DNA from: Emticicia sp. 21SJ11W-3 | GTDB taxonomy: Bacteria; Bacteroidota; Bacteroidia; Cytophagales; Spirosomataceae | NCBI RefSeq assembly: GCF_024138715.1 | Contig: NZ_CP092074.1 | Span: 3,038,001-3,102,000, forward strand | DNA length: 64,000 bases | Direction: 5' to 3' | In this document: piece after piece, positions 1 through 64,000 of the stretch | Position numbering within the stretch: the stretch's first letter is position 1 | Layout: each line of letters begins with the position of its first letter | Notes under the pieces: model-generated | Told to the model about the DNA's origin: nothing | Databases searched by the model: none | What the model saw: the letters and a program-made list of their open reading frames with translations, nothing else | Translations under genes and position numbers: made by a program

Positions 1-1961
1 ATTTCAAGATGGAGCCTGATTATCAGATTGAAATTGGCCTTACCCCCAACCGTGCCGACGCGGCCTCACATTTTGGTGTGGCGCGTGACTTGAAAGCCGT
101 GCTGGGCCGTGAAGTAACTTTGCCATCGGTCGACAAATTTGCGGTGTCGGCTCAGAAAACAGACTTTACAGTTACCGTAGAAAACACCGAGGCTTGTCCA
201 CGTTTCTGCGGGCTGGAGATTCAGGGAGTAACCGTTCAGGAGTCGCCCGACTGGTTGAAAAAACGCCTGCTGGCTATCGGTCTGAACCCTATCAATAACA
301 TTGTCGACATCACCAATTATGTGTGCCATACGCTGGGGCAACCCATGCACGCCTTTGATGCCGACGAAGTGAAGGGCAAACAAATAATAGTGCGCGTGCC
401 TGAAAAAGGCACCAAATTCGTTACGCTTGATGGCACCGAAAGAACGCTTTCTGGCTACGACCTGATGGTGTGCAATGCCGAAGAACCAATGGCGATTGCC
501 GGGGTATTTGGCGGACAAAAATCGGGTATTAAATCAGGCACTACTAATATTTTCTTAGAGGTTGCCTATTTCAGCCCGGTTTGGGTGCGTCGTACTGCCA
601 CTTTCCATGGGCTGAAAACCGATGCGTCGTTTAGATATGAACGTGGCACCGACCCGAACATGCCGCCTTTTGCCATTCGCTTCGCTGCCCTGCTGGTGCA
701 GGAATTGGCCGGTGGAACCATTCTGGATGGTGTGATAGACCATTACCCCAAGCCGATTGAAAACCTTGAAATACAGGTAAAACATAAGCATATTAACCGT
801 TTGATAGGTAAAAACCTGGACGACGACCTGATAAAAACCATATTGGAAAGCCTTGATATAAAAGTGCTGACCGACGATGCCTTTGAAATGACCGTCAGCG
901 TGCCGCCCTACCGCGTAGATGTAACCCGCGAGGCCGACGTAATTGAAGAGATTCTGCGCATTTATGGTTTCGATAACATTGAGCTTTCGGAGCATTTGCA
1001 GGCTGATTTCCTGTCGGGTTTCCCGGATAAAGATGCTGATAAACTGCAGATGCGCTTGATTGAGCTACTGGCAGCCAATGGTTTTAATGAGATTCAGACG
1101 CTTTCTATCACCAAACCGGCTTATAACGAGGCCATTCAAAGCCTTGCAAAAGGCGGACAGGTTACGTTATTGAACCCATTGAGCGAAGAGCTGTCGGTAA
1201 TGCGCCAGAGCTTGTTGCTGACAGGTATGGAGTCGGTGGCGTATAACATTAACCGCCGCCAGAAAGACCTGAAACTGTTTGAGTTTGGTCGCGCTTACTT
1301 TACAAAACAGGAAGAAGGCCAAGACAAAAAATATAAAGAAAGTAAGCATCTGGGCTTGTGGTTGTCGGGCAATCAGCAGTCGGAGACCTGGTTGGCTGGT
1401 AGTAATCCTGTTACATTCCATGACATGGCGCTGGCTGTACAAAAAGTGCTAAAAGCCATGAAGGTTACTAAATTTGATACCCAGGACGCCAATTCACCGG
1501 TGTTTCAGTATGGTTTAACCTACCTTATCAATAAAAAACCAGTGGTAAGCCTCGGGCTGGTGAAACCATCCATTGCCCGGCTGGCCGATGTGAAACAGGC
1601 GGTGTTCTATGCGGATTTCGACTGGGAGTATCTGTTGAAACAGTATTCAGAGAAAGTGAATTATGTAGAGATACCGAAGTTCCCCGAGGTACGCCGCGAC
1701 TTGTCGCTGGTGATAGATTCTGCCACCAGTTTTGATCAGGTGTCGGCCATTGCCAATAAAACAGAGCGTAACCTGTTGAAAGCCGTAAACGTATTTGATA
1801 TTTACGAAGGCGAAAAACTGGGTGAAGGCAAAAAATCATACTCGGTAAGTTTCATACTACTAGACAAAGACAAAACCTTAACCGACGAAGTAATCGACAA
1901 AACCATGCAACGCCTGATAGCCGCGTATGAGAAAGAGTTGAGCGCGGTGATAAGGAAGTAG
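1..1961 (+). CDS. pheT: Phenylalanine-tRNA ligase beta subunit, 5' end missing
   Basis: This is the beta chain of the cytoplasmic alpha2-beta2 enzyme that charges tRNA-Phe. The reading frame is open from the left edge (codons before the first ATG at 9 read F-K), so the true start lies upstream. The 650 residues seen compare with roughly 800 in the family. The visible part begins near the conserved GLTPNRADA segment, continues through the B3/B4 editing domain (ACPRFCGLEI, residues about 60-230), a B5 domain (about 255-325), and ends in the FDX-ACB anticodon-binding domain (EIPKFPEVRRDLSLVID, about 555-650). No frameshift is seen. The stop at 1959-1961 is followed by a palindrome at 1991. Identification is firm; only the N-terminus is missing because of the window edge. 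Confidence 0.96.
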   Translation, partial: FKMEPDYQIEIGLTPNRADAASHFGVARDLKAVLGREVTLPSVDKFAVSAQKTDFTVTVENTEACPRFCGLEIQGVTVQESPDWLKKRLLAIGLNPINNIVDITNYVCHTLGQPMHAFDADEVKGKQIIVRVPEKGTKFVTLDGTERTLSGYDLMVCNAEEPMAIAGVFGGQKSGIKSGTTNIFLEVAYFSPVWVRRTATFHGLKTDASFRYERGTDPNMPPFAIRFAALLVQELAGGTILDGVIDHYPKPIENLEIQVKHKHINRLIGKNLDDDLIKTILESLDIKVLTDDAFEMTVSVPPYRVDVTREADVIEEILRIYGFDNIELSEHLQADFLSGFPDKDADKLQMRLIELLAANGFNEIQTLSITKPAYNEAIQSLAKGGQVTLLNPLSEELSVMRQSLLLTGMESVAYNINRRQKDLKLFEFGRAYFTKQEEGQDKKYKESKHLGLWLSGNQQSETWLAGSNPVTFHDMALAVQKVLKAMKVTKFDTQDANSPVFQYGLTYLINKKPVVSLGLVKPSIARLADVKQAVFYADFDWEYLLKQYSEKVNYVEIPKFPEVRRDLSLVIDSATSFDQVSAIANKTERNLLKAVNVFDIYEGEKLGEGKKSYSVSFILLDKDKTLTDEVIDKTMQRLIAAYEKELSAVIRK

Positions 1962-1988
1962 TTTAAAAATATTAAACCCATTTTCTGC

Positions 1989-2015
1989 GTAGAGACAGGG
2001 CATTGCCCTGTCTCT
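1989..2015. repeat. REP-like palindrome with GTAG head, copy 1
   Basis: AGAGACAGGGCA and TGCCCTGTCTCT are perfect 12-bp arms around one T, preceded by GTAG at 1989-1992. The same palindrome with A as the central base recurs at 21274-21302. It may also terminate pheT transcription. A GTAG tetranucleotide next to a hairpin is the arrangement known for REP elements mobilised by Y1 (RAYT) transposases; assigning it here is inference. Confidence 0.7.
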
Positions 2016-2027
2016 ATCGTTATACAC

Positions 2028-2077
2028 ACCCATCCCCAAGAACTGAGTAAGGATTCTATATTTACCACGGGGTAGCA
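2028..2077. repeat. 50-bp direct repeat, copy 1
   Basis: A 50-bp string starting ACCCATCCCCAAGAACTGAG and ending in the ACCACGGGGTAGCA motif recurs at 2204-2253 with few differences. It is followed by AT-rich sequence with further CACAGAG/CACGGTG words. There is no ORF in it; it looks like non-coding repeat sequence filling the gap after pheT. Confidence 0.7.
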
Positions 2078-2203
2078 CAGAGTAAAAAACACGGTGTTTC
2101 ACAGAGGTTTATTCCTAGTGAAACTTCGTGCAAAACTTAGTGTTACTTTGTGGTTTTATAATGAAAAGTTCTGACTGAAACCAAGGTTTAATACGCCATT
2201 CTC

Positions 2204-2253
2204 ACCCATCCGCAAGAACTGATTAAGGATTCTATATTTACCACGGGGTAGCA
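2204..2253. repeat. 50-bp direct repeat, copy 2
   Basis: Second copy of the 50-bp repeat at 2028-2077, 176 bp further on. Its 3' end forms the left arm of the hairpin at 2240-2279. Confidence 0.7.
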
Positions 2254-2279
2254 ATTATTTGCTACTCCGTGGTTTTTTT
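2240..2279 (+). terminator. Hairpin followed by T-run
   Basis: ACCACGG-GTAGCA pairs with TGCTAC-CCGTGGT (one mismatch in the stem, short AT loop) and is followed by seven Ts. It reads as a Rho-independent terminator on the plus strand, built from the right part of the direct repeat. Confidence 0.6.
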
Positions 2280-2389
2280 ATTTGTTTTATTTTCTGGGAT
2301 TTATGGATAGTAGTATATTTGATAAAGGAAACTTATTAATTTTAATTCATAATACCTCTGTTTAGTTAATATTTACATAATAACACCAC

Positions 2390-3754
2390 ATGAAAAATAC
2401 TGAGGAAGTTCTATCTGAGTTAAAAGACCTTATTCAGACAGATGGATATATATACTCACTTTGTTTAATTTTATTCGAAGATTTTCACTTTAATCTTGAT
2501 AAAATACATGAAGTAAATCATAAGTCAAAATTGAGTAATAAAGAATGTACATTAATATTAGGCTTTTTGGTACAGGATGAGATAAATTTTACTATTCCTG
2601 AGTCATTTGAAGTATTGTTAAACCATAAGGAGAAGACATATACCTTAATGAAAGAATTGCAAGATTCATTGAATTTTACGAAGATGAATAAGCTCAGAGA
2701 AATTTTTACCAAATTTGAGAGCGGCGAAGAAATTGAAAGCTACAAAAATGATAAAATTGACTTTTTTATTAAAGATAGAGGAATGATTGAGCCGACATTC
2801 TATTCTGGAGATGGTGTATATGATTTTCAATACTTGGAAAATCTTGAGCGCAAATATAAGTTTGATTTGGACTGGCTTTTAGAAAATAGAAACTTTGAAG
2901 TCAACATAGTTCGTAATATCGTAAATCAAATTAAAAAAATTTTATTCGAAAAATCAAAAAGAGTTGCTCTAATAGATTTAAAAGGTATTTTCCCAAAAGT
3001 AACTAAGAAGGCTAGAAAGAAACTAAAAAGCCAATACACAGAGGAACAAATTAATAAATATGAGAAGGAAATCTATAATCAAGCAATGTTTTACCAATAC
3101 AGGAATTTATTTTCTCCTATTTCTAGCGATGTTAATAAGGAAAAATTGAGTACCAATAGTTTAGAAGCCTTTTGCGGAAATTTGGTCGACTTATTTGTAA
3201 TAAGAGAATCTGATTTTGAAAATAAAGACAGTATTCAAAGTTTTTTCCATAACTTTTCTTTCGAACCTAACTGTAATGCAGAGTTTAAAGGGCCTGGGTA
3301 TTTTAACATATTAAATTCTCGTCCTTTAGTCAAGTTAAGTGAAGGGCGATATTTTGCACCAATAAATTATTTAATATCTGAAGCGGTTTATGAGAGTCCA
3401 TTTTATTGGATGTGGGATGACTTAAGCTATCGTAATAACGTTTCAAAGCATAGAGGAGATGTTGGAGAAGAAATCGCATGGGAGTTTCTATCTAAAATAT
3501 TTGGGATAGAATATACCTTCAAATCTGTTCTTATAAGGAATAAAAAAGGCCATCCAATTACTGATATAGATGTACTTTGTTTACTTGGTACTAAAGCTTT
3601 ATGTGTACAAGTAAAATCAAAAAAATTAACGTATTTAGCAAAAAGAGGTGAATTTGAACAATTAACTAAAGATTTTAAAGGTGCTATTCAAGATGCATAT
3701 AATCAAGGACTAATTTCAAGAAAAAGCATTATGGATGATAATGCAATACTATAG
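2390..3754 (+). pseudogene. 5' half of a nuclease-like/SEC-C gene cut by an IS3 element
   Basis: This 454-codon fragment is the N-terminal half of a gene interrupted by the insertion at 3750-4983. The last codons and the stop come from IS sequence. Residues about 345-430 look like a PD-(D/E)XK nuclease core: GEEIAWEFL, then TDIDVL with an Asp, a beta-turn, and VQVKSKK (a QxK motif as in Mrr-type and some RecB-like enzymes). The preceding ~340 residues are charged and helical and I do not recognise them. Removing the IS plus one target copy joins residue 453 in frame to the fragment starting at 4988, giving a 773-residue protein with a C-terminal SEC-C zinc motif. Function is unknown; DNA processing or defence is a guess. 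The block is clearly AT-richer than pheT, consistent with transfer. Confidence 0.75.
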
Positions 3755-3807
3755 TTCCCCCCTAAAATAGTACCAGTAGTTAAGTTGAAAAGACTTAACT
3801 TACACCG

Positions 3808-4086
3808 ATGAAAAAGACAAAGCGGAAGTTTACTACAGAGTTCAAATTACAGGTAATTCTGGATGCCTTGACTGAAAGGCAAACCTTATCGGCATTAAGC
3901 CAAAAGTACGGATTGCACAGCAACCAGATTTCGCTATGGAAGCAGGATTTTCTCAATAAAGCCAAACAGATTTTGCAGGCGAAGCCTGCAAATACTTCTG
4001 AGCAGGATATGGAGAAGAAGGAACTTTACAGTAAAATTGGTCAGTTACAGATGGAAGTTGATTTTCTTAAAAAAAAGTTATCCTGA
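3808..4086 (+). CDS. IS3-family transposase OrfA (helix-turn-helix)
   Basis: This 92-residue protein carries the N-terminal HTH of IS3-type transposases, which binds the terminal inverted repeats (KRKFTTEFKLQVILDAL, then LSALSQKYGLHSNQISLWK). A short leucine-rich coiled coil follows, ending in KKKLS. An A-rich run just before the stop (eight As then G, about 4069-4077) is a plausible -1 slippery site. The -1 frame is open from there into orfB, so a fused OrfAB transposase is expected, as is usual in this family. Confidence 0.9.
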   Translation: MKKTKRKFTTEFKLQVILDALTERQTLSALSQKYGLHSNQISLWKQDFLNKAKQILQAKPANTSEQDMEKKELYSKIGQLQMEVDFLKKKLS

Positions 4087-4130
4087 CTGACATCTCGGTA
4101 CGATATAGTTGGTTAGATACGCATGAGCAG

Positions 4131-4967
4131 TTGAGTATCCGCAAACAAAGCGAACTGCTTTATATTGCTCGTTCAAGGCTGTATTACAAGCCTAAGTCGG
4201 AGGGTTTAGTCAATTTACACCTGATGCGATTAATTGATGAGCAATATACCCGAACGCCGTTTTATGGTGTTCCTCGCATGTACGAGTATCTACAAAGGGC
4301 TTGTCCTAGGTGGATACTTAATAAAAAGCGAATTGAACGCCTGTATGCAAAGATGGGATTACGAGCCGTTTTGCCAGGTCCGCATACCTCAAAACCCGAT
4401 CCGAAGGCAACATATCGGTTTCCGTATTTGCTAAAAGGGTTAGAAATAGAACGAGCGAATCAGGTTTGGGCAGCCGACATAACCTACATCCCGATGAGTA
4501 GAGGATACCTGTATCTGTACGCTATTATTGACCTTTACAGCCGTTTCATTGTACATTGGGGAGTATCCAACTCGATGAATGCCGAGCGGTGTACCACCCT
4601 CACACGAGAGGCGATTGTACAGAGTGGAATACCGACTATTTTTAACACAGATCAGGGAAGTCAATTTACTTCAGTCTGCTTCCAGAATCTGATTAGAGAG
4701 TTCGGTATCAGCATGAGTATGGATGGTAAAGGAAGGGCGATTGATAATATTTTTATTGAGAGATTTTGGCGAACTCTCAAATATGAGTATGTTTACCTTA
4801 ACCCAGCCAACGGAGGGCTTCAGTTTTACTTTGGATTAGATGAATACATCAGATATTATAATTTTCAAAGACCCCATGAGGCAATTGAAAAAATGACACC
4901 TGCCTCCAAATATGGCATTCAAAATTTAACTAATTTTTCAACCAAATATTCAACTTCGCTGGTTTAA
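4131..4967 (+). CDS. IS3-family transposase OrfB (DDE integrase core)
   Basis: This 278-residue catalytic half has an HTH_21-like region (residues about 25-75) and an rve integrase core. The DDE triad is visible as WAADITYIP (D), FNTDQGSQFTS (D) and IDNIFIERFWRTLK (E). It has no good independent start: 4131 is TTG, and the frame is open upstream to about 4071 in the -1 frame relative to orfA. Translation therefore most likely comes from ribosomal frameshifting. The frame is intact, so the element could still be active. It ends 16 bp before the right end of the IS. Confidence 0.92.
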   Translation: MSIRKQSELLYIARSRLYYKPKSEGLVNLHLMRLIDEQYTRTPFYGVPRMYEYLQRACPRWILNKKRIERLYAKMGLRAVLPGPHTSKPDPKATYRFPYLLKGLEIERANQVWAADITYIPMSRGYLYLYAIIDLYSRFIVHWGVSNSMNAERCTTLTREAIVQSGIPTIFNTDQGSQFTSVCFQNLIREFGISMSMDGKGRAIDNIFIERFWRTLKYEYVYLNPANGGLQFYFGLDEYIRYYNFQRPHEAIEKMTPASKYGIQNLTNFSTKYSTSLV

Positions 4968-4987
4968 GTTTGGGGGTAAGTTAAATA

Positions 4988-5950
4988 CTTTACGATAATA
5001 ATGGAAACCCAATAAATCTGAAGCAGAAGATAGATGAAGTTTATATTTTGGGTTTAACTACTGAAAACTACCCAGCATTACAAATACAACTTCAAACGAT
5101 GCTTGTTAAGAAGGATATTGATCCGTATCCTTTGTTTATTTCTATTTTCGATTTAGAGTTATTGACATATTATCTTTCGGATCCGTATGATTTGATGTAT
5201 TATGTTCGTCAAAGAGTTGGACTTGCTGAATATTACATATCTGATGAAGAGATAAATTATCTAGGTTATCATCTTGAACGAAAACTGTATAGAACCAATG
5301 ATTACGATAGGGTAATGATTGATTCATCATTTGGATTAAGAATTGATAGAAATTATTATCCTTACAAAACTGGTTTAACTCATCTTTTATCTGAAAGAAA
5401 CGATCCAATTCATAATCGATGGAATAATTTAAAATTTGAAGAATTCTTAACAGCTATAAAAAGCAGCAAATTCTCCAAAGTCTCCGATATTGTTTTTCAA
5501 TTCCTTGATTTATCCTTTGATAGTCGAGACAAGATTGTTGAGCAAATTTTTATGTGCAAAGAAAAATCAAGGTTGAATTGCAAATCTAAATCAATGTCTG
5601 CTGGATTTCAATTTAATTTTGGAATGAGTTATTTAGCTGCAGGTCCTGAGAATTTAAGTTCTTTAGATTTTAACGTAAGGATTTATTCTGAACTTAAGAA
5701 GTATAAATTAAAATGTAATACTTGGTTAGGAATTGGAGCATTTTGGAATAGTCCTAATTTAATTGACTATATGATTTATCTAGATAATCCTTGGGAATTT
5801 AATCTTCAATTAGAGGAGGATAGTGCAGAACTTTTTAATAGTAGTAATTCTAGGAAAATAATTTCAATTGAAGGGGGGCTTAGAATTGGAAGAAATGATA
5901 GGTGCCCGTGCAATAGTGGATTAAAATATAAAAAATGCTGCGGGAAGTGA
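4988..5950 (+). pseudogene. 3' half of the interrupted nuclease-like gene, SEC-C domain
   Basis: This is the C-terminal part of the gene broken by the IS3 element. The frame is open from the right target copy at 4988, with the first internal ATG at 5048. Most of it is unrecognised mixed alpha/beta sequence. The end, GRNDRCPCNSGLKYKKCCGK, is a textbook SEC-C motif: CxCxSGxKYKxCC, which binds one zinc ion and is found at the end of SecA and many unrelated proteins. The fragment may still be expressed from 5048 as a 300-residue protein, but the nuclease-like half would be lost. Together with 2390-3748 it encodes 773 residues. Confidence 0.72.
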
Positions 5951-6029
5951 ATTTAAATCCAATTTTATACTTAGGCTACATTTAGTAAAGGTGCTTTAAA
6001 TTTATCAATGATCTATTTTAAACCCAATT

Positions 6030-6611
6030 TCACCCCATTCTCAAAATCCTATACGTCTTCTTCTTCAAATCGAATTTAAAAAGCCGTGCGGGGCCTTCAC
6101 CTGTATATGCGTAACCGTTGATATGTCTGACAAGAAATTTACCGCTTGAGTCCTTCACCATTGGTCTGCCGTCCTGCCCATCATGAACCATCGTTTTATC
6201 CTGAAATGGTGGCCGTGAATACACCCTGTCCTGAATAATCATTTCCAGAAATTCCCGTTTACGCTTGTCGCCGACACTGTGCTTGCGCCTGCCATTCCTA
6301 TCGCAGTCATATATTAAAACTATGTTCGAAAGGAAATAGGCGTAGGCATCTGGCAGGTTATCTTTGTAAGAATCTTCAATATTTACACTTAATAGCCAGG
6401 TTTTATTTCCCTCTGTATCTATGTATCTGTTTAATTCATAGATGCCCATGCCGTTTACAAAGTAATGCTCTTTGGAGGCTATATGTGCAAATTCTCCTAA
6501 TACGCTGAACTGAAGAGAATCTTTAGTCAGAAATTCTCTTTTAATTGGGTCTTGTGCCAAAAGGTTTATGCACAGTATAGAAATGAGAATCAGGAGGGTT
6601 GTTTTTTTCAT
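6030..6611 (-). CDS. Secreted protein of unknown function
   Basis: This 193-residue protein starts with a clear signal peptide (MKKTTLLILISILCINLLAQ, cleavage after the Ala-Gln region), so it is exported to the periplasm or beyond. The remainder is soluble, rich in charged and aromatic residues, with no cysteine pair or catalytic motif that I recognise. It is convergent with the interrupted nuclease gene and stands alone; the next gene on the same strand is 130 bp upstream behind a hairpin repeat. The start is the only ATG giving the signal peptide. Function unknown. Confidence 0.7.
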   Translation of the reverse strand: MKKTTLLILISILCINLLAQDPIKREFLTKDSLQFSVLGEFAHIASKEHYFVNGMGIYELNRYIDTEGNKTWLLSVNIEDSYKDNLPDAYAYFLSNIVLIYDCDRNGRRKHSVGDKRKREFLEMIIQDRVYSRPPFQDKTMVHDGQDGRPMVKDSSGKFLVRHINGYAYTGEGPARLFKFDLKKKTYRILRMG

Positions 6612-6655
6612 GGCAATTATAAGTATTTTTAGTCAGTATTTTTATTAAGTATCAT

Positions 6656-6715
6656 GCCCCCGGCAGGGTCTCCCGTGTACATAAGCTAAGCCCTGCAAGG
6701 GCTCTCTGCCGGGGC
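6656..6715. repeat. Hairpin repeat between two small genes
   Basis: GCCCCCGGCAG at 6656 pairs with CTGCCGGGGC at 6706-6715 (one bulge). Inside is GCCCT-GCA-AGGGC. The words GGCAGGGTCTCCCGTGT and GGGCTCTCTGCC resemble, in reverse orientation, the GCAGAGTCC...GGGAGACTCTGC hairpin of the repeat family at 49-53 kb, so it may be a diverged copy. Confidence 0.5.
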
Positions 6716-6744
6716 AGAGATGGATTTTCTGGCAATAAATTTCT

Positions 6745-6981
6745 TCACCTTTCCATCACTATAAAAAAATAATTGCGGGATCGCCCATTGTAAGTTTCCG
6801 AAAAACTTGAAACCGTCACCACCCGAAAGCCTTCTTCACTTTTCTCTTCAATATATCTTTCTGCTTTTGTATATTCATTAAGTACAATACAGGTAGTTTT
6901 TCTCTGATTTGATTTATAAGTCTGCGACATCAACAATATCAGCAAAGCAAAAGCGGCCAGAATCAATAAATTCTTTCTCAT
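6745..6981 (-). CDS. Small membrane-anchored protein, DUF4177-like
   Basis: This 78-residue protein has one N-terminal hydrophobic segment (residues 4-22, LLILAAFALLILLM) with no obvious cleavage site, then a short soluble domain. The soluble part (CIVLNEYTKAERYIEEKSEEGFRVV and a terminal YFFIVMER) has the pattern of DUF4177-type domains: a small beta-alpha-beta fold with 'L..E.GF..V' and a final aromatic strand. It probably sits in the inner membrane with the domain in the periplasm. A similar C-terminal pattern (GYDFVQAYAF and YLLRKRK) occurs in the secreted protein at 46761-47138. Function unknown. Confidence 0.6.
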   Translation of the reverse strand: MRKNLLILAAFALLILLMSQTYKSNQRKTTCIVLNEYTKAERYIEEKSEEGFRVVTVSSFSETYNGRSRNYFFIVMER

Positions 6982-7127
6982 GGTAATATTTATTTTAAGT
7001 GATTAATGACTGAAATATATGAAATGGCATCCCATTTAAAAAGAACACGAAAGCATTTTTATTCGCCGGCTCCCAGAAAACAATCCTGCATTACTTTCGT
7101 TTGTAATTATAATTAAATCAATCCGCC

Positions 7128-7691
7128 ATGACCAGATTCGGTTCTTTACTTCTCTTCACAACCCTCCTCGCCTGCAACACCCCAACCGATAAACCCGCCA
7201 CCAAAAGTGCCGCGGAAATAACACCGGCTCAGCTGATAAGCCCCGGCCAGAGCATCGGCCAACTTACCATTGGTATGCCTGCTGATAGCGCACTGGCAAG
7301 GCTCGGGCGGCCTGATGCCTCTGATGCCGCTATGGGCAGCGCGCTGATGGCCTGGTACGGCAAAGATGCGCACCACTACCGAACAGCGGTTTTTACCAGC
7401 ATGAATATGGGCAACGAGAATTTCCACCGTATTAAGCGCATCATGGTTAGTTCGCCGTGGTTTAAAACGGCCGACGGACTGGGTGCAGGCACGCCGCTGG
7501 CGGTTCTGGCAGAACAATTCAGGTTAAAAAAGGTAGCAGATGCCGCCGCTTCCCAAAAGGGGTTGCTGGTGTACACGGCCGTTGGCAGGGGCATCAGCTT
7601 TGATATTGACAGCCTTACACGCATCTGCAAGGCAGTAACGGTGCATCCGGCAGATGAGCAGGCGGCCGCCTATATTAATATGCATGAATAA
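7128..7691 (+). CDS. Lipoprotein of unknown function
   Basis: This 187-residue protein has a lipoprotein signal peptide with lipobox LLAC (Cys16), so it should be lipidated and exported. After a Thr/Pro/Lys-rich linker comes a small soluble domain beginning ISPGQSIGQLTIGMPADSAL. The phrase 'IGxLTIGMpadsaLarLG.P' resembles the repeated beta-beta-alpha motif of many Bacteroidota secreted proteins, where a 'GMs..ev...lG.P' element occurs. GC-rich codon use matches the core genome. A TACTTTCG element at about 7091 could be its -7 promoter box. It lies upstream of the MbnP operon with an 84-bp gap and may be separate from it. Function not known. Confidence 0.7.
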   Translation: MTRFGSLLLFTTLLACNTPTDKPATKSAAEITPAQLISPGQSIGQLTIGMPADSALARLGRPDASDAAMGSALMAWYGKDAHHYRTAVFTSMNMGNENFHRIKRIMVSSPWFKTADGLGAGTPLAVLAEQFRLKKVADAAASQKGLLVYTAVGRGISFDIDSLTRICKAVTVHPADEQAAAYINMHE

Positions 7692-7780
7692 CCCGTTTAC
7701 AAACAGGCCGTTACAGAAAAACCCGCCAATAAATACATAAAGAAATAGCCGTTTGGGGTATCAGGCATTTTATTTATGTG

Positions 7781-7788
7781 TATCTTTG
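7781..7788 (+). promoter_or_regulatory. Possible -7 element of the MbnP operon
   Basis: TATCTTTG matches the Bacteroidota -7 consensus TAnnTTTG. A TTTG lies at 7752-7755, but the 25-base spacing is longer than usual. If it is used, the transcript would begin almost at the ATG at 7794 (leaderless or nearly so). That favours 7794 over the ATG at 7776. Confidence 0.35.
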
Positions 7789-7793
7789 GGGCT

Positions 7794-8183
7794 ATGTTAC
7801 AATTCAGGCAAATAGCGCTTGTGTTCCTTTCAGCGGCCGTGATGGTGAAGTCGCTGATTGTGCCGCTTATATGTCTCGACTACGAGTTCCGTAAGGATTT
7901 CATCATCAAAAACTATTGTATCAATAAAAACCGCCCCGAACTGCATTGCGACGGCAAGTGTTTTCTGGCCAGGAAAATCAATGCCGAAAACCAGAAAGAA
8001 GAGCAAAACGCATTGGGCAGCTTTATTGAAAAACTCATTGAAATAAATAGTGTAGGCACCCCGGGCACCTTTGTTTTTGACAACGAGGTCGAAATCATTC
8101 CCGCCGCCGTGCAAAACTATTTTGTTTCTATTCAGGCCACTGTCGACTTCTCCAGTGCCGTTTTTCATCCTCCGGTAGTCTGA
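7794..8183 (+). CDS. Small membrane/periplasmic protein heading the MbnP operon
   Basis: About 129 residues from the ATG at 7794 (an in-frame ATG at 7776 precedes it). It has one N-terminal hydrophobic segment (LVFLSAAVMVKSLIVPLICL) followed by a conserved-looking block FIIKNYCINKNRPELHCDGKCFLARKI. Two cysteines (NYC and HCDGKC) sit in a form that suggests metal binding or a disulphide. I recall proteins with this 'NYCINK.RPEL.C.GKC' block commonly preceding metal-related secreted proteins in Bacteroidota, but it has no established function. It is followed at 150 bp by the MbnP-like gene on the same strand, so a joint role in copper or redox chemistry is inferred from context. Confidence 0.65.
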   Translation: MLQFRQIALVFLSAAVMVKSLIVPLICLDYEFRKDFIIKNYCINKNRPELHCDGKCFLARKINAENQKEEQNALGSFIEKLIEINSVGTPGTFVFDNEVEIIPAAVQNYFVSIQATVDFSSAVFHPPVV

Positions 8184-8333
8184 CACCCCCCTTCTCTGTT
8201 TTTTATCATTCCATGCCCGGTAAAGCTGCCGGAGCTAACCTTTTTGTATTATATTACTTCTTAAAACATCCGTAAGCACGGTTGTGGAAGGCCTGCGCCT
8301 GCCCGGCCCGATGCTGTCTAATTATTCAGAAAA

Positions 8334-9131
8334 ATGAAAAATCTCACATATCTTGTTATTGCCTTTTTTGTTGCTGTTTTTGTGGTGTCATGTCAGAAAG
8401 AAGATGACATCAACCCTAACGATAAAAACACCGTTACCCTTGAGTTTGACAACCGCGTGGGCGACCAGAAACTGGTGCTGGGTACTACTACTGCCAAAAA
8501 CGCATTGAATCAGGACTTCACCATTACGCGCCTTAACTACTTTGTGTCAAACATCAGCCTTAAAAACGAAAACGGCTCGGTAGTAAAATTAACCGACAAG
8601 TATTTTCTGGTGAAACACGCAGACCCCACCTCTTACCTTATTAAACTGGAGAACATTCCGGCGGGCAATTATACGTCGGTTTCTTATGTGATTGGCGTAG
8701 ACAGCCTGAAGTCGGTATCAGACGTGAGCCAGCGCAAAGGCGTGCTGGACCCCTCTTCTTACGGCGACGACAGCATGTATTGGTCGTGGAACTCGGGCTA
8801 TATATTCTTTAAAATGGAGGGTAAGTCGACGGCCATACCAGCCAATATGATGAACATGACCGAGTTTCAGTTTCATGTGGGCGGCTTTGGCGGCATGACA
8901 GGCAAAACCCCCAACAACCTGCAAACCATTACCCTGCCTATGGCCGAGGCCGCTAAAGTAAGAGGCAATGTGGCGCCGCAGATACATATCATTAATGATG
9001 TGCAGAAGGTGTTCAGCGCCGTAAACCAGATTAACTTAGCCACCACCTATATGGTACATGCGCCGTCGGCGGGTACGGTTATAGCGCAAAACTACGCCAA
9101 AAGTTTTATGGTAGACCACGTTCATAACTGA
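8334..9131 (+). CDS. MbnP-like copper-site protein (lipoprotein)
   Basis: This 265-residue exported lipoprotein has lipobox VVSC at Cys20. The mature part matches the MbnP family (beta-rich; MopE/CorA relatives). Features seen are VTLEFDNRVGDQKLVL near the N-terminus, LNYFVSNISL, a central YWSWNSGYIFFKMEG segment with paired Trp, and His residues near the end (FQFHVGG, HIINDV, VDHVHN) that could bind copper. In characterised members, the partner di-haem enzyme MbnH oxidises a Trp of MbnP to kynurenine, creating a copper site. Here the partner starts at 9131, overlapping this stop by one base (TGATG), so the pair is translationally coupled. Which Trp is modified cannot be told from sequence alone. 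Confidence 0.85.
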   Translation: MKNLTYLVIAFFVAVFVVSCQKEDDINPNDKNTVTLEFDNRVGDQKLVLGTTTAKNALNQDFTITRLNYFVSNISLKNENGSVVKLTDKYFLVKHADPTSYLIKLENIPAGNYTSVSYVIGVDSLKSVSDVSQRKGVLDPSSYGDDSMYWSWNSGYIFFKMEGKSTAIPANMMNMTEFQFHVGGFGGMTGKTPNNLQTITLPMAEAAKVRGNVAPQIHIINDVQKVFSAVNQINLATTYMVHAPSAGTVIAQNYAKSFMVDHVHN

Positions 9132-10180
9132 TGCCCCGCATGAAGCAAAGGTTTTATCTACTGGCTTTAAGCAGCCTTGTTTACCTGGGAGCCGCCTGTT
9201 CGGAAGGTAGCTCCGGGGTAATCAGGCCCGAAGAATGGTTTGCGGTTCCGGCCAATTTTCCGAAACCCATCTATGATTTCTCGAAGAACCCCATTACCGC
9301 CGATGGCTTTGAGCTGGGCAAGGCGTTGTTTTTTGATGGCGATTTGTCGCGCGATGGTACCATTTCCTGTGCCGAATGCCACAGCCAGCCCTATGCGTTT
9401 ACGCATCATGGGCATGACCTGAGCCACGGCATTGATAACCAGATTGGTATCAGAAATGCCCCACCGATACAGAACATGGCTTTTCAGCGGGAGTTTTTCT
9501 GGGATGGTGGTGTGTTTGACCTTGACTTGTTCTCAATTGCGCCCATTGAAAACCCCGTTGAAATGGACGAAAAACTAGGCAATGTGCTGAACAAACTGCG
9601 CAAGAAAGACAAATATGCCAAGCTGTTCAGAAAAGCCTACGGCACGCCCGAAATTACCACAGAAAGGTTTCTGAAAGCCTTGTCGCAATTTATGCTTACG
9701 CTGGTTTCGGCCAATTCTCGGTATGATAAATATGTGCGAAAAGAACCGGGCGGCACCCTGACAGCCGACGAACTGGCCGGAATGGCCGTTTTTGAGCAGA
9801 AATGTGCCTCATGCCATACGGGGTCGCTTTTTACAGACCAGTCGTATCGTAACAACGGGTTGCCGGTCTATAACCAGGAAGACACCGGGCGGCACCGCAT
9901 AACCCAAACCGATGCCGACCGCTATACATTTAAAGTACCCAGCCTGCGCAACATTGCCGTAACGGCCCCTTACATGCACGACGGCCGCTTTTACAGCCTC
10001 GATGCCGTGCTGGAACATTACAGAAGCGGCATGGTAAATTCGGCCACGCTCGATGCCTCGCTGAAACAGAACGCGAAACCCGGCATAGCCATTACCGATA
10101 CCGAAAAAGCGCAGCTAAAGGCGTTTCTGAAAACGCTCACCGATGACGATTTTCTGACCAATAAAAAATTTGGCATTTAA
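9131..10180 (+). CDS. MbnH/MauG-type di-haem cytochrome c peroxidase
   Basis: This 349-residue periplasmic protein has a lipoprotein-like signal peptide (LGAAC, Cys23) and two haem c motifs, CAECH (residues about 80-84) and CASCH (about 226-230), in the bacterial cytochrome c peroxidase/MauG fold. Such enzymes use H2O2 to form high-valent haem; in the MbnH branch the substrate is a Trp of the neighbouring MbnP. GIRNAPPIQNMAF, FFWDGGVFDL and VPSLRNIAVTAPYMHDGRF are family signatures. It is coupled to the MbnP-like gene upstream (1-bp overlap) and followed at 48 bp by an outer-membrane protein gene. Assignment to the MbnH rather than the classical CcpA branch rests on this neighbour. Confidence 0.9.
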   Translation: MPRMKQRFYLLALSSLVYLGAACSEGSSGVIRPEEWFAVPANFPKPIYDFSKNPITADGFELGKALFFDGDLSRDGTISCAECHSQPYAFTHHGHDLSHGIDNQIGIRNAPPIQNMAFQREFFWDGGVFDLDLFSIAPIENPVEMDEKLGNVLNKLRKKDKYAKLFRKAYGTPEITTERFLKALSQFMLTLVSANSRYDKYVRKEPGGTLTADELAGMAVFEQKCASCHTGSLFTDQSYRNNGLPVYNQEDTGRHRITQTDADRYTFKVPSLRNIAVTAPYMHDGRFYSLDAVLEHYRSGMVNSATLDASLKQNAKPGIAITDTEKAQLKAFLKTLTDDDFLTNKKFGI

Positions 10181-10228
10181 AATACACCGCTGCCAGACAC
10201 CAATAGGCAGGCAGCAAAACGGACGTTA

Positions 10229-11131
10229 ATGATGAAAAAACTATTGATACTGATACTACTGGCCAGCCAGTTACCAGCCTTTGCCTGCGATATTTGCGGC
10301 TGTGCCAATGGCAGTGCGTTTGTGGGTCTTTTGCCCAGGGCGGGGTCTCAGTTTGTGGGTTTAAGATACCGCAGCCGCGTTTTCGACTCTCACCTGAACA
10401 GCGTGATGCTGAAAACCCGCGAAACCTACCAGACCGCCGAATTATGGGGGCGGTTTTATCCGGTTAAAAATGTGCAGCTGATGGTATTTGTACCTTATAA
10501 CAGCAACCACCAGGTGTTACGGTACAGTGGCACCGAAGCTAACAAAAACGGATTGGGCGACGCCATTGTGCTGGCGCACGTAAATGTGCTGAATACTTTT
10601 CTGGACACCACCAAAACCAGCCATATATACCAGAGCCTGATGATTGGCGGAGGCGTAAAACTGGCCACCGGAAAATTTGAATACGGCTATGATAACGAAA
10701 TAAACCCTAATTTTCAGCTGGGTACGGGCAGCACCGATTTTCTGTTGAGCGCCATACACACCATAAAAATGCACGGCTGGGGGCTGAATACCGAAATTGG
10801 CGGCCGCATAGCCACCCGCAGCAACAAGCATTACCGGTTTGGCAACCGCATCAATGGCTCGCTGACGCTTTTTTATGCTAAAAACTGGGGTATGTTTTCT
10901 GTTATGCCTAATGCCGGGGCGCTGGTAGATTACGGTTTCCACGACCTGAAAGAGGGCATGCGCAATACCGAAACCGGTGGGGTGTCTACCCTGGCACACG
11001 CAGGGCTGGAAACGTACTACAAACGTTACAGCGCCGGGGTGTCTTACAAGATCCCGGTTTATCAGAACCTAGGCGGTGGCGAACTGAAAGCCCTGCCGCA
11101 GTTCAGCGTGCATCTGATGGTTAATTTCTGA
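10229..11131 (+). CDS. Outer-membrane beta-barrel protein with N-terminal CDICGC
   Basis: This 300-residue protein has a signal peptide (LLILILLASQLPAFA) followed immediately by CDICGC, a short cysteine motif suited to metal binding. The rest alternates short beta strands (YQTAELWGRFYPVKNVQLMVFVPY, GWGLNTEIGGRIATRS) and ends in a C-terminal Phe (HLMVNF), as expected for an outer-membrane barrel inserted by BAM. It is the last gene of the 7794-11131 operon. A role in passing or sensing copper across the outer membrane is inferred from the MbnP/MbnH neighbours and the cysteine motif. Two ATG codons in tandem (10229, 10232) make the start ambiguous by one residue. Confidence 0.75.
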   Translation: MMKKLLILILLASQLPAFACDICGCANGSAFVGLLPRAGSQFVGLRYRSRVFDSHLNSVMLKTRETYQTAELWGRFYPVKNVQLMVFVPYNSNHQVLRYSGTEANKNGLGDAIVLAHVNVLNTFLDTTKTSHIYQSLMIGGGVKLATGKFEYGYDNEINPNFQLGTGSTDFLLSAIHTIKMHGWGLNTEIGGRIATRSNKHYRFGNRINGSLTLFYAKNWGMFSVMPNAGALVDYGFHDLKEGMRNTETGGVSTLAHAGLETYYKRYSAGVSYKIPVYQNLGGGELKALPQFSVHLMVNF

Positions 11132-11242
11132 GGCTCTGGCTTAAAAGCCCTTCAGGTTTGCGGTTTACCTGCGTGCCAGCGTGGTTTATAAACAAGTTTT
11201 TGTTAATTTGAGCCGGAAATATTCAACCTGAAATTTTAAACC

Positions 11243-12157
11243 ATGAACCGCAGAGATTTTTTTGAAGCAAGCGTAGGGGGAGGCATAATGCTGGGCAGCA
11301 TACAGTCGATAGCGGCTCAGACACAGGCCCCGGCTGCTGCCAGCCTGAAACTGAAAATACTGGCCACCAACTGGGGCTTTGCCGGAAGCACAGATGCCTT
11401 TTGTGCCGCCGCAAAAAAAGAGGGGTACGATGGCATTGAGGTCTGGTGGCCGAATGAAAAGAAAGACCAGCAGGAGTTGTTCAACGCCCTTGCCAAACAC
11501 CAGCTTGACGTAGGCTTTTTGTGTGGTGGCCACCAGAAAGACCCGAAAGAACATCTGGAGACCTTCAAAAAGGCCATTAATGCGGCGGTGGCGTCGCCGG
11601 TTCGGCCTTTGTATATCAACTGCCACAGCGGGCGAGACTATTTCAGCTACGAGCAGAACAAACTTTTTATTGACCATACAACGGAGGCATCGCAGAAAAG
11701 CGGCATTAAAATTCTGCACGAAACCCACCGCGGGCGAATGCTCTTTGCAGCACATATAGCCCACAATTTTATTGAGAAAAACCCGGCCTTGCGCCTGACG
11801 CTTGACATTTCGCACTGGTGCAATGTGCATGAAACCCTGCTGGAAGACCAGGCCGAAGCCGTGCAGGCAGCTTTGGCAAGGGCAGACCATATCCATTCGC
11901 GCATCGGGCATCAGGAAGGGCCGCAGGTAAACGACCCACGCGCGCCCGAGTGGGAAAACGCCGTAAAAGCGCACCTAGCCTGGTGGGATAAAGTGGTAGA
12001 ATACAAAGTGAAATCAGGCGAGGTACTGACCATACTGACGGAATTTGGCCCGCCGAATTACCTGCCAACCCTACCCTACACCCGCCAGCCGCTGGCCGAC
12101 CAATGGGGCATTAATGTACACATGATGCATTTGTTGCGGAAGCGGTATCTGGGGTGA
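11243..12157 (+). CDS. TIM-barrel sugar phosphate isomerase/epimerase-like protein, Tat-exported
   Basis: This 304-residue protein begins MNRRDFFEASVGGG, a twin-arginine signal peptide ending near SIAAQ, so it should be folded in the cytoplasm and exported by Tat. The remainder fits the xylose-isomerase-like TIM barrel (AP endonuclease family 2 fold). Candidate metal ligands are GYDGIEVWWP (E), INCHSGRDYFS (H), HETHRGR (E/H), LTLDISHW (D/H), HIHSRIGH (H) and LTEFGP (E). These enzymes act on small sugars or related polyols; the substrate here cannot be named. It stands alone, 112 bp after the MbnP operon, with a TTAATTTG element at 11203-11210 that could be its -7 box. Confidence 0.82.
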   Translation: MNRRDFFEASVGGGIMLGSIQSIAAQTQAPAAASLKLKILATNWGFAGSTDAFCAAAKKEGYDGIEVWWPNEKKDQQELFNALAKHQLDVGFLCGGHQKDPKEHLETFKKAINAAVASPVRPLYINCHSGRDYFSYEQNKLFIDHTTEASQKSGIKILHETHRGRMLFAAHIAHNFIEKNPALRLTLDISHWCNVHETLLEDQAEAVQAALARADHIHSRIGHQEGPQVNDPRAPEWENAVKAHLAWWDKVVEYKVKSGEVLTILTEFGPPNYLPTLPYTRQPLADQWGINVHMMHLLRKRYLG

Positions 12158-12195
12158 ACCTTAAAATTCTTCTTAATCTGCGTACGGTGAATAAA

Positions 12196-12317
12196 TTCAC
12201 CGGCTATCAAAACAAATGTCTTTTTATTTTACAGCCGACTTAAGTCGGCATCACTTATAAAAAAGACCTTTGTTTTGATAGACGCCGACCGGGTGGCGTA
12301 CCACTTTAGTCGGTGAA
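12196..12317. repeat. Nested palindromic element of about 120 bp
   Basis: Three nested inverted repeats are visible. TTCACCG (12196-12202) pairs with CGGTGAA (12311-12317). CTATCAAAACAAATGTCTTTT (12204-12224) pairs with AAAAGACCTTTGTTTTGATAG (about 12261-12281, one mismatch). At the centre is the perfect 16-bp palindrome GCCGACTTAAGTCGGC (12234-12249). There is no ORF. It could be a MITE-like remnant or a bidirectional terminator in front of the WYL regulator. Confidence 0.6.
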
Positions 12318-12367
12318 AATAATAGCGAATAATCCTTCAGTGAAATATTCCTTACAAAACCCTAAAA

Positions 12368-13060
12368 ATGAACGAAAACGATACCAAACGCTTATCGCGC
12401 CTCACCGCAACTTTAACCATGCTGCAAACCAAGCGTTTGCTGACAGCTACTGAGCTGGCTGCCAGGTTTTCGGTGAGTGTACGAACCATTTACCGTGATA
12501 TACGCGCTTTGGAAGAAGCAGGCGTGCCTATTATTACGGAAGAAGGCAAGGGATACTCGTTGATGGAAGATTACCGCATACCACCCATTATGTTTACCGA
12601 GAACCAGGCCAATGCCCTGATACTGGCCGAACAGCTGGTGCTGAAAAACAACGACACTACGTTTATTAAAGATTATACCGGGGCCATAGATAAAATAAAG
12701 GCCGTATTGCGCACCAGCCAGAAAGACAAGGCCAATCTGCTGACTGCCCGGACACGTTTCGACCAGATTGTTTACCGGGAAAGAAACAGCAGTGTGTTAT
12801 CGGACCTGCAGTATGCGCTCACTAATTTTTATCTGGCAAGTATAGAATATACCAACGAGGCTCAGGAGACATCTACACGGCTCATTGAGCCTTTTGCGCT
12901 GGTAAGCACCCGCGAAAACTGGCTACTGATAGCCTGGTGCCGGCTGCGTAAAAATTTCAGGTATTTCCGCCTTGACCGCATCAATAAACTGGAAGTGCTG
13001 ACCGAACAGTTTAAGCCTCACCCAATGACATTGCAGGAATTTTTTGAAAAATTTCAATAA
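12368..13060 (+). CDS. WYL-domain transcriptional regulator (YafY-type)
   Basis: This 230-residue cytoplasmic DNA-binding regulator has an N-terminal winged HTH_11 (LTATELAARFSVSVRTIYRDIRALEEAGVPI, residues about 22-55). A middle segment typical of YafY proteins follows (YRIPPIMFTENQANALILAEQLV), then a WYL ligand-binding domain (about 140-205). In this copy the WYL core reads NWLLIAWCRLRKNFRYFRLDRI, giving 'WLLIAWC' in place of the usual 'WYLhaxc'. WYL domains bind nucleotides or single-stranded nucleic acid in several characterised cases. The DUF1761 gene 75 bp downstream on the same strand could be its target. No operator is identified. Confidence 0.9.
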   Translation: MNENDTKRLSRLTATLTMLQTKRLLTATELAARFSVSVRTIYRDIRALEEAGVPIITEEGKGYSLMEDYRIPPIMFTENQANALILAEQLVLKNNDTTFIKDYTGAIDKIKAVLRTSQKDKANLLTARTRFDQIVYRERNSSVLSDLQYALTNFYLASIEYTNEAQETSTRLIEPFALVSTRENWLLIAWCRLRKNFRYFRLDRINKLEVLTEQFKPHPMTLQEFFEKFQ

Positions 13061-13135
13061 GCCTGCCCACCCCTGACATAAGGTTGTCTTTGGGCGATGA
13101 TAGTTTTGCATCATCATCCAAAAAAACAAAAACTT

Positions 13136-13549
13136 ATGATCAGTCAATTATCAAATCTCAACTGGCTCGGTGTGGCCATCGCTTTTGTAGTATATTGTGT
13201 TTTAGGCGGCTTATGGTTTACCGTGATTTTTGTTAAACCCTACAAAGCCTCGTTAGGCAAAGTCAACGAAACCCTGCCCAATGCACCAATTTTTATAGTA
13301 GGGCCCATGATTTGCACGCTGGTTGTAACGCTCACAAGTGCCATTCTGATTAAAGCGCTCAACATAACCACGCTCAGCGGTGGTTTTGAGTTCGCTTTAT
13401 TAGCGGGTTTTGGGTATCTGGCAGCCAATACGGTAAACATTGCCGTCAACCCCAATATTCCCCACCCTATTTTGTATGGGTTTATCAGCAGCGCGTATCA
13501 TCTGGTTTGTATCACGTTGGCAAGTGTTATACTGGTGCTTATGCCCTAA
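13136..13549 (+). CDS. DUF1761 family membrane protein
   Basis: About 137 residues with four predicted transmembrane segments (NWLGVAIAFVVYCVLGGLWF, IVGPMICTLVVTLTSAILI, FALLAGFGYLAANTVNIAV, GFISSAYHLVCITLASVIL), the layout of DUF1761. Molecular function is not known for the family. I chose the ATG at 13136 because it starts just before the first membrane segment; the in-frame ATG at 13097 would add a histidine-rich, unusual extension. It follows the WYL regulator on the same strand and ends at a terminator shared with the convergent methyltransferase gene. Confidence 0.8.
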   Translation: MISQLSNLNWLGVAIAFVVYCVLGGLWFTVIFVKPYKASLGKVNETLPNAPIFIVGPMICTLVVTLTSAILIKALNITTLSGGFEFALLAGFGYLAANTVNIAVNPNIPHPILYGFISSAYHLVCITLASVILVLMP

Positions 13550-13555
13550 TCTTTT

Positions 13556-13597
13556 AGCCATTAGCCTGCCCAAAGTGCGCGCTAATGGCTTTTTTTA
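13556..13597. terminator. Rho-independent terminator after the DUF1761 gene
   Basis: AGCCATTAGC (13556-13565) pairs perfectly with GCTAATGGCT (13581-13590) and is followed by seven Ts. It lies between convergent genes. Confidence 0.8.
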
Positions 13598-14218
13598 TTG
13601 GTTCTGATACTGAAACAAACAAAAAGTGAATCTTTGCAGGGTATCAAAAGGTGTAAAATGCTCGGTTTTGATACATTTAACAGGGCGCAGAAACGCGCTG
13701 AAAAGCGCAGTCAGTTCATCGGCCGAATACCGGCAAATATCTAAGCCGCTGCATTTTCTGGGGCCGTCTTCGGCAAAGGTGGCCAGCAGCACATACCCGC
13801 CGGGATTGAGCGATTGAGCCAGATTTTCAATATAATGTTGTCGGGCGGTGGTGTCGGTCAGGAAATGAAACGTAGCCCTGTCGTGCCAGAAATCATATTT
13901 GCGGGGGGCCACAAAATTTCCGGCGTCGGCCGTTATATACTGGATGCGCTGTACTTTGTGGCCCAGCCTTGCACTGGTTTTTTGTAGTGCCGCTGCTGAA
14001 ATATCAACCAGCGTAATATCTTCATACCCCTGCGCCAGCAGGTAATCAACCAAGCGGCTTTCACCTGCGCCCATGTCTAATATGGCTGCCTGTTTAGGCA
14101 GGTTTAATGTTTCCAGTAATTCAATGGAGGTGGCGGGTACAGGCTTAAACCAGCTTACTTCTTCAAAATTTTTGCTGGCATATACCTCTTCCCAATGGGT
14201 TTGCAGATGCGTGTTCAT
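13595..14218 (-). CDS. Class I SAM-dependent methyltransferase
   Basis: This 207-residue cytoplasmic enzyme has the Rossmann-type methyltransferase motifs: motif I AILDMGAGESRLVDYLL (residues about 45-61), motif II ITLVDISAAAL, and motif III/IV YDFWHDRATFHFLTD. GGYVLLATFAEDGPRKCSGLDICRY resembles the thiopurine/TehB-like group, where small thiol or metalloid substrates are methylated. The opening HWEEVYASKNFEEVSWFKPVP is typical of this subgroup. The substrate cannot be deduced. It is a single gene, convergent with the DUF1761 gene; the gap upstream holds the divergent promoter of the gene at 14461. Confidence 0.88.
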   Translation of the reverse strand: MNTHLQTHWEEVYASKNFEEVSWFKPVPATSIELLETLNLPKQAAILDMGAGESRLVDYLLAQGYEDITLVDISAAALQKTSARLGHKVQRIQYITADAGNFVAPRKYDFWHDRATFHFLTDTTARQHYIENLAQSLNPGGYVLLATFAEDGPRKCSGLDICRYSADELTALFSAFLRPVKCIKTEHFTPFDTLQRFTFCLFQYQNQ

Positions 14219-14356
14219 GGTCTGGCTTGTTTGGTGGCCTTTTCAGCTTAACAATTTCTTATAAACGTATAGTTCATACCGGGGTAGGTTTTGCCTGCTG
14301 CTGAGCGGGTTTCTGACTGACAAAAATCATTATTTATTATCTTTTCAGGTTCTAAA

Positions 14357-14386
14357 TTGCTTCCGGATTACAAATTTGTATTTTTG
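14357..14386 (+). promoter_or_regulatory. Bacteroidota-type promoter for the gene at 14461
   Basis: TTG at 14357-14359 (-33) and TATTTTTG at 14379-14386 (-7, TAnnTTTG) are separated by 19 bases, the usual spacing. The predicted start of transcription is near 14393, leaving a leader of about 70 bases. Confidence 0.6.
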
Positions 14387-14460
14387 TAATACCAATGCGT
14401 TGCAAGCGATAAACGCGCATGAAAAAGCAATTTTTTTAAACAACTTACAAATACCTTTTT

Positions 14461-15090
14461 ATGAAACCTACACACATTTTATGCATTGTTTTATGCCTGT
14501 TTGCTACGAGTATCTACGCCCAAGACATTATTTTCATGAAAAACGGCGAAGAAATAAAAGCCAAAGTAAAAGAAGTAAAAGACAAGGAAATCAGTTATCT
14601 GAAATTCGACAATCTGAGCGGCCCTACCTACACCAAGCTGAAAAGTGAAGTGGTGATGATTAAATATGAAAACGGCCAGAAAGATATTTTTGCCGACCAG
14701 AAAGTGCAAACCGCCGAAAGTTATGTTGAAACCAGTGCCGTTTCTGTATCGCCAGTGGGTAATGCAACAGCCTATACCTACGAAAAAGGCATGGCCGACG
14801 CACTGACTTATTATAACGGCGAAAACAGCGGTAAAACAGGTACCCTGCTTACTTCTTTGTTAATTAATGGTTTGGTTGGGCTTATTCCGGCTGTTGCGTG
14901 TAGTTCAACCACACCGAAGGTCAAGAATCTGGGCATACCCAATATGGAAGCCTACCAAAAAAACCCCGACTACGCCAGAGGATACCAAACACAGGCAAAA
15001 AAGATAAAATCAAAAAAAATCTGGAAAAACTGGGGTATCGGTACCGCTATTTCAACACTTGTTATTATTATAGCTTCTAATGCCAACTAA
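14461..15090 (+). CDS. Secreted/membrane protein of unknown function
   Basis: This 209-residue protein begins with a signal peptide (MKPTHILCIVLCLFATSIYAQ). A short domain follows, starting DIIFMKNGEEIKAKVKEVKDKEISYLKFDNLSGPTY, a pattern (DxIxxKNGxxIxxxVxEVxxxxIxYKxxxNxxGPxY) seen in many Bacteroidota secreted proteins and thought to be a small beta domain. The second half has a hydrophobic stretch (LLTSLLINGLVGLIPAVA) and a final one (IGTAISTLVIIIASN), suggesting membrane association. Its own promoter is visible at 14357-14386 and a strong hairpin follows the stop. Monocistronic; function not known. Confidence 0.75.
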   Translation: MKPTHILCIVLCLFATSIYAQDIIFMKNGEEIKAKVKEVKDKEISYLKFDNLSGPTYTKLKSEVVMIKYENGQKDIFADQKVQTAESYVETSAVSVSPVGNATAYTYEKGMADALTYYNGENSGKTGTLLTSLLINGLVGLIPAVACSSTTPKVKNLGIPNMEAYQKNPDYARGYQTQAKKIKSKKIWKNWGIGTAISTLVIIIASNAN

Positions 15091-15097
15091 AATAAGG

Positions 15098-15140
15098 GCG
15101 GGTACCGGCCACTTCAACCGGTGGCTGGCACCCGCTTTAT
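15098..15140 (+). terminator. GC-rich terminator hairpin
   Basis: GCGGGTACCGGCCAC and GTGGCTGGCACCCGC pair with few mismatches around a short loop and are followed by TTTAT. It ends the 14461 transcript. Confidence 0.7.
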
Positions 15141-15477
15141 ATTTCTGCTTTTATTGCTGATAATCATGTAGTTACCCGACTTGTCTTTAGCCGGTTTATT
15201 TTTTTCTTATTGCTGCACTCTTCTCTCCGCTTTTGCAATTACTTATTAAAAGGTAGCATTTCAAAGGTTCACTTACCGAATAATAAGTATATGAACGTAT
15301 ATGCTAAAAAAATGAAAATGTTTTCTAATTTCGGTGCAACAATTCAGCCTGAAATTTTTTTAAGCACTTAAAAGCCATTAAAAGCAAAGTTCATTAAAAA
15401 AAGTTGTTTGCCCATACTGGTTTCTTAGCATTAAAAACTGGCAAAGCTGTGCACAAATCTAAACATGAAAACTAATT
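15141..15477. other. AT-rich gap with no recognisable feature
   Basis: No ORF, RNA gene or strong hairpin is seen. The stretch is A/T-rich before the phosphatase-like gene. An ATG at 15465 is out of frame with that gene. Confidence 0.5.
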
Positions 15478-16731
15478 ATGAATACTACTACCAACGTTAC
15501 CAGCGGCCAATACCTTTTGGCGCCGCAAGCCAGTACCACTACCGTGCTGACGCTTATGTCTGGTTCAATTACTTTAACTGGTAACACAACCTCTCAAACA
15601 AGCCTGACACTTGTTTCACCAAGCACGGGGGCATCGCAGGCGTTTACCATCACTAACGGCAGCGCTTATGCCGAAGGAATTATTACCATTAACTATCCCG
15701 CTGCCAACGGTGGGGCACAGGAAACAGCCGAATGCCACATCAATTTTTTTCTTAATACCACTCAATGGGAGCAGGATTCCTCCGGCTCATTTCCGGATGA
15801 TAATACCTCTATCATACCGGCAAAATCAACAGGCAGCCTGCCTACCCTTTTAAACGTTACGCAGCCAACAAGCGGGCCGTCAGACGGTATTGACTCATTG
15901 TATCAGGTACTCAACAAAGCTATGGTTTTTCTGGTAGATTATCGCCCCGAACACCAAACCATGTTGTTCAGAGGTAACACGCCCTTTGCCGCACCAACCG
16001 CTGATAACGGGCAGCAGGCAGTCGATTTCGGTAGTTTGCATACTTACATGGAAAACCAATACATAAGCCAGACAGGTAATAAAGATTTTCCGGCGCAAGG
16101 GAGTTATACCTTAAGAGATGTATGCCTGCAAAGCCAGGAAAGCGAGGGGCAATCTATTTTATGGGAGCTGGAGTCGTTTGGCGGCACCTCATTAAATCAG
16201 TTAAATACACAAACGTGGGTGCCTGCAGATAATTCATCAAACACCACACAAAACCAGATGTGTAACTGGCAGATTGAGCCACATACACAACCAGGTAATG
16301 ATGTATTCGATTGGGATTCAGTAAAACAACTTAGCGATTGGATGTGTCCGAAAGACACCAACCCCAATTTTTATATTTACTACATACATTGTGCCAGCGG
16401 ACACGACAGAACCGGCATTGTGGCCTCGGCCTATATGATAGTCAACAGGGGGCTTTCATTAAATCATTCTTTAATATATGGCACCACCGTGGCCAAGCAA
16501 AGCGCTACCAGCGGCCAGGTGTATGCCGACTGCCAGGATTTAGACGGCACTAATAAGGGCAACATTGACCCTGACCGCTCAAGGCTGATGATGATTGCAA
16601 ACATCTACGACCAGACCGTACTTAACATTTATAATTCGCAGAATAACCCTGACCCGGCGGTTACGCAGTTACCCGCAGAAGCAATGAGTACCGACCCCGC
16701 TTATGTTTATTCAACCTATCCGTGGGATTAA
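15478..16731 (+). CDS. CX5R phosphatase-like protein with N-terminal beta-rich region
   Basis: This 417-residue protein carries a cysteine-phosphatase signature IHCASGHDRTGIVASAY, with C305 and R311 in CX5R. Such enzymes hydrolyse phosphate from tyrosine, serine/threonine or inositol phosphates via a phosphocysteine. A candidate general-acid Asp lies in the DWDSVKQLSDWM region before it. The first ~140 residues are Thr/Ser-rich and beta-like (repeated T/S/N/G), with no clear signal peptide, so the location is uncertain. It is the first of three genes on this strand (15478, 17175, 17788) that share the same style: low charge, many Thr/Asn, beta structure. Secretion by a non-classical route is possible but not shown. 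Confidence 0.7.
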   Translation: MNTTTNVTSGQYLLAPQASTTTVLTLMSGSITLTGNTTSQTSLTLVSPSTGASQAFTITNGSAYAEGIITINYPAANGGAQETAECHINFFLNTTQWEQDSSGSFPDDNTSIIPAKSTGSLPTLLNVTQPTSGPSDGIDSLYQVLNKAMVFLVDYRPEHQTMLFRGNTPFAAPTADNGQQAVDFGSLHTYMENQYISQTGNKDFPAQGSYTLRDVCLQSQESEGQSILWELESFGGTSLNQLNTQTWVPADNSSNTTQNQMCNWQIEPHTQPGNDVFDWDSVKQLSDWMCPKDTNPNFYIYYIHCASGHDRTGIVASAYMIVNRGLSLNHSLIYGTTVAKQSATSGQVYADCQDLDGTNKGNIDPDRSRLMMIANIYDQTVLNIYNSQNNPDPAVTQLPAEAMSTDPAYVYSTYPWD

Positions 16732-16824
16732 GCGCAGATAGCGTATACTGAAAAACGTTAGTAAAAAACATAGCTGAACCTTCATCTTTTGCCCGTTGTT
16801 AAGGGCTAATCTAAAAACCAGAAA

Positions 16825-16871
16825 CAGGGTTCCGGGCGTACGAAGGAGTAGTTATAAAAAACGGAACCCTG
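16825..16871. repeat. Perfect 10-bp inverted repeat
   Basis: CAGGGTTCCG (16825-16834) and CGGAACCCTG (16862-16871) are perfect complements with a 27-base loop, downstream of the phosphatase-like gene. There is no T-run. Role unclear: weak terminator or regulatory hairpin. Confidence 0.5.
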
Positions 16872-16950
16872 CATCACCTACCCAATAAAACAAAGCATAG
16901 CGCGGCGCGCTGGTTTCTGTGCTGTTCTATTGCCTGAATGACCGATGCAC

Positions 16951-17000
16951 GCTTACATCTGATGTAAGCAGTTTCTTTCTGAAAACACCGTTGTTTTCAG
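16951..17000. repeat. Two consecutive hairpins upstream of the 17175 gene
   Basis: GCTTACATC-T-GATGTAAGC (16951-16969) is followed 9 bases later by CTGAAAAC-ACCGTT-GTTTTCAG (16979-17000). Both are perfect. They occupy the 443-bp gap between the phosphatase-like gene and the beta protein and could act in the leader of the latter. The rest of the gap shows nothing else. Confidence 0.5.
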
Positions 17001-17174
17001 CAGGGTTGCCTATGCCAAGGGTTTTCAACAATGAGTAAAAAATAGAATACCAAACCGGTTCTGAAAAGGGCTGACCACCCCATTGTGACAAAAAAAAGAC
17101 CCTAAACTACCCAAACGGGGGCGAAAACCGAAAAGCCATACGAGTAGGTATTCAATCTAAAATAACAATTAACA

Positions 17175-17699
17175 ATGAAAATTTTATCCGCTTTCTATGG
17201 TTCTTGCAATATCAACGCCGTAGATGTAACTTCACAAGTACAAACCATTGTAAACAGTGCCGTTGGAACAGCCTCTGTTTTGGTTAATTCTGCAACATTC
17301 AATATTCCAGACCCTGACGCCGGTACAAGGAAATCGCTTACCATTACTTTTACTTATGGTATCCCGTCAGTTACCTTAAAAAAATCGGCGGTAGATGGTA
17401 CAACCATTACACTTGATCTGGTACCCAATCATTTCGAAATTGTGTCGGCTTACTATGGCACCACAGCCGTCTATTATGACATTACAAAAGCCTTGCAGAT
17501 TTTCACGCTTGAGTCGGTTGCTAATTCAAGCCTGGTGGTAGGAAGCAGTTCATTCTTCAACCAGTTTACCTACGGGTTTGACATCGCCTACGGCGTACCC
17601 AAAACGCTGACGGTTTCATTCTTCAAACCGGGTAGCAGCAGAATGATTACGGTGTGTGCCAATGATGGGCAGACACTTGATTTCAACAGGGCGTTTTAA
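17175..17699 (+). CDS. Two-repeat beta protein, DUF3395-like
   Basis: This 174-residue protein is built from two repeats of about 85 residues. Repeat 1 begins KILSAFYGSCNINAVDVTSQVQ; repeat 2 begins EIVSAYYGTTAVYYDITKALQ. Each is followed by a 'GTxKxLTVxF' strand pattern. This 'I.SA.YG....DVT..v' pattern resembles DUF3395, found at the C-terminus of some DnaJ-like proteins and in free-standing bacterial proteins, where a carbohydrate- or protein-binding beta fold is assumed. No signal peptide is seen. It is followed by a terminator-like hairpin and then the beta-helix gene. Function unknown. Confidence 0.65.
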   Translation: MKILSAFYGSCNINAVDVTSQVQTIVNSAVGTASVLVNSATFNIPDPDAGTRKSLTITFTYGIPSVTLKKSAVDGTTITLDLVPNHFEIVSAYYGTTAVYYDITKALQIFTLESVANSSLVVGSSSFFNQFTYGFDIAYGVPKTLTVSFFKPGSSRMITVCANDGQTLDFNRAF

Positions 17700-17721
17700 G
17701 AGCCCATCAGATTGCGTACAG

Positions 17722-17752
17722 GGGGGGTGTAACCACACCCCTCTTGTTTTTT
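17722..17752 (+). terminator. Terminator or attenuator before the beta-helix gene
   Basis: GGGGTGT (17724-17730) pairs with ACACCCC (17735-17741), followed by TCTTGTTTTTT. It ends the 17175 transcript, or attenuates read-through into 17788. Confidence 0.65.
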
Positions 17753-17787
17753 ACCGGACGCCAACGAATCATTTAAACTCAATATAT

Positions 17788-19278
17788 ATGGAAACGAAAC
17801 AATTAAACACACTAATTGACAGAATAGCCGGGAACCTGAAACACAAAGCCGGGCAATTGGAAGAACTTGTAAAAAAATACATTCAAAAGGCCGGACAGAA
17901 AAGAGAACGGGTGAGGAACACGGCGGCGCAGATACAGCAGGATACCCTGATAAGTGATATTCCGCCACAAGGGATATTGATAGACAAACCGGGAAACTAC
18001 CAGTTTGCGAAAACTATTACGTGGATACCCGGGCAACAGGCAACAGCCATTGCCATTGATATTATTGCCGATGACGTAACCCTTGACCTGCAGGGGTACA
18101 GCCTCGTTGCCGTGCCTGTTATAAATACCAATAGCGTTATCGGAATCAACATTACAGGCAATAATATAACCATAAAAAGCGGCGTGGTGGTTGATATGTT
18201 GCTGCACGGCATCTCGGCCTCGCTATGCAATAACCTAACCATAAGCGGTGTTGCCGTGCAAGGCTCTGAATACAGCTACCTGGGCAACGACCCGCTCGTA
18301 ACGGCCTCGGGCATATACATTGAGCTGTCAGAAAACATTACCCTGCAAAACTGCCAGGTAAGCGGAGCCAACGTTACTGCGCCTGCTTATGCGGGTATTC
18401 AATTATCTGTATCAACCCATGCCCGGGTTACTGATTGCCAGACAAGCCATCTGATAAATAATGACGGTACCGTTACAGGTTTTAGTTATGTATTCTCCGA
18501 ACATATAACAACTACCAACTGCCTTGCTACCAAGTTCCGATCGTATTATCAGGGAAAAACAACCACTTTTGGCCACACTGTTTTAGGCTTTTTACCAACC
18601 GCCTGCAAAAACCTGACATACGAAAACTGTACGGCTATCAGCCTGAGGGGGTGCTGCGATGATTGCCATGGGATGTCGATTTTTGAATCAGATGATATTA
18701 CAGTTACAGGCTTTAGCGCCATTGGTATTGTAGACGGCGACTGCCCCACCAACACGGGTGCCAAAGCCACCGGGCTGGAAGTGTATGGCAACAACATTAC
18801 CATACAATACAGCCAGGTGCAAAACATCTTTGCTATTGTGCCGCAAGACAAACAGAGTTGCGGTTTCAGCGCGGCAGGAAATAACATCACGTTTGAAGCA
18901 TGCGTGGCCTATAACGTATTTGTTTTTGACGAAAACAGAAACCTAACCAAAAACGCTGCTAAATATGGCTATGGTATCGGCTTTGGATGGGCACCAGACC
19001 CCCGCCAACCTTTTGTAGGCAAGAATGCCGTCAATACGGTTTACACTAACTGCGGTGCCATTTTCTGCCAGGTTGGGTTTGATACCTGGAATCATATCGG
19101 CGGACAATGGAATAACTGTTCGGTGGAAGACTGCCTCACGGCTGTGTTGCAGGAAGCTGGCGGCCAAAGGATTTTCACGATGGATAAGTGTTCTGAACTC
19201 CCCTCCAATATGACAAGCCCCATGACCATTATTAACTATGCGGCCAATAATACCTTTAATCCGCCAATCAGCAATTAG
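17788..19278 (+). CDS. Right-handed beta-helix repeat protein
   Basis: About 496 residues from the ATG at 17788. An upstream in-frame ATG at 17656 overlaps the previous gene and is unlikely. After an N-terminal helical stretch rich in Lys/Gln (residues 1-60), the sequence shows repeating turns with the Asn ladder and 'NITIxxxxV' pattern of parallel beta-helix proteins (NNITIKSGVVVDM, NNLTISGVAVQG, ENITLQNCQVSG, NNITIQYSQVQN, NNITFEACVAYN). Such proteins are often polysaccharide lyases or adhesins. No catalytic set can be assigned, and no signal peptide is visible. Many Cys residues occur in the helix turns. It probably works with the two upstream genes of similar style. Confidence 0.75.
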   Translation: METKQLNTLIDRIAGNLKHKAGQLEELVKKYIQKAGQKRERVRNTAAQIQQDTLISDIPPQGILIDKPGNYQFAKTITWIPGQQATAIAIDIIADDVTLDLQGYSLVAVPVINTNSVIGINITGNNITIKSGVVVDMLLHGISASLCNNLTISGVAVQGSEYSYLGNDPLVTASGIYIELSENITLQNCQVSGANVTAPAYAGIQLSVSTHARVTDCQTSHLINNDGTVTGFSYVFSEHITTTNCLATKFRSYYQGKTTTFGHTVLGFLPTACKNLTYENCTAISLRGCCDDCHGMSIFESDDITVTGFSAIGIVDGDCPTNTGAKATGLEVYGNNITIQYSQVQNIFAIVPQDKQSCGFSAAGNNITFEACVAYNVFVFDENRNLTKNAAKYGYGIGFGWAPDPRQPFVGKNAVNTVYTNCGAIFCQVGFDTWNHIGGQWNNCSVEDCLTAVLQEAGGQRIFTMDKCSELPSNMTSPMTIINYAANNTFNPPISN

Positions 19279-19325
19279 TATTACCGGGCGTGAAACCGCA
19301 GATAAGGATACAAAAAAATGAATCT

Positions 19326-19365
19326 GTTAGCAGGTAGAGGCAAGGCTTTATCTCTACCTGCTAAC
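19326..19365. terminator. Bidirectional terminator between convergent genes
   Basis: GTTAGCAGGTAGAG and CTCTACCTGCTAAC are perfect 14-bp arms around a 12-base loop, between the stops of the beta-helix gene (plus) and the GMC oxidoreductase gene (minus). Confidence 0.75.
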
Positions 19366-19382
19366 CCTTCCTTCAAGCTACC

Positions 19383-20984
19383 CTACCTCAGTACCAGATC
19401 TGCTCCTTTTTCGGCTATCATATAAACAGGGGCATTGGTGTTGCCCGATACGATGGTGGGCATAATGCTGGCGTCTATTACACGGAGGTTTTCTACGCCC
19501 TTTACACGCAGCTGATCGTCGACCACGGCCATTTCATCCGTACCCATTTTGCAGGTGCCTACGGGGTGGTAAACGGTTTCCAGTTGTTTTTTAATGTGCA
19601 GCATGATGCCATCGTCTGAGGTGCTGTCGGGAGGGGTAATCAACCGGTCGCGGTAAGCATCAAAGGCTTTGGCGTTCATTACCTCAATGGCTTTTCTGGT
19701 GGCTTTCAGCAGGGTGATTGCGTCTTGCTCTTTAGATAAGAAATTGGGCTGTATAACCGGTGCATCGGCTGGGTTATTGCTTCTTAAACCCACATACCCT
19801 CTGCTTTTGGGGCGCAACAAGGTGGGTAGAATGGTGTAGCCATCATTGTGCGGATAGGTTGAAACGTCATACATATCTACCGTGTAATCATCGCCCGTTT
19901 GCACGGCTGCAAAATGAAACTGGTAATCAACCCTATCCGGGCTGTCATCTGTCATGCCAAAGGCCACCGCCTCAAGAGGCCCGATGGTCATCACGCCCTT
20001 TTTCAGCAACAGATATTGCGCCAGCGCCTTTGCCTGGTTAACCAGCGACAGGTGGTGATTTTGCCCCCATTGCTGGTGAGACAACGCCGTAACACCCATA
20101 AAGAGATGGTCTTGCAGGTTTTTGCCTACGCCGGGCAGTTCTTTTTTGCAGGCAATGCCTGCTTTTTTGAGTTCGTGTTTATCGCCCACGCCAGAGAGCA
20201 TGAGCAACTGCGGAGAATTGAACGACCCCGCCGAAAGGATTACTTCACGGGCAGCCATAATCTTTTCCGTATTGTTTCGGCCGCGTATTACCTCTACACC
20301 AATGGCTTTGTCGTTTTCTATCAATACCTGCTTCACAAGGGTATGGGTGTACACCGTCAGATTCGGGCGTTTCATGGCCGGTTTCAGAAATGCCCCTACG
20401 CCACTGTGCCGGCGTGCCTCTTTAATGGTAAACTGCATGAACGACACCCCCTCCTGCCGCTCGCCGTTATAATCTTTGTTGTCGGCAAAACCGTTTTCAA
20501 TGCAGGCCTTCACAAAGGCATCGGTAAAGCGGGTTCTGTATTGCGTGGCAAAGGTGACGTTCAATGGCCCGCCCTGACCATGATAGAAATTTTTGATTTG
20601 CTCGTTATGCTCCGACTTCCGGAAATACGGAAGAATTTCTTCGTAGCTCCACCCCTCGTTGCCTGCATCGGCCCAATCGTTATAGTCTTCCCTGTTGCCA
20701 CGCACATAGGCCATCGCATTGGTAGAGCTGCAACCACCCAATGTTTTGCCACGCGGCAGGTAAATGCGGCGGTTCAGCACGTGCGCCTGCGGCTCAGAAT
20801 AATAGCCCCAGTCGACCTCTGTTCGGTGCAGTTTGGCGTATCCGGCCGGAATATGTATCTCGGGTTTCTTGTCGGGCCCGCCTGCTTCAATCAGTAAGAC
20901 CCGATGGGCAGGGTTCTCTGACAGGCGGTTTGCCAGCACACATCCGGCCGAGCCGGCACCGATAATGATGTAGTCGTAGGTCAT
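19383..20984 (-). CDS. GMC-family FAD oxidoreductase (choline dehydrogenase-like)
   Basis: About 533 residues from the ATG at 20984. The frame runs 60 codons further upstream but those are non-conserved. It opens with the FAD-binding Rossmann motif YDYIIIGAGSAGCVLANRL and LLIEAGG. The GMC signature GGCSSTNAMAYVRG follows (residues about 80-95). The active-site His lies in VYHPVGTCKMG and the Asn/His partner in SGNTNAPVYMIAEKGA. Family members oxidise primary alcohols with FAD; BetA makes betaine aldehyde from choline, but no aldehyde dehydrogenase or betaine genes are nearby, so the substrate is open. It stands alone. No signal peptide is seen from the chosen start. Confidence 0.9.
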   Translation of the reverse strand: MTYDYIIIGAGSAGCVLANRLSENPAHRVLLIEAGGPDKKPEIHIPAGYAKLHRTEVDWGYYSEPQAHVLNRRIYLPRGKTLGGCSSTNAMAYVRGNREDYNDWADAGNEGWSYEEILPYFRKSEHNEQIKNFYHGQGGPLNVTFATQYRTRFTDAFVKACIENGFADNKDYNGERQEGVSFMQFTIKEARRHSGVGAFLKPAMKRPNLTVYTHTLVKQVLIENDKAIGVEVIRGRNNTEKIMAAREVILSAGSFNSPQLLMLSGVGDKHELKKAGIACKKELPGVGKNLQDHLFMGVTALSHQQWGQNHHLSLVNQAKALAQYLLLKKGVMTIGPLEAVAFGMTDDSPDRVDYQFHFAAVQTGDDYTVDMYDVSTYPHNDGYTILPTLLRPKSRGYVGLRSNNPADAPVIQPNFLSKEQDAITLLKATRKAIEVMNAKAFDAYRDRLITPPDSTSDDGIMLHIKKQLETVYHPVGTCKMGTDEMAVVDDQLRVKGVENLRVIDASIMPTIVSGNTNAPVYMIAEKGADLVLR

Positions 20985-21273
20985 GGTTTGAATAGATAGC
21001 AGGTTAAAACAATGAAGATAAGGTGGTTTTGCAGAGCAATTTAATAAATTCTGAAAGAAAATCAGCGCGCGGGGAAGTATTATTCCAGTTAGTGTATACG
21101 AATTTAAGTGGAAGATAAAATTGAAAGGATTAACCATTGATTCTGCATTGAATAAAAGAGACAACCCAAATTGCCAAAACCAGAAATGATATTAATTTGC
21201 AAATGGATGATGGTAACGATTAAAAAATAGATTTGGCAGCTAAATGCCTCACCGTTCTAGGTTAACACCCGTG

Positions 21274-21302
21274 GTAGAGACAGGGCAATGCCCTGTCTCT
21301 AC
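21274..21302. repeat. REP-like palindrome with GTAG head, copy 2
   Basis: A perfect 29-bp palindrome, GTAGAGACAGGGCA-A-TGCCCTGTCTCTAC, matching the copy at 1989-2015. It sits between the GMC gene and the IS110-family element. Confidence 0.75.
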
Positions 21303-21410
21303 TCGTCGGATAAAGAATCCACCACCGCGACAGAGTCTTTTAGATTTGTAAATGAAAAGCAAGCTGTACAAAACCAAGAAAGGTTATCTTTGGTAAGATT
21401 AACAATTATA

Positions 21411-21540
21411 GAAGTTGTGGGGGGTAGGGAAACTAATTAGAGTCATAGGCTTGGAGCCTATAAGGGGATATAGTCCTACCCTCGCTACTTCGATAGTCAA
21501 CACAAATAGAAATTCAGGGCTACCGACCCTATTATTAAAG
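21411..21540 (+). ncRNA. Structured leader of the IS110 element, candidate bridge RNA
   Basis: The 130 bases before the transposase fold well by eye. GAAGT (21411-21415) pairs with ACTTC (21487-21491) and GGGTAGG (21422-21428) with CCTACCC (21475-21481). Inside is a hairpin ATAGGC-TTGGA-GCCTAT (21445-21461). A further hairpin AGGG...CCCT lies at 21516-21530. IS110-family elements are known to encode, in the non-coding end next to the recombinase, a bridge RNA whose loops base-pair with target and donor DNA. Position and fold fit; function is inferred. Confidence 0.5.
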
Positions 21541-21593
21541 ACATGTGTCAATCTATCGAAACCAACTTCTTATTCTTCAACTATTACAAAGAT

Positions 21594-22595
21594 ATGAAAA
21601 CCAAGACATTATTTTTAGGAATGGATGTATCAAAATTGACGATTGATTATTCGCTAATTGATTCAATGGACAAAGTTCTATTAAATGGGCAGATTGACAA
21701 TACAGCAAAAGACATTTCTGGTTTGTTAAAAAATCTGAAGAATGCAGGGTATAAAGACTTAGGCTCGATATTATTTGGGATGGAAAATACGGGTATCTAT
21801 TCAAATCCTTTTAAAGTTTATGCGGTCGAAAAAGGATTAGATTTGGTGGTATCTAATGCCCTAGACATTGCTAACTCAAAGGGTATTAGGCGAGAGAAAT
21901 CAGATAGTGCTGATGCGTATCTAATTGCCCAGTATTTAAGAAAGAATCTTCCAACAATCAGGATATATAAACCTGATAATAAAGTGGTTGTAAAGATGAA
22001 ACGTTTACAATCTGCTAGACAATTATTACTCAAACAGAAGCATCAGATAGAACGGCATGTCAATGAAATGAAGGGATTTGTTTCTACAAAAGACCATGCA
22101 TCTTTAAAGAAGACCTTACAGGATTCAATAGCAGGATTAGCCAAAAGTATTGCCAAAATTGACAAAGAGTTGGATGAAATAGTCAAAGAAGATCTGCAAG
22201 TTGACAATAACAAGGATTTGATTGAAAGTATTCCAGGTGTTGGCAAACAAACTGCCATTGCCCTGATTACGGCAACTAATAACTTTGAAACGATTTCTGA
22301 TCCAAGAAAAATTGCTTGTCATGCAGGTGTAGTACCTTTTAAAAAAGAATCAGGGAGTAGTCTTAAAAATACACCACGAGTTTCACATCTGGCTAATAAA
22401 AAACTAAAGCAAGCACTGCATATGGCCGCGCTATCTACGGTCAAATGGTGTCAACCTATTAAGCAATATTATGAAAGAAAACTTGCCGAAGATAAAAGCA
22501 AAATGTCGGCTTTGAATGCTGTTAGAAACAAAATTTTACATATAGTTTCTGCGCTGATTCGCAAACAAGAAAAATTTAACTTTTCCTTGAACTAG
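21594..22595 (+). CDS. IS110-family transposase (DEDD recombinase)
   Basis: This 333-residue protein runs from ATG 21594. The upstream in-frame ATG at 21543 falls in the structured leader and precedes the conserved MKTKTLFLGMDVSK start. The N-terminal DEDD RuvC-like domain shows GMDVSK (D11), GMENTG (E) and SDSADAYLIAQYL (D...D). A coiled coil follows (about residues 130-195). The C-terminal Transposase_20 domain has IPGVGKQTAIALI, FKKESGSS (the Ser nucleophile region) and a final HMAALSTVKW block. The frame is intact. IS110 elements lack inverted repeats, so the ends are not determined here; the left end is probably near 21300-21400 and the right end shortly after 22595. Confidence 0.92.
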   Translation: MKTKTLFLGMDVSKLTIDYSLIDSMDKVLLNGQIDNTAKDISGLLKNLKNAGYKDLGSILFGMENTGIYSNPFKVYAVEKGLDLVVSNALDIANSKGIRREKSDSADAYLIAQYLRKNLPTIRIYKPDNKVVVKMKRLQSARQLLLKQKHQIERHVNEMKGFVSTKDHASLKKTLQDSIAGLAKSIAKIDKELDEIVKEDLQVDNNKDLIESIPGVGKQTAIALITATNNFETISDPRKIACHAGVVPFKKESGSSLKNTPRVSHLANKKLKQALHMAALSTVKWCQPIKQYYERKLAEDKSKMSALNAVRNKILHIVSALIRKQEKFNFSLN

Positions 22596-22726
22596 TTCTT
22601 TGTCTTTATCATAGAAATCCCTTTTCTGAGCAGTGGCCTGCGCACACAGGAGACTACCGGAACAATATACTAAAGATATGACAGTTGAAGAATTTCTTGA
22701 AAAATTTAAATTGATTAAATTAATAT

Positions 22727-23230
22727 ATGGAGGAAGAAAATGAAACTCGCGAAAATTGGGAGAATTATAAAAAAGGCCAACAAACTTTATATCGGCAAAG
22801 AAATGAATTACTAATGGATGAAAAATTCAAAGATTTAGCCTTTGAATTTTTTAATAATCCTTCAGAAAGATGGCATTTTCTTTCATTTTGTTGCAGCTTG
22901 ATACATTTTGAAGATCAAGAGTTTATTAAAATCTTCATTAATGAAATTACTGAAGCCGCATTACTTGATAATCCAACAGGCTTGATGATTGCTCGATTTG
23001 TACTAAAGAAACTAGACAATAATTGGTTAAAAGCAAATTTGGATGCAATCATTAATAAAATACTTAATGAAATAGATTCGGAATCAGAGCAAGAATGGGC
23101 ATATAGTAGAACAGCTGACTTACTATATTATTTAGGATTTGACTATATGTTAAAAGCATTTCTGGAGAATTGCAAAATTCATACAAATCCAGAGATTAAT
23201 TCTATTGTTGACTTTTATTCCAATGATTAA
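22727..23230 (+). CDS. Unknown protein, probable immunity-type
   Basis: This 167-residue acidic, helical protein has no signal peptide (MEEENETRENWENYKKGQQTLY...). It is rich in Leu/Phe/Trp heptad-like helices. I recognise no family. It is AT-rich and lies in a run of small unrelated cytoplasmic proteins beside a toxin C-terminal fragment and an Imm8-like gene, the arrangement typical of orphan immunity arrays of polymorphic toxin systems. A 21-codon ORF just upstream (22678-22743, starting MTVEEFLEKF) overlaps its start and may be the remnant of another gene. Identity as an immunity protein rests on context only. Confidence 0.55.
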   Translation: MEEENETRENWENYKKGQQTLYRQRNELLMDEKFKDLAFEFFNNPSERWHFLSFCCSLIHFEDQEFIKIFINEITEAALLDNPTGLMIARFVLKKLDNNWLKANLDAIINKILNEIDSESEQEWAYSRTADLLYYLGFDYMLKAFLENCKIHTNPEINSIVDFYSND

Positions 23231-23294
23231 CAATCTACATTATTAACATTATTTTTGAGAGAAATACAGGTAATCTATTCTTTAGTAAATAAAT

Positions 23295-23573
23295 ATGGAA
23301 AATATTCTAAGACTATTTCATTTTACGATTGAGTTATTAAAGTTAAGAGGCATAAAGCACGAATTTACAAGTTTCGATTCGGGTGCAATAATGCTAGATA
23401 TCTGGCATAATGAAAAGTTTTATGTTATCCAATTCGATGTTGATGGTTACATTGGCGTTTCTGAAGTAAACAATGATAATATGGGCTTTGATACTATCCC
23501 TGATGAGAAGTTCTATGATGAAATAAAATATAAAAACAAACTGGAAAGTATGTTGATGAGCGAGAACCGCTAA
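23295..23573 (+). CDS. Small unknown protein, probable immunity-type
   Basis: This 92-residue protein has mixed alpha/beta predictions (LLKLRGIKHEFTSFDSGAIMLDIWHNEKFYVIQFD) and resembles small single-domain immunity proteins in size and charge, but I cannot place it in a family. Its TAA stop (23571-23573) is followed in the same frame by a toxin-like C-terminal fragment, which suggests that a deletion joined two pieces here. AT-rich, no signal peptide. Confidence 0.5.
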   Translation: MENILRLFHFTIELLKLRGIKHEFTSFDSGAIMLDIWHNEKFYVIQFDVDGYIGVSEVNNDNMGFDTIPDEKFYDEIKYKNKLESMLMSENR

Positions 23574-23828
23574 GAAGGTATCTGGGCAAAAGTAAGTGAT
23601 ATAGTTAAAGATTCTGCAAAATGGAAAGGAAATTTCGGTTTGGGAAGTGGGACTTATGATGAAGCAATGACAGCCTGTAAGTCTTGGGTCGGTGTTGGAT
23701 ATCGTATTTCTAGCGATGGTAAAGCACTTGTGAGTGCAGATGAATTGCGTATTTTTAGACCACCTTATTTTAAACCTAAGTCAGGGGAAACACAAGCCAA
23801 TTTTGAATGGAAAACAGTTGCAGGTTGA
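23574..23828 (+). pseudogene. C-terminal fragment of a polymorphic toxin
   Basis: There is no start codon of its own except a TTG at 23640. The frame is open from the preceding TAA and reads WAKVSDIVKDSAKWKGNFGLGSG, then SWVGVGYRISSDGKALVSAD, RPPYFKPKSG and ends in WKTVAG. The 'GNFGLGS...WVG.GYR..SDGK..VS.D.LR..RPP..KP' pattern is one I recall from toxin tips of secreted adhesin/Rhs-type proteins. Only about 84 residues remain and the toxin body is absent, so this is a displaced toxin tip left in an immunity array. Confidence 0.55.
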
Positions 23829-23882
23829 CAATTTCAAGGGAATGGTCATTTATACATTATTAATCCATAAGTTAAAATTTAC

Positions 23883-24248
23883 ATGAGAGCAGTATTGAAA
23901 GAATTATATACTATTGATATGATGCAATTATTAAAAGATTTTAAACCTGCTGTTTATAACAATTTTGGTATTTGGATAAGACTAATTGTAGGAGAAGAAA
24001 AAACAGGCGGCGAGGAAAGTTTTGATATTAAACTTTGTACTCCTCAATGGCTAATAGAAAACCATCAGGATTCTGATATTATTTTTGGACGACATCATTT
24101 AATTGTTTTTGAATACAACTATTCGAAAATTTATAATAAACTAAAAAAGCACATTGAAAATATCCATGGTGACACTTGGGGAGAAATTGGGACGAAAGTA
24201 GGCAGAATTGGATATTGGGAATTTGAAGATTATCAAGAGTATCGTTAA
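23883..24248 (+). CDS. Imm8-like immunity protein
   Basis: This 121-residue cytoplasmic protein fits the Imm8 pattern: a long N-terminal strand region, GEESFDIKLCTPQWLIEN (in Imm8, 'F.v.vctp.wL'), GRHHLIVFEYNYSKIYNKL and a final short helix. Imm8 proteins neutralise polymorphic toxin nucleases or related toxins delivered by neighbouring cells. No complete cognate toxin is present nearby; the only toxin remnant is at 23574-23828. AT-rich like its neighbours. Confidence in the family name is moderate, made by eye. Confidence 0.6.
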   Translation: MRAVLKELYTIDMMQLLKDFKPAVYNNFGIWIRLIVGEEKTGGEESFDIKLCTPQWLIENHQDSDIIFGRHHLIVFEYNYSKIYNKLKKHIENIHGDTWGEIGTKVGRIGYWEFEDYQEYR

Positions 24249-24345
24249 TCGATTTAAAGTCAGTCAGAAGAAAAACCCTTTTAAATATTGAACCAGGCAA
24301 TTAGTGATTAAGGTGGAAACTCTATCAATAAAAAGCAAGTAGTTA

Positions 24346-24873
24346 ATGGATATTATAGTTGTAGGAGTTTATAATGAACAAGATGCCAATACAATTGAAG
24401 AAATGGCATCAGCTAATGGACTCAAATTGGTTTGGGACTATAAGCGATACAATATAGAAGCGGAAATGGGAATCGTCGAGTTGAAAAAATACTATACGTT
24501 ATATGAAACAGGAATACTTATTGAAGGTAACTATGTTGAGGGTGATACCTTCTATTCGTATCCAGTTATATATGAGGTTTCTGATTATTTTATTGCTAGA
24601 GAATGGTACAATAAAAGTCGTGAACAACCGAAGTTATTTAATTTTTTTGATACTTTGAGTATAAGCAATATTCAGAAAATGATAATTGGATTTGCTGATG
24701 AGTGGGATGAAAACACGACAGTCAAAATTGAGAAATTAAGTTATAAAGAATTGAAAAGCAGACTATACAGTCCTTATGTATGGTGTTTTGGATATAATAA
24801 TCTTAGAACAAACTCTGTAATCAGAGACGATTTTCATCCATTAGTTTTGGAGTTAGAAAAAGAATTAGATTAG
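24346..24873 (+). CDS. Unknown protein in the immunity cluster
   Basis: This 175-residue soluble protein has no signal peptide (MDIIVVGVYNEQDANTIEEMASANGLKLVW...). It is acidic, rich in Tyr and Ile, with a final LELEKELD helix. No family recognised. It lies last in the 22.7-24.9 kb cluster and shares the low GC of that cluster, so an immunity or immunity-like role is a contextual guess. Confidence 0.5.
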   Translation: MDIIVVGVYNEQDANTIEEMASANGLKLVWDYKRYNIEAEMGIVELKKYYTLYETGILIEGNYVEGDTFYSYPVIYEVSDYFIAREWYNKSREQPKLFNFFDTLSISNIQKMIIGFADEWDENTTVKIEKLSYKELKSRLYSPYVWCFGYNNLRTNSVIRDDFHPLVLELEKELD

Positions 24874-24908
24874 CGAAAAAGCAATCGTACTAATTGCTTT
24901 CCGCTGCT

Positions 24909-24989
24909 ATGGCAGTTGATGAAGCCGCTGTGCCTACAGCGGCAGTAAATGCAAATGTCCCTTTGTCGGGCGGTGGTGTATGTACATAG
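24909..24989 (+). pseudogene. Short remnant ORF, 26 codons
   Basis: An ATG-to-TAG frame encodes MAVDEAAVPTAAVNANVPLS followed by GGGVCT, and the frame is preceded by AAM-like codons. It looks like a leftover end of a larger GC-richer gene rather than a real gene. The remaining gap to 25059 holds nothing visible. Confidence 0.3.
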
Positions 24990-25059
24990 GAAAGTCTGTT
25001 AGAATATTATATGGCGCACAAATCAATTAGCGCCAAAATACGTTTCATACTGTCACTAG

Positions 25060-25204
25060 TTAAGCCGCACTGCGTGCGGCTTATCGTAGAATTAGGATAT
25101 CGAATTAAATATTTACAACGGATTTGATTACATTTTTCAATTATCCTCCAATAAAAATCCACCTAACTTTAAAGGCAAAAAGCTGCATGCAACGCGGCTC
25201 TACC
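25060..25204. repeat. REP doublet A (upstream of the Y1 transposase)
   Basis: The left hairpin TAAGCCGCAC-TGC-GTGCGGCTTA is perfect (25061-25083). A spacer of about 95 bp with TCCTCCAATAAAAATCC follows. The right hairpin AGCTGC...GCGGCT ends in CTAC (GTAG on the minus strand). The same layout recurs at 25809 and 26005. The element stops about 70 bp before the transposase ATG. Confidence 0.82.
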
Positions 25205-25272
25205 CAATTAAAAATAATCTGTAATTTATTAAATTAATTTATTTGTTATTTTTAGGGACAATTACTAATTAC

Positions 25273-25800
25273 ATGAGCGAATTATATAACAACAAATATC
25301 GAATACCCACAGTGAGACTAAAATCATGGAATTATTCATTTGAGGGGTTTTACTTTGTAACTATCTGCACAAAAAATAAAAAATATTATTTTGGCAATAT
25401 AGCATCAGGTCAATTAACATCAACTGAAATAGCCAATATTGCTCATGCTGAATGGTTTAAGATACAGGAATTAAGACCTGACATGAATATTGAATTAGGT
25501 GAATTTGTAATAATGCCTAACCATATTCATGGCATAATAATCATTGGCAGAAACGATTTTAATAAATCAATTCCTAACGCTGAGACCAAAAATCAGTTTT
25601 CAGTACAATCAAAAAATCTGGCATCTATAATCGGAGGTTTTAAAGGGGCGGTAACAAGCTATGCCAGGAAGAATAGTATCGAATTTGAATGGCAATCCAG
25701 ATATTATGAACATATTATTCGATCAGAAACAGAATATTTGAAAATCAGACAATATATTATTGATAATCCGTTTAAATGGAATGAGGATTCATTGTTTTGA
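25273..25800 (+). CDS. Y1 (HUH) transposase of the REP-associated (RAYT) type
   Basis: About 175 residues from ATG 25273; the frame is open from 25243 via TTG. It has the HUH motif in VIMPNHIHGIIIIG (His-Ile-His) and a downstream Tyr-bearing helix YYEHIIRSETEYLKIRQYI followed by the typical DNPFKW end. FVTICTKNKKYYFG is a signature of this transposase group. RAYTs are single-copy chromosomal relatives of IS200/IS605 transposases that cut and join single-stranded REP hairpins, recognising a GTAG tetranucleotide. Here the gene is enclosed by three REP doublets that all keep this tetranucleotide (25060, 25809, 26005); the downstream one begins 9 bp after the stop. The frame is intact. Confidence 0.9.
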   Translation: MSELYNNKYRIPTVRLKSWNYSFEGFYFVTICTKNKKYYFGNIASGQLTSTEIANIAHAEWFKIQELRPDMNIELGEFVIMPNHIHGIIIIGRNDFNKSIPNAETKNQFSVQSKNLASIIGGFKGAVTSYARKNSIEFEWQSRYYEHIIRSETEYLKIRQYIIDNPFKWNEDSLF

Positions 25801-25808
25801 TAATTTTC

Positions 25809-25953
25809 GTTAAGCTGCACTCCCTGCCGCTTAACGCAGAATCAGGCTGTTGACACAATTATTTAAACCGGAATTATTGGTATTTTTCAACTTTCCTCCA
25901 ATAAAAATCTACCTTGCTTTATAGGCCACAAGCCGCATGCAATGCGGCTCTAC
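25809..25953. repeat. REP doublet B (downstream of the Y1 transposase)
   Basis: Same layout as A. The left hairpin is decayed (TTAAGCTGCAC...GCCGCTTAA). The spacer contains TCAGGCTGTTGAC and CCTCCAATAAAAATC. The right hairpin AGCCGCAT-GCA-ATGCGGCT (25931-25949) is perfect and is followed by CTAC. Confidence 0.82.
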
Positions 25954-26004
25954 GAAATTCAATTTAATTACATTATTTAAAAATGATTCATAAACGCTAT
26001 TATA

Positions 26005-26145
26005 ACTTCACTGCGTGCGGCTTATCGTAGAATCAGGCTGTTGACTCAATTAATCACCACGGAATTAATGTCGTTTCTCAATCAACCCCAATAAAAATCC
26101 ATCGTGTTTTAAATGCAAAAAAAGCCGCATGCAATGCGGCTCTAC
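26005..26145. repeat. REP doublet C
   Basis: Third copy. The left hairpin keeps only its right arm (CTGCGTGCGGCTTATCGTAG). The spacer shares AATCAGGCTGTTGACTCAAT and CCCCAATAAAAATCC with the others. The right hairpin AGCCGCAT-GCA-ATGCGGCT (26123-26141) is perfect and is followed by CTAC. It ends shortly before the pdxH stop. Confidence 0.8.
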
Positions 26146-26174
26146 CAAACTCATTCGAAATATCAATTCAAAAA

Positions 26175-26825
26175 TCACGGGCTTAAACGCTCAATTTTCC
26201 AATCTTCACCTTCATTCGTAAATAACAGGCGGTCGTGCAGGCGGTTGGGGCGGCCCTGCCAGAACTCAATACTTTCGGGTATTAACCGGTAACCTCCCCA
26301 GTGCGGAGGCCGCGGGATAACGTCATCGCCATACCATTCTTCCAGTTCTTTGGTGCGTTCTTCAAGGCTTTCTCTGGTTACTATGCTCGACTGCCGCGAC
26401 ACCCACGCGCCTATCTGGCTGCCCCGCGGGCGCTGCTGAAAATATTCGTCCGACTCCGCCGCACTCGTTTTTTCAATCCGCCCCTCAATGCGCACCTGCC
26501 GTTCCATGGCTGTCCAGAAAAACGTAATCGAGGCATGAGGCACCTCGGCCAGTTCACGGCCCTTGTTACTTTCATAATTGGTATAAAACACAAAGCCGGT
26601 GTCGTCAAAGCCTTTCAGCAAAACTATACGGCCGTGGGGCTTACCGCCAGACACCGTAGCCAGATGCATGGCGTTTGGCTCTGCCACATTGTTTTCCAGA
26701 GCTTCATGAAACCATTTTTCGAATTGTTTGAAAGGGTTTATCAAAACATTTTCTTCAAGCAATTCGTTGAGTACATAGTTAAGCCGAAGCGAGGCCACAT
26801 CAGTTTTTTTATTCATTTCTTGCAA
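26175..26825 (-). CDS. pdxH: Pyridoxamine 5'-phosphate oxidase
   Basis: This 216-residue cytoplasmic FMN enzyme oxidises pyridoxine/pyridoxamine 5'-phosphate to pyridoxal 5'-phosphate, the last step of vitamin B6 synthesis and salvage. Family signatures: [34 protein letters not shown] (FMN site), [30 protein letters not shown], then SRQSSIV and the C-terminal [19 protein letters not shown] with RLHDR. Length matches the family (about 210-220). An alternative ATG three codons in (26816) is equally plausible. It is a single gene whose 3' end lies next to the REP doublets. Confidence 0.96.
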
Positions 26826-27070
26826 CGTTTTGGGCTTTTTTTTCGTTTTTAATTATATAGAACCACCTGTTTTTGCAGGGTTGCCGGCGGTAGCAGAAAC
26901 ATCAGCCGGGCCTTCCAATGGTGTAGGTGGCGGCACAAATTTCGGGTTTTGTAGTAATTTAATTGCATTAAATTTTGTTTTTTCAGATACAAAACCGCAG
27001 GTTTTTTACCGGTTAGTAAAAATATAATTTCACACTGTGGTTTGTTAGGCAAAAGTATTTTTATATTTAT

Positions 27071-27078
27071 TACATTTG
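27071..27078 (+). promoter_or_regulatory. -7 element before the DUF349 gene
   Basis: TACATTTG matches TAnnTTTG, about 50 bases upstream of the ATG at 27128. A TTTG lies at 27041-27044 but the 26-base spacing is long, so the -33 element is uncertain. Confidence 0.4.
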
Positions 27079-27127
27079 CAAATCTAATAAAAACATTCTG
27101 CCTTACTACGAATCGTTTTAATTACCA

Positions 27128-29356
27128 ATGACGCCCATAGACTCAGATTTACAAGAACCCGTTACTGATGCTGCCGAACAGAAAGATTCAACTTTGAAAG
27201 AGGCAGAGGCTCCGGCCATTACACAAGTAGACTCTAAAGAAATTATGAACGAACTGAATGATTCCATCGACACTTCGACCGACGAACCTGTTGAAGCAAG
27301 CAAAAAAGAGGTGAAAGATGCAGCCCCTGTTGCCGAAAATGCAGAAACTCCGGCAACGGAACAAACAGAAACCCCCATTGAGGTGGTTGCCATTACTACT
27401 GACGGTGAAGCCGAAGCCCCTGTGCTGGGTGCCGACGAAAGCCCATTAGAAGAAATTGTGGTAAGCAACGACCCGACTGTAATGGTTGAGGTATCGCCCA
27501 AGCCGGTTGAGACTGTAGAGGCCGCTGTTGAAGAGCTGCCGCAGTCGTTCGAGCTGGCAGAAGAAGAAACAGCCGGGCAACCAGCCGAAGAAGTTGATTA
27601 CAGCAATTTTGGTAAAAAGGATTTTGTAGACCTGGGCGAAAAACTGCTGGGTTCAATTAAAGCCGAGGGCGTGAGTGTATCTGACGTAAGAAATGCCGAC
27701 AACGTAATGAAGGAAATCAAACCTTTGTTTGACGACCTGAAAGCACGCGAGAAATCGGAGGCATTGAAAAAATATATTGCAGACAACGGAAGTAACGAAG
27801 GCTTTGAGTTTAGAAACGACAACTTTGTGGTGCGTTTTGAGTCTCTGAGTGCCCAGATACGTGATGCTAAAAACAGTTTCTTCCAGAAAATAGAGCGCCT
27901 GAAAGAAGATTACTTTGAGCGCAAAACCAACCTGCTGCAACGCCTGCGCGACATTGTAGAGCAGGAAGAACAAGGCGGCACTAAAAGCAACTGGCAGGAT
28001 TTCAAGAAACTACAGGAAGAGTGGAAAACGGCCGGGAATGTCAATTCTCCGCATAATACCTCGCTGTGGTCGGCCTATAATGCCCTGGTTGACCGATACT
28101 TTAGTATCCGCCATATTCAGAACGAACTGAAAGACCTGGACCGCAAGAAAAACCTGACAGCCAAAAGCGAAATTGTTGAGCGCATTGAAGCCATTGCCGC
28201 TACCCTTGAAGAAGGCGGCCTGAGCAATGCTACCCTGCGCCAGGCAAACGACCTGCTGGAAGAGTACAAACACATTGGCCCGGCACAGCGTGAAGCCCAG
28301 GAAGAACTCTGGAAACGCCTGAAAGCCGCCTTTGATGTGATACACAACAAACGCAGAGAGCAGTCGTCGCAAGCCGGGGCTTTGCAGGAAGAGATTTTCC
28401 AGGCCAAACAACGCCTGGTAGACAACCTGAAAGCCTATGTGCAGTTTAATACCGACAGCATTAACGAATGGAACGCCAAAACCAAAGAAGTGCTGGCAGT
28501 GCAAGACCAATGGAATGCCATAAAAGGCGCCATGCCGAAAGACAAAGGCAAAGAGCTGAGCCGCGAGTTCTGGTCGTCGTTAAAGACTTTCTTCCGTAAC
28601 AAGGGCGACTTCTTTAACCGTCTGGAAACCGAACGCGAAGGCAACCTGAAATCGAAAACGTCTTTGTGCGAGCAAGTGGAAGCACTTCTGGAAGCAGGCG
28701 ATTACTCGCCGGCCAATACCGATAAAGTAGTAGAACTACAAAAAACCTGGAAGACAATTGGCCACGTGCCTGAGAAATTCAAGGATAAAATATATGATCG
28801 CTTCAAAAAAGCCTGCGATGCCTTCTTTAACGGCAAACGTGCCAAAGGCAATGAAGTAGAGCAGGAATACGAAGCCAACCTGAAACAAAAGCAGGCGCTA
28901 TGCGATGAAATTGAAAAAGCCGCTGAAGCAGGCGAAGCAGACCTGAACAAGCTGGCCGGTTACAAGGCCCGTTATAACGAAATCGGCTTTGTGCCACGCA
29001 AAGAGATGCAGAACATTCAGCGCCGCTTTGTAGATGCCATTAATGCCTATGTAAAGGCCAGCTCGGGTGTGAGCGGCTCTGAAAAAGAGAAAATGCTGCT
29101 GCAGAACGAGGTTGAAGTAACCCTGAAAAACGACAGAGGCAACTCTAAAGAGCTTGACAAAAAAGAAAACGATATACGCCGGAAGATGAAAAAACTGGAA
29201 GACGACATCAGCCTTTGGCAGAACAATATCGAATTCTTTGCCCGTTCTAAAAACGCCAATGCGGTCCGCGCCGAATACGAAGCCAAGATACAAGGCGCAG
29301 AAAAAGAACTGGCCGACCTAAAACAGAAGCTGAAAATAATTGTGGCAGCCAACTGA
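27128..29356 (+). CDS. DUF349 repeat protein
   Basis: This 742-residue protein has an acidic, low-complexity N-terminus (residues 1-155, rich in Glu, Ala, Thr and Pro). About seven helical DUF349 repeats of roughly 70 residues follow, each with a core like 'L...W..ig.vp....d.L..rFk.a.d.ff' (NWQDFKKLQEEWKTAGNV, LQKTWKTIGHVPEKFKDKIYDRFKKACDAFF, YKARYNEIGFVPRKEMQNIQRRF). It ends in a coiled coil. The family is universal in Bacteroidota and its role is not settled; it is predicted cytoplasmic. It is followed by a perfect terminator and the tRNA gene. No sign of transfer: GC-rich codon use. Confidence 0.9.
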   Translation: MTPIDSDLQEPVTDAAEQKDSTLKEAEAPAITQVDSKEIMNELNDSIDTSTDEPVEASKKEVKDAAPVAENAETPATEQTETPIEVVAITTDGEAEAPVLGADESPLEEIVVSNDPTVMVEVSPKPVETVEAAVEELPQSFELAEEETAGQPAEEVDYSNFGKKDFVDLGEKLLGSIKAEGVSVSDVRNADNVMKEIKPLFDDLKAREKSEALKKYIADNGSNEGFEFRNDNFVVRFESLSAQIRDAKNSFFQKIERLKEDYFERKTNLLQRLRDIVEQEEQGGTKSNWQDFKKLQEEWKTAGNVNSPHNTSLWSAYNALVDRYFSIRHIQNELKDLDRKKNLTAKSEIVERIEAIAATLEEGGLSNATLRQANDLLEEYKHIGPAQREAQEELWKRLKAAFDVIHNKRREQSSQAGALQEEIFQAKQRLVDNLKAYVQFNTDSINEWNAKTKEVLAVQDQWNAIKGAMPKDKGKELSREFWSSLKTFFRNKGDFFNRLETEREGNLKSKTSLCEQVEALLEAGDYSPANTDKVVELQKTWKTIGHVPEKFKDKIYDRFKKACDAFFNGKRAKGNEVEQEYEANLKQKQALCDEIEKAAEAGEADLNKLAGYKARYNEIGFVPRKEMQNIQRRFVDAINAYVKASSGVSGSEKEKMLLQNEVEVTLKNDRGNSKELDKKENDIRRKMKKLEDDISLWQNNIEFFARSKNANAVRAEYEAKIQGAEKELADLKQKLKIIVAAN

Positions 29357-29366
29357 AAAAATTTTA

Positions 29367-29401
29367 TTTCTTAACTCGTTGGGCATCAACGAGTTAAGAA
29401 A
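29367..29401. terminator. Perfect 15-bp terminator hairpin
   Basis: TTTCTTAACTCGTTG and CAACGAGTTAAGAAA pair perfectly around GGCAT, just after the DUF349 stop. Confidence 0.8.
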
Positions 29402-29428
29402 TTGTTAAAAAATATTTCAAAAAAGGGC

Positions 29429-29459
29429 TTGCGTTGTATATCTGAAACCATTAATTTTG
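29429..29459 (+). promoter_or_regulatory. Promoter of tRNA-Thr
   Basis: TTG (29429-29431, -33) and TAATTTTG (29452-29459, -7 TAnnTTTG) are 20 bases apart. The expected transcription start is about 35 bases before the mature tRNA 5' end. Confidence 0.65.
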
Positions 29460-29501
29460 CACCACGATTTCAGAACAACGGTAACGAAATCAGAAATAAA
29501 A

Positions 29502-29574
29502 GCCTCCATAGCTCAGCTGATAGAGCAACTGACTTGTAATCAGTAGGTCGCTGGTTTGATCCCGGCTGGGGGCT
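29502..29574 (+). tRNA. tRNA-Thr, anticodon TGT
   Basis: A 73-nt cloverleaf. Acceptor GCCTCCA/TGGGGGC, D-arm GCTC..GAGC, anticodon stem ACTGA/TCAGT with loop CTTGTAA (TGT, reads ACA), T-stem GCTGG/CCGGC. No CCA is encoded. It has its own promoter upstream and a terminator downstream. The island with Nmad2 and restriction genes starts directly after it. Confidence 0.95.
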
Positions 29575-29587
29575 CACAGAAATTTAA

Positions 29588-29623
29588 AACCTCATAATCA
29601 AATTGATTGTGAGGTTTTTTTGT
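29588..29623 (+). terminator. Terminator of tRNA-Thr
   Basis: AACCTCATAATC pairs with GATTGTGAGGTT (one mismatch), followed by seven Ts. Confidence 0.75.
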
Positions 29624-29711
29624 TTATTTTTAGGCCGTGAATAACCGACTAAAATACTCTACGCTTCACTAAGCTGGTATGTATCAGTAACGCACCCAAA
29701 AAAACAACCCA

Positions 29712-30407
29712 ATGACTAAAATTTACTCCTACGTGCTGCGATTAGACGATGGCTCTGCCCCCAACCCTTTTGGCGGAATATGTACCCTAACTATTTGTAA
29801 ACCGGTAATCAGAAGAACTGCCCATGTGGGCGACTGGGTGATTGGAACCGGCTCAAAAAACGTGGTGATTGAAAAAGGGACGCGCCCTATTGATTTTTCA
29901 GACAGCCTGGTATATGCCATGAAAATTACCGACATAAAAACCTTACAAGCGTATGACGAGTACTGCAGGAATTACTTGCCAGTGAAAATAGGCAATAAGT
30001 ATGCAGATGACTGGCACCTGAAAGCAGGCGATTGTATTTACGATTATACTTCGGGCAAGCCGGTATTGAGAGTGAGTTCACATGACAAATGCCACACACC
30101 AACTGATTTAAGCGGGCAAAATGCGTTGCTATCTGACCACTTTTATTACTTTGGCCTTGAGGCACGACGCCTGCCGGATGAGCTGAAGGACATGATTAAA
30201 ATCAGCAAAGGACATAAGATAATAGAACAGCCCGCGCTTGTGGCGGCATTTGAAAATTGGATTGCACAATTTGAGAAAAACAAGCTTTACGCCGACCCCC
30301 AGCGAAGATGGTTCTTTGACAGGCCAACGACAGAAATGGAAGCAAGCCAATGTGCCAAAGAAAAACTGGAAACAGAAGAAGATGATATGGAAGAAAGGCA
30401 TTGCTGA
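29712..30407 (+). CDS. Nmad2-type protein, copy 1
   Basis: This 231-residue cytoplasmic protein starts MTKIYSYVLRLDDGSAPNPF, then GGICTLTICKPVIRRTA and GDWVIGTGSKN, the pattern I know as nucleotide-modification-associated domain 2 (Nmad2), a family linked by context to modified DNA bases; its reaction is not established. Residues 85-110 (RNYLPVKIGNKYADDWHLK) are the part that differs most from the copy at 40900-41595; the rest is nearly identical at the DNA level. The shared DNA begins about 24 bp before the ATG (TAACGCACC) and ends at GAAGAAAGGC near the stop. The two copies form direct repeats 11,188 bp apart around the restriction-modification operon. Confidence 0.8.
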   Translation: MTKIYSYVLRLDDGSAPNPFGGICTLTICKPVIRRTAHVGDWVIGTGSKNVVIEKGTRPIDFSDSLVYAMKITDIKTLQAYDEYCRNYLPVKIGNKYADDWHLKAGDCIYDYTSGKPVLRVSSHDKCHTPTDLSGQNALLSDHFYYFGLEARRLPDELKDMIKISKGHKIIEQPALVAAFENWIAQFEKNKLYADPQRRWFFDRPTTEMEASQCAKEKLETEEDDMEERHC

Positions 30408-30429
30408 TAATAACACAAGACCTGGATAA

Positions 30430-30905
30430 ATGAGAATTTTAATTGTTTTAGTTTTTATAAGCTTGTTTACCGGACGCAGACACAAATCTAAAACTCAGAC
30501 TATAGAAATAGATGCCTCAAAGGATACCAATCTTTTTATAGAGAGAAGAAGCCATGCTTATTCAGCCAGGCTTATTGTTAACGGGCACATTAATCGTGAC
30601 GCTCAAATTACTTTTGAGCAGACTGTCCCGAATACCGCAAAAAAATACCTCTCATAAAAGGTGCTAATCACTGTACTGAGTACCTATCCAATGTATATGT
30701 TGATACGATAAGAATTGCGTATTATCATAAAAATGTCAGTAATGGTAAGTTGAAATTAATAGTAAATTTTTAGTATAATGAATTACATAAACCACCTCAT
30801 TATGTTAGAATTATCAATCTATTGCAAAGAGGGGAAATTCTATTGACAACTAAAGATTTGAAATGTAAAGAACAATCAAATTTTACGTTAAGAGTAAATG
30901 ACTAA
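30430..30905 (+). pseudogene. Degenerate gene with a frameshift and an in-frame TAG
   Basis: The frame starts with a hydrophobic leader (MRILIVLVFISLFTG) and is open to about 30657. The same protein appears to continue in another frame (LIKGANHCTEYLSNVYVDTI...), with the shift probably at the run of seven As near 30640. It then meets an in-frame TAG at 30771-30773 and continues as YNELHKPPHYVRIINLLQRG to a TAA at 30903-30905. Intact, it would be about 155 residues and exported. No family recognised. At least two lesions indicate long decay. Confidence 0.5.
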
Positions 30906-31027
30906 ACCAACGTATTACATTTGCAGACACACAGAAATAAAGCTGAATGACACCCACCTTAAATAGCGATATAAACAATCCTTGTTCTTGCATCGTCGAA
31001 GCGTTTCATGAGCTTTTTCAATTGAAT

Positions 31028-31951
31028 ATGAAAATCCAGAAAACCCTAAAATTGCTATCCATAATTATTATTCTTGCCGTAGTGTCTATTTTCTACTTTC
31101 ATAAAGAGACCATATTAATAACAAGGTTTGGAACTACCCATTGGGATTTGTATAAATCTGACTATAAAACCTTTAAACACCAATTCAAAAAACCAAATGA
31201 AATATTTCAAAAGGAAGGTGTTTATGAGCTTTCCTGGGACGGAGATTGCAACTATTACTTATATAATCATAGAAAGGATAGACTTGAACCATTTGAGGTA
31301 GACGATGTCATTACTAGCCATACCTGGAAATATGAGAATGATTCTACTTTTATGTTAGAAGGCTATAAATATAAAACATTATCCTTTACACCTGATTCTA
31401 TTGTTTTACTCTGGACAAATCCAAATTGGATTGATACATTGATTCTAGTCAGGAGTAAGAAAATGTATAAGAAACAGCCCATCGGCCATAAAAATATGCT
31501 GGAGTTATCAATCGACTACAAGGAAGATAAATTTATATTAGAAATTAAAGATTTGAAATTTAAAGCATATTCAGATTTCTACTTCTTTGTAATTGATACC
31601 GGAATCAAGGAAAAGAAAAATGTCCTTCTGGAAAATCAGATAGAAAACTTCAAAAGCTGGAAAAATCAGATTTCAGGACTTGCTTCTGGTGAAATTTACT
31701 TACCTTTTGATTTTTCCGATCAATATCTTGGGTCTTTTAAACTCTTGGTTAAAAACGGAGAGTATCTGTTAAGTTACGGCTATTTTGATACCATACCAGC
31801 CGCATCTCCATCTTATTGTCGCCCTTTGAAACTTACGGCTAATGACAATTTCGTTGAAGACCTCCCGGCTTTTAATGTCAACAAAAATGAAATGATTAAG
31901 GATATCGATAGGATTATTTCTTTTCTTAATAAAGAATTAGCTGAAGAATGA
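31028..31951 (+). CDS. Membrane-anchored protein of unknown function
   Basis: About 307 residues from the ATG at 31028; an in-frame ATG at 30947 would add 27 residues before the membrane segment. One N-terminal hydrophobic segment (LKLLSIIIILAVVSIFYF) anchors it. The rest is probably periplasmic, rich in Lys/Asp/Phe/Tyr, with beta-like stretches (DSTFMLEGYKYKTLSFTPDS). I recognise no family. AT-rich, followed at 13 bp by a lipoprotein gene on the same strand, so the two may be co-transcribed. Confidence 0.6.
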   Translation: MKIQKTLKLLSIIIILAVVSIFYFHKETILITRFGTTHWDLYKSDYKTFKHQFKKPNEIFQKEGVYELSWDGDCNYYLYNHRKDRLEPFEVDDVITSHTWKYENDSTFMLEGYKYKTLSFTPDSIVLLWTNPNWIDTLILVRSKKMYKKQPIGHKNMLELSIDYKEDKFILEIKDLKFKAYSDFYFFVIDTGIKEKKNVLLENQIENFKSWKNQISGLASGEIYLPFDFSDQYLGSFKLLVKNGEYLLSYGYFDTIPAASPSYCRPLKLTANDNFVEDLPAFNVNKNEMIKDIDRIISFLNKELAEE

Positions 31952-31964
31952 TAATTTTTTAAGA

Positions 31965-32507
31965 ATGATAAAAACATCCCCCTACTACCGTATAATCAGG
32001 TTTTCTTTAATGTTATTGTCTGTAATGCTGCTATCGTGCCATGATAGCCAGCAAAAAACAGAAATAAAATGGCAAACCTTAGCCAATGGTGAAAAGAAAC
32101 CCATGGGCATGCTTGTTGATAATAAAAAGAAAGGTATGTGGATCGAATACCAAGACAATGGTGAAATTGGAGTTATAAGGTCGTATAATAATAATATTCT
32201 AAATGGACCTTGTATGTATTTTGGTTCAGATGGTAAACTTTATTCTAAAAAGGAATATGTCGACAGTACTTATCATGGAGAGTATATAGTTTACAATTGT
32301 GATAGTAAATGTATTCGATTAAAAGGGTTCTATGACCATGGTAAGCCAGTGAAAGTCTGGGATTTTTATCCTCCCTGCGACTGTCGCCTAAGTAGAAGAG
32401 TTGATTATGGAGAAGACGGCAATAAGAATGATACACTGATAGAAAATCATATTGAGCCTATATTCCCAACCGACCATTATAAAAATTTTAAGATTGATAA
32501 TCAATAA
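31965..32507 (+). CDS. Lipoprotein with MORN-like repeats
   Basis: This 180-residue protein has a lipoprotein signal (MLLSC lipobox, Cys25). The mature part contains MORN-variant repeats of the 'GxWxeYxxNGxixxxxxYxxgxlnGpxxxYxxdGxLxxkxxY' type (GMWIEYQDNGEIGVIRSYNN, LNGPCMYFGSDGKLYSKKEY, YHGEYIVYNCDSKCIRLKG). In Bacteroidota such repeats occur in secreted proteins of the YwqK-like group; their binding partner is not known. It is closely preceded (13 bp) by the membrane-anchored protein gene. Confidence 0.65.
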   Translation: MIKTSPYYRIIRFSLMLLSVMLLSCHDSQQKTEIKWQTLANGEKKPMGMLVDNKKKGMWIEYQDNGEIGVIRSYNNNILNGPCMYFGSDGKLYSKKEYVDSTYHGEYIVYNCDSKCIRLKGFYDHGKPVKVWDFYPPCDCRLSRRVDYGEDGNKNDTLIENHIEPIFPTDHYKNFKIDNQ

Positions 32508-32569
32508 CTATCCTTTAATCATCTATTTTTATCTGGATAAAGAATTAAACTGCCAATAGATAAGACAAA

Positions 32570-32989
32570 ATGATTAAAATTGAATTCAAGGAAAACCATG
32601 AAAATAGGGCTCATGAGGATAGTATCATAGAATTTCCAACCTTAGGCAAAAAGCTAATAGGAGATACTTTTTGGTTTGCAGTTGATGTTGAACCAGAAAT
32701 TTCGTATGAAAAACTGATTCAAAATATTGTATCTGAATTTCTAAAAGATTTCAATGCGATTAAGAAACTTTCTATCAAACGCTCATATATGTGGTTTTTT
32801 CATACTTTTGATGAAGGAGATCATGGAGTTGTTTTAACTAATATGGATAATTTCAGATTAAAGCTGAGTTTTGTATTTAAGTTTAGAGGTCACCCTCAAG
32901 AATATTCTTTTCAAGACGAAGAGTACTTGTTAGAAAGAGAACCATTTTTGATTGAAATGGAAAAAGAAATAAATAAATATCTGGTCTGA
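32570..32989 (+). CDS. Unknown small cytoplasmic protein
   Basis: This 139-residue protein has no signal peptide. It is acidic and aromatic (FWFAVDVEPEISYEKLIQNIV, YMWFFHTFDEGDHGVVLTN). Size, composition and the position after a lipoprotein gene in an AT-rich cluster would suit an immunity-type or accessory protein, but no family is recognised. The next 279 bp to 33268 hold no gene or clear structure. Confidence 0.5.
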   Translation: MIKIEFKENHENRAHEDSIIEFPTLGKKLIGDTFWFAVDVEPEISYEKLIQNIVSEFLKDFNAIKKLSIKRSYMWFFHTFDEGDHGVVLTNMDNFRLKLSFVFKFRGHPQEYSFQDEEYLLEREPFLIEMEKEINKYLV

Positions 32990-33268
32990 TAATAAATGAA
33001 TCGAAGTGTTTTTATCATGTGAAATAGTCAAGCTTTTTTAAAACAGACCTACGAATCAGTTTCATATAAAATACCTATAAAACCACTTCTGCTTTTTCTA
33101 TAGACTTAAATAATTTAACAAATTACAACAATCTTAAAAGCAGGTATTTCAATAGTCCAAATGCCATAGTTGAAATTAATCAACTTGGGTTAATTCCGGT
33201 GTTTAACTATAAACTTGAATTCCAGCAAAATAATATGTAACCTAACCAAATAAGACTTTTATCACTTT

Positions 33269-36223
33269 TCAACGGAATTTCATTCCCATATACTGCCGAT
33301 ACATCAAATCAGCAATATTGGGTTTGATTCCGGGTGATTCTACGGTTTTGTAGAAATCAAAGTTATCATTAATGTACTCCAGAAAGATTTTGCTCATCAT
33401 TTCGTTCCAGTATTGCCTTTTATTGGCCTCTGAGTTATCTCCTTCCATTACTTTCCTGATTTCTGCGCTCTGGCTCATCCTTATATAAACATTGTTCAGA
33501 TGAATCCTGTCTTCTTCTTTCAGGTTTACTCCATGCACCTCATTTATCTTCCTGATAATTTCAGACAGTAAACTGTTCTCTTCTGCGTCTTTACCTTTGG
33601 CTCCGCTTTCTGCCATCGGGTCCAGCTCGCCCGCTTTGTCGTCCAGTTTAAGCTTCATTTCTTCTTGTTTCTGTAACCTCAGGGACTCTAAATCAATCGC
33701 ATCGGTAATATCAACAGTGGTACCTATACGTTTGGGTAGTTTCTTCTTCAGGTATTTCAGGAAAATAAAAAGCTTTTCTAATTCAGCATCCTGAAAATCC
33801 ATAATCTGAGAAATATAGCTGTACAACCGGCAATAAGCATTTATTAAAGACCTGTATTCTTCGCGCTTATCAATTAACTCTATTTCCTGCCATTTTTCTA
33901 CGGCCCGGTTCAGGTACGGCTGGAAGGCCTCATCTGATTTTCTTTCTGAAAAGAATAATTGACAGAACTCATCTAATTCATATTTAGTAAACAAATGAAA
34001 CGACTTTATTTCAGAATCTAATTCATACAATTTATAGGAGTCTGTTTCACCAGTTAGGATGGTTGAGGTATAAAAAGGCTGAAATGCCTCAATTATTTCT
34101 TCCGGCTGGTTTACAAAATCAAGCACAAAGGTATCTGTCTTGCCGGTGGCTTTTCTGTTTAGTCTGGATAACGTTTGTACACATTGCACGCCACCCAGCC
34201 GTTTGTCGACAAACATGGTATGGATGAAAGGTTCATCAAACCCTGTCTGATACTTGTTAGAGACAATTAATATCCTGAACCGGGGGTCTTTCAGTCCGTC
34301 AGGAATAGAAACCCCTCCTTGCAGCCCGTTTTCGGTATTTAATGAACCCTCCGTGTGTTCTTTTCCATCTTTTTGAATGCTGCCACTGAATGCCACCAGA
34401 CAAGAGAAGGGTAGCCGGAGCGCCTTCATTTGCTTAAGCATTTCCTGCTGGTACAATACGCAGTGTTTTCTTGACCGCACCACTACCATAGCCCTGGCCT
34501 TCCCCCTGATTTGCTTCTGAGTTTGGTGCATAAACTGATTGAGTATAATTGCCACTTTTTGTCTGATGGTTTCAGGGTGAGAATCAACAAAATTCATTAA
34601 TTCTCTTTTTACTTTTCCTTCCGGTAGTTCCAAATCATCCTTACCATCTTCCTGCTTCAATTTAAACCATCTTTTGTAGGGCATATAATGCGCCAGCACG
34701 TCTAATGTGTAGCCCTCAAAAATTGATTGCTTCATGCTATAAGAATGAAAAGGCACAAACTGGCCAAGCTCATTCTTTCTACCAAATAGCTCAAGGGTTT
34801 TGTTTTTGGGGGTGCCTGTAAAACCAAAAAACGATATGTGCTTTTGCCGCCCGCGGCTCAATAGCTCTTTTGTTAGTATATCTTCATAGTCTTCTTCCTC
34901 GTCTTCGTCAAATTCATTGAATGACAGCGACTTCTTTAATTTCTTTGCCGTCTCGCCTGTTTGCGACGAGTGTACTTCGTCTATGATCACCCCGAAGGTT
35001 CTACCCTTTAGTTTAGACATGGCATCGGCAATTACCCCAAATTTCTGAATGGTGGTAACTACAATATCATTCCCTTTGGCAAGGGCATCTTTCAGTTGCT
35101 CTGAGTTTTTATCTATTGCCTTTACAACCCCCGCCGTCTGTTCTAAATCTCTGAGGGTTTTCTGTAGCTGTTTGTCTAAAACTTTTCTATCGGTTACTAC
35201 TATAATGGTATCAAACAGCCTTGTTTTTTGGCTTGAGTTCTGGTAAAGAGAAGTAAGGGTATGTGCCAGCCAGCCAATGCTATAGCTTTTGCCCGACCCT
35301 GTTGTGTGCTGAATAAGATAATAATGCCCTGCCCCTTCTGCTTTAATTTGTGTTTTTAGTTTACGGATAACATCCAGCTGGTGGTATCTCGGAAATATCA
35401 GTAAATCTTTTTTCTTCTCTACTACCCTGCCCAGTTTTTCATCCCATTCTTTTTCAGTTTCGGTGGTTTCCAACACAAAGTTTTCAATGATATCTAAAAC
35501 TGAATTGGGGCTAAGCACTTCTTTCCAGAGGTAAGAGACTTTGTAATCGTTGGCAACAATGGGGTTTACGATGTCGCGGTTATAGGGCCAAAACCGGGTG
35601 TCGGGGCCTTTCAGCTCTGACGCCATGCCCACCGTGTCGTTATCTACTATAAAATGCACCAGCATACGCTTAAACTGTAACAGTGGCTCATTTTTAGGGT
35701 CTCTGTCAAACTGATACTGCCGGCTTGCGTGGCTGATGTCTTGCCCCGATAGCTGATTCTTCAGCTCAATGCCAATAATGGGTATGCCATTGATAAACAA
35801 TACGATGTCTATCGATTTTTCATTGGCCTTTGAGTAATGCAATTGCCTCACAATACTTAACCTATTACACAAATACTTAGCCTGATGCTCAGGATTCAGC
35901 CCGCTTTTGGGCTCAAAGTAGGTCATATCAAAGTACACGGCTCTATCTTTGATGCCTTCTCTGAGTACTTTTATAAGGCCGTCTTTCTCAATCTGGGTAG
36001 ATAACCGCTGCAGCAGCTTTTCATCTGCTTTCTCGCCAAACTGTACCTGCCAGCGCTCATAGCTTTCAGGCTGTGAAGATTGAAGAAACGCCAGTACCTC
36101 AGCGGGTAGCAGGCAGAGGGTTCTATCATAATTACTAAAATGCAATGCGGTATACACCAGACCATTATTATCGGTTGATGTGAGATATTTTTCTATGTAT
36201 TCTTCAAATCTTTTTTCAGTCAT
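33269..36223 (-). CDS. hsdR: Type I restriction enzyme, R subunit
   Basis: This 984-residue motor/nuclease subunit translocates DNA with ATP and cuts unmethylated DNA far from the recognition site. An N-terminal PD-(D/E)XK nuclease (D139 in SIDIVLF, E153-L-K155 in GIELKNQ) is followed by the superfamily 2 helicase: Walker A HTTGSGKS (residues 306-313), DEVH box IIDEVHSSQTG, FFGFTGTPKN (motif III), VVVRSRKHC, and motif VI QTLSRLNR. The C-terminal region binds the M/S complex. Length is normal for the family. It is last in the operon hsdM-nuclease-hsdS-hsdR, 245 bp downstream of hsdS. Confidence 0.96.
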   Translation of the reverse strand: MTEKRFEEYIEKYLTSTDNNGLVYTALHFSNYDRTLCLLPAEVLAFLQSSQPESYERWQVQFGEKADEKLLQRLSTQIEKDGLIKVLREGIKDRAVYFDMTYFEPKSGLNPEHQAKYLCNRLSIVRQLHYSKANEKSIDIVLFINGIPIIGIELKNQLSGQDISHASRQYQFDRDPKNEPLLQFKRMLVHFIVDNDTVGMASELKGPDTRFWPYNRDIVNPIVANDYKVSYLWKEVLSPNSVLDIIENFVLETTETEKEWDEKLGRVVEKKKDLLIFPRYHQLDVIRKLKTQIKAEGAGHYYLIQHTTGSGKSYSIGWLAHTLTSLYQNSSQKTRLFDTIIVVTDRKVLDKQLQKTLRDLEQTAGVVKAIDKNSEQLKDALAKGNDIVVTTIQKFGVIADAMSKLKGRTFGVIIDEVHSSQTGETAKKLKKSLSFNEFDEDEEEDYEDILTKELLSRGRQKHISFFGFTGTPKNKTLELFGRKNELGQFVPFHSYSMKQSIFEGYTLDVLAHYMPYKRWFKLKQEDGKDDLELPEGKVKRELMNFVDSHPETIRQKVAIILNQFMHQTQKQIRGKARAMVVVRSRKHCVLYQQEMLKQMKALRLPFSCLVAFSGSIQKDGKEHTEGSLNTENGLQGGVSIPDGLKDPRFRILIVSNKYQTGFDEPFIHTMFVDKRLGGVQCVQTLSRLNRKATGKTDTFVLDFVNQPEEIIEAFQPFYTSTILTGETDSYKLYELDSEIKSFHLFTKYELDEFCQLFFSERKSDEAFQPYLNRAVEKWQEIELIDKREEYRSLINAYCRLYSYISQIMDFQDAELEKLFIFLKYLKKKLPKRIGTTVDITDAIDLESLRLQKQEEMKLKLDDKAGELDPMAESGAKGKDAEENSLLSEIIRKINEVHGVNLKEEDRIHLNNVYIRMSQSAEIRKVMEGDNSEANKRQYWNEMMSKIFLEYINDNFDFYKTVESPGIKPNIADLMYRQYMGMKFR

Positions 36224-36468
36224 TGTCAGATAATTATCAAGTTGTTCTATCTAATCAGGCTGAAAGCCCTTATGTTTAGTGTCTGGGTATGGTACAGGTT
36301 TTTTCTATTTACTTATAACTAAATTAATTATTTCTGCCGATATGGAGGTATTTTGACGATACCGAATCTGAACTAAAACATTTGATGGTTTCAGTTGATT
36401 GATGCTTATTTTAGAAAACAACAAAAAACTAAAATAACCAACCGTCTTGTTTTAATTTTTTAAAACAT

Positions 36469-37785
36469 TTAAAATACTTTTATCTTGCCCGTAACCACAT
36501 TAGAAATCAGGCTTTGACGATACTCTTTGAGCTTTTCTATTTTTTGGGTTTCAATTTCAATGCTTTTATCTATTATAGTTGTTTGGTTGTCTAAGAATTT
36601 TACAATATCCTTTTGTTCAAATAATGGTGGAAAAGTAAAACAAAAATTCCCTAAATTTTCCATTGATAAATTTGGTTGCGCCGATTGTACGGCATCAATC
36701 CAAATTTGTTGTTGTAAAATACTTGATGATAACCAATACCAAATATATTTTACATTATGATTTTCTTTTAGTCTAATAAATGAAACCGCTTGATTAGTAT
36801 TTGCCGGGATAAATTCCTTAGTGAGAATTGCAACCTTCCCAAGTGTTGCACCCGCTATCACCACAAGAATATCATTTTCAAGCAGTTTTGACCTACTTAA
36901 TATTTTATCTGTTTCATTATCAATAAAAAATGATGGAAATAACATCACTTTATTGTCGCTAATATTTTCAGCTTTTAAATACCTGACTTCTCCCTCATCT
37001 AACAACTCTCTACCAACTGTTGAAGGGGTTGTCCCTTTACTAATAATTTTTGAAATTTGTTTAATTTTTTTTCTCTCCCAATGCTCAGGTATTTCCCCAA
37101 TCCAATCAATACCAGAATCTTTCATGGGGGCATCGGGGTTGAGGCCTTTGGTTACAACGTGGTTTATCAGGGCACTTCGTTGTTCTTTTAAAAGCTCAAT
37201 TTTTCTTTCTTTTTTTATGATTAATTCATCAATTAAGGCTGTTTTGTGGTCTAGGTAATTTACTATTGCTTGTTGTTCTTGAATTGGAGGAAGAACAAAT
37301 AAAATATTCTGTAACTTTTCCTTAGTTAAGTGTGGTATACTAACTCTATTTACCGAAGAGTCATAATATCCGGTAAAATAATGACAAATAGAATGATATA
37401 AGAAATACTGAGACAAGCCATTAATTATTGATACTCTATTCACAGAGTTTTGAATATAACATTCATTCAATTCATCATTCCAAATACAAGTTCTACCAAC
37501 ATCACCACCTTCATTTATTAATAAATCATTCTTTCTTAAAAGATATAATTGTAACTCTCTTTCTGAAAACCACATTTGCTTTACATCTGAAACATCAACT
37601 TTTTCATTTTGAATATTTTGGCTTCTTAAATATGGTTTCAATACGAACCCTCCTTTATCATCAATAGTAAGCATTTTGCCTAATGTAATAATAGAGAAAT
37701 ATTTTAATGGGATTATTCTCCAATGACTAGGAATCTCTCCAATCCATTCAATATTTGAGGGTTTGTATGAAGTGTAGGTTTGCAT
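36469..37785 (-). CDS. hsdS: Type I restriction enzyme, specificity subunit
   Basis: This 438-residue DNA-recognition subunit is built from two target-recognition domains (residues about 10-185 and 225-415), each followed by a conserved helix (LDHKTALIDELIIKKERKIELLKEQRSALI and LDNQTTIIDKSIEIETQKIEKLKEYRQSLI) that form the spacer. The two halves begin with matching WIGEIPSHWRIIPLK and WIGEIPEHWERKKIK. The two TRDs differ, so a bipartite asymmetric target is expected; the target itself cannot be read from sequence. No inverted repeats for phase variation were noticed. It is AT-rich compared with hsdM, typical of exchanged specificity genes. Confidence 0.95.
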   Translation of the reverse strand: MQTYTSYKPSNIEWIGEIPSHWRIIPLKYFSIITLGKMLTIDDKGGFVLKPYLRSQNIQNEKVDVSDVKQMWFSERELQLYLLRKNDLLINEGGDVGRTCIWNDELNECYIQNSVNRVSIINGLSQYFLYHSICHYFTGYYDSSVNRVSIPHLTKEKLQNILFVLPPIQEQQAIVNYLDHKTALIDELIIKKERKIELLKEQRSALINHVVTKGLNPDAPMKDSGIDWIGEIPEHWERKKIKQISKIISKGTTPSTVGRELLDEGEVRYLKAENISDNKVMLFPSFFIDNETDKILSRSKLLENDILVVIAGATLGKVAILTKEFIPANTNQAVSFIRLKENHNVKYIWYWLSSSILQQQIWIDAVQSAQPNLSMENLGNFCFTFPPLFEQKDIVKFLDNQTTIIDKSIEIETQKIEKLKEYRQSLISNVVTGKIKVF

Positions 37786-37794
37786 ATATTTTAG

Positions 37795-38889
37795 TTAATT
37801 AAGATCTTTTAGGTCTTTTAAAAAAGGTACCCATTCATTTTGTACAGATACTCTAAATTCCTCTTCAAACTTTTCAAAGTTCTCTATATTCAAGTCATAC
37901 ATTTTAAAAACCATAGATGCCCAAATCGCGCTATCACCTTTTGTGTCTGGGACCAATAGAGTGGAATATTTACTCAAGACACCTGAGAACCTTCCATGTC
38001 CATCCTTATGCCATTCCTCCACCCAACTTTTATTATCCGCAATCCAGATATTGAGAACAAGTTTACTTATATCATTATCGCTAAAGAAAATATATCCATA
38101 TAAACTCAGGTCGTTTACTTTAAAGGTAATTGAGTTCCCTTTCTGAACAGTGAATTTTACATGACCCTTAAATAACTCTTTGGCCACAATTTTGACTTTA
38201 TTAATATAGCTGGTATGAACTTCATTGAGTAATTGCACCAACTTGGTTATTTTATCACTATTCATTGAAATAAATTCAATCTTTTCGGCAAGATTCTCCA
38301 CGATTTGATAATGACTTTTTAATATTTCTATAAATGATTCAAAGTTTACTTTCTGTCTTTCTGTAAGAGATATGTTTTCAGATTTAAAATTTCTCTCGAC
38401 ACTTTCAAATAAATTCTGATGTGTAATGGTATAAAAATTTCCCACTTTTTCAGGTAAGTTTACCACAGAAAGAATGATGCATTCATTGCAGTTTAATCGA
38501 TTGTGGCTTTCATAGCTATCCAGTTTATTATAAATATCAGCATATAATTTATTCTCAATTACTATTCTATTTTCATCGTCTTTAATGATTAAATCAATAT
38601 ACTTACCGTCATCAGTTTTTATTTCTCTATGAACTCTAACTTTTTTATAGTCATGAAATGAGACACCAAAATTTCTTAGTTCTAAAAGGGATTTCAGGAA
38701 TAGTCCACCCAGGCCATGAGATTCAGATGGCGTAAAAAAATAAGCATATAAATTACTAACAGGTAATTCCTTATTATTGACTTTGGCCAGCTCTAAAATA
38801 TTGGGTTCATATACTTCATCTGCTTTGAATAAAACAGCGTTATTTAGTAAGACTTCAACATCAAAAGTTTCGTTATTTTTATTCAGCAT
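37795..38889 (-). CDS. PD-(D/E)XK nuclease-like protein inside the hsd operon
   Basis: This 364-residue protein carries a PD-(D/E)XK core (HREI with E89, KYIDLIIKDD with D99, IVIENKLYA with E112-N-K114), followed by Tyr/helix motifs (DIYNKLDSYES), like the PDDEXK_4 group. It is strongly AT-rich. It sits 9 bp before hsdS and 86 bp after hsdM on the same strand, so it is probably made with them. It may be a second effector, an anti-phage nuclease, or a passenger linked to the specificity gene. No known function for this insertion position can be stated. Confidence 0.8.
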   Translation of the reverse strand: MLNKNNETFDVEVLLNNAVLFKADEVYEPNILELAKVNNKELPVSNLYAYFFTPSESHGLGGLFLKSLLELRNFGVSFHDYKKVRVHREIKTDDGKYIDLIIKDDENRIVIENKLYADIYNKLDSYESHNRLNCNECIILSVVNLPEKVGNFYTITHQNLFESVERNFKSENISLTERQKVNFESFIEILKSHYQIVENLAEKIEFISMNSDKITKLVQLLNEVHTSYINKVKIVAKELFKGHVKFTVQKGNSITFKVNDLSLYGYIFFSDNDISKLVLNIWIADNKSWVEEWHKDGHGRFSGVLSKYSTLLVPDTKGDSAIWASMVFKMYDLNIENFEKFEEEFRVSVQNEWVPFLKDLKDLN

Positions 38890-38975
38890 CGGTGTTTCTA
38901 TGTTTTAGTATCTTTACAGGGTATGGTTTAATTCTTTTTAACATTTGCCCTAAGGCAAACAAGGCTTCAGGTTAT

Positions 38976-40697
38976 TTATTTTGATATTTCATCTTCCAGT
39001 ATCATTTTAAGCAGTCCGTCGCTTTCTTCTTCCAGTTTTAGTAAATCGGCCGTAATTTCCTGCAATGTTCTGAGGGGCTTATACTGGTAAAAATACTTTG
39101 TAAAGTTAATCTCATACCCTACTTTGTCTTTGCTTCTGTCCATCCAGGCCTGGGGCAGGTGCGGTTTTACCTCGGTTTCAAAGTAGGCATCAATGTCGGT
39201 TGCCAAAGGTATTCTCTCAAAGTCTCTCAGGCTGCCATCTACTTTGGGTAGCTTTGTTTTTTTGTCAATAACCTGCAGGCCATTCTCGTCAACCAGCGGT
39301 TGCTCAATGGTTACTTTTGTGTATCCAAAATAGGAGTTTGCAAAAATCTTGCTGTAAGCGTTTTCTTCAAATGAGAGGTAGGTTTGCAGTATTTCTTCTC
39401 TTTGGGCATCGGTAATGTATTTTCTCTTACTGCCTAACGATTTCTTCATGGTCTGGTGCAGCTCGGCGGCATTAATCAACTGCACTTTACCTTTTCGGTG
39501 GGGTTTCTTTTGGTTGGTAACTATCCAGATATAGGTGCTGATACCCGTATTAAAAAAGAGCTGGTCGGGCAGGGCAATGATGGTTTCCAGCCAGTCGTTT
39601 TCAATAATCCATTTTCTTATGTCTGACTCCCCCGAGCCGGCATCACCCGTAAACAGCGGAGACCCATTGAGTACAATGCCTATGCGGCTGCCCCGGTCTT
39701 CCATTTTTGATATCATGTGTTGCAGAAAAAGCAAAGCCCCATCAGAGCTTCTGGGTGTTCCTGCCACAAACCGGCCCTGCGGGTTTTTGGCCTCTGTTTC
39801 TACAAACTCCTGCTCCGATTTCCACGACACCCCATAAGGCGGATTGGAAATCATGTAGTCGAAGGTATTACGCTGTAGTTTGTCTTCAGACAATGACGAA
39901 CCCAAATGAATGTTATCGGGGTTCTGGCCCGTAATGAGCATATCAGATTTACAGATAGAGTAGGTCTGGGGGTTGAGCTCCTGCCCATACAGCCGGATAT
40001 CAATATTGGGGTTGATGTTCTCCAGAATCCAGTCTTTGCCCACCGTGAGCATACCACCGGTGCCACAGCAGGGGTCGAATATAGACCTGATTTTTCCATC
40101 GCCCTGCAAATCTTCTTTGTTTTCAGAGAACACCAGCCCTACCAATAGCTTAACCACATCGCGCGGGGTGTAGTGTTCCCCACTGGTTTCGTTGCTCATC
40201 TCTGAAAACTTGCGGAGCAGCTCTTCAAAAATCTGGCCCATTACATGGTTAGACACCACATCGGGGTGTAGGTCTATTTCTTTAAATTTAGCAATAAGCA
40301 GGTATAAGCGGTTGTTTTTAATGAGCTTTTCAACAGGTTTTTCAAGCTGAAAGCTGTCTATGATTTCAAACACATTTTTAGAATAACCATTCAGGTAATT
40401 CTGAAAATTGATTTTCAGGCTATTGGCAGTAAGTGTCGATAAATCGTATTGCGAATGGTTATAAAACTTAAGGTTGATTGCGTTTTCAATAATGGGGTCC
40501 AGGTTATTAATCTGGTCTTTGTAGGTGTTGTAGAGGTTAAAAACTTTGTCTTTGTGGGGTTCAAGCACGCAGTCCAGGCGTCTTAAAACAACAAAAGGGA
40601 GGATAATATCGCCGTATTCATGCTGTTTGAAAAGGCCTCTGAGCACATCGTCACACACATTCCATATAAAGGAAGATACTTCTTGGTGGTTTGCCAT
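38976..40697 (-). CDS. hsdM: Type I restriction enzyme, modification subunit
   Basis: This 573-residue N6-adenine methyltransferase subunit runs from ATG 40697 (MANHQEVSSFIWNV, the usual HsdM start). The frame extends to 40778 but the extra residues are unconserved. Motifs are GEHYTPRDVVKLLVGL, the SAM site IFDPCCGTGGMLTVG, and the catalytic NPPYG in YMISNPPYGVSW. The N-terminal HsdM_N helix bundle (DVLRGLFKQHEYGDIILPFVVLRRLD) is present. It heads the operon and is divergent from the second Nmad2 gene at 40900. Confidence 0.95.
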   Translation of the reverse strand: MANHQEVSSFIWNVCDDVLRGLFKQHEYGDIILPFVVLRRLDCVLEPHKDKVFNLYNTYKDQINNLDPIIENAINLKFYNHSQYDLSTLTANSLKINFQNYLNGYSKNVFEIIDSFQLEKPVEKLIKNNRLYLLIAKFKEIDLHPDVVSNHVMGQIFEELLRKFSEMSNETSGEHYTPRDVVKLLVGLVFSENKEDLQGDGKIRSIFDPCCGTGGMLTVGKDWILENINPNIDIRLYGQELNPQTYSICKSDMLITGQNPDNIHLGSSLSEDKLQRNTFDYMISNPPYGVSWKSEQEFVETEAKNPQGRFVAGTPRSSDGALLFLQHMISKMEDRGSRIGIVLNGSPLFTGDAGSGESDIRKWIIENDWLETIIALPDQLFFNTGISTYIWIVTNQKKPHRKGKVQLINAAELHQTMKKSLGSKRKYITDAQREEILQTYLSFEENAYSKIFANSYFGYTKVTIEQPLVDENGLQVIDKKTKLPKVDGSLRDFERIPLATDIDAYFETEVKPHLPQAWMDRSKDKVGYEINFTKYFYQYKPLRTLQEITADLLKLEEESDGLLKMILEDEISK

Positions 40698-40899
40698 AGT
40701 CAGGTTAAAAGGAAATTTTGTTAAGCATGGCAATATAAAAAGATTAGAGATAATATAGAAAAATACTTTTATTGGCACGGCAGATGAGCCGCTGCCCGAG
40801 GCCAGTTATAATGAATTAAAAAATATCTGATTTGACAGGTTTTATCTTTTGAAATTCAATGAGAAACAATTACTTTAACGCACCAAAAAAAACAACCCA

Positions 40900-41595
40900 A
40901 TGACTAAAATTTACTCCTACGTGCTGCGATTCGACGATGGCTCTGCCCCCAACCCTTTTGGCGGAATATGTACCCTAACTATTTGTAAACCGGTAATCAG
41001 AAGAACTGCCCAGGTGGGCGACTGGGTGATTGGAACCGGCTCAAAAAACGTGGTGATTGAAAAAGGGACGCGCCCCATTGATTTTTCAGACAGCCTGGTA
41101 TATGCCATGAAAATTACCGACATAAAAACCTTACAAGCGTATGACGAGTACTGCAAAAAAGAATTGCCTGTAAAAATTGTAAACTGGGAGTCTGAGGACT
41201 GGCACCTGAAAGCAGGCGATTGTATTTATGATTATGCTACGGGCGAGCCGGTATTGAGAGTGAGCTCACATGACAAATGCCACACACCAACTGATTTAAG
41301 CGGGCAAAATGCCTTGCTATCTGACCACTTTTATTACTTTGGCCTTGAAGCACGGCGCCTGCCGGATGAGTTGAAGGACATGATTAAAATCAGCAAAGGA
41401 CATAAGATAATAGAACAGCCCGCGCTTGTGGCGGCATTTGAAAATTGGATTGCACAATTTGAGAAAAACAAGCTTTACGCCGACCCCCAACGGAGATGGT
41501 TCTTTGACAGGCCAATAACAGAAATGGAAGCAAGCCAATGTGCCAAAGAAAAACTGGAAACGGAAGAAGATGATATGGAAGAAAGGCTGTGTTAA
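40900..41595 (+). CDS. Nmad2-type protein, copy 2
   Basis: This 231-residue near-duplicate of the protein at 29712-30407 has the same start, APNPFGGICTLTICKP core and C-terminal part. Differences cluster at residues 84-110 (KKELPVKIVNWESEDWHLK instead of the copy 1 version), with scattered single changes elsewhere. Conservation from the start of the repeat (TAACGCACC at 40876) to the end suggests recent duplication or gene conversion. It is divergent from hsdM, with the promoter region between 40698 and 40899. Confidence 0.8.
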   Translation: MTKIYSYVLRFDDGSAPNPFGGICTLTICKPVIRRTAQVGDWVIGTGSKNVVIEKGTRPIDFSDSLVYAMKITDIKTLQAYDEYCKKELPVKIVNWESEDWHLKAGDCIYDYATGEPVLRVSSHDKCHTPTDLSGQNALLSDHFYYFGLEARRLPDELKDMIKISKGHKIIEQPALVAAFENWIAQFEKNKLYADPQRRWFFDRPITEMEASQCAKEKLETEEDDMEERLC

Positions 41596-41645
41596 TTTAC
41601 TTTAACAACTACTGAATATTGTAACCTTTAAACCCATTCACAGAT

Positions 41646-41729
41646 ATGACCAGAATTAAGTACTCAATTATTGTTTTATTGGCCTTATTAACTTCTTGCT
41701 CTGACTTTGAACCTTCCATCTACTTATGA
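41646..41729 (+). CDS. 27-residue lipopeptide ORF
   Basis: This ORF encodes MTRIKYSIIVLLALLTSC followed by SDFEPSIYL. It has a complete lipoprotein signal with lipobox LTSC, then only 10 mature residues. Its TGA overlaps the ATG of the next gene (ATGA at 41726-41729), the classic arrangement for translational coupling. It could be a leader peptide or a decayed lipoprotein; the overlap with the membrane protein gene argues it is translated. Confidence 0.45.
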   Translation: MTRIKYSIIVLLALLTSCSDFEPSIYL

Positions 41730-42136
41730 GTGCTGATGCTAAACACAAACACCTGGACCTGGTACAGGGGGTTATAAGCCGTATGGCGCAAAATTCTTTT
41801 ATTATAAAAGGCTGGGCTATTACCATTTTAACAGGTTTACTGGCTTACGGCACCTCAAAGCCCGAGACGCCCTTCATTAAAATAGCGTGTTTAAGTATTG
41901 TGCCCACGCTTCTATTCTGGATTCTCGATGCCTTTTACCTGAGCCTTGAAAAACAGTACCGGCAGTTGTTTGATGCAGTAAGAAAAAAAGACAACGATAA
42001 AATAGATTACAAAATGGACGTAACTGCTTTTAAAAAAGATAAAAACAGCTGGCTAAATATTTTTGCCTGCAATTTATCTCTGTTGTTCTTTTACCTGCCA
42101 CTGCTGCTATTACCTTTTATAATTGCCTGTTTTTAA
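41726..42136 (+). CDS. Small three-helix membrane protein upstream of the TIR-Roco gene
   Basis: This 136-residue inner-membrane protein has three transmembrane segments (residues about 24-42 IIKGWAITILTGLLAYG, 50-73 and 109-135) and a charged cytoplasmic stretch between the second and third (EKQYRQLFDAVRKKDNDKIDY). The pattern 'KHKHLDLVQGVISRMAQNSFIIKGWAITIL' is one I have seen in uncharacterised proteins of many bacteria; the function is unknown. The gene ends 9 bp before the 1027-residue LRR-Roc-COR-TIR gene on the same strand, so the two are almost certainly co-expressed. A membrane partner of a TIR effector is plausible. Confidence 0.7.
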   Translation: MSADAKHKHLDLVQGVISRMAQNSFIIKGWAITILTGLLAYGTSKPETPFIKIACLSIVPTLLFWILDAFYLSLEKQYRQLFDAVRKKDNDKIDYKMDVTAFKKDKNSWLNIFACNLSLLFFYLPLLLLPFIIACF

Positions 42137-42145
42137 TTTACACTT

Positions 42146-45100
42146 TTGCGCATGAGCCGACTAGCTATTGAATTAATTGAAGAAAATATACGCACCAAAA
42201 ACCCTTTTCTGGACTTAGGCAACTGTGGCCTGGTAGGTGAACTACCCAATGAAATTCTGAAATGTAAAGATTGGCTGGAAAGGCTGAATTTAGGCGTTTA
42301 TTATTTTGACCCAGAAAGCAAAATCTCTATTCCATCAAAAAACAAGGGAAATAGAAATAAAATCAAGGGTAAGGGGTTGGATGCTTTACAAAACCTGCCC
42401 CAATTACAATCTTTAGACCTTCACTATAATCAAATTCAGGATATTAGTTTTTTACAAAACCTGTCCCAATTACAATCTTTAGACCTTAGCTCTAATCAAA
42501 TTCAGGATATCAGCTTTTTACAAAACCTGTCCCAATTACAATCTTTAGACATTAGCATTAATCAAATTCAGGATATTCGTTTTTTACAAAACCTGTCCCA
42601 ATTACAATCTTTAGACCTTAGCTCTAATCAAATGCAGGATATTAGTTTTTTACAAAACCTGTCCCAATTACAATCTTTAGACCTTAGCTTTAATCAAATT
42701 CAGAATTATAGTTTTTTACAAAACCTGTCCCAATTACAATCTTTAGACCTTCGCTCTAATCAAATTCAGGATTATAGTTTTTTACAAAACCTGTCCCAAT
42801 TACAATCTTTAGACCTTCGCTATAATCAAATTAAGGATATTAGTTTTTTACAAAACCTGTACCAATTACTATCTTTATACCTTAGCTCTAATCAAATTCA
42901 GGATATTCGATTTTTACAAAACCTGTCCCAATTACAATCTTTAGACCTTAGCTCTAATCAAATTCATGATGTCAGCTTTTTACAAAACCTCACAAGGCTT
43001 AGTTTCATAGACATCAGATATAATCCAGTTCAGAATATTGGAGAAGGCTTTAAACAGTTTATCCTGAATAATACAAATTTAGAAGAATTTTACAGCGACC
43101 CATTACCCGGTATTCCTGCTGGTATTGAAAAAGGAATTGATGCACTCAGAACTTATTTTAAAGAGTTAAAAAAGCAGGCTGAAAGACATCCAAACAGGTC
43201 TTTTAAAATAATACTCATGGGTAATACGCGTGCCGGTAAAAGCCAGCTATTAAATTATCTGGTGCGGCAAAGTTTTGATGACCCTTCCATCAGCACGCAC
43301 GGCATCAAAATTGAAGAGTGGCAAACAAGCATCAACAATGATGCGTATAATATAACTTTTTATGATTTCGGCGGGCAGGATTTCTACCATGCTACGCATA
43401 ATTTATACCTGAGCCACAAGGCCCTTTACCTAACGCTCTGGAACACCGAAAACGAACAGAGCAACTCAGAACAGAATCTGCATTTAGGCTACTGGCTTGG
43501 TAATATTCTGTTCTACCTTCTATCAGACACTGAAGCCGACACCGCTCAGCAATTAATGCAAAGCCATGTTTGGTGCATACAAAGCAAAGCAGACCTGCAA
43601 GAAAACCAAAGGAAGCTTTTGCAAAGCCAGCTTGACTATCAGGTAAGCCCCAACGGAAATTTTTACCTCAGCATAAAAAATGCCTTTGATGCCGATGCCT
43701 ACTGGCAAAAAGAATGGCAATATTTTAAAGACCATTTGCTGGCGCAAATTGCCGGCTTGTGCAAACAGGCAGATTTACTTACGGCGTCAATGGTGGCCAT
43801 TAAAGAAAAAGTGCTGAAAACCTATAGAAACAAAGAACTATTGGTGGTTAAGTACGATGATTTACTGAACGATTGCCGGGCAAATACTGGGGCTTCTGAT
43901 GAACAGATATATAATGCCTTATTGGTATGGGATGCGGCGGGTTATATTCAGTACTACCCAAAAGATGCTGTATTGAAAAACTACATTTTCCCTAATCCGG
44001 CGCTTCTGTCTGAAACCGTTTTCGGTGTTCTGGAAAATAAAAAAATGGAAACGAAAGGTGGTGAGTTTATGCAAGCAGACATAGATGAAGTACTAAATAA
44101 ACAGGAAATTGAAACACAAGATTTATTCAGTAAAATCTTTATTGACCTGCTGTTGAATTTTGAAATAATATTTGAGAAACCCGGCCAACCCGGCACTTAT
44201 GTAGTGCCGCAGTATTTGCCACCACAAAAGCTGGAAACCTTTCTGCTCGATATCATTCCGGTTACTTTAGTGATTCGCTTCAAAGACTATATGCCTTTCT
44301 GGCGTATATCTAACTTTATTACTCAGGTAGGCGCGCTTCCTGCTTCAAATGCACACTACTGGCGATACGGCATTTTATACAAGCTGCAAGACTGCACGGT
44401 GCTGATACGCATGCAAAGGGCTTTTGGGGCAGAAAGCACAGAAAACCAGAAGGTGATGATTCATATTGATGGGCCTGCTGATATAAGAAGCAAACACCTG
44501 AGAGAAGTATTTGAGTTTTTTACATTGACCGAAAAAAGAATACAACTGAGTTTTGCAAAACCGGCGTTGGATTTACTGTCTGAAGAAGTACAGCCAAAAA
44601 GACAAAAGTCGTTTATTGAACGAATTGAGTTGTCTGACGACGGCCATCAGTTTTTTAATGTGGCTGAGCTACTGAACCACATTGATGATACCAAATATTG
44701 TAAAAATCAGGATGGTAAAATTAAGCCTATCCCACCTATATTTTACCCGGTGCTAAATAAAGAGAATAAAACCCCCAAGCGTATTTTCTTTTCGTATGCT
44801 CATGCCGATGCCGTTTATCGCAAACAACTGGAAACGCATTTTGCCGCCCTGAAAAGAGATAAATTAGTGGAAACGTGGTTTGATTTGGAGATATCGCCGG
44901 GTGAAGAATGGGATAAACGAATAATGGAAGAAATCCAACGGGCAGATATTGTGCTGGCGCTCATCAGTCCAGATTATATAAATTCTTATTATATATGGGA
45001 GAAGGAAATTCCGAACATAACGCCCGATAAAACGTTGATACCTATTTTTCTTCGCTATTGTGATGTACCCGAGTCGTTGAATAAATATCAGGGCGCGCCG

Positions 45101-45229
45101 TTTGATTCAGAATCGAAGGATAAAAAAGCAGGAATAAAATGGATATTGTCTGACCATTGGAAGTTCATAGATGAGGCGTATCTGGAGGTAGTGAAAAAGG
45201 TAAAATCTGTTTTGGGAGCAGGTAGCTGA
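42146..45229 (+). CDS. LRR-Roc-COR-TIR (Roco-type) protein
   Basis: This 1027-residue cytoplasmic protein has, in order, an N-terminal LRR block (about residues 80-300), a Roc GTPase, a COR dimerisation region (about 560-800) and a C-terminal TIR domain (about 877-1020). The Roc P-loop is GNTRAGKS at about 359-366, with DFGGQDFYHATH as a DxGGQ switch motif. The TIR starts KRIFFSYAHADAVYRKQL and includes WFDLEISPGEEWDKRI and SYYIWEKEIPNI; the Glu in the last segment is a candidate NADase catalytic residue. Roco proteins with effector domains exist in bacteria and TIR domains deplete NAD in several phage-defence systems; this combination makes abortive defence a reasonable hypothesis. It is coupled to a membrane protein 9 bp upstream. 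Confidence 0.88.
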   Translation: MRMSRLAIELIEENIRTKNPFLDLGNCGLVGELPNEILKCKDWLERLNLGVYYFDPESKISIPSKNKGNRNKIKGKGLDALQNLPQLQSLDLHYNQIQDISFLQNLSQLQSLDLSSNQIQDISFLQNLSQLQSLDISINQIQDIRFLQNLSQLQSLDLSSNQMQDISFLQNLSQLQSLDLSFNQIQNYSFLQNLSQLQSLDLRSNQIQDYSFLQNLSQLQSLDLRYNQIKDISFLQNLYQLLSLYLSSNQIQDIRFLQNLSQLQSLDLSSNQIHDVSFLQNLTRLSFIDIRYNPVQNIGEGFKQFILNNTNLEEFYSDPLPGIPAGIEKGIDALRTYFKELKKQAERHPNRSFKIILMGNTRAGKSQLLNYLVRQSFDDPSISTHGIKIEEWQTSINNDAYNITFYDFGGQDFYHATHNLYLSHKALYLTLWNTENEQSNSEQNLHLGYWLGNILFYLLSDTEADTAQQLMQSHVWCIQSKADLQENQRKLLQSQLDYQVSPNGNFYLSIKNAFDADAYWQKEWQYFKDHLLAQIAGLCKQADLLTASMVAIKEKVLKTYRNKELLVVKYDDLLNDCRANTGASDEQIYNALLVWDAAGYIQYYPKDAVLKNYIFPNPALLSETVFGVLENKKMETKGGEFMQADIDEVLNKQEIETQDLFSKIFIDLLLNFEIIFEKPGQPGTYVVPQYLPPQKLETFLLDIIPVTLVIRFKDYMPFWRISNFITQVGALPASNAHYWRYGILYKLQDCTVLIRMQRAFGAESTENQKVMIHIDGPADIRSKHLREVFEFFTLTEKRIQLSFAKPALDLLSEEVQPKRQKSFIERIELSDDGHQFFNVAELLNHIDDTKYCKNQDGKIKPIPPIFYPVLNKENKTPKRIFFSYAHADAVYRKQLETHFAALKRDKLVETWFDLEISPGEEWDKRIMEEIQRADIVLALISPDYINSYYIWEKEIPNITPDKTLIPIFLRYCDVPESLNKYQGAPFDSESKDKKAGIKWILSDHWKFIDEAYLEVVKKVKSVLGAGS
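42386..42985 (+). repeat. Nine near-identical 66-bp LRR-coding units
   Basis: Units of 66 bp encode LQNLSQLQSLDLSSNQIQDI plus SF or RF, repeated about nine times, with a tenth diverged unit. Changes concentrate on the two residues before the conserved Asn (HY, SS, SI, SF, RS, RY) and the residues after Gln (DIS, DIR, NYS, DYS, DVS). The DNA is far more uniform than LRR function requires, suggesting recent expansion or gene conversion. Confidence 0.9.
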
Positions 45230-45599
45230 TCCTGAAAATCCCGTCACTGCAAATTAAGAAACACAGAGCCGAATTATCAGATACCCCAATACGCTCAACA
45301 CCCAACACTCTTATGCCCTCCAATGGGTTTTACAACCTCTCCGTTCGCAGCGGGTTTTGACAGGTAAATGGCATCACCCCCCCACTTTCAAAAAAACTTA
45401 TTTAACGGTTACATTTTTTTAATCGGCGCTTTTGAGGTGTTTTATTGGCTCCGGATGGGCCTTTAAGGCGTTTTCTGCCTACTTATTACTTCTGCTGCCT
45501 GCCCTTGTAGGCTACCCGCAACCTGCTGACTACTAGCATTGTATAGGTTTATTAGATACATTTGTTAATCCCGATTTTGCAACATTACGAAACCCAAAA
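45230..45599. other. Gap without recognisable gene
   Basis: This gap of about 370 bases lies between the Roco gene and the acyltransferase gene. No ORF, tRNA or strong hairpin is seen. A C-run followed by an A-rich stretch at about 45376-45396 is the only low-complexity part. Confidence 0.5.
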
Positions 45600-46661
45600 A
45601 TGCTAAAAAAGACCAATCGCTCATCTAATATTGAGCTGCTGCGACTATTCGCCATGCTGTACATTGTAGTTTATCACTTTATTCTACACTCGGTTATCCC
45701 TACTTCTCCAGAACTCGACTACCTCATCAGGCCCATAATTGGGGTGCTGCACATTGGGGTTATCTGTTTTGTGCTCATTTCCGGCTATGCGGGCATCAGC
45801 TTTTCGCTGAAAAACCTCGTGAAACTTCTGATTCTTTGCTCGGTTTACTCTACGCTTATTTATCTGGTGGCGTGCCTCATCAGGCCCGATTTATTCGGTT
45901 TCAGAAGTCTGCCCTTTTCGTTGCTGCCGCTGCAATGGTGGTACGTGCGGGTATATGTAGGCCTGTACCTGCTTGCGCCGCTCATTAATATACCGCTCCA
46001 GACGGCTACCAGACGCCGAAAACTGCTTTACATTGCCCTGTTGGGTGTGGTATCGTGCATACTGGGGCAGTTTACGGGTGTGCTGGCCGACGGAAAAAAC
46101 GTGGTCAATTTTATATTTCTCTATTACGTGGGGCATTACATCAGGCATCATCTGCGGGTTATTCCGCGCCGCATAGTACTCATTTACCTGGCTTATAATG
46201 TGGCTGTTTTCTTCTCGGTGCTGGCCCTGAACGCCTACCCCACCCTGCGCGACCAGGTGTTTCGCAGCCTGTTTTTCTCTTACAACAGCCCCGGGCTTAT
46301 TATAAGCGGTATATTGTTTTTTCTTTGTTTTCTTAGTTTTCAATTCAATTCAGGCTTTGTGAACCGCATGGCAGCTTCGGTTTTTCCGGTTTATCTGCTC
46401 CATGAAAACAAGTACCTGAGCCATTATCTTTACGACTTTGTAGGTAGCCTGAAGGCGTACGTACCGCAACCGGCACTGCTGATGCTGGTATTGGTACTGC
46501 TGGGCGTGGTGGTTATTTTGGTTTGCGTGCTGATTGACAAGGTGCTGAGCCCCGTTATATCGCGGATTACAGACGCCGTTACCCATTCAAGGCTGTTTGA
46601 AAAAATTTCGGATTTTTCAGACCCCCTCCTGGCGCGTATCAAGAAGCCCGAAGTACAATAG
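45600..46661 (+). CDS. Acyltransferase 3 family membrane protein
   Basis: This 353-residue inner-membrane protein has about ten transmembrane segments and the Acyl_transf_3 start SSNIELLRLFAMLYIVVYHF, with the conserved catalytic-type His (VVYHF). Family members move acetyl or other acyl groups onto sugars of the cell surface, such as O-antigen, peptidoglycan or exopolysaccharide. R/W-rich loops (PLQWWYVRVYVGLYLLAPLIN) are typical. The acceptor cannot be named because no glycosyltransferase genes are near. Single gene. Confidence 0.9.
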   Translation: MLKKTNRSSNIELLRLFAMLYIVVYHFILHSVIPTSPELDYLIRPIIGVLHIGVICFVLISGYAGISFSLKNLVKLLILCSVYSTLIYLVACLIRPDLFGFRSLPFSLLPLQWWYVRVYVGLYLLAPLINIPLQTATRRRKLLYIALLGVVSCILGQFTGVLADGKNVVNFIFLYYVGHYIRHHLRVIPRRIVLIYLAYNVAVFFSVLALNAYPTLRDQVFRSLFFSYNSPGLIISGILFFLCFLSFQFNSGFVNRMAASVFPVYLLHENKYLSHYLYDFVGSLKAYVPQPALLMLVLVLLGVVVILVCVLIDKVLSPVISRITDAVTHSRLFEKISDFSDPLLARIKKPEVQ

Positions 46662-46760
46662 GCCATACACCCGGGCTGACACTAACACGCCCGGCTGGCC
46701 CTCCGCATACAGGCGGCAGGCAAACCGGGCTGGGTATTTGGGGCAGCAGAACCAGCCTGA

Positions 46761-47138
46761 CTACTGGTTACTGGCCGAAGGCTTGCGTTTCCGGAGCAGG
46801 TAATGCCGCATCCCTTGTTCGCCAAGTGGAAAAGCATACGCCTGTACAAAATCATAGCCGTTCCGGCTCATGAAATTGAGGGCATCTACCATCGACTCGA
46901 ACTTGATTATTTTATCGTTTTCGTCGCGCACCACGGCCTGTTTGGGGTCAATGACACGGCTCTTTTGTCCGTAGTCAAAGTCAATTACCATTCTGGTTTG
47001 CTGAACCCGGTTAAAGCCTGTGATGGTCATGTACTCAGCCTTAAGGTCTTTCAGGGGGATGTCGTCAATGGATTGAGCGAAGCCGGCAGAAGCCACAAAA
47101 AACAAGGCAAGCGTTGCGATAAATCTGGATTTTGTCAT
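46761..47138 (-). CDS. Secreted protein of unknown function, DUF4177-like end
   Basis: This 125-residue protein has a signal peptide (MTKSRFIATLALFFVASAGFAQ). The mature part, about 100 residues, begins SIDDIPLKDLKAEYMTITGF and ends in NRNGYDFVQAYAF-type and HYLLRKRK segments. The 'E/D.ln.m...Gy.fv.a......Y.l.rk' pattern resembles small DUF4177-like domains, as in 6745-6981. Function unknown; the protein is likely periplasmic. Confidence 0.65.
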   Translation of the reverse strand: MTKSRFIATLALFFVASAGFAQSIDDIPLKDLKAEYMTITGFNRVQQTRMVIDFDYGQKSRVIDPKQAVVRDENDKIIKFESMVDALNFMSRNGYDFVQAYAFPLGEQGMRHYLLRKRKPSASNQ

Positions 47139-47471
47139 GGTGGATACGTTTAGTTTATAAACAGTTAATTGAGTGCCGGCAGAAAGCTGCCTGTGTAGCT
47201 AAAGTTAATAAACGTTAACCTGTATGGGCTTGTTGCATGGCCGGCGAATGCCTAAAGATTATTTTTTTAGAATTATGTTAATCAGCCCTTAATTTTAGTA
47301 AATTAGAGGCAGGCGGCGGCGCATATTCACTTTATCCATTGCAGCTTCTCTCCTCCCAAAGCCATTGCACGCGGAAAATTTGCTAAAAAAGACTTACGAT
47401 AACTAAAGAAATACCACAGGGTAGTTGAAAACTGCTGGGAGCAGGCACTACAGACAACATTTATGTATTTT
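47139..47471. other. Gap without a gene
   Basis: The gap between the 46761-47138 gene and the small membrane protein. A GTTTATAAAC palindrome is present near 47152. No ORF or RNA gene recognised. Confidence 0.4.
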
Positions 47472-47639
47472 ATGAAAACATGGGCAATAAAAATTATTCT
47501 GATTGTGGCAGGCATTGCGCTGATAAATCTGTTATCAGGATATGGCCTGCCCGATTACGCGCGTTACACCGGCTTTGTTTTACTTATTGGGTTTGTCTTG
47601 TGGATTAAAACAGGTAACCAGCCCATCAGCAAACCCTGA
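47472..47639 (+). CDS. Small membrane protein, 55 residues
   Basis: An ORF from ATG 47472 (another in-frame ATG at 47463) encodes MKTWAIKIILIVAGIALINL, LSGYGLPDYARY and a second hydrophobic stretch TGFVLLIGFVLWIKTG, ending QPISKP. Two transmembrane segments with a short loop make a credible small inner-membrane protein, shorter than the usual annotation cutoff. Codon use is like the neighbouring core genes. Confidence 0.55.
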   Translation: MKTWAIKIILIVAGIALINLLSGYGLPDYARYTGFVLLIGFVLWIKTGNQPISKP

Positions 47640-47677
47640 TGCTGGGTTCGTTTCCATCCGCGTTCGGCTCAATGTTA

Positions 47678-47757
47678 ATTTAGTCGGTGTGTAAAGCGTT
47701 CACTGAACGCATTTTGATTTCTGGTTTTAATGGATTGTTGTAAACCAATCTACTTTG
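47678..47757. repeat. Partial copy of the 290-bp structured repeat
   Basis: AGTCGGTGTGTAAAGCGTTC-ACTGAACGC and the following TGGTTTTAATGGATTGTTGTAAACCAAT match the left part of the repeat at 49434. The hairpin GCGTTC...GAACGC is kept. The rest of the repeat is missing here. Confidence 0.55.
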
Positions 47758-47915
47758 CATATAAAAAGGCTCTATTCCGATTCAGTATCTAACAAATTTG
47801 GATTGTTAAGGAAAAAAGTACAATCCAAAGCGAAAGCTGTCCATTTCAGGGACTCAGAAATTGCCTGAACTTTGTAACATCAAAAACAAGTTAATAACCA
47901 TTAAATTTTAAAGAC

Positions 47916-48737
47916 ATGAACAAGTTTACAGTAAAAGACGGCACAGAGATTTATTTCAAAGACCTGGGTGAAGGACAACCGATATTTTTTCATCATGGAT
48001 GGCCGTTATCGTCAGACGACTGGGATGCACAAATCATGTTTTTCCTGGAAAAAGGATTCAGAGTAATATCGCACGACAGAAGAGGCCATGGCAGATCTAC
48101 TCAAACGTATAAGGGCAATGATATGGACACCTATGCAGCAGATGTGGCAGAATTGGTTGAGTTTCTGGATATAAAGGATGCCATACATGTTGGCCATTCA
48201 ACCGGAGGTGGTGAAGCCATCAGATATGCCGCACAATACGGTAAAGACAGAGTTGCCAAAGTTGTATTAATAAGCGCTATTACGCCTTATATGATAGCCG
48301 ACAAAAATAACCCGGATGGAGTACCGCTTGCCGTTTTTGACGATATCAGACACAATACACTTCATAACAGACAGCAGTTTTATCATGATATTACATTCCC
48401 TTTCTACGGCTACAACAGAGAAAACGCAGTGATAAAAAAAGGAATACAAGACAACTGGTGGAGACAAGGAATGATGGGGGGTATAAAAGCACATTATGAT
48501 TGTATCAGAGTTTTTTCTGAAACCGATTTTACCGAAGACCTTAAAAGTGTAAAAATACCTGTTTTGGTTCTTCATGGTGACGACGACCAGATTGTACCTT
48601 ACGCCACTACCGCAGTAAAAGCCGCAGCATTACTAAAAAACAGCAAACTGATTATTTATCCGGGTTTCTCGCACGGTATGCCCACAATCAATGCCGATGT
48701 AATTAACGAAGACATCTTATCTTTTATAAAAGAATAA
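47916..48737 (+). CDS. Alpha/beta hydrolase (non-haem haloperoxidase-like)
   Basis: This 273-residue enzyme has the fold and motifs of cofactor-free chloroperoxidases/perhydrolases: oxyanion region FFHHGWPLSSDDWD, nucleophile elbow GHSTGGGEA with S95, acid in LHGDDDQIVPY and catalytic His in GFSHGMP. These enzymes hydrolyse esters and, with acetate and peroxide, form peracids. There is no signal peptide, so it is cytoplasmic. It stands alone with a strong terminator. Its physiological substrate is not predictable. Confidence 0.9.
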   Translation: MNKFTVKDGTEIYFKDLGEGQPIFFHHGWPLSSDDWDAQIMFFLEKGFRVISHDRRGHGRSTQTYKGNDMDTYAADVAELVEFLDIKDAIHVGHSTGGGEAIRYAAQYGKDRVAKVVLISAITPYMIADKNNPDGVPLAVFDDIRHNTLHNRQQFYHDITFPFYGYNRENAVIKKGIQDNWWRQGMMGGIKAHYDCIRVFSETDFTEDLKSVKIPVLVLHGDDDQIVPYATTAVKAAALLKNSKLIIYPGFSHGMPTINADVINEDILSFIKE

Positions 48738-48760
48738 TAATTAACAGGCACAAAAGTACC

Positions 48761-48796
48761 AATGAATGGGCAGCCCCGAGGCCGCCCATTCATTTG
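48761..48796 (+). terminator. Terminator after the hydrolase gene
   Basis: AATGAATGGGC pairs perfectly with GCCCATTCATT (48784-48794) around a GC-rich loop. Confidence 0.75.
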
Positions 48797-48837
48797 CTTA
48801 AAGATTGAAGCCCAATTGTAGTATCAAAATTCAGACG

Positions 48838-48985
48838 CTACGTATGGTTCTCCCAGAGCGTATATTTGATTTTTGGTTTTGTGGATGAAGGTGATGGTGG
48901 TTTATCACCTTATGCAGAGTCCCCTCCTTTTCGCAAGGCCAATGCGCGGGAGACTTTGCTGGTACCTATAAAGTCGATTCATAAA
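48838..48985. repeat. Diverged copy of the 290-bp structured repeat
   Basis: ATTTGATTTTTGGTTTTGTGGAT and then GCAGAGTCCCCTCCTTTTCG, AAGGCCAATG and GCGGGAGACTTTGCTG follow the order of the repeat at 49434. It is shorter and more diverged, ending just before the lipoprotein gene at 49007. Confidence 0.6.
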
Positions 48986-49006
48986 AGTTTTTAATTTCTT
49001 CAACAC

Positions 49007-49429
49007 GTGAGATTTGTATTATTGTTACTGGTTTTTATAATATCAATGAGTTGTAATAACCACTCGAAAGAATCTGCCAATAAAATAGTTAGTAAAGGCA
49101 TGAATTTAAAAGAAGAGTCATTCGATGACTTTTTTCATAGATTCAGCAGGGATTCTGTTTATCAGAATAGCAGGATTAAATTCCCTCTACTAGTAATCAT
49201 TGATGATATTGACGAAAAAGAGCAAAAATTAATTACTCAGAAAGATTGGGGATTCTTTGACATTGCCAAACTTAGTAAACCAAAGTATATTCAAACTGTC
49301 GAAAAAATAAACTCCCAGGAATACCACCTTACAATACAAATGGAAGATACCGGAGTTTATGTGGTTTATGTATTTAAAAGAGAGAAAAATAGTTGGATGC
49401 TTACTCAAATGATTGATAGTAGTACTTAA
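49007..49429 (+). CDS. Lipoprotein, DUF4348-like
   Basis: This 140-residue protein starts with GTG (49007). It has a lipoprotein signal with lipobox MSC (Cys16). The mature part has FDDFFHRFSRDSVYQNSRIKFPL, a pattern I associate with DUF4348, and ends in a beta sheet (YHLTIQMEDTGVYVVYVFK). No enzymatic motif. It is flanked on both sides by copies of the structured repeat and precedes the duplicated lipoprotein region. Function unknown. Confidence 0.6.
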   Translation: MRFVLLLLVFIISMSCNNHSKESANKIVSKGMNLKEESFDDFFHRFSRDSVYQNSRIKFPLLVIIDDIDEKEQKLITQKDWGFFDIAKLSKPKYIQTVEKINSQEYHLTIQMEDTGVYVVYVFKREKNSWMLTQMIDSST

Positions 49430-49433
49430 CAAC

Positions 49434-49728
49434 CCTGTTCGGCTAAATATCTAAATTTAGTCGGTGTGTCAGGCGTTCTCTGAATGCATATTTGGTTTTT
49501 GGTTTTATTGGATTGATATAATTTAACCAATTTATCCAACGCAGAGTCCCCTCGCATTTCACAAGGCCAGCACACACGGGAGACTCTGCTGATACCTCTG
49601 CACATATTTTACATAGCACTCATGAAAATTACAAGGAATTATTCCGAATAAAAGATTATGAAAGTTTTCAACTCAAAGGCTTTTTCCTGCCACTTTCTGA
49701 AATTCGTTAGATTGGTAACGCACTCACC
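49434..49728. repeat. Structured repeat, copy R2
   Basis: About 295 bp, starting CCTGTTCGGCTAAATATC and ending GTAACGCACTCACCT. It contains three foldable parts: CGGCTAAAT...ATTTAGTCG, GCGTTC-TCT-GAA(T)GC and GCAGAGTCCCC...GGGAGACTCTGC. A truncated further head (CTGTTCGGCTAAAT) follows at 49730. It forms the left edge of the 1.68-kb tandem duplication. Confidence 0.75.
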
Positions 49729-49760
49729 TCTGTTCGGCTAAATAAAAAAGAAGAAAAGTA

Positions 49761-50189
49761 ATGAGATATATTTTAAAGACAATTACCTTTATAAGTCTAC
49801 AAATATTTATAAATTCCTGTACTAATAAATGCGTTGTTGCCGATATAGAAGTTAGTGAATTATTAAGTACAGTAGCTAAAGATCAGTGAATAGATTATTG
49901 TGAATTATTGAAATCTGCTTTATCGGGAGATATAGATTCAATTAAAAAATTATCATTATTAGAATTTAATGATGCTGTTAGATATGTTCACGGAGCTGTT
50001 ATTGTAGATTTAATTCTCCAGATAGGGGAACAAAAGTATTTAGGATCTATTTTATCAACAAATCAAGAGCAAAAATATTTAATAAAGACCTATTTAGATA
50101 TTGGTTTAAGCTATGGAAATAATCCAAAAGTAATGGGTACGGAATTACAAGATATCTTTCCCAGTATCTATGCTTTTTTGAAAAAATAA
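49761..50189 (+). pseudogene. Lipoprotein gene with an in-frame TGA, copy 1
   Basis: The frame encodes MRYILKTITFISLQIFINSC (lipobox INSC, Cys20), then CVVADIEVSELLSTVAKDQ, a TGA at 49887-49889, and continues in the same frame as IDYCELLKSALSGDIDSIKK to a normal stop; read-through would give 142 residues. The same TGA occurs in copy 2, so the lesion predates the duplication. The downstream part remains well coded and could start at an internal codon (TTG near 49908). No family recognised; a duplicated or decayed lipoprotein. Confidence 0.7.
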
Positions 50190-50257
50190 TATCCTATAAT
50201 GGAGTAAATTAATTCCACCCACCGCAAGCAGAGTCTCCTCGCTTTTTGCAAGGCCAA

Positions 50258-50350
50258 GGATTTAAAGAATATATAGCTAATTTATCGAATACCTTGAAAT
50301 CGCAACTGGATATTGATCTAAACGAGATTTTAGTAAAGACCATCAATTAA
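50258..50350 (+). pseudogene. C-terminal fragment of a lost gene, copy 1
   Basis: A frame with no start reads GFKEYIANLSNTLKSQLDID, then LNEILVKTIN and stop. It directly abuts a truncated hairpin of the structured repeat (CAGAGTCTCCTCGC), so the repeat appears to have replaced the rest of the gene. The same fragment recurs at 51942-52034. Confidence 0.45.
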
Positions 50351-50383
50351 TTTTCAAATACCAATTTTACCATTAAACAACTC

Positions 50384-50761
50384 ATGAAAGCACTTTTAAT
50401 CTCTATTTTATTTTTTTTAACAGCAAGTTGCGCTAGTCCTGACCTGACTAATTCCGTTTGGATATGCACCATCGATGATAGATGTACAGACACATTAAAA
50501 TTTGAAAGTAATAATCGTGTAACACACTATAGTTGTCAAATGAATTATACTTTCAAGAGTACTTTTGATATCTCTAAAAACGTAGTAACAATTTCCGTGA
50601 AAGATGAGTCTCGCGAAGGTAAACCAGAATATGCAAGATTGAAATATCATCTTGGTGATAATGAATTATATCCTATTAGCAATGAAGAACTAGTCAATGG
50701 CAAATGGATAAAGCCTAACGCGCAGTTGGCTAAAAAGTATATATTTAAGAGAAGTAAATAA
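50384..50761 (+). CDS. Small lipoprotein, copy 1
   Basis: This 125-residue protein has a lipoprotein signal (MKALLISILFFLTASC, lipobox TASC). The mature domain begins SPDLTNSVWICTIDDRCTDTL and is beta-rich (YTFKSTFDISKNVVTISVKDE), compatible with a lipocalin-like small barrel. Four cysteines besides the lipidated one could form disulphides. It is identical in protein sequence to the copy at 52068-52445. Function unknown. Confidence 0.7.
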   Translation: MKALLISILFFLTASCASPDLTNSVWICTIDDRCTDTLKFESNNRVTHYSCQMNYTFKSTFDISKNVVTISVKDESREGKPEYARLKYHLGDNELYPISNEELVNGKWIKPNAQLAKKYIFKRSK

Positions 50762-50827
50762 TCCAGTATCGGGCTAACTGTCCATTATTTCTTAGGGTTA
50801 TAATGTATTTCAGGACAGGATATGCCC

Positions 50828-51120
50828 CTCTGTTCGGCTAAATTTCTAAATTTAGTCGGTGTGTCAGGCGTTCTCTGAACGCATATTTGATTCTTTGGTT
50901 TTATTGGATTGATATGATTTAACCAATTTATCCAACGCAGAGTCCCCTCGCATTTCACAAGGCCAGCACACACGGGAGACTCTGCTGATACCTCTGCACT
51001 TATTTTACAAAGCACTTATGAAAATTACAAGGAATTATTCTGAATGAAAGATTCTGAAAGTTTTCAAGTCAAAGCCTTCTTCCTGCCACTTTCTGAAATT
51101 AGTTAGATTTGTAATGCACT
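50828..51120. repeat. Structured repeat, copy R3
   Basis: Full-length copy starting TCTGTTCGGCTAAATTTC and ending GTAATGCACTTACC. It lies directly before R4, so two copies stand in tandem at the centre of the duplication. Confidence 0.75.
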
Positions 51121-51125
51121 TACCC

Positions 51126-51413
51126 CTGTTCGGCTAAATATCTAAATTTAGTCGGTGGGTCAGGCGTTCTCTGAACGCATTTTTGGTTTTATTGGATTGA
51201 TATAATTTAACCAATTTATCCAACGCAGAGTCCCCTCGCATTTCACAAGGCCAGCACACACGGGAGACTCTGCTGATACCCCTACACATATTTTACATAG
51301 CACTCATAAAAATTACAAGGATTTATTCCGAATGAAAGATTCTGAAAGTTTTCAAGTCAAAGGCTTTTTCCTGCCACTTTCTGAAATTCGTTAGATTGGT
51401 AATGCACTCACCC
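51126..51413. repeat. Structured repeat, copy R4
   Basis: Full-length copy, about 8 bp shorter than R2 in the TTTGGTTTTTGG region. It forms the start of the second duplication unit. Confidence 0.75.
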
Positions 51414-51444
51414 CTGTTCGGCTAAATAAAAAAGAAGAAAAGTA

Positions 51445-51873
51445 ATGAGATATATTTTAAAGACAATTACCTTTATAAGTCTACAAATATTTATAAATTC
51501 CTGTACTAATAAATGCGTTGTTGCCGATATAGAAGTTAGTGAATTATTAAGTACAGTAGCTAAAGATCAGTGAATAGATTATTGTGAATTATTGGAATCT
51601 GCTTTATCGGGAGATATAGATTCAATTAAAAAATTATCATTATTAGAATTTAATGATGCTGTTAGATATGTTCACGGAGCTGTTATTGTAGATTTAATTC
51701 TCCAGATAGGGGAACAAAAGTATTTAGGATCTATTTTATCAACAAATCAAGAGCAAAAATATTTAATAAAGACCTATTTAGATATTGGTTTAAGCTATGG
51801 AAATAATCCAAAAGTAATGGGTACGGAATTACAACATATCTTTCCCAGTATCTATGCTTTTTTGAAAAAATAA
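51445..51873 (+). pseudogene. Lipoprotein gene with an in-frame TGA, copy 2
   Basis: Copy of 49761-50189 with the same in-frame TGA (51571-51573), the same lipobox and an intact downstream frame. It differs from copy 1 by two visible amino-acid changes (Lys to Glu just after the stop, Asp to His near the end). The shared lesion shows it was present before duplication, or that read-through is tolerated. Confidence 0.7.
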
Positions 51874-51941
51874 TATACTATAATAGAGTAAATAAATTCC
51901 ACCCACCGCAAGCAGAGTCTCCTCGCTTTTTGCAAGGCCAA

Positions 51942-52034
51942 GGATTTAAAGAATATTTAGGTAATTTATCGAATACTTTGAAATCGCAACTGGATATTGA
52001 TCTAAGCGAGATTTTAGTAAAGACCATCAATTAA
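51942..52034 (+). pseudogene. C-terminal fragment of a lost gene, copy 2
   Basis: Copy of the fragment at 50258-50350, in the second duplication unit, with a few base changes (EYLGNLSNTLKSQ and LDIDLSEI instead of EYIANLSNTLKSQ and LDIDLNEI). Confidence 0.45.
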
Positions 52035-52067
52035 TTTTCAAATACCAATTTTACCATTAAACAATTC

Positions 52068-52445
52068 ATGAAAGCACTTTTAATCTCTATTTTATTTTTT
52101 TTAACAGCAAGTTGCGCTAGTCCTGACCTGACTAATTCCGTTTGGATATGCACCATCGATGATAGATGTACAGACACATTAAAATTTGAAAGTAATAATC
52201 GTGTAACACACTATAGTTGTCAAATGAATTATACTTTCAAGAGTACTTTTGATATCTCTAAAAACGTAGTAACAATTTCCGTGAAAGATGAGTCTCGCGA
52301 AGGTAAACCAGAATATGCAAGATTGAAATATCATCTTGGTGATAATGAATTATATCCTATTAGCAATGAAGAACTAGTCAATGGTAAATGGATAAAGCCT
52401 AACGCGCAGTTGGCTAAAAAGTATATATTTAAGAGAAGTAAATAA
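52068..52445 (+). CDS. Small lipoprotein, copy 2
   Basis: This is the second copy of the 125-residue lipoprotein of 50384-50761, with identical protein sequence and only synonymous or no changes. It has the same lipobox (TASC) and the same position, between the lost-gene fragment and a structured repeat. Because the open frame is intact in both copies while the neighbouring lipoprotein is broken in both, this gene may be under selection. Confidence 0.7.
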   Translation: MKALLISILFFLTASCASPDLTNSVWICTIDDRCTDTLKFESNNRVTHYSCQMNYTFKSTFDISKNVVTISVKDESREGKPEYARLKYHLGDNELYPISNEELVNGKWIKPNAQLAKKYIFKRSK

Positions 52446-52513
52446 TCCAGTATCGGGCTAACTGTCCATTATTTCTTAGGGTTATAATGTATTTCAGGAC
52501 ATGATATGCCCCC

Positions 52514-52801
52514 CTGTTCGGCTAAATTTCAAAATTTAGTCGGTGGGTCAGGCGTTCTCTGAACGCATTTTTGATTTTATTGGATTGATATAATTTAACC
52601 AATTTATCCAACGCAGAGTCCCCTCGCATTTCACAAGGCCAGCACACACGGGAGACTCTGCTGATACCTCTGCACATATTTTACAAAGCACTCATGAAAA
52701 TTACAAGGAATTATTCCGAATGAAAGATTCTGTAAGTTTTCAAGTCAAAGGCTTTTTCCTTCCACTTTCTGATATCCGTTAGATTTGGAATGCACTCACC
52801 T
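52514..52801. repeat. Structured repeat, copy R5
   Basis: Full-length copy ending the second duplication unit, immediately followed by R6. Confidence 0.75.
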
Positions 52802-53096
52802 CTGTTCGGCTAAATATCTAAATTTAGTCGGTGTGTCAGGCGTTCTCTGAACGCATATTTGATTCTTTGGTTTTATTGGATTGATATAATTTAACCAATT
52901 TTTCCAACGCAGAGTCCCCTCGCATTTCACAAGGCCAGCACACACGGGAGACTCTGCTGATACCTCTGCTCCTATTTTACATAGCACTCATGAAAATTAC
53001 AAGGAATTATTCTGAATGAAAGATTCTGTAAGTTTTCAAGTCAAAGGCTTCTTCCTACCACTTTCTGATATCCATTAGATTGGTAATGCACTCACC
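52802..53096. repeat. Structured repeat, copy R6
   Basis: The last copy of the family in this window, ending GGTAATGCACTCACCC at the 3' end of the convergent membrane protein gene. R5 and R6 stand in tandem. Confidence 0.75.
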
Positions 53097-53577
53097 CCAC
53101 CCTCTCCCAAACCAACCAGGTATGCCAGCAATGCAGCACAACGAAAACGGCTGAAACAGACAGGTAATAAAACCAACGGTAAGGCAGCTTGCAATAGAAT
53201 GAATCGGCCATGAGGGCTATGCCTGCCAGCCAGATAAAGGGCGTGTAGGCCGGGGCCATGAAACCCCACAGGCTTTGGCTCCAGGGGCTTTGGGGGTAGT
53301 CAATCTGGGCTATCCAAGCTGCAAAATAGAGTGCCAGCCCTGCCAGATAGATTTTAAAACCGGCTTTCCGGTGTAGCTTACTGATGGGCAGCGGCATGAA
53401 CAAGGGTAGTGCAAATACCAGTATTCTTGTAGCGTTTTCGGCATATTGCAACCAGACGGGAATATGGCTCCTGAAAACATCGGGCTGAAAAGCCGCCGGA
53501 AGTCGGCTGGTAAACAGGCCGTCCCATAGCATCACAGGCAGCAGGAACAGCACACAGTTGAGCAGGTATTTCTTCAT
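53092..53577 (-). CDS. Integral membrane protein of unknown function
   Basis: About 161 residues from the ATG at 53577. The frame runs to 53625, but MKKYLLNCVLFLLPVMLWDG is the natural membrane start. It has about five transmembrane segments (including RILVFALPLFMPL, IYLAGLALYFAAWIAQ and WFYYLSVSAVFVVLHC) and Trp-rich loops. No family recognised. It ends inside the last structured repeat. It is divergent from the AraC-type regulator gene 133 bp away, which may control it. Confidence 0.65.
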   Translation of the reverse strand: MKKYLLNCVLFLLPVMLWDGLFTSRLPAAFQPDVFRSHIPVWLQYAENATRILVFALPLFMPLPISKLHRKAGFKIYLAGLALYFAAWIAQIDYPQSPWSQSLWGFMAPAYTPFIWLAGIALMADSFYCKLPYRWFYYLSVSAVFVVLHCWHTWLVWERVG

Positions 53578-53709
53578 CAGGTAATACATAGGCCACAAAT
53601 TATGCCCCGCCGCCATCAAAATCAATGATAAAACTCATAATACCACTTTAAGCTGTTAATTTTTTTAATATATTGCTCTGCGTTTGCCGTACCAACCTGT
53701 TAATCAGCC

Positions 53710-54540
53710 ATGATACACATTTACCATCAGCCTCACCCTGCCCTTCGGGCATTTGTGAACAATATCATGGTTTTCAGGCTTCAGCTCCCCGGCGCTGTGC
53801 CTGCACCGGTTTTGTCGTTCCCGCCGCTGCCCGAGCAATGCCTGTATTTTTATCCGTTTGGCGCGCCTGTGGGCGAATACCCCCATCTGCAAAAATCTGT
53901 CCACCTGCCCCGCAGCATTGTAGTGGGGCCGCAGGCAACGCGTATCAGGCTACACATGCGGCAGTCGAACTACACAGTAAAGGTGGGCTTTCAACCTGGC
54001 GGACTTTACAGGCTGCTGGGGATTCCGATGAGTGAGTTTCCGATGGATGAGTCGCTCGACAGTGCCTACGTATTGGATGCCTACACCGGCTCGCTGGCCG
54101 ACCAACTGGCCGAAACGCCCGATGCGGCAGATGCCATTGCGCTGGTAGAACAATTTCTGCTTCAAAAATTGAGGCTGCTACGGCCCGCCCTACCGATAGA
54201 CCGCGCCTTGCCGCTGCTCATCAGGCAGGGAGGGCTGATGAACGTTGATACCATGGCGCACCTGGCTTGTGTCAGCACGCGCCAGTTGGAAAGGCAGTTT
54301 ATGCAGCGTGTGGGGCTGGGGCCAAAGTTTTTTGCTCGCCTGACCCGCTTTGCCAGCGCCTGGGTGCTGAAAGAAAACCAACAGTACCTGAACTGGACCA
54401 CCATTGCCCACCAATGCGGGTATTTTGACCAGATGCACCTCATCCGCGACTTCAAGGCTTTCTGCGGGGTGTCGCCGCGCATGATAGAAGAGGAGTTCAG
54501 GCAGACACCTTTTTTGCTGAAAAACCGCCTGCCCGGCTGA
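53710..54540 (+). CDS. AraC-family transcriptional regulator
   Basis: This 276-residue cytoplasmic DNA-binding protein has an N-terminal ligand-type region (YHQPHPALRAFVNNIMVF through GFQPGGLYRLLGIPMSEF, residues about 1-150, resembling the DUF6597 domain that often precedes AraC HTHs). The C-terminal AraC/XylS double HTH follows (LACVSTRQLERQFMQRVGLGPKFFARLTRF and YFDQMHLIRDFKAFCGVSPRM). The ligand is unknown. The SnoaL-like secreted protein gene 73 bp downstream on the same strand and the divergent membrane protein gene are candidate targets. Confidence 0.88.
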   Translation: MIHIYHQPHPALRAFVNNIMVFRLQLPGAVPAPVLSFPPLPEQCLYFYPFGAPVGEYPHLQKSVHLPRSIVVGPQATRIRLHMRQSNYTVKVGFQPGGLYRLLGIPMSEFPMDESLDSAYVLDAYTGSLADQLAETPDAADAIALVEQFLLQKLRLLRPALPIDRALPLLIRQGGLMNVDTMAHLACVSTRQLERQFMQRVGLGPKFFARLTRFASAWVLKENQQYLNWTTIAHQCGYFDQMHLIRDFKAFCGVSPRMIEEEFRQTPFLLKNRLPG

Positions 54541-54613
54541 CAATGTCGGATTTGTACTATTTATGCCCTGCCGCAATGTATAGTTTTGCCAGCAACCAAA
54601 CATAAGGCAAACA

Positions 54614-55111
54614 ATGAAATACATGATTTTAATGCTGGGCTTATGGCTGCCCTGCACCCTTGCAGCCCAAACCAGAACCCAAGACCAGGCCGCTGTTGAA
54701 AAACAGGTGGAGGCCATTATTAACAGCTGGAATCGCCACGATTACAGCGATATGCCCACCTATGCCACCGAAGACTGCGACTGGGTGAATATTGTAGGTA
54801 TGTGGTGGCAAAACCGCAAAGAGGTAGAATATGCGCATGAGGTTTTTCATAAAGGGATGTTCAGAGACGTAACCCTGAAGATGGACAGCGTGAAAACCCG
54901 TGTAATAACCCCTGATGTGATACTGGCCCGGGTTTACAAAACCATAGGAGCCTATAAAAGCCCTTCTGGCACGGTTTACCCCAAAGCACAAAACCTGCTG
55001 ATGCTACTGTATGTAAAAAAGAATGGCAAATGGCTGCTAACCGCAGGCCAGAACGTAGTAGTAAACGAAGCCGCCCAAAAAAGCAATCCGGTTAATAAGC
55101 TGAGGCGGTAG
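54614..55111 (+). CDS. Secreted SnoaL/DUF4440-like protein
   Basis: This 165-residue protein has a signal peptide (MKYMILMLGLWLPCTLAAQ). The mature part has the cone-shaped NTF2-like fold of SnoaL/SgcJ-type proteins: helix VEKQVEAIINSWNRHDYSDM, then YATEDCDWVNIVGMWWQNRKEVE, HKGMFRDVTLKMDS, and a final strand NLLMLLYVKKNGKWLLTAGQNVVV. These proteins bind small molecules; most lack a proven enzymatic role. It probably follows the AraC gene in one transcript. Confidence 0.82.
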   Translation: MKYMILMLGLWLPCTLAAQTRTQDQAAVEKQVEAIINSWNRHDYSDMPTYATEDCDWVNIVGMWWQNRKEVEYAHEVFHKGMFRDVTLKMDSVKTRVITPDVILARVYKTIGAYKSPSGTVYPKAQNLLMLLYVKKNGKWLLTAGQNVVVNEAAQKSNPVNKLRR

Positions 55112-55205
55112 AAGAATTAACGGCCTGTGTTTTGCTTTTTATTTAGGGCAGAATACAGGCATATTTTTTGGCAGCGGCGGGCTGGTAAAAGCGGTTAATG
55201 ATACA

Positions 55206-55412
55206 TCATTTGTGCGTTATTTTATGCCCGTCTTTATAGTTGGCTTTTACATATCTGACAAAGCTCTCTGTGTCTCTCCTTTCAAAGTCTGAGCCAGAAA
55301 CAGGATGTTCATTTCTATATCCATCATTCCTTGTATCAAAAGCACTCAAGTCTCCTTGTGCATACACAAATCCGTTGTTACTTTTCTGATATTTTTTCGT
55401 CTGGTTTTTCAT
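55206..55412 (-). CDS. Possible small protein of 68 residues
   Basis: A charged, hydrophilic ORF (MKNQTKKYQKSNNGFVYAQG then DLSAFDTRNDGYRNEHPVSG) with no signal peptide. The composition (Asn, Lys, Asp, Gly) is like small uncharacterised Bacteroidota proteins. No family recognised and no promoter visible, so coding status is uncertain. The region around it is otherwise empty. Confidence 0.35.
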   Translation of the reverse strand: MKNQTKKYQKSNNGFVYAQGDLSAFDTRNDGYRNEHPVSGSDFERRDTESFVRYVKANYKDGHKITHK

Positions 55413-56202
55413 TTAACAAATTTATATAATGGATTTTGTTCAGTAATATCAATTATTCTGAAATCATCTCCAATTTTCACATCGGTACTTATTTCACAAA
55501 AAGAAACGAATAAATCCTGATTAAAGTTTTTTAATCGGTATTAATTTATTGTAGGTAACCGGATAAAATTAATTGATAATGTTCTACCACGGTGTATCAC
55601 TGAGTTTTGCACAGAGTGACACGTAGAATGCATTGTCAAACTGTGTAACTCGGTGTTTTTTTACTCTGTGAAACTCAGTGGTTTATAGTTTTAATGGCAA
55701 ATAGTATTTTCTCATTACTTAGGTTCATTTGAATAACTATTAAGAATATAGTAGAACCGAAACTAAAAATACCTCCGCCATCAGCAGAGGTATTTCCTTA
55801 ATCAAACAATTAACAATTTAACTGTCCTATGGAACAGCCCTAATAAGCATACGTTTATTAAGATTTTTGCCGGGTGGCTGGTCTTACGCCACATCTATGT
55901 TCTAACCCCTGCGGGGCTTGCATTTTGCCTCAGGCGGCGCATATCTACGCTATTGTTTTTCAAACTTATTCAATCAGGCCCACAAAACCAATTAAAAAAA
56001 CATTAATAGCAAGCCTGTGCACACCTGCCGAAATAACGGCTGGTCTATACGCAACCCAGCCTGCGCCACCATAAAAAATGATTTTTGTGCGCGCTGAATC
56101 AGATTCGGGATTTTTTTTCGTTACAAATGCAGATGGTAAACTGAATGATTGGTTAATTTGCAGCCCCAAACGTGCAAGTACTTTAAAAAATCCATATATA
56201 AC
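55413..56202. other. Long gap with ACCACGG-type words and a hairpin
   Basis: There is no gene. Around 55587-55690 are the words CCACGGTGTATCACTGAG, CACAGAGTGACACG and ACTCTGTGAAACTCAGTGG, similar in style to the repeats at 2060-2160. A hairpin AAATACCTC...GAGGTATTT (55767-55795) is followed by CC and T-rich sequence and could be a terminator. From 55800 onward the sequence has stop codons in all frames except a weak 66-codon ORF. Confidence 0.5.
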
Positions 56203-57249
56203 ATGACCCGTAAGACATTTTTAAACGTAACGCTGATGCTGATTGTATTGTTTTTTAATTCCTGCGGAAGCAGCATTGAAAACAACTGCCCCAATATATC
56301 ATACAGCGACCTGAAAATCAGCGTTGTGCAAGAGCCGAAAATTATACCCGGCAGCAGCAAACTAAGCATGATACTCAAGGTAGACGAAAACTTTAACAAG
56401 TTTATGCCGGTTTCCGGCCTTACCACCGGCAACTTTAAGGTTTACGAAAAAGGACCCAACGACGACTGCCCCAACCCTATATCGGAGAGCGAGGCCAACA
56501 AGCAGTTTTCTCCCAGTCCACAGAAATTCCGCCACAACACCCTCATCGTGCTAGACCTCAGCGCCAGCGTAACCAGCAGCACGTTGTCGCAGCTGAAAAG
56601 CTCAACCACCAGTTTTATTAACAATATTATTACCAGCAACGGCGACAACTCGTATCTGGTGGGTGTGTCGTGGTTTGACGGCGAAGACAAGCTAAACACC
56701 CTGGTTGACTTTACGTCAGACAAAAACAAGCTCATCAATGCCGTGCAGAACATCAATGCCGGTATCACGAACGACCCCTCTACCGACCTCTACGGAGCCG
56801 TTATCAAGTCGGTCGACAAAGCCGAACAACGCCTAAAAGACCTGCAGAAAGAAAGCTATATATCAGCCTTTTCGATAGTGATTTTCACCGACGGCACCGA
56901 CCAGGCCGCGCGTTACAGCAAGCAGGCGGCAATAAACAAAGTAAACGGAGCCAACCCGAAGATATCAATGTTTACCATTGGCCTGGGTACTGAAATTGAC
57001 AAAACCGTATTGACCGCCATAGGAAAAAACGGAGCAGTTTTCCCCCAGAACAAAAACGAGCTGGAAGCCAAATTTGTAGAGCTGGCCCGCATCGTACGCG
57101 GCGAAGCCAACAGCTATTACCTGTTTGAATACTGTTCGCCCAAGCGAGCCGGCAAAGTACAACTGGTGCTGGTAGTGCAATACGACGCCAAAAAAGGCAC
57201 CTACGCCACTACTTTTGACGCCACCGGGCTGACTAGTAATTGTTATTAG
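56203..57249 (+). CDS. vWA-domain lipoprotein
   Basis: About 348 residues from the ATG at 56203, which gives the lipoprotein signal MTRKTFLNVTLMLIVLFFNSC (lipobox FNSC); the upstream in-frame ATG at 56149 would precede it uselessly. After a beta-rich N-terminal domain (LKISVVQEPKIIPGSSKLS) comes a von Willebrand A domain with a MIDAS metal site: LIVLDLSASVTSSTL (DxSxS), a Thr in STDLYGAV, and FTDGTDQAAR (Asp). It binds protein partners via a divalent ion and should sit on the cell surface or in the periplasm. A clear terminator follows. Single gene with core-like GC. Confidence 0.87.
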   Translation: MTRKTFLNVTLMLIVLFFNSCGSSIENNCPNISYSDLKISVVQEPKIIPGSSKLSMILKVDENFNKFMPVSGLTTGNFKVYEKGPNDDCPNPISESEANKQFSPSPQKFRHNTLIVLDLSASVTSSTLSQLKSSTTSFINNIITSNGDNSYLVGVSWFDGEDKLNTLVDFTSDKNKLINAVQNINAGITNDPSTDLYGAVIKSVDKAEQRLKDLQKESYISAFSIVIFTDGTDQAARYSKQAAINKVNGANPKISMFTIGLGTEIDKTVLTAIGKNGAVFPQNKNELEAKFVELARIVRGEANSYYLFEYCSPKRAGKVQLVLVVQYDAKKGTYATTFDATGLTSNCY

Positions 57250-57272
57250 GAATCAGAACTCGATTTATATCT

Positions 57273-57301
57273 ATCCCCCTCGCTTTGCCTGGGGGATTTT
57301 T
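57273..57301 (+). terminator. Terminator after the vWA gene
   Basis: ATCCCCC pairs with GGGGGAT around an 11-base loop, followed by TTTTTG; it also faces the convergent NACHT gene. Confidence 0.75.
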
Positions 57302-57318
57302 GTGTGGAAGAATCTTGA

Positions 57319-60300
57319 CTAAGCAAATATCTTTTCTAATATTGGCTTGATTTCTTTGATGTTTTTGTAGTCAATCTTTTGTAGGTAATATTCTCTTTCG
57401 AGTGAAAATAGACGGTCTTTAAAAATTGAAGTATTAATCTTATCAATTTCTGAGATATCAATGGAATTCAACTTCTTAAAAACTTCCAAAAAGATTTCAT
57501 CTGATTTAAGAGCAATTAGCTTTAATGAATCAAAAAGAATATTGATAGGTTCAAACCTATCCCTTTCGTATATTTTATTGTTTAATACAAATTTTATTAA
57601 ATCTACAAAAATTACAATTGACCTATCAACGGGTAATAAGTCTATGCCCTTTAAAGGTATTATAAAATCATTTCTATGATTTCTGAAATCTTCAAGAGAT
57701 TTGAGCCAATTAGCATACCATTCAAGCCCCTCGATAAAGTTTGCTTCAATTAATATTAGAGACGCTTTATGAAGCGACTCACTCTTTCTAATTTTTAGTA
57801 TTGTATTCCCTACTCTAGGCTTCATAATGTCCACCTTAACCATTTGCTCCAATAAACTCCAATGAAATTCATTACCAGAATCAAATACATTAAAAATGAA
57901 ACGAAGTTCAACCACTTTGCCTCCTAACTTTAAGTAATTCTTGAATATACTTTCTAAGTAAATACAATTCTTACTATGCTTTTTTTCTAGAATACTCTTT
58001 ATTAATGGAATCGCTTCAATGCAGTTGAATTTAGTACACCACTGAACCTGTAAGTCTGTTACAATTAAAGGTTGTGATTCATTTTGTAAATTTTCTAGAA
58101 TTTTATTCTTCGCTTTATCAAAACCGATTAATGATGCAATCTTTTCAATAAATGTTCTTTCATCTTTGCTCCCTTTCGATTTCTCAAAACTGTCTCTTAC
58201 TACAATAAAGCTTAACATATCTAATAGTATTTCCTCAGGAACACTTATACCCAAGTTTAAAAAAAAGTCTGCATAGTACAATTCTAAATACCTGTATGAC
58301 CAAGAAAAGTCTTCATTCTCAATTATTGCTGTTCTAAAAATCAAATTTTCCACATTTTCATTACACCATGTTTGCAAATATTCCAATGCATCACAAGGAA
58401 AACTTATATCATTATGTAATAATCGATGAAACTCCTCAATGATATACGAATTCCAATTTGTATCATTATCTATCCAATTGAATACTTGAGATTTGCGGAC
58501 TTCCTGAATTTCATTCGAAAAAAAACTTCGTAAAAAATCACCAATAATATTATTATCCTCAAGTTGCCAATTTCTTCTATCACCATCGAACTCAGATCTG
58601 TTAAAATTATCCTTTGCAAATCTTTCAAAAACTTCCAATACGCAGTTTTTAAACTGATTTCTATTTAGGAGTAAATAGAAATCTTTTTGGGTTTTAATGA
58701 GTCTTTCCTCTTCCCAGTTTTTTTGTTCTATATATACAAAGTAATTATTACTAATACTATTCAATTCCAATCTTAGTTGTTCAGACCACTCATGATTTGA
58801 ATCGTTTGTAATATGAATAATATACCATAAATCTTCTTTTGACAAAGTGCGATTTTGAAAGTTATGGATACAATCCTGCAATAATTGATTATCCAGCAAC
58901 CCATTAAAATCTAACTTCCAAATTTGTTTTCCACTTTTATGCTCATCCCAAATATCCCAAAAGACCTCCTTTTTTGATTTTGATTTAATCATAAAGACCA
59001 AAAAACATTTGGTTGTTTTGTTTTTTTGATAGCAACTAGAATTTAAAAAGAGCTGCAATATTTTTTTATAAATTTCTTCATTTTGGTTAAAAACTAAGAA
59101 CAAATTATCAAAAAGAGCGTTAAAAAGTTCTTCTATATAATAATGACCCCAATTTAGAAAAGATTGTCTTGCATCTAAATCAACACTAATCTCTAGTAAA
59201 AAATCTAAGATAATCCTTAAAGATTCTGGACTTTTAATTTCTCCCAAACCTTGATATAAACTATCTCCAGTAAAATGATAAGATCCATTCCCTGCTTGTA
59301 ATGTTTCTTCAAATAACCTGATTGCCCTTATATAAATATCCAAATATTTTTCCAACTCTCCAGACATATTTAAGTAACAGACCACATCTTCAATTAACCA
59401 ATACTCATTCTTATCTTTTGCCTTACCAACTAATATTTCAGTAATTCTTTCGTCTATTAGTTCAAGATCAATAATTATTCTTATAACTGCTTCAACAACT
59501 TTTTTTTCGTTCGTTTGAAGTAACTCGCAAAAAATAGAAATCATTTCGTTCTCTAACCCCCAAAGTTGTAGTTTATTCGTTTCCATTAAACAATATAATG
59601 CCTCTCTTCTTATAAAGGAATCTTTGCTTTTTACTACGTCAAGTAAATATTCTAAAACCTCAGGATTTTCATTTAGCCCAGCAAACTCCGTCAAATTTTT
59701 ACCGAGTATCTCCCAGCTTTTGTATTTTCTATCTGCAGACGATACAATTTTTTTGAATGACTTTAACCTCAAGGGAAGTGGAAAAAACTTATATTCAATA
59801 TTTGCAAGGATATTTGATTCCTTTTCAACTATTAAATTAATAAGAGGTTCAAATAATGGAATTGAAGTTGGTATTATTTCAAGCAAGATTCCAATTGTAT
59901 TAAACCACTTAGGTTTAATTTTTTGAAAATCAGGAGGAAAAGTAATTGCTTGTAACAAATCAGTCCAGGAGAAAGAAAAAAGAACTTTAGCAGCCAAGTA
60001 TTCCTGTAAAATATTATGCTCAAAAGAAATAGATTGGTCATTAACCTCTACTATACTCATCTTTCTTAATTTCTCGAACTCCTGACTTGTAAAAATTTCA
60101 TTTAAATCATTGAAAGTTAAACTATTCCGACCAAGAAGATTCATTGCAAATGCAAGCCTCTCTAATAATTTCAAGTAAGAATTTTGCTCAAAATAATCAA
60201 TCCCATATCTAGTAAAATCCTTGTTGATTTTAAGATCAAAAATTCTCTCAATCAATTGAACTCTAGTCGTTGGTATATTATTTAAATCCTTCTTATAAAA

Positions 60301-61485
60301 CTCAATAAAATGCTGTAAGCAAAAAGGACTTCTTAACCAATGCTTAATATTCTTGTAATCAACTAAATCCAAAAAGTTTCCGACTTCGTTTTTAGATAAA
60401 AGTAACGAAGCATATTCTTGCATATTAAAATCACTAAATTCAGTTAAGGTAAATACTTCAAATTCCTTTAATTGACTAGATTGAATCACAAAATTGGTAC
60501 GTGAAGATAAAACGATAGTAACATCAGGATTAGCCTCAATAAACTGACCTAATCTTTTGAGAAAATTCTCTCTTTCTTCTGTCTTTACTTCATCAAGGCC
60601 GTCTAAAAGCAACAGAAGTTCTCTCTTTGGAATACTTTCCCACTTAGAAATGTATTTGGTAATTAAATCTGGAATTTCCTGATTTACATAGTTTTTAAGA
60701 GAAATAAAAACTGGGAAATAGACATCCTTTTCAACAGAAGAATAGTAATGAGCTATAAACTTTAGTTCGGTTGACTTACCAATCGTCGCTTCACTTTTGA
60801 TTAAAACTAAATTTGGGATTTTTTCAAGACTATTATTGAAAATATCTATTGATGAAGTTTGAACAGTTTCATTACCTTCATTTTTAATCCAGTGCAAAAC
60901 TCTTTGTTGATAATACTTTGGACATGCGTATTCTATTCTTTTAGGCTTGAAAATTAGACCCTCTAATGCATGTTCACCATTAAATTCCTTTACCCATTCT
61001 ACACCAAATAAATCGAGTACAATCTTTGGGTATTTCTTTAGTAAAGCATTCAGCCTCTGTTCATCCCACAATTCAAAAAGTATGCCTTTTTCATTCAACC
61101 TTATTTCAGATTTCCTTAATTCACTCTCAAAATTTCTATTAATACTTACTTTAGTTACAAGTATAAATCTCTTGGTTTGTTCTATAATATCCCCTTTTTC
61201 AAATACATCAATAATATTCTTTAAATCTTTGTGTGTAAGTTTTTTTACTTGCTTACATTGTATGCATACCAATTTATTATCTTCAGGATTAAAACCTCTA
61301 ATATCAATCCCTTCTTGCCTATGCCCTTGGCTAAGATATAATCTTACATTTAAAAGTGTTGGAAATTCTTTCTCTACTAAATCTCTACTCAGCCTTTCAA
61401 AGTTTTGCCATGAAAGTTTGTGATAATCTAGGGCATTATGCTTAGGACTAACTGGTGGTGTCATCTTTGTTCTAAAAACCTTCAA
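57319..61485 (-). CDS. Mrr-like nuclease / NACHT NTPase / helical-repeat protein
   Basis: This 1388-residue protein has three parts. Residues about 20-165 are an Mrr-type PD-(D/E)XK nuclease (GIDIRGF with D61, CIQCKQVKKL with Q76-C-K78). Residues about 215-450 are a NACHT/STAND NTPase: KSEATIGKSTELK is a Walker A in which the usual first Gly is replaced (S231-x4-G236-K-S), LLLLLDGLDEV is Walker B (D295, D298-E299), and VTIVLSSRTNFV is sensor 1. The remaining ~900 residues are helical HEAT-like repeats, likely a sensor for an invading protein. The plan is that of Avs/bNACHT-type anti-phage proteins, in which sensing triggers oligomerisation and nuclease activation. A single AT-rich gene beside a prophage end. 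Confidence 0.85.
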   Translation of the reverse strand: MKVFRTKMTPPVSPKHNALDYHKLSWQNFERLSRDLVEKEFPTLLNVRLYLSQGHRQEGIDIRGFNPEDNKLVCIQCKQVKKLTHKDLKNIIDVFEKGDIIEQTKRFILVTKVSINRNFESELRKSEIRLNEKGILFELWDEQRLNALLKKYPKIVLDLFGVEWVKEFNGEHALEGLIFKPKRIEYACPKYYQQRVLHWIKNEGNETVQTSSIDIFNNSLEKIPNLVLIKSEATIGKSTELKFIAHYYSSVEKDVYFPVFISLKNYVNQEIPDLITKYISKWESIPKRELLLLLDGLDEVKTEERENFLKRLGQFIEANPDVTIVLSSRTNFVIQSSQLKEFEVFTLTEFSDFNMQEYASLLLSKNEVGNFLDLVDYKNIKHWLRSPFCLQHFIEFYKKDLNNIPTTRVQLIERIFDLKINKDFTRYGIDYFEQNSYLKLLERLAFAMNLLGRNSLTFNDLNEIFTSQEFEKLRKMSIVEVNDQSISFEHNILQEYLAAKVLFSFSWTDLLQAITFPPDFQKIKPKWFNTIGILLEIIPTSIPLFEPLINLIVEKESNILANIEYKFFPLPLRLKSFKKIVSSADRKYKSWEILGKNLTEFAGLNENPEVLEYLLDVVKSKDSFIRREALYCLMETNKLQLWGLENEMISIFCELLQTNEKKVVEAVIRIIIDLELIDERITEILVGKAKDKNEYWLIEDVVCYLNMSGELEKYLDIYIRAIRLFEETLQAGNGSYHFTGDSLYQGLGEIKSPESLRIILDFLLEISVDLDARQSFLNWGHYYIEELFNALFDNLFLVFNQNEEIYKKILQLFLNSSCYQKNKTTKCFLVFMIKSKSKKEVFWDIWDEHKSGKQIWKLDFNGLLDNQLLQDCIHNFQNRTLSKEDLWYIIHITNDSNHEWSEQLRLELNSISNNYFVYIEQKNWEEERLIKTQKDFYLLLNRNQFKNCVLEVFERFAKDNFNRSEFDGDRRNWQLEDNNIIGDFLRSFFSNEIQEVRKSQVFNWIDNDTNWNSYIIEEFHRLLHNDISFPCDALEYLQTWCNENVENLIFRTAIIENEDFSWSYRYLELYYADFFLNLGISVPEEILLDMLSFIVVRDSFEKSKGSKDERTFIEKIASLIGFDKAKNKILENLQNESQPLIVTDLQVQWCTKFNCIEAIPLIKSILEKKHSKNCIYLESIFKNYLKLGGKVVELRFIFNVFDSGNEFHWSLLEQMVKVDIMKPRVGNTILKIRKSESLHKASLILIEANFIEGLEWYANWLKSLEDFRNHRNDFIIPLKGIDLLPVDRSIVIFVDLIKFVLNNKIYERDRFEPINILFDSLKLIALKSDEIFLEVFKKLNSIDISEIDKINTSIFKDRLFSLEREYYLQKIDYKNIKEIKPILEKIFA

Positions 61486-61632
61486 ATTTTAAATTTCTAC
61501 ATTGTATTAGCATAGTTGCATTGAAACGCTTATACCTAAAAGTAAATTTACGAAAATAATCTAATATAAGTTGACTTCTCAATGAGAGATGATATTCAAT
61601 TCTGTATATATACGAAATTGTATTTACAAAAA

Positions 61633-61664
61633 AACAACCAACCCAAACGGGCTGGCTGTTTCGG
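61633..61664 (-). terminator. Terminator of the minus-strand prophage cassette
   Basis: Read on the minus strand, AACAGCCAGCCC-GTTT-GGGTTGGTTGTT pairs fully (with G-U pairs) and is followed by seven Ts. It ends the lysis-type cassette. Confidence 0.75.
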
Positions 61665-61687
61665 TAAATCCCCTTATTTGTAAAAAA

Positions 61688-62071
61688 TCAAAACAGTTTC
61701 TTTTTCTGTCTGGCTTTTTCGAGGTCTTTCTGGAGTTCAAGCACGCGGGCTTCCAGTTTAGAGCGGTCGCGGTTGATTTTGATAACGCTGTCGCGCATCA
61801 CGGCAATGACCGACTGAAACGAGGCCGTCATGCCTTTGCTAAGGCTGTAAAGTTCGGTAGCGTTTCGGGTGTCTATCAGGCTTTTGGCCAGCCATTCTTT
61901 ATGAATCCGCAGGGAGTCCTGCAGTGCCTTTTTCTCGGCCACCAACGTTTTGTTTTCTTTCGTAACCACCTTGTAATCTTTCAGTTTTCTGAATGCTCCC
62001 TGCGCCCAGATGGTGCCTCCGATGGTTGCCAGAACGCATACCCCCAATATGATTTGTCTGATACGGTTCAT
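61688..62071 (-). CDS. Membrane-anchored coiled-coil protein, spanin-like
   Basis: This 127-residue protein has one N-terminal membrane segment (IILGVCVLATIGGTIWA) followed by a long coiled coil (KVVTKENKTLVAEKKALQDSL and RSKLEARVLELQKDLEKARQK). The layout is that of an i-spanin (Rz-like) or another membrane-anchored phage lysis accessory. Its start overlaps the holin stop by four bases (ATGA, 62068-62071), so the two are translated together. It is the last gene of the cassette before the terminator. Confidence 0.6.
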   Translation of the reverse strand: MNRIRQIILGVCVLATIGGTIWAQGAFRKLKDYKVVTKENKTLVAEKKALQDSLRIHKEWLAKSLIDTRNATELYSLSKGMTASFQSVIAVMRDSVIKINRDRSKLEARVLELQKDLEKARQKKKLF

Positions 62072-62595
62072 TGTCTGGCTTGGTTGGATGGGTTAGGAAT
62101 CTGGTCTGCATCTCCGCCCGAGCTGATGAAAGTCTCAACTTTGTCTATCACGGCGGTTGGCATTCTGATGCCGAAAATCCGGCTCAGATTATCTTTAATC
62201 GACAGAAATTCGATACCTGCAAAAAACAGCATGGAGGTCATCATCGGGATATTGAGGTAATAGCTGTCAACAAAAGGCGCACCGTCTTTGATGTTCATGA
62301 GGAAGAGCATCATCGTGAAGGTCCAGAGGGCCATCAGGAAAATAACATAACCCAGCACCTTTTTAACACCTTTTTCTTTCAACAATTTATAGTCGTAAGT
62401 ACCGGTTTTTTTAGCCAAACGTACACCAATATACGTATCAATTGAAATCATAAAAAAAAGGAAAATAAACAGCACTCCGTCTACCTGCCACGACTGCACC
62501 ACAAATTTGAGCAGCGTAGATAGTAAAGCAAAAAATGACACCATGTAAGGATGGTCTATGATTTGCTGTTTGAAATTAAGCATCATTGTTTTCAT
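62068..62595 (-). CDS. Phage holin-like membrane protein
   Basis: This 175-residue protein has four hydrophobic segments (MVSFFALLSTLLKFVV, GVLFIFLFFMISIDTYIGV, VLGYVIFLMALWTFTMMLF and a fourth near PMMTSMLFFAGIEF), with the 'IDTYIGVRLAKKTG' block of the Holin_4_1 (toxin secretion/phage lysis) family. Holins form membrane lesions that release endolysin. Position between the amidase and the spanin-like gene supports this. It overlaps the next gene by four bases. Confidence 0.75.
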   Translation of the reverse strand: MKTMMLNFKQQIIDHPYMVSFFALLSTLLKFVVQSWQVDGVLFIFLFFMISIDTYIGVRLAKKTGTYDYKLLKEKGVKKVLGYVIFLMALWTFTMMLFLMNIKDGAPFVDSYYLNIPMMTSMLFFAGIEFLSIKDNLSRIFGIRMPTAVIDKVETFISSGGDADQIPNPSNQARQ

Positions 62596-62620
62596 TGTTG
62601 TGTGGAAATTAATTGGTAAT

Positions 62621-63151
62621 CTAAAACTTGCTGGCCAGTACGTTTGTTATCTCCTCAACCAATAAGTCGAAAAAAGTATCATACTGCTGCATATCATATT
62701 TGTTTGATATAAAGCAGACCTCAACCAGTACATTTAAACCCAGAGGCCTCATCATGCCGAGCTTTTTATGCTGGCTGTCGCGCTCGCGTTTTACGCCCCT
62801 GTTTCTGATAATGAGCGTTGAGGCGATTGTATCAACCAATGATTTAGCCAGCGCAAGCTCGGTGGCATTGGCGTCATCGGCCACGAAGACCTCACATCCG
62901 GTGGCCGTGGGGCCACCGGCATTAAAGTGGAAATCGCAGATGATATCGCCAGGTTGAGAGATTTTCCTGATTTCATTAATGGTCTGACTTAAATTCCAGG
63001 CGTCGTTATCATTCCAGACCTGCGCGCCCTTTTCCCTCAACGATTGAGTAACAGCATTGCGGAGCCTGATTGTTTCCTCCGCCTCATTTCTCCCGGCATA
63101 CACAGCACCCGGGTCTTTCCGGTTATGCCCGGCGGTTATTATTAGTTGCAT
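62621..63151 (-). CDS. N-acetylmuramoyl-L-alanine amidase (Amidase_3), endolysin-type
   Basis: This 176-residue zinc amidase has Zn ligands in TAGHNRKDPGA (His8), RNEAEETIRL (Glu) and FHFNAGG (His), and the catalytic Glu in LVEVCFISN. It cleaves the bond between muramic acid and L-alanine in peptidoglycan. No signal peptide, consistent with release through the downstream holin. Compact Amidase_3 domains with no cell-wall-binding extension are usual for such endolysins. It precedes the holin gene by 25 bp. Confidence 0.88.
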   Translation of the reverse strand: MQLIITAGHNRKDPGAVYAGRNEAEETIRLRNAVTQSLREKGAQVWNDNDAWNLSQTINEIRKISQPGDIICDFHFNAGGPTATGCEVFVADDANATELALAKSLVDTIASTLIIRNRGVKRERDSQHKKLGMMRPLGLNVLVEVCFISNKYDMQQYDTFFDLLVEEITNVLASKF

Positions 63152-63165
63152 GGGGGGAGTTAGGG

Positions 63166-64000
63166 CTAAAGCATGTTCATTGTTAAGAATGAGTCAAGAA
63201 CATTAAACATTGCTTGGTGGCCAGAATTATTTGGATGAACTCCATCGTTGAGGTAATAATTGGAAAGGACAGTCCTATCAAAGGAATTAGCAAGGTCGCA
63301 ATAAAATACATTTTGATTTGCTGCTTCATAAACTGCTAATTGCATTTTTCTTCTTAAATTTTCAAGGATTGTTTCTTCATTACTGTTATTTCGCGGTGAA
63401 GCCCCCAAATAAATTTGCTTTGCATTTGGATATTTAATACTATTGTAGGCAATCTCAGATTTTATATTAACGTAATATTCTGCTTCACTGGTGCCTTGAA
63501 CGGCATCGTTTACTCCCAACTGATAAAAAATATAATCAACTTGTTCATAATCAAAATAAGAATTTCTCCTTAAGTAGTCAAACCATTTTGAAGTTGTTCC
63601 TCCCCAAGTTTTTGCGATTAACCTTACCCCATTAGGAGTTCTATCAAATAACCTATTCCTTATTTTCCAATTTAACATGTTTAACTTATTTGTAACGCCA
63701 TAGCCATCTGAAATTGAATCGCCCTTCCATAAAATTATCTTGCTAGCACCTATATTAAAATCATCTGTCAAGTATTTGCCAATGTAGGTTACACCAAAGT
63801 CGCAATTTGTTTTGTCGGAATCATAAACTTTTCTAACAAAGCAAGACATCGCGGCACCTAAAGTTTGACCTTGATAGCCTCCATTAGCAATTAAATGGAC
63901 AGGAATTACAACAGAACCCCCTCCATCAGGCGTAGTCGCGAAAACATTTGCATTTGCTGTCCAAGTTCCAACGCCGGAAAGCCCTAGTCCAGACCCTAAA
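63166..64000 (-). CDS. SGNH-hydrolase-domain tail-type protein, 5' part missing
   Basis: The frame is open to the window edge; the codons before the ATG at 63849 read GVGTWTANANVFATTPDGGG and IPVHLIANGGYQGQTLG, a low-charge beta-rich segment typical of phage tail fibres and adhesins. The C-terminal ~220 residues form an SGNH/GDSL hydrolase: block I KGDSISDGYG (Ser), YQLGVNDAV (block III, Asn/Asp), and DGVHPNNSGH (block V, Asp/His). Such domains deacetylate surface sugars and occur on phage tail spikes. It is first in the cassette before the amidase and holin genes, so it is probably the end of the structural module. The true start is outside the window. Confidence 0.75.
   Translation of the reverse strand, partial: LGSGLGLSGVGTWTANANVFATTPDGGGSVVIPVHLIANGGYQGQTLGAAMSCFVRKVYDSDKTNCDFGVTYIGKYLTDDFNIGASKIILWKGDSISDGYGVTNKLNMLNWKIRNRLFDRTPNGVRLIAKTWGGTTSKWFDYLRRNSYFDYEQVDYIFYQLGVNDAVQGTSEAEYYVNIKSEIAYNSIKYPNAKQIYLGASPRNNSNEETILENLRRKMQLAVYEAANQNVFYCDLANSFDRTVLSNYYLNDGVHPNNSGHQAMFNVLDSFLTMNML

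Follow-up and report, generated by a model that had tools for sequence, protein, structure and literature searches.

What does a bacterial LRR-Roc-COR protein that ends in a TIR domain do, and what role does the small membrane protein encoded directly in front of it play? We asked this of a locus in Emticicia sp. 21SJ11W-3, within a stretch of 64,000 nucleotides (the window; positions below are window positions). We favor the reading, with a probability of about 0.58, that the two genes form a defence module resembling Thoeris, with the membrane protein PDC-M50A as its base, in which a Roco-TIR protein would replace the small ThsB-like TIR usual among its relatives.

The Roco-TIR gene and its membrane partner

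The locus comprises the following features.

41646..41729, + strand: ORF of 27 codons, overlapping the membrane protein gene at ATGA; doubtful as a gene
41726..42136, + strand: membrane protein gene, 136 aa, PDC-M50A family (PADLOC, structure model)
42146..45229, + strand: Roco-TIR gene (LRR-Roc-COR-TIR), 1027 aa with TTG 42146 as start, 1025 aa with ATG 42152
42385..42990, + strand: LRR array, 66-bp (22-residue) unit, 9.2 copies, 91% matches
43205..43504, + strand: Roc GTPase domain (Pfam match), P-loop GNTRAGKS at 43220-43243
43796..44680, + strand: COR region, COR-A residues 551-691, COR-B residues 711-845
44783..45121, + strand: TIR domain (Pfam TIR_2 1.9e-14; PADLOC ThsB model 9e-27)
45005..45007, + strand: codon of Glu954, the candidate catalytic residue and the second Glu in WEKEIP, position confirmed by translation

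The first-pass annotation had described three ORFs here. The membrane protein gene and the downstream Roco-TIR gene, separated by 9 bp, stand, but the third ORF is too doubtful to count with them. The LRR, Roc P-loop, COR-like and TIR assignments made at that stage were borne out. In the large protein, the Roc domain is followed by COR (Pfam Roc 2.6e-17, COR-A 3.3e-14), and the structure model, which is of moderate confidence and has no bearing on the TIR domain, matched Roc-COR structures; COR-B is weak by sequence and backed by the fold comparison. The Roc domain contains the P-loop and a DFGGQ motif, and GTP binding and hydrolysis are predicted. The catalytic Glu proposed earlier was retained in the alignment as Glu954, in a column that we take to be the catalytic Glu of TIR NADases and that is kept in 7/8 Roco TIRs aligned. 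With this conserved residue the TIR is a candidate NADase, and NAD cleavage is putative. The second Roco-TIR of the same genome (L088) has neither a membrane partner nor the aligned Glu.

The membrane protein matches PADLOC PDC-M50A (model PDLC04686, E 7.9e-42). Among the libraries tried, PADLOC alone has a name for this family, with none in Pfam or NCBIfam, and our literature search found no paper naming PDC-M50, nor any functional data on it, among the matches listed. The family has at least 519 relatives in one scan (the best 80 of 519 listed, ranked by likeness to the window protein) and occurs in bacteria, archaea, plasmids, including E. coli plasmids, and one Vibrio phage. The structure model (pLDDT 93.8) has two long helices and then a third membrane helix. 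A fold search gave no significant match; among SLATT proteins, fold hits were weak and limited to two viral entries, with E 3.5 (TMq 0.38) and E 4.6 (TMq 0.28). Polar residues Q14, R19, N23, S24, K28, D68, E75 and R79 are conserved across 66 relatives, and conservation together with the model suggests that the charged ones would line the hairpin.

TIR genes accompany the membrane protein family

PDC-M50A is one half of a PADLOC candidate defence system, of which the other half is a ThsB-like TIR. We read 137 family loci and found a same-strand TIR-type gene at most two genes from the membrane gene in 125 of them, with TIR queries derived largely from the neighbor genes themselves. By set, the linkage was 17/17 in the phylum survey, 75/78 on genome contigs, 19/23 on viral contigs, 2/7 in the class survey and 12/12 for 11 plasmids and one phage (11 of 138 plasmid records read, two of them chosen for a HIT label, and 1 of 3 phage records). 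The total excludes L097 and L102, genome-contig repeats of phylum-survey loci, and L043, a fragment with no match to the larger profile. When representatives of the TIR-type genes were checked, 8/10 matched a Pfam TIR family (L122 and L035 gave no match) and 7/9 matched a PADLOC TIR or ThsB model (L035 and L027 gave none); L203, L100 and L037 also matched.

The TIR and membrane genes form tight operons in both gene orders, with a median gap of 4 bp in the genome-contig set (83 gaps). Across its 78 loci, with those holding two membrane ORFs counted twice, the main TIR cluster occupied position -1 in 24/76 cases, position +1 in 52/78, and only 7/344 places four or more genes away; no adjacent main-cluster TIR was on the opposite strand. 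The partners belong to several TIR subtypes, among them an M50B-type TIR (L094, E 3.4e-67), and the Roco-TIR is a further, different one. This company, found in many bacteria and some archaea, suggests a self-destruct phage alarm that would have interchangeable sensors.

Because 12/137 loci lack a TIR on the same strand at this distance, PDC-M50A members can exist without one. Two of these loci lie near contig ends (L116, L166), and five more are L168, L184, L196, L201 (where a TIR-type gene lies on the opposite strand) and L202. The remaining five, from the window's class, sit among other genes (L226, L228-L231); L228 adjoins an AAA_15/AAA_21 ATPase, and L229-L231 are ORFs of just 79-95 aa. 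These five class-survey loci are what would be expected if the pair were a signalling or housekeeping membrane unit with no link to invaders. We find that quite improbable, given the TIR linkage, the presence of the family on plasmids and in a Vibrio phage, and the genomic position described below.

A defence hotspot

The first-pass annotation had placed the pair in a defence setting, and the surroundings agree. Type I restriction genes adjoin the pair, although such closeness is circumstantial as evidence for defence. The site is a tRNA-Thr gene at which 2/7 relatives carry other defence systems: one has type III-A CRISPR genes, the other Tmn together with type I restriction genes. It is a defence hotspot. 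By Pfam, the genes neighboring the Roco-TIR gene are Nmad2, PDC-M50A and an acyltransferase.

HIT-domain fusions

On actinomycete plasmids, with a Rhodococcus case among them, the family's membrane domain is fused to a HIT domain and encoded directly after a TIR gene, the end of which each fusion overlaps. In two fusions the HIT domain is clear (Pfam HIT 3.6e-21 and 2.6e-23), and when three sequences were searched with the family profile, the membrane part reached 79 and 86 bits. Six plasmid records, including that of the query, cover at least 80% of the fusion. Standing beside a separate TIR gene, these fusions point to a nucleotide ligand.

They bear on whether the membrane protein might instead be an anchor or scaffold that clusters the TIR at the membrane, where the TIR would kill by emptying NAD and no pore would form. 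The breadth of partners, several TIR subtypes plus the distinct Roco-TIR, fits such a generic dock, as does the fact that most family members have no recognizable separate ligand-binding domain. However, the ligand suggested by the fusions and the charged residues predicted along the hairpin argue against it, and we regard it as unlikely, if the most serious of the alternatives.

Roco proteins probably joined the membrane protein more than once

The first-pass annotation had treated the Roco-TIR and the membrane protein as a coupled unit, and had held that finding the latter mostly without Roco-TIR genes would count against this. That is the pattern found: a Roc-COR gene is near the membrane gene in 4/137 loci, besides the window, and in 133/137 there is none. 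The coupling itself recurs, but the membrane protein is not specific to Roco. In L132 the membrane gene precedes a Roco-TIR with a 4-bp gap (COR weak by Pfam), in L191 a Roco-TIR precedes the membrane ORF by 52 bp, and in L227 a Roco precedes the membrane gene by 1 bp; in L100 the two lie in a looser cluster.

The pairings are scattered over both gene trees. The membrane-protein tree (124 rows) required 4 changes, gains or losses, and a single change sufficed in 0% of 200 bootstrap trees; this tree is built on few columns and includes several long branches, and the label test shows scatter and not the direction of change. The Roc-COR tree (20 rows) likewise gave 4 changes, with a single change in 0%. 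Most likely, Roco proteins joined the membrane protein more than once. The rarity of Roc-COR genes across the loci could fit a chance adjacency of the two genes, but the three other adjacent pairs and their scatter disfavor this, and we give it almost no credence.

Since 125/137 loci are TIR-linked and Roco most likely joined more than once, the membrane protein is a general TIR partner, with Roco as one predicted sensor among several. The membrane protein could also restrain the TIR like an antitoxin or off-switch, with phage membrane damage freeing the TIR. Tight operons in either order, and the occurrence of the membrane gene without a TIR, fit this idea, but six Roco-TIRs (L074, L075, L076, L078, L080 and L088) have no membrane gene in the examined stretch, and we consider it improbable.

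Proposed mechanism and significance

In the favored defence module, the LRR array would recognize an invader product and thereby switch the Roc-COR GTPase. The TIR would then be activated and use NAD, and its product, or physical contact between the two proteins, would cause the membrane protein to oligomerize or open. The opened protein would harm the inner membrane, stopping both cell and phage. A broader version, to which we give somewhat less than even odds, is that PDC-M50A serves TIR signalling as a plug-in effector in the membrane and is gated by an NAD derivative that the TIR makes, and that bacteria have plugged an LRRK2-like LRR-Roc-COR receptor into it again and again. Plant TIR signalling leads to membrane channels. 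If the plug-in reading is true, the locus would represent a counterpart, switched by a GTPase, of the plant TIR receptors that signal to a membrane channel, and its effector family would be a large one hitherto outside Pfam and NCBIfam. Were PDC-M50A the common effector of hundreds of bacterial and archaeal TIR operons, a large and so far unassigned part of TIR immunity would be explained, and the family would offer a parallel to the plant signalling.

Roco proteins of bacteria are used as structural models of LRRK2 (PMC6337361), and in the passages and listings from our literature search we found no tested biological role for one. Because the operon here is compact, with two genes, a TIR output and a partner of 136 residues, phage challenge could test such a role directly.

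Comparison with known systems

The closest system is PDC-M50 (PADLOC-DB 2.0.0; components PDC-M50A and PDC-M50B, a ThsB-like TIR, taken from PADLOC model names). The locus shares a clear PDC-M50A and a TIR in the same operon, but here the TIR forms the C-terminal domain of a Roco protein 1027 aa long. That TIR has no PDC-M50B match at E up to 1 in PADLOC despite its ThsB match (9e-27). The locus would work like PDC-M50 but is not filed as such because its sole TIR matches ThsB and not M50B.

In Thoeris TM-macro systems, ThsA is oligomerized by TIR-made nucleotides (PMC11204291), which gives the favored module a precedent. The likeness lies in a TIR enzyme paired with a membrane effector, which in ThsA responds to the TIR-made nucleotide (PMC11204291), whereas here there is no macro domain and the TIR is joined to a Roco receptor in one protein. 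We saw no sequence link between the two membrane proteins, and neither Nmad2 nor the membrane protein had a PADLOC match to ThsA (SIR2-SLOG or TM-macro). SLATT proteins with two transmembrane helices are predicted pore formers in conflict systems, and resemble the family as small helical membrane proteins beside nucleotide-signal genes, TIR among them (Kaur et al. 2020, PMC7159879); 0/25 PDC-M50A family members matched SLATT Pfam models at E up to 1.

Bacterial LRR-AP-GTPase-COR conflict proteins have the same architecture as the Roco-TIR, with variable C-terminal effectors from at least 24 domains including TIR and a predicted counter-invader role; no gene for a small membrane partner is mentioned in the relevant section of that work (Kaur et al. 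2021, PMC8195603). Compared with LRRK2, C. tepidum Roco and M. barkeri Roco2, the window protein carries a TIR where LRRK2 has its kinase, and its gene shares an operon with that of a membrane protein. Judged by its domains, the Roco-TIR is a bacterial relative of LRRK2, the protein linked to Parkinson's disease in humans, with a TIR at its C-terminal end.

A membrane protein that accompanies TIR genes

Neighbourhood profiling revealed that the membrane protein encoded beside the LRR-Roc-COR-TIR (Roco-TIR) gene is a general TIR partner. We read 137 loci. Two plasmid loci were included for the HIT domain in their label; all others were selected by the membrane protein alone. A same-strand TIR-type gene lay within two genes of the membrane protein gene in 125 of the 137. 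The class survey, with five of seven loci lacking a TIR gene, was the weakest set among those that yielded the 12 exceptions.

Loci with a same-strand TIR-type gene at most two genes from the membrane protein gene
Phylum survey, 17 of 17
Genome contigs, 75 of 78
Viral contigs, 19 of 23
Survey of the window's class, 2 of 7
Plasmids and phage, 12 of 12

In the 78 genome-contig loci, members of the main TIR cluster occupied the -1 place in 24 of 76 cases and the +1 place in 52 of 78, so that either order occurs, compared with 7 of 344 places four or more genes away. The median gap was 4 bp, and no adjacent main-cluster TIR gene lay on the opposite strand. The TIR subtypes vary (ThsB_TIR, TIR_2 and CAP12-PCTIR_TIR). 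In the window's class, loci L226 and L228-L231 hold family members or fragments without any TIR neighbour; an AAA_15/AAA_21 ATPase gene adjoins one of these membrane genes.

PADLOC-DB assigns the window's membrane protein to PDC-M50A (E = 7.9e-42), and the sister model, PDC-M50B, matches the ThsB-like TIR neighbour of another family locus. Pfam and NCBIfam gave no convincing family for the protein or its relatives. A long helical hairpin (residues 3-44 and 50-87) and then a further helix (117-135) make up the predicted structure (pLDDT 93.8), for which fold comparison returned no clear relative. Across 66 aligned relatives, Q14, I17, R19, F64, L67 and E75 are invariant, and N23, S24, K28, W30, D68, R79 and Y82 are among the residues kept in at least 90%.

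The family occurs in 19 of 395 genomes sampled from the phylum (the window's genome counted) and in at least 519 genome-contig stretches, the best 80 of which span many phyla. It is also present in 138 of 72,556 plasmid records (40 from Klebsiella and 36 from Escherichia), on haloarchaeal plasmids, and in 3 of 50,697 phage records, which belong to a single type, a 14-kb Vibrio phage classified in Vinavirales. The phage record we read carries an integrase gene and a gene with an annotators' ThsB remark, then the membrane protein gene.

Roco proteins as a rare, recurrent partner

The first-pass annotation had correctly described the Roco-TIR gene and its membrane partner, and its view of them as an immune module holds in outline. 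The membrane protein is not Roco-specific, however: Roc-COR genes were present at only 4 of the 137 loci (the window being additional), three of them adjacent to the membrane gene, in varying order.

Loci with Roc-COR genes
L132, Aureivirga sp. CE67: membrane gene, 4 bp, then an LRR-Roc-TIR protein with a weak COR; adjacent
L191, IMG/VR contig: LRR-Roc-COR-TIR, then membrane ORF; adjacent
L227, genome G401: LRR-Roc-COR, then membrane gene; adjacent
L100, Chitinophagales MAG: one run of LRR ORF, Roc-COR ORF, TIR (ThsB, 2.1e-44), second TIR (TIR_2, 2e-5), ParA-like gene (called by eye) and membrane gene; non-adjacent

Pfam missed a TIR in the L227 Roco protein at E 0.05, yet the C-terminus of this protein can be aligned to the TIR set, where its sequence is YIWEKEIP. 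The membrane-protein tree (124 rows) requires four changes to account for the four adjacent Roco cases, window included. Well-supported branches impose every one of these changes, and the cases come together in 0% of 200 bootstrap trees. The five linked rows of the Roc-COR tree (20 rows) likewise require four changes (bootstrap union 0%), with L191 and L227 grouping together. There are several long branches, and the membrane-protein tree has few columns. A change on either tree may be a gain or a loss; given how few rows are linked, a history of several gains is the simpler one.

At least six Roco-TIR proteins have no membrane gene of this family in the fetched stretch (loci L074, L075, L076, L078, L080 and L088). 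L088 (4490-8269), about 2 Mb away in the window's own genome, encodes a second LRR-Roc-COR-TIR protein of 1259 aa that lacks the aligned TIR Glu. At L080 (3158-9705), genes that look TIR-type run round the Roco-TIR gene, the Pfam check covering the Roco protein, and a different membrane-like ORF is present. By eye, Roco genes adjoin type I restriction-like subunit genes at L222, L078 and L083.

A defence hotspot at a tRNA-Thr gene

Type I restriction genes adjoin the pair on the opposite strand, and a tRNA-Thr gene lies to the left of both.

Features of the window
29502-29575, tRNA-Thr, with a conserved gene (27128-29356) next to it
33269-36223, opposite strand to the pair, HsdR
36469-37785, opposite strand, HsdS
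37795-38889, opposite strand, PD-(D/E)XK nuclease-superfamily gene (PDC-S26, E = 1.3e-206), between HsdM and HsdS
38976-40778, opposite strand, HsdM

Twenty family relatives match 27128-29356, and in all seven that we read its homologue is followed by tRNA-Thr, with differing content beyond. Genome G1120 carries Tmn, a related type I system (HsdR 72% and HsdM 79% identical) and PDC-S18 there, and genome G1123 carries Cas10, Csm3, Csm4 and Csm5. At least two of the seven relatives thus hold other defence genes, a lower bound because the defence scan of the other five covered a single protein at one locus, with no match. The site is a defence hotspot.

The restriction genes lie between two Nmad2 genes (29712-30407 and 40900-41595), the sole two in the genome at the search threshold. 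These form a direct repeat with a spacing of 11,188 bp (96% across 300 nt), possibly reflecting a duplication or an island border.

HIT fusions and a proposed mechanism

Plasmids of Gordonia terrae and Rhodococcus ruber encode a HIT domain N-terminal to the family membrane domain in one fused protein.

HIT-membrane fusions on actinomycete plasmids
L232, 2551-3573
L233, 2551-3441

The membrane domains score 79 and 86 bits against the family profile and the HIT domains 3.6e-21 and 2.6e-23 in Pfam. In both plasmids a TIR gene ends within the fusion gene; next to the Rhodococcus fusion is a gene with the annotation drmD (DISARM). A match to at least 80% of the fusion is present in six plasmid records, the query's own among them. 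HIT domains bind nucleotides and process them, and the fusion therefore hints at a nucleotide made by the TIR. This nucleotide may be what the membrane domain responds to, or what the fusion protein clears.

A Thoeris-like module is the best reading of the pair, and we infer each step from sensing to membrane damage. The LRR part would be the receptor, Roc-COR the switch between it and the TIR, and the TIR an enzyme giving a product; the small protein would be a membrane effector responding to that product or to the TIR itself. Our literature search, which mostly reached papers outside subscription, found among the matches listed none linking Roco-TIR with a membrane partner and none naming PDC-M50. 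As far as our searches show, what is new is the module's Roco form, the scattered way in which this form recurs, and the fusion to HIT.

A 2019 review placed all then-known prokaryotic Roco proteins in the LRR-Roc-COR group, and "TIR" is absent from its main text (PMC6337361). Kaur et al. predicted in 2021 that bacterial LRR-GTPase-COR proteins may end in TIR and counter invaders (PMC8195603). An earlier proposal regards the SLATT proteins encoded next to TIR and other nucleotide genes as pores that respond to nucleotides (PMC7159879). The nearest published mechanism we found is that of TM-macro ThsA: ADP-ribose or imidazole adenine dinucleotide made by its TIR leads the macro domain to self-assemble, clustering the membrane helices (PMC11204291). 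The second half of the window's pair fails the PADLOC PDC-M50 models, and so we file the pair as one that probably works like PDC-M50 and Thoeris without being a member.
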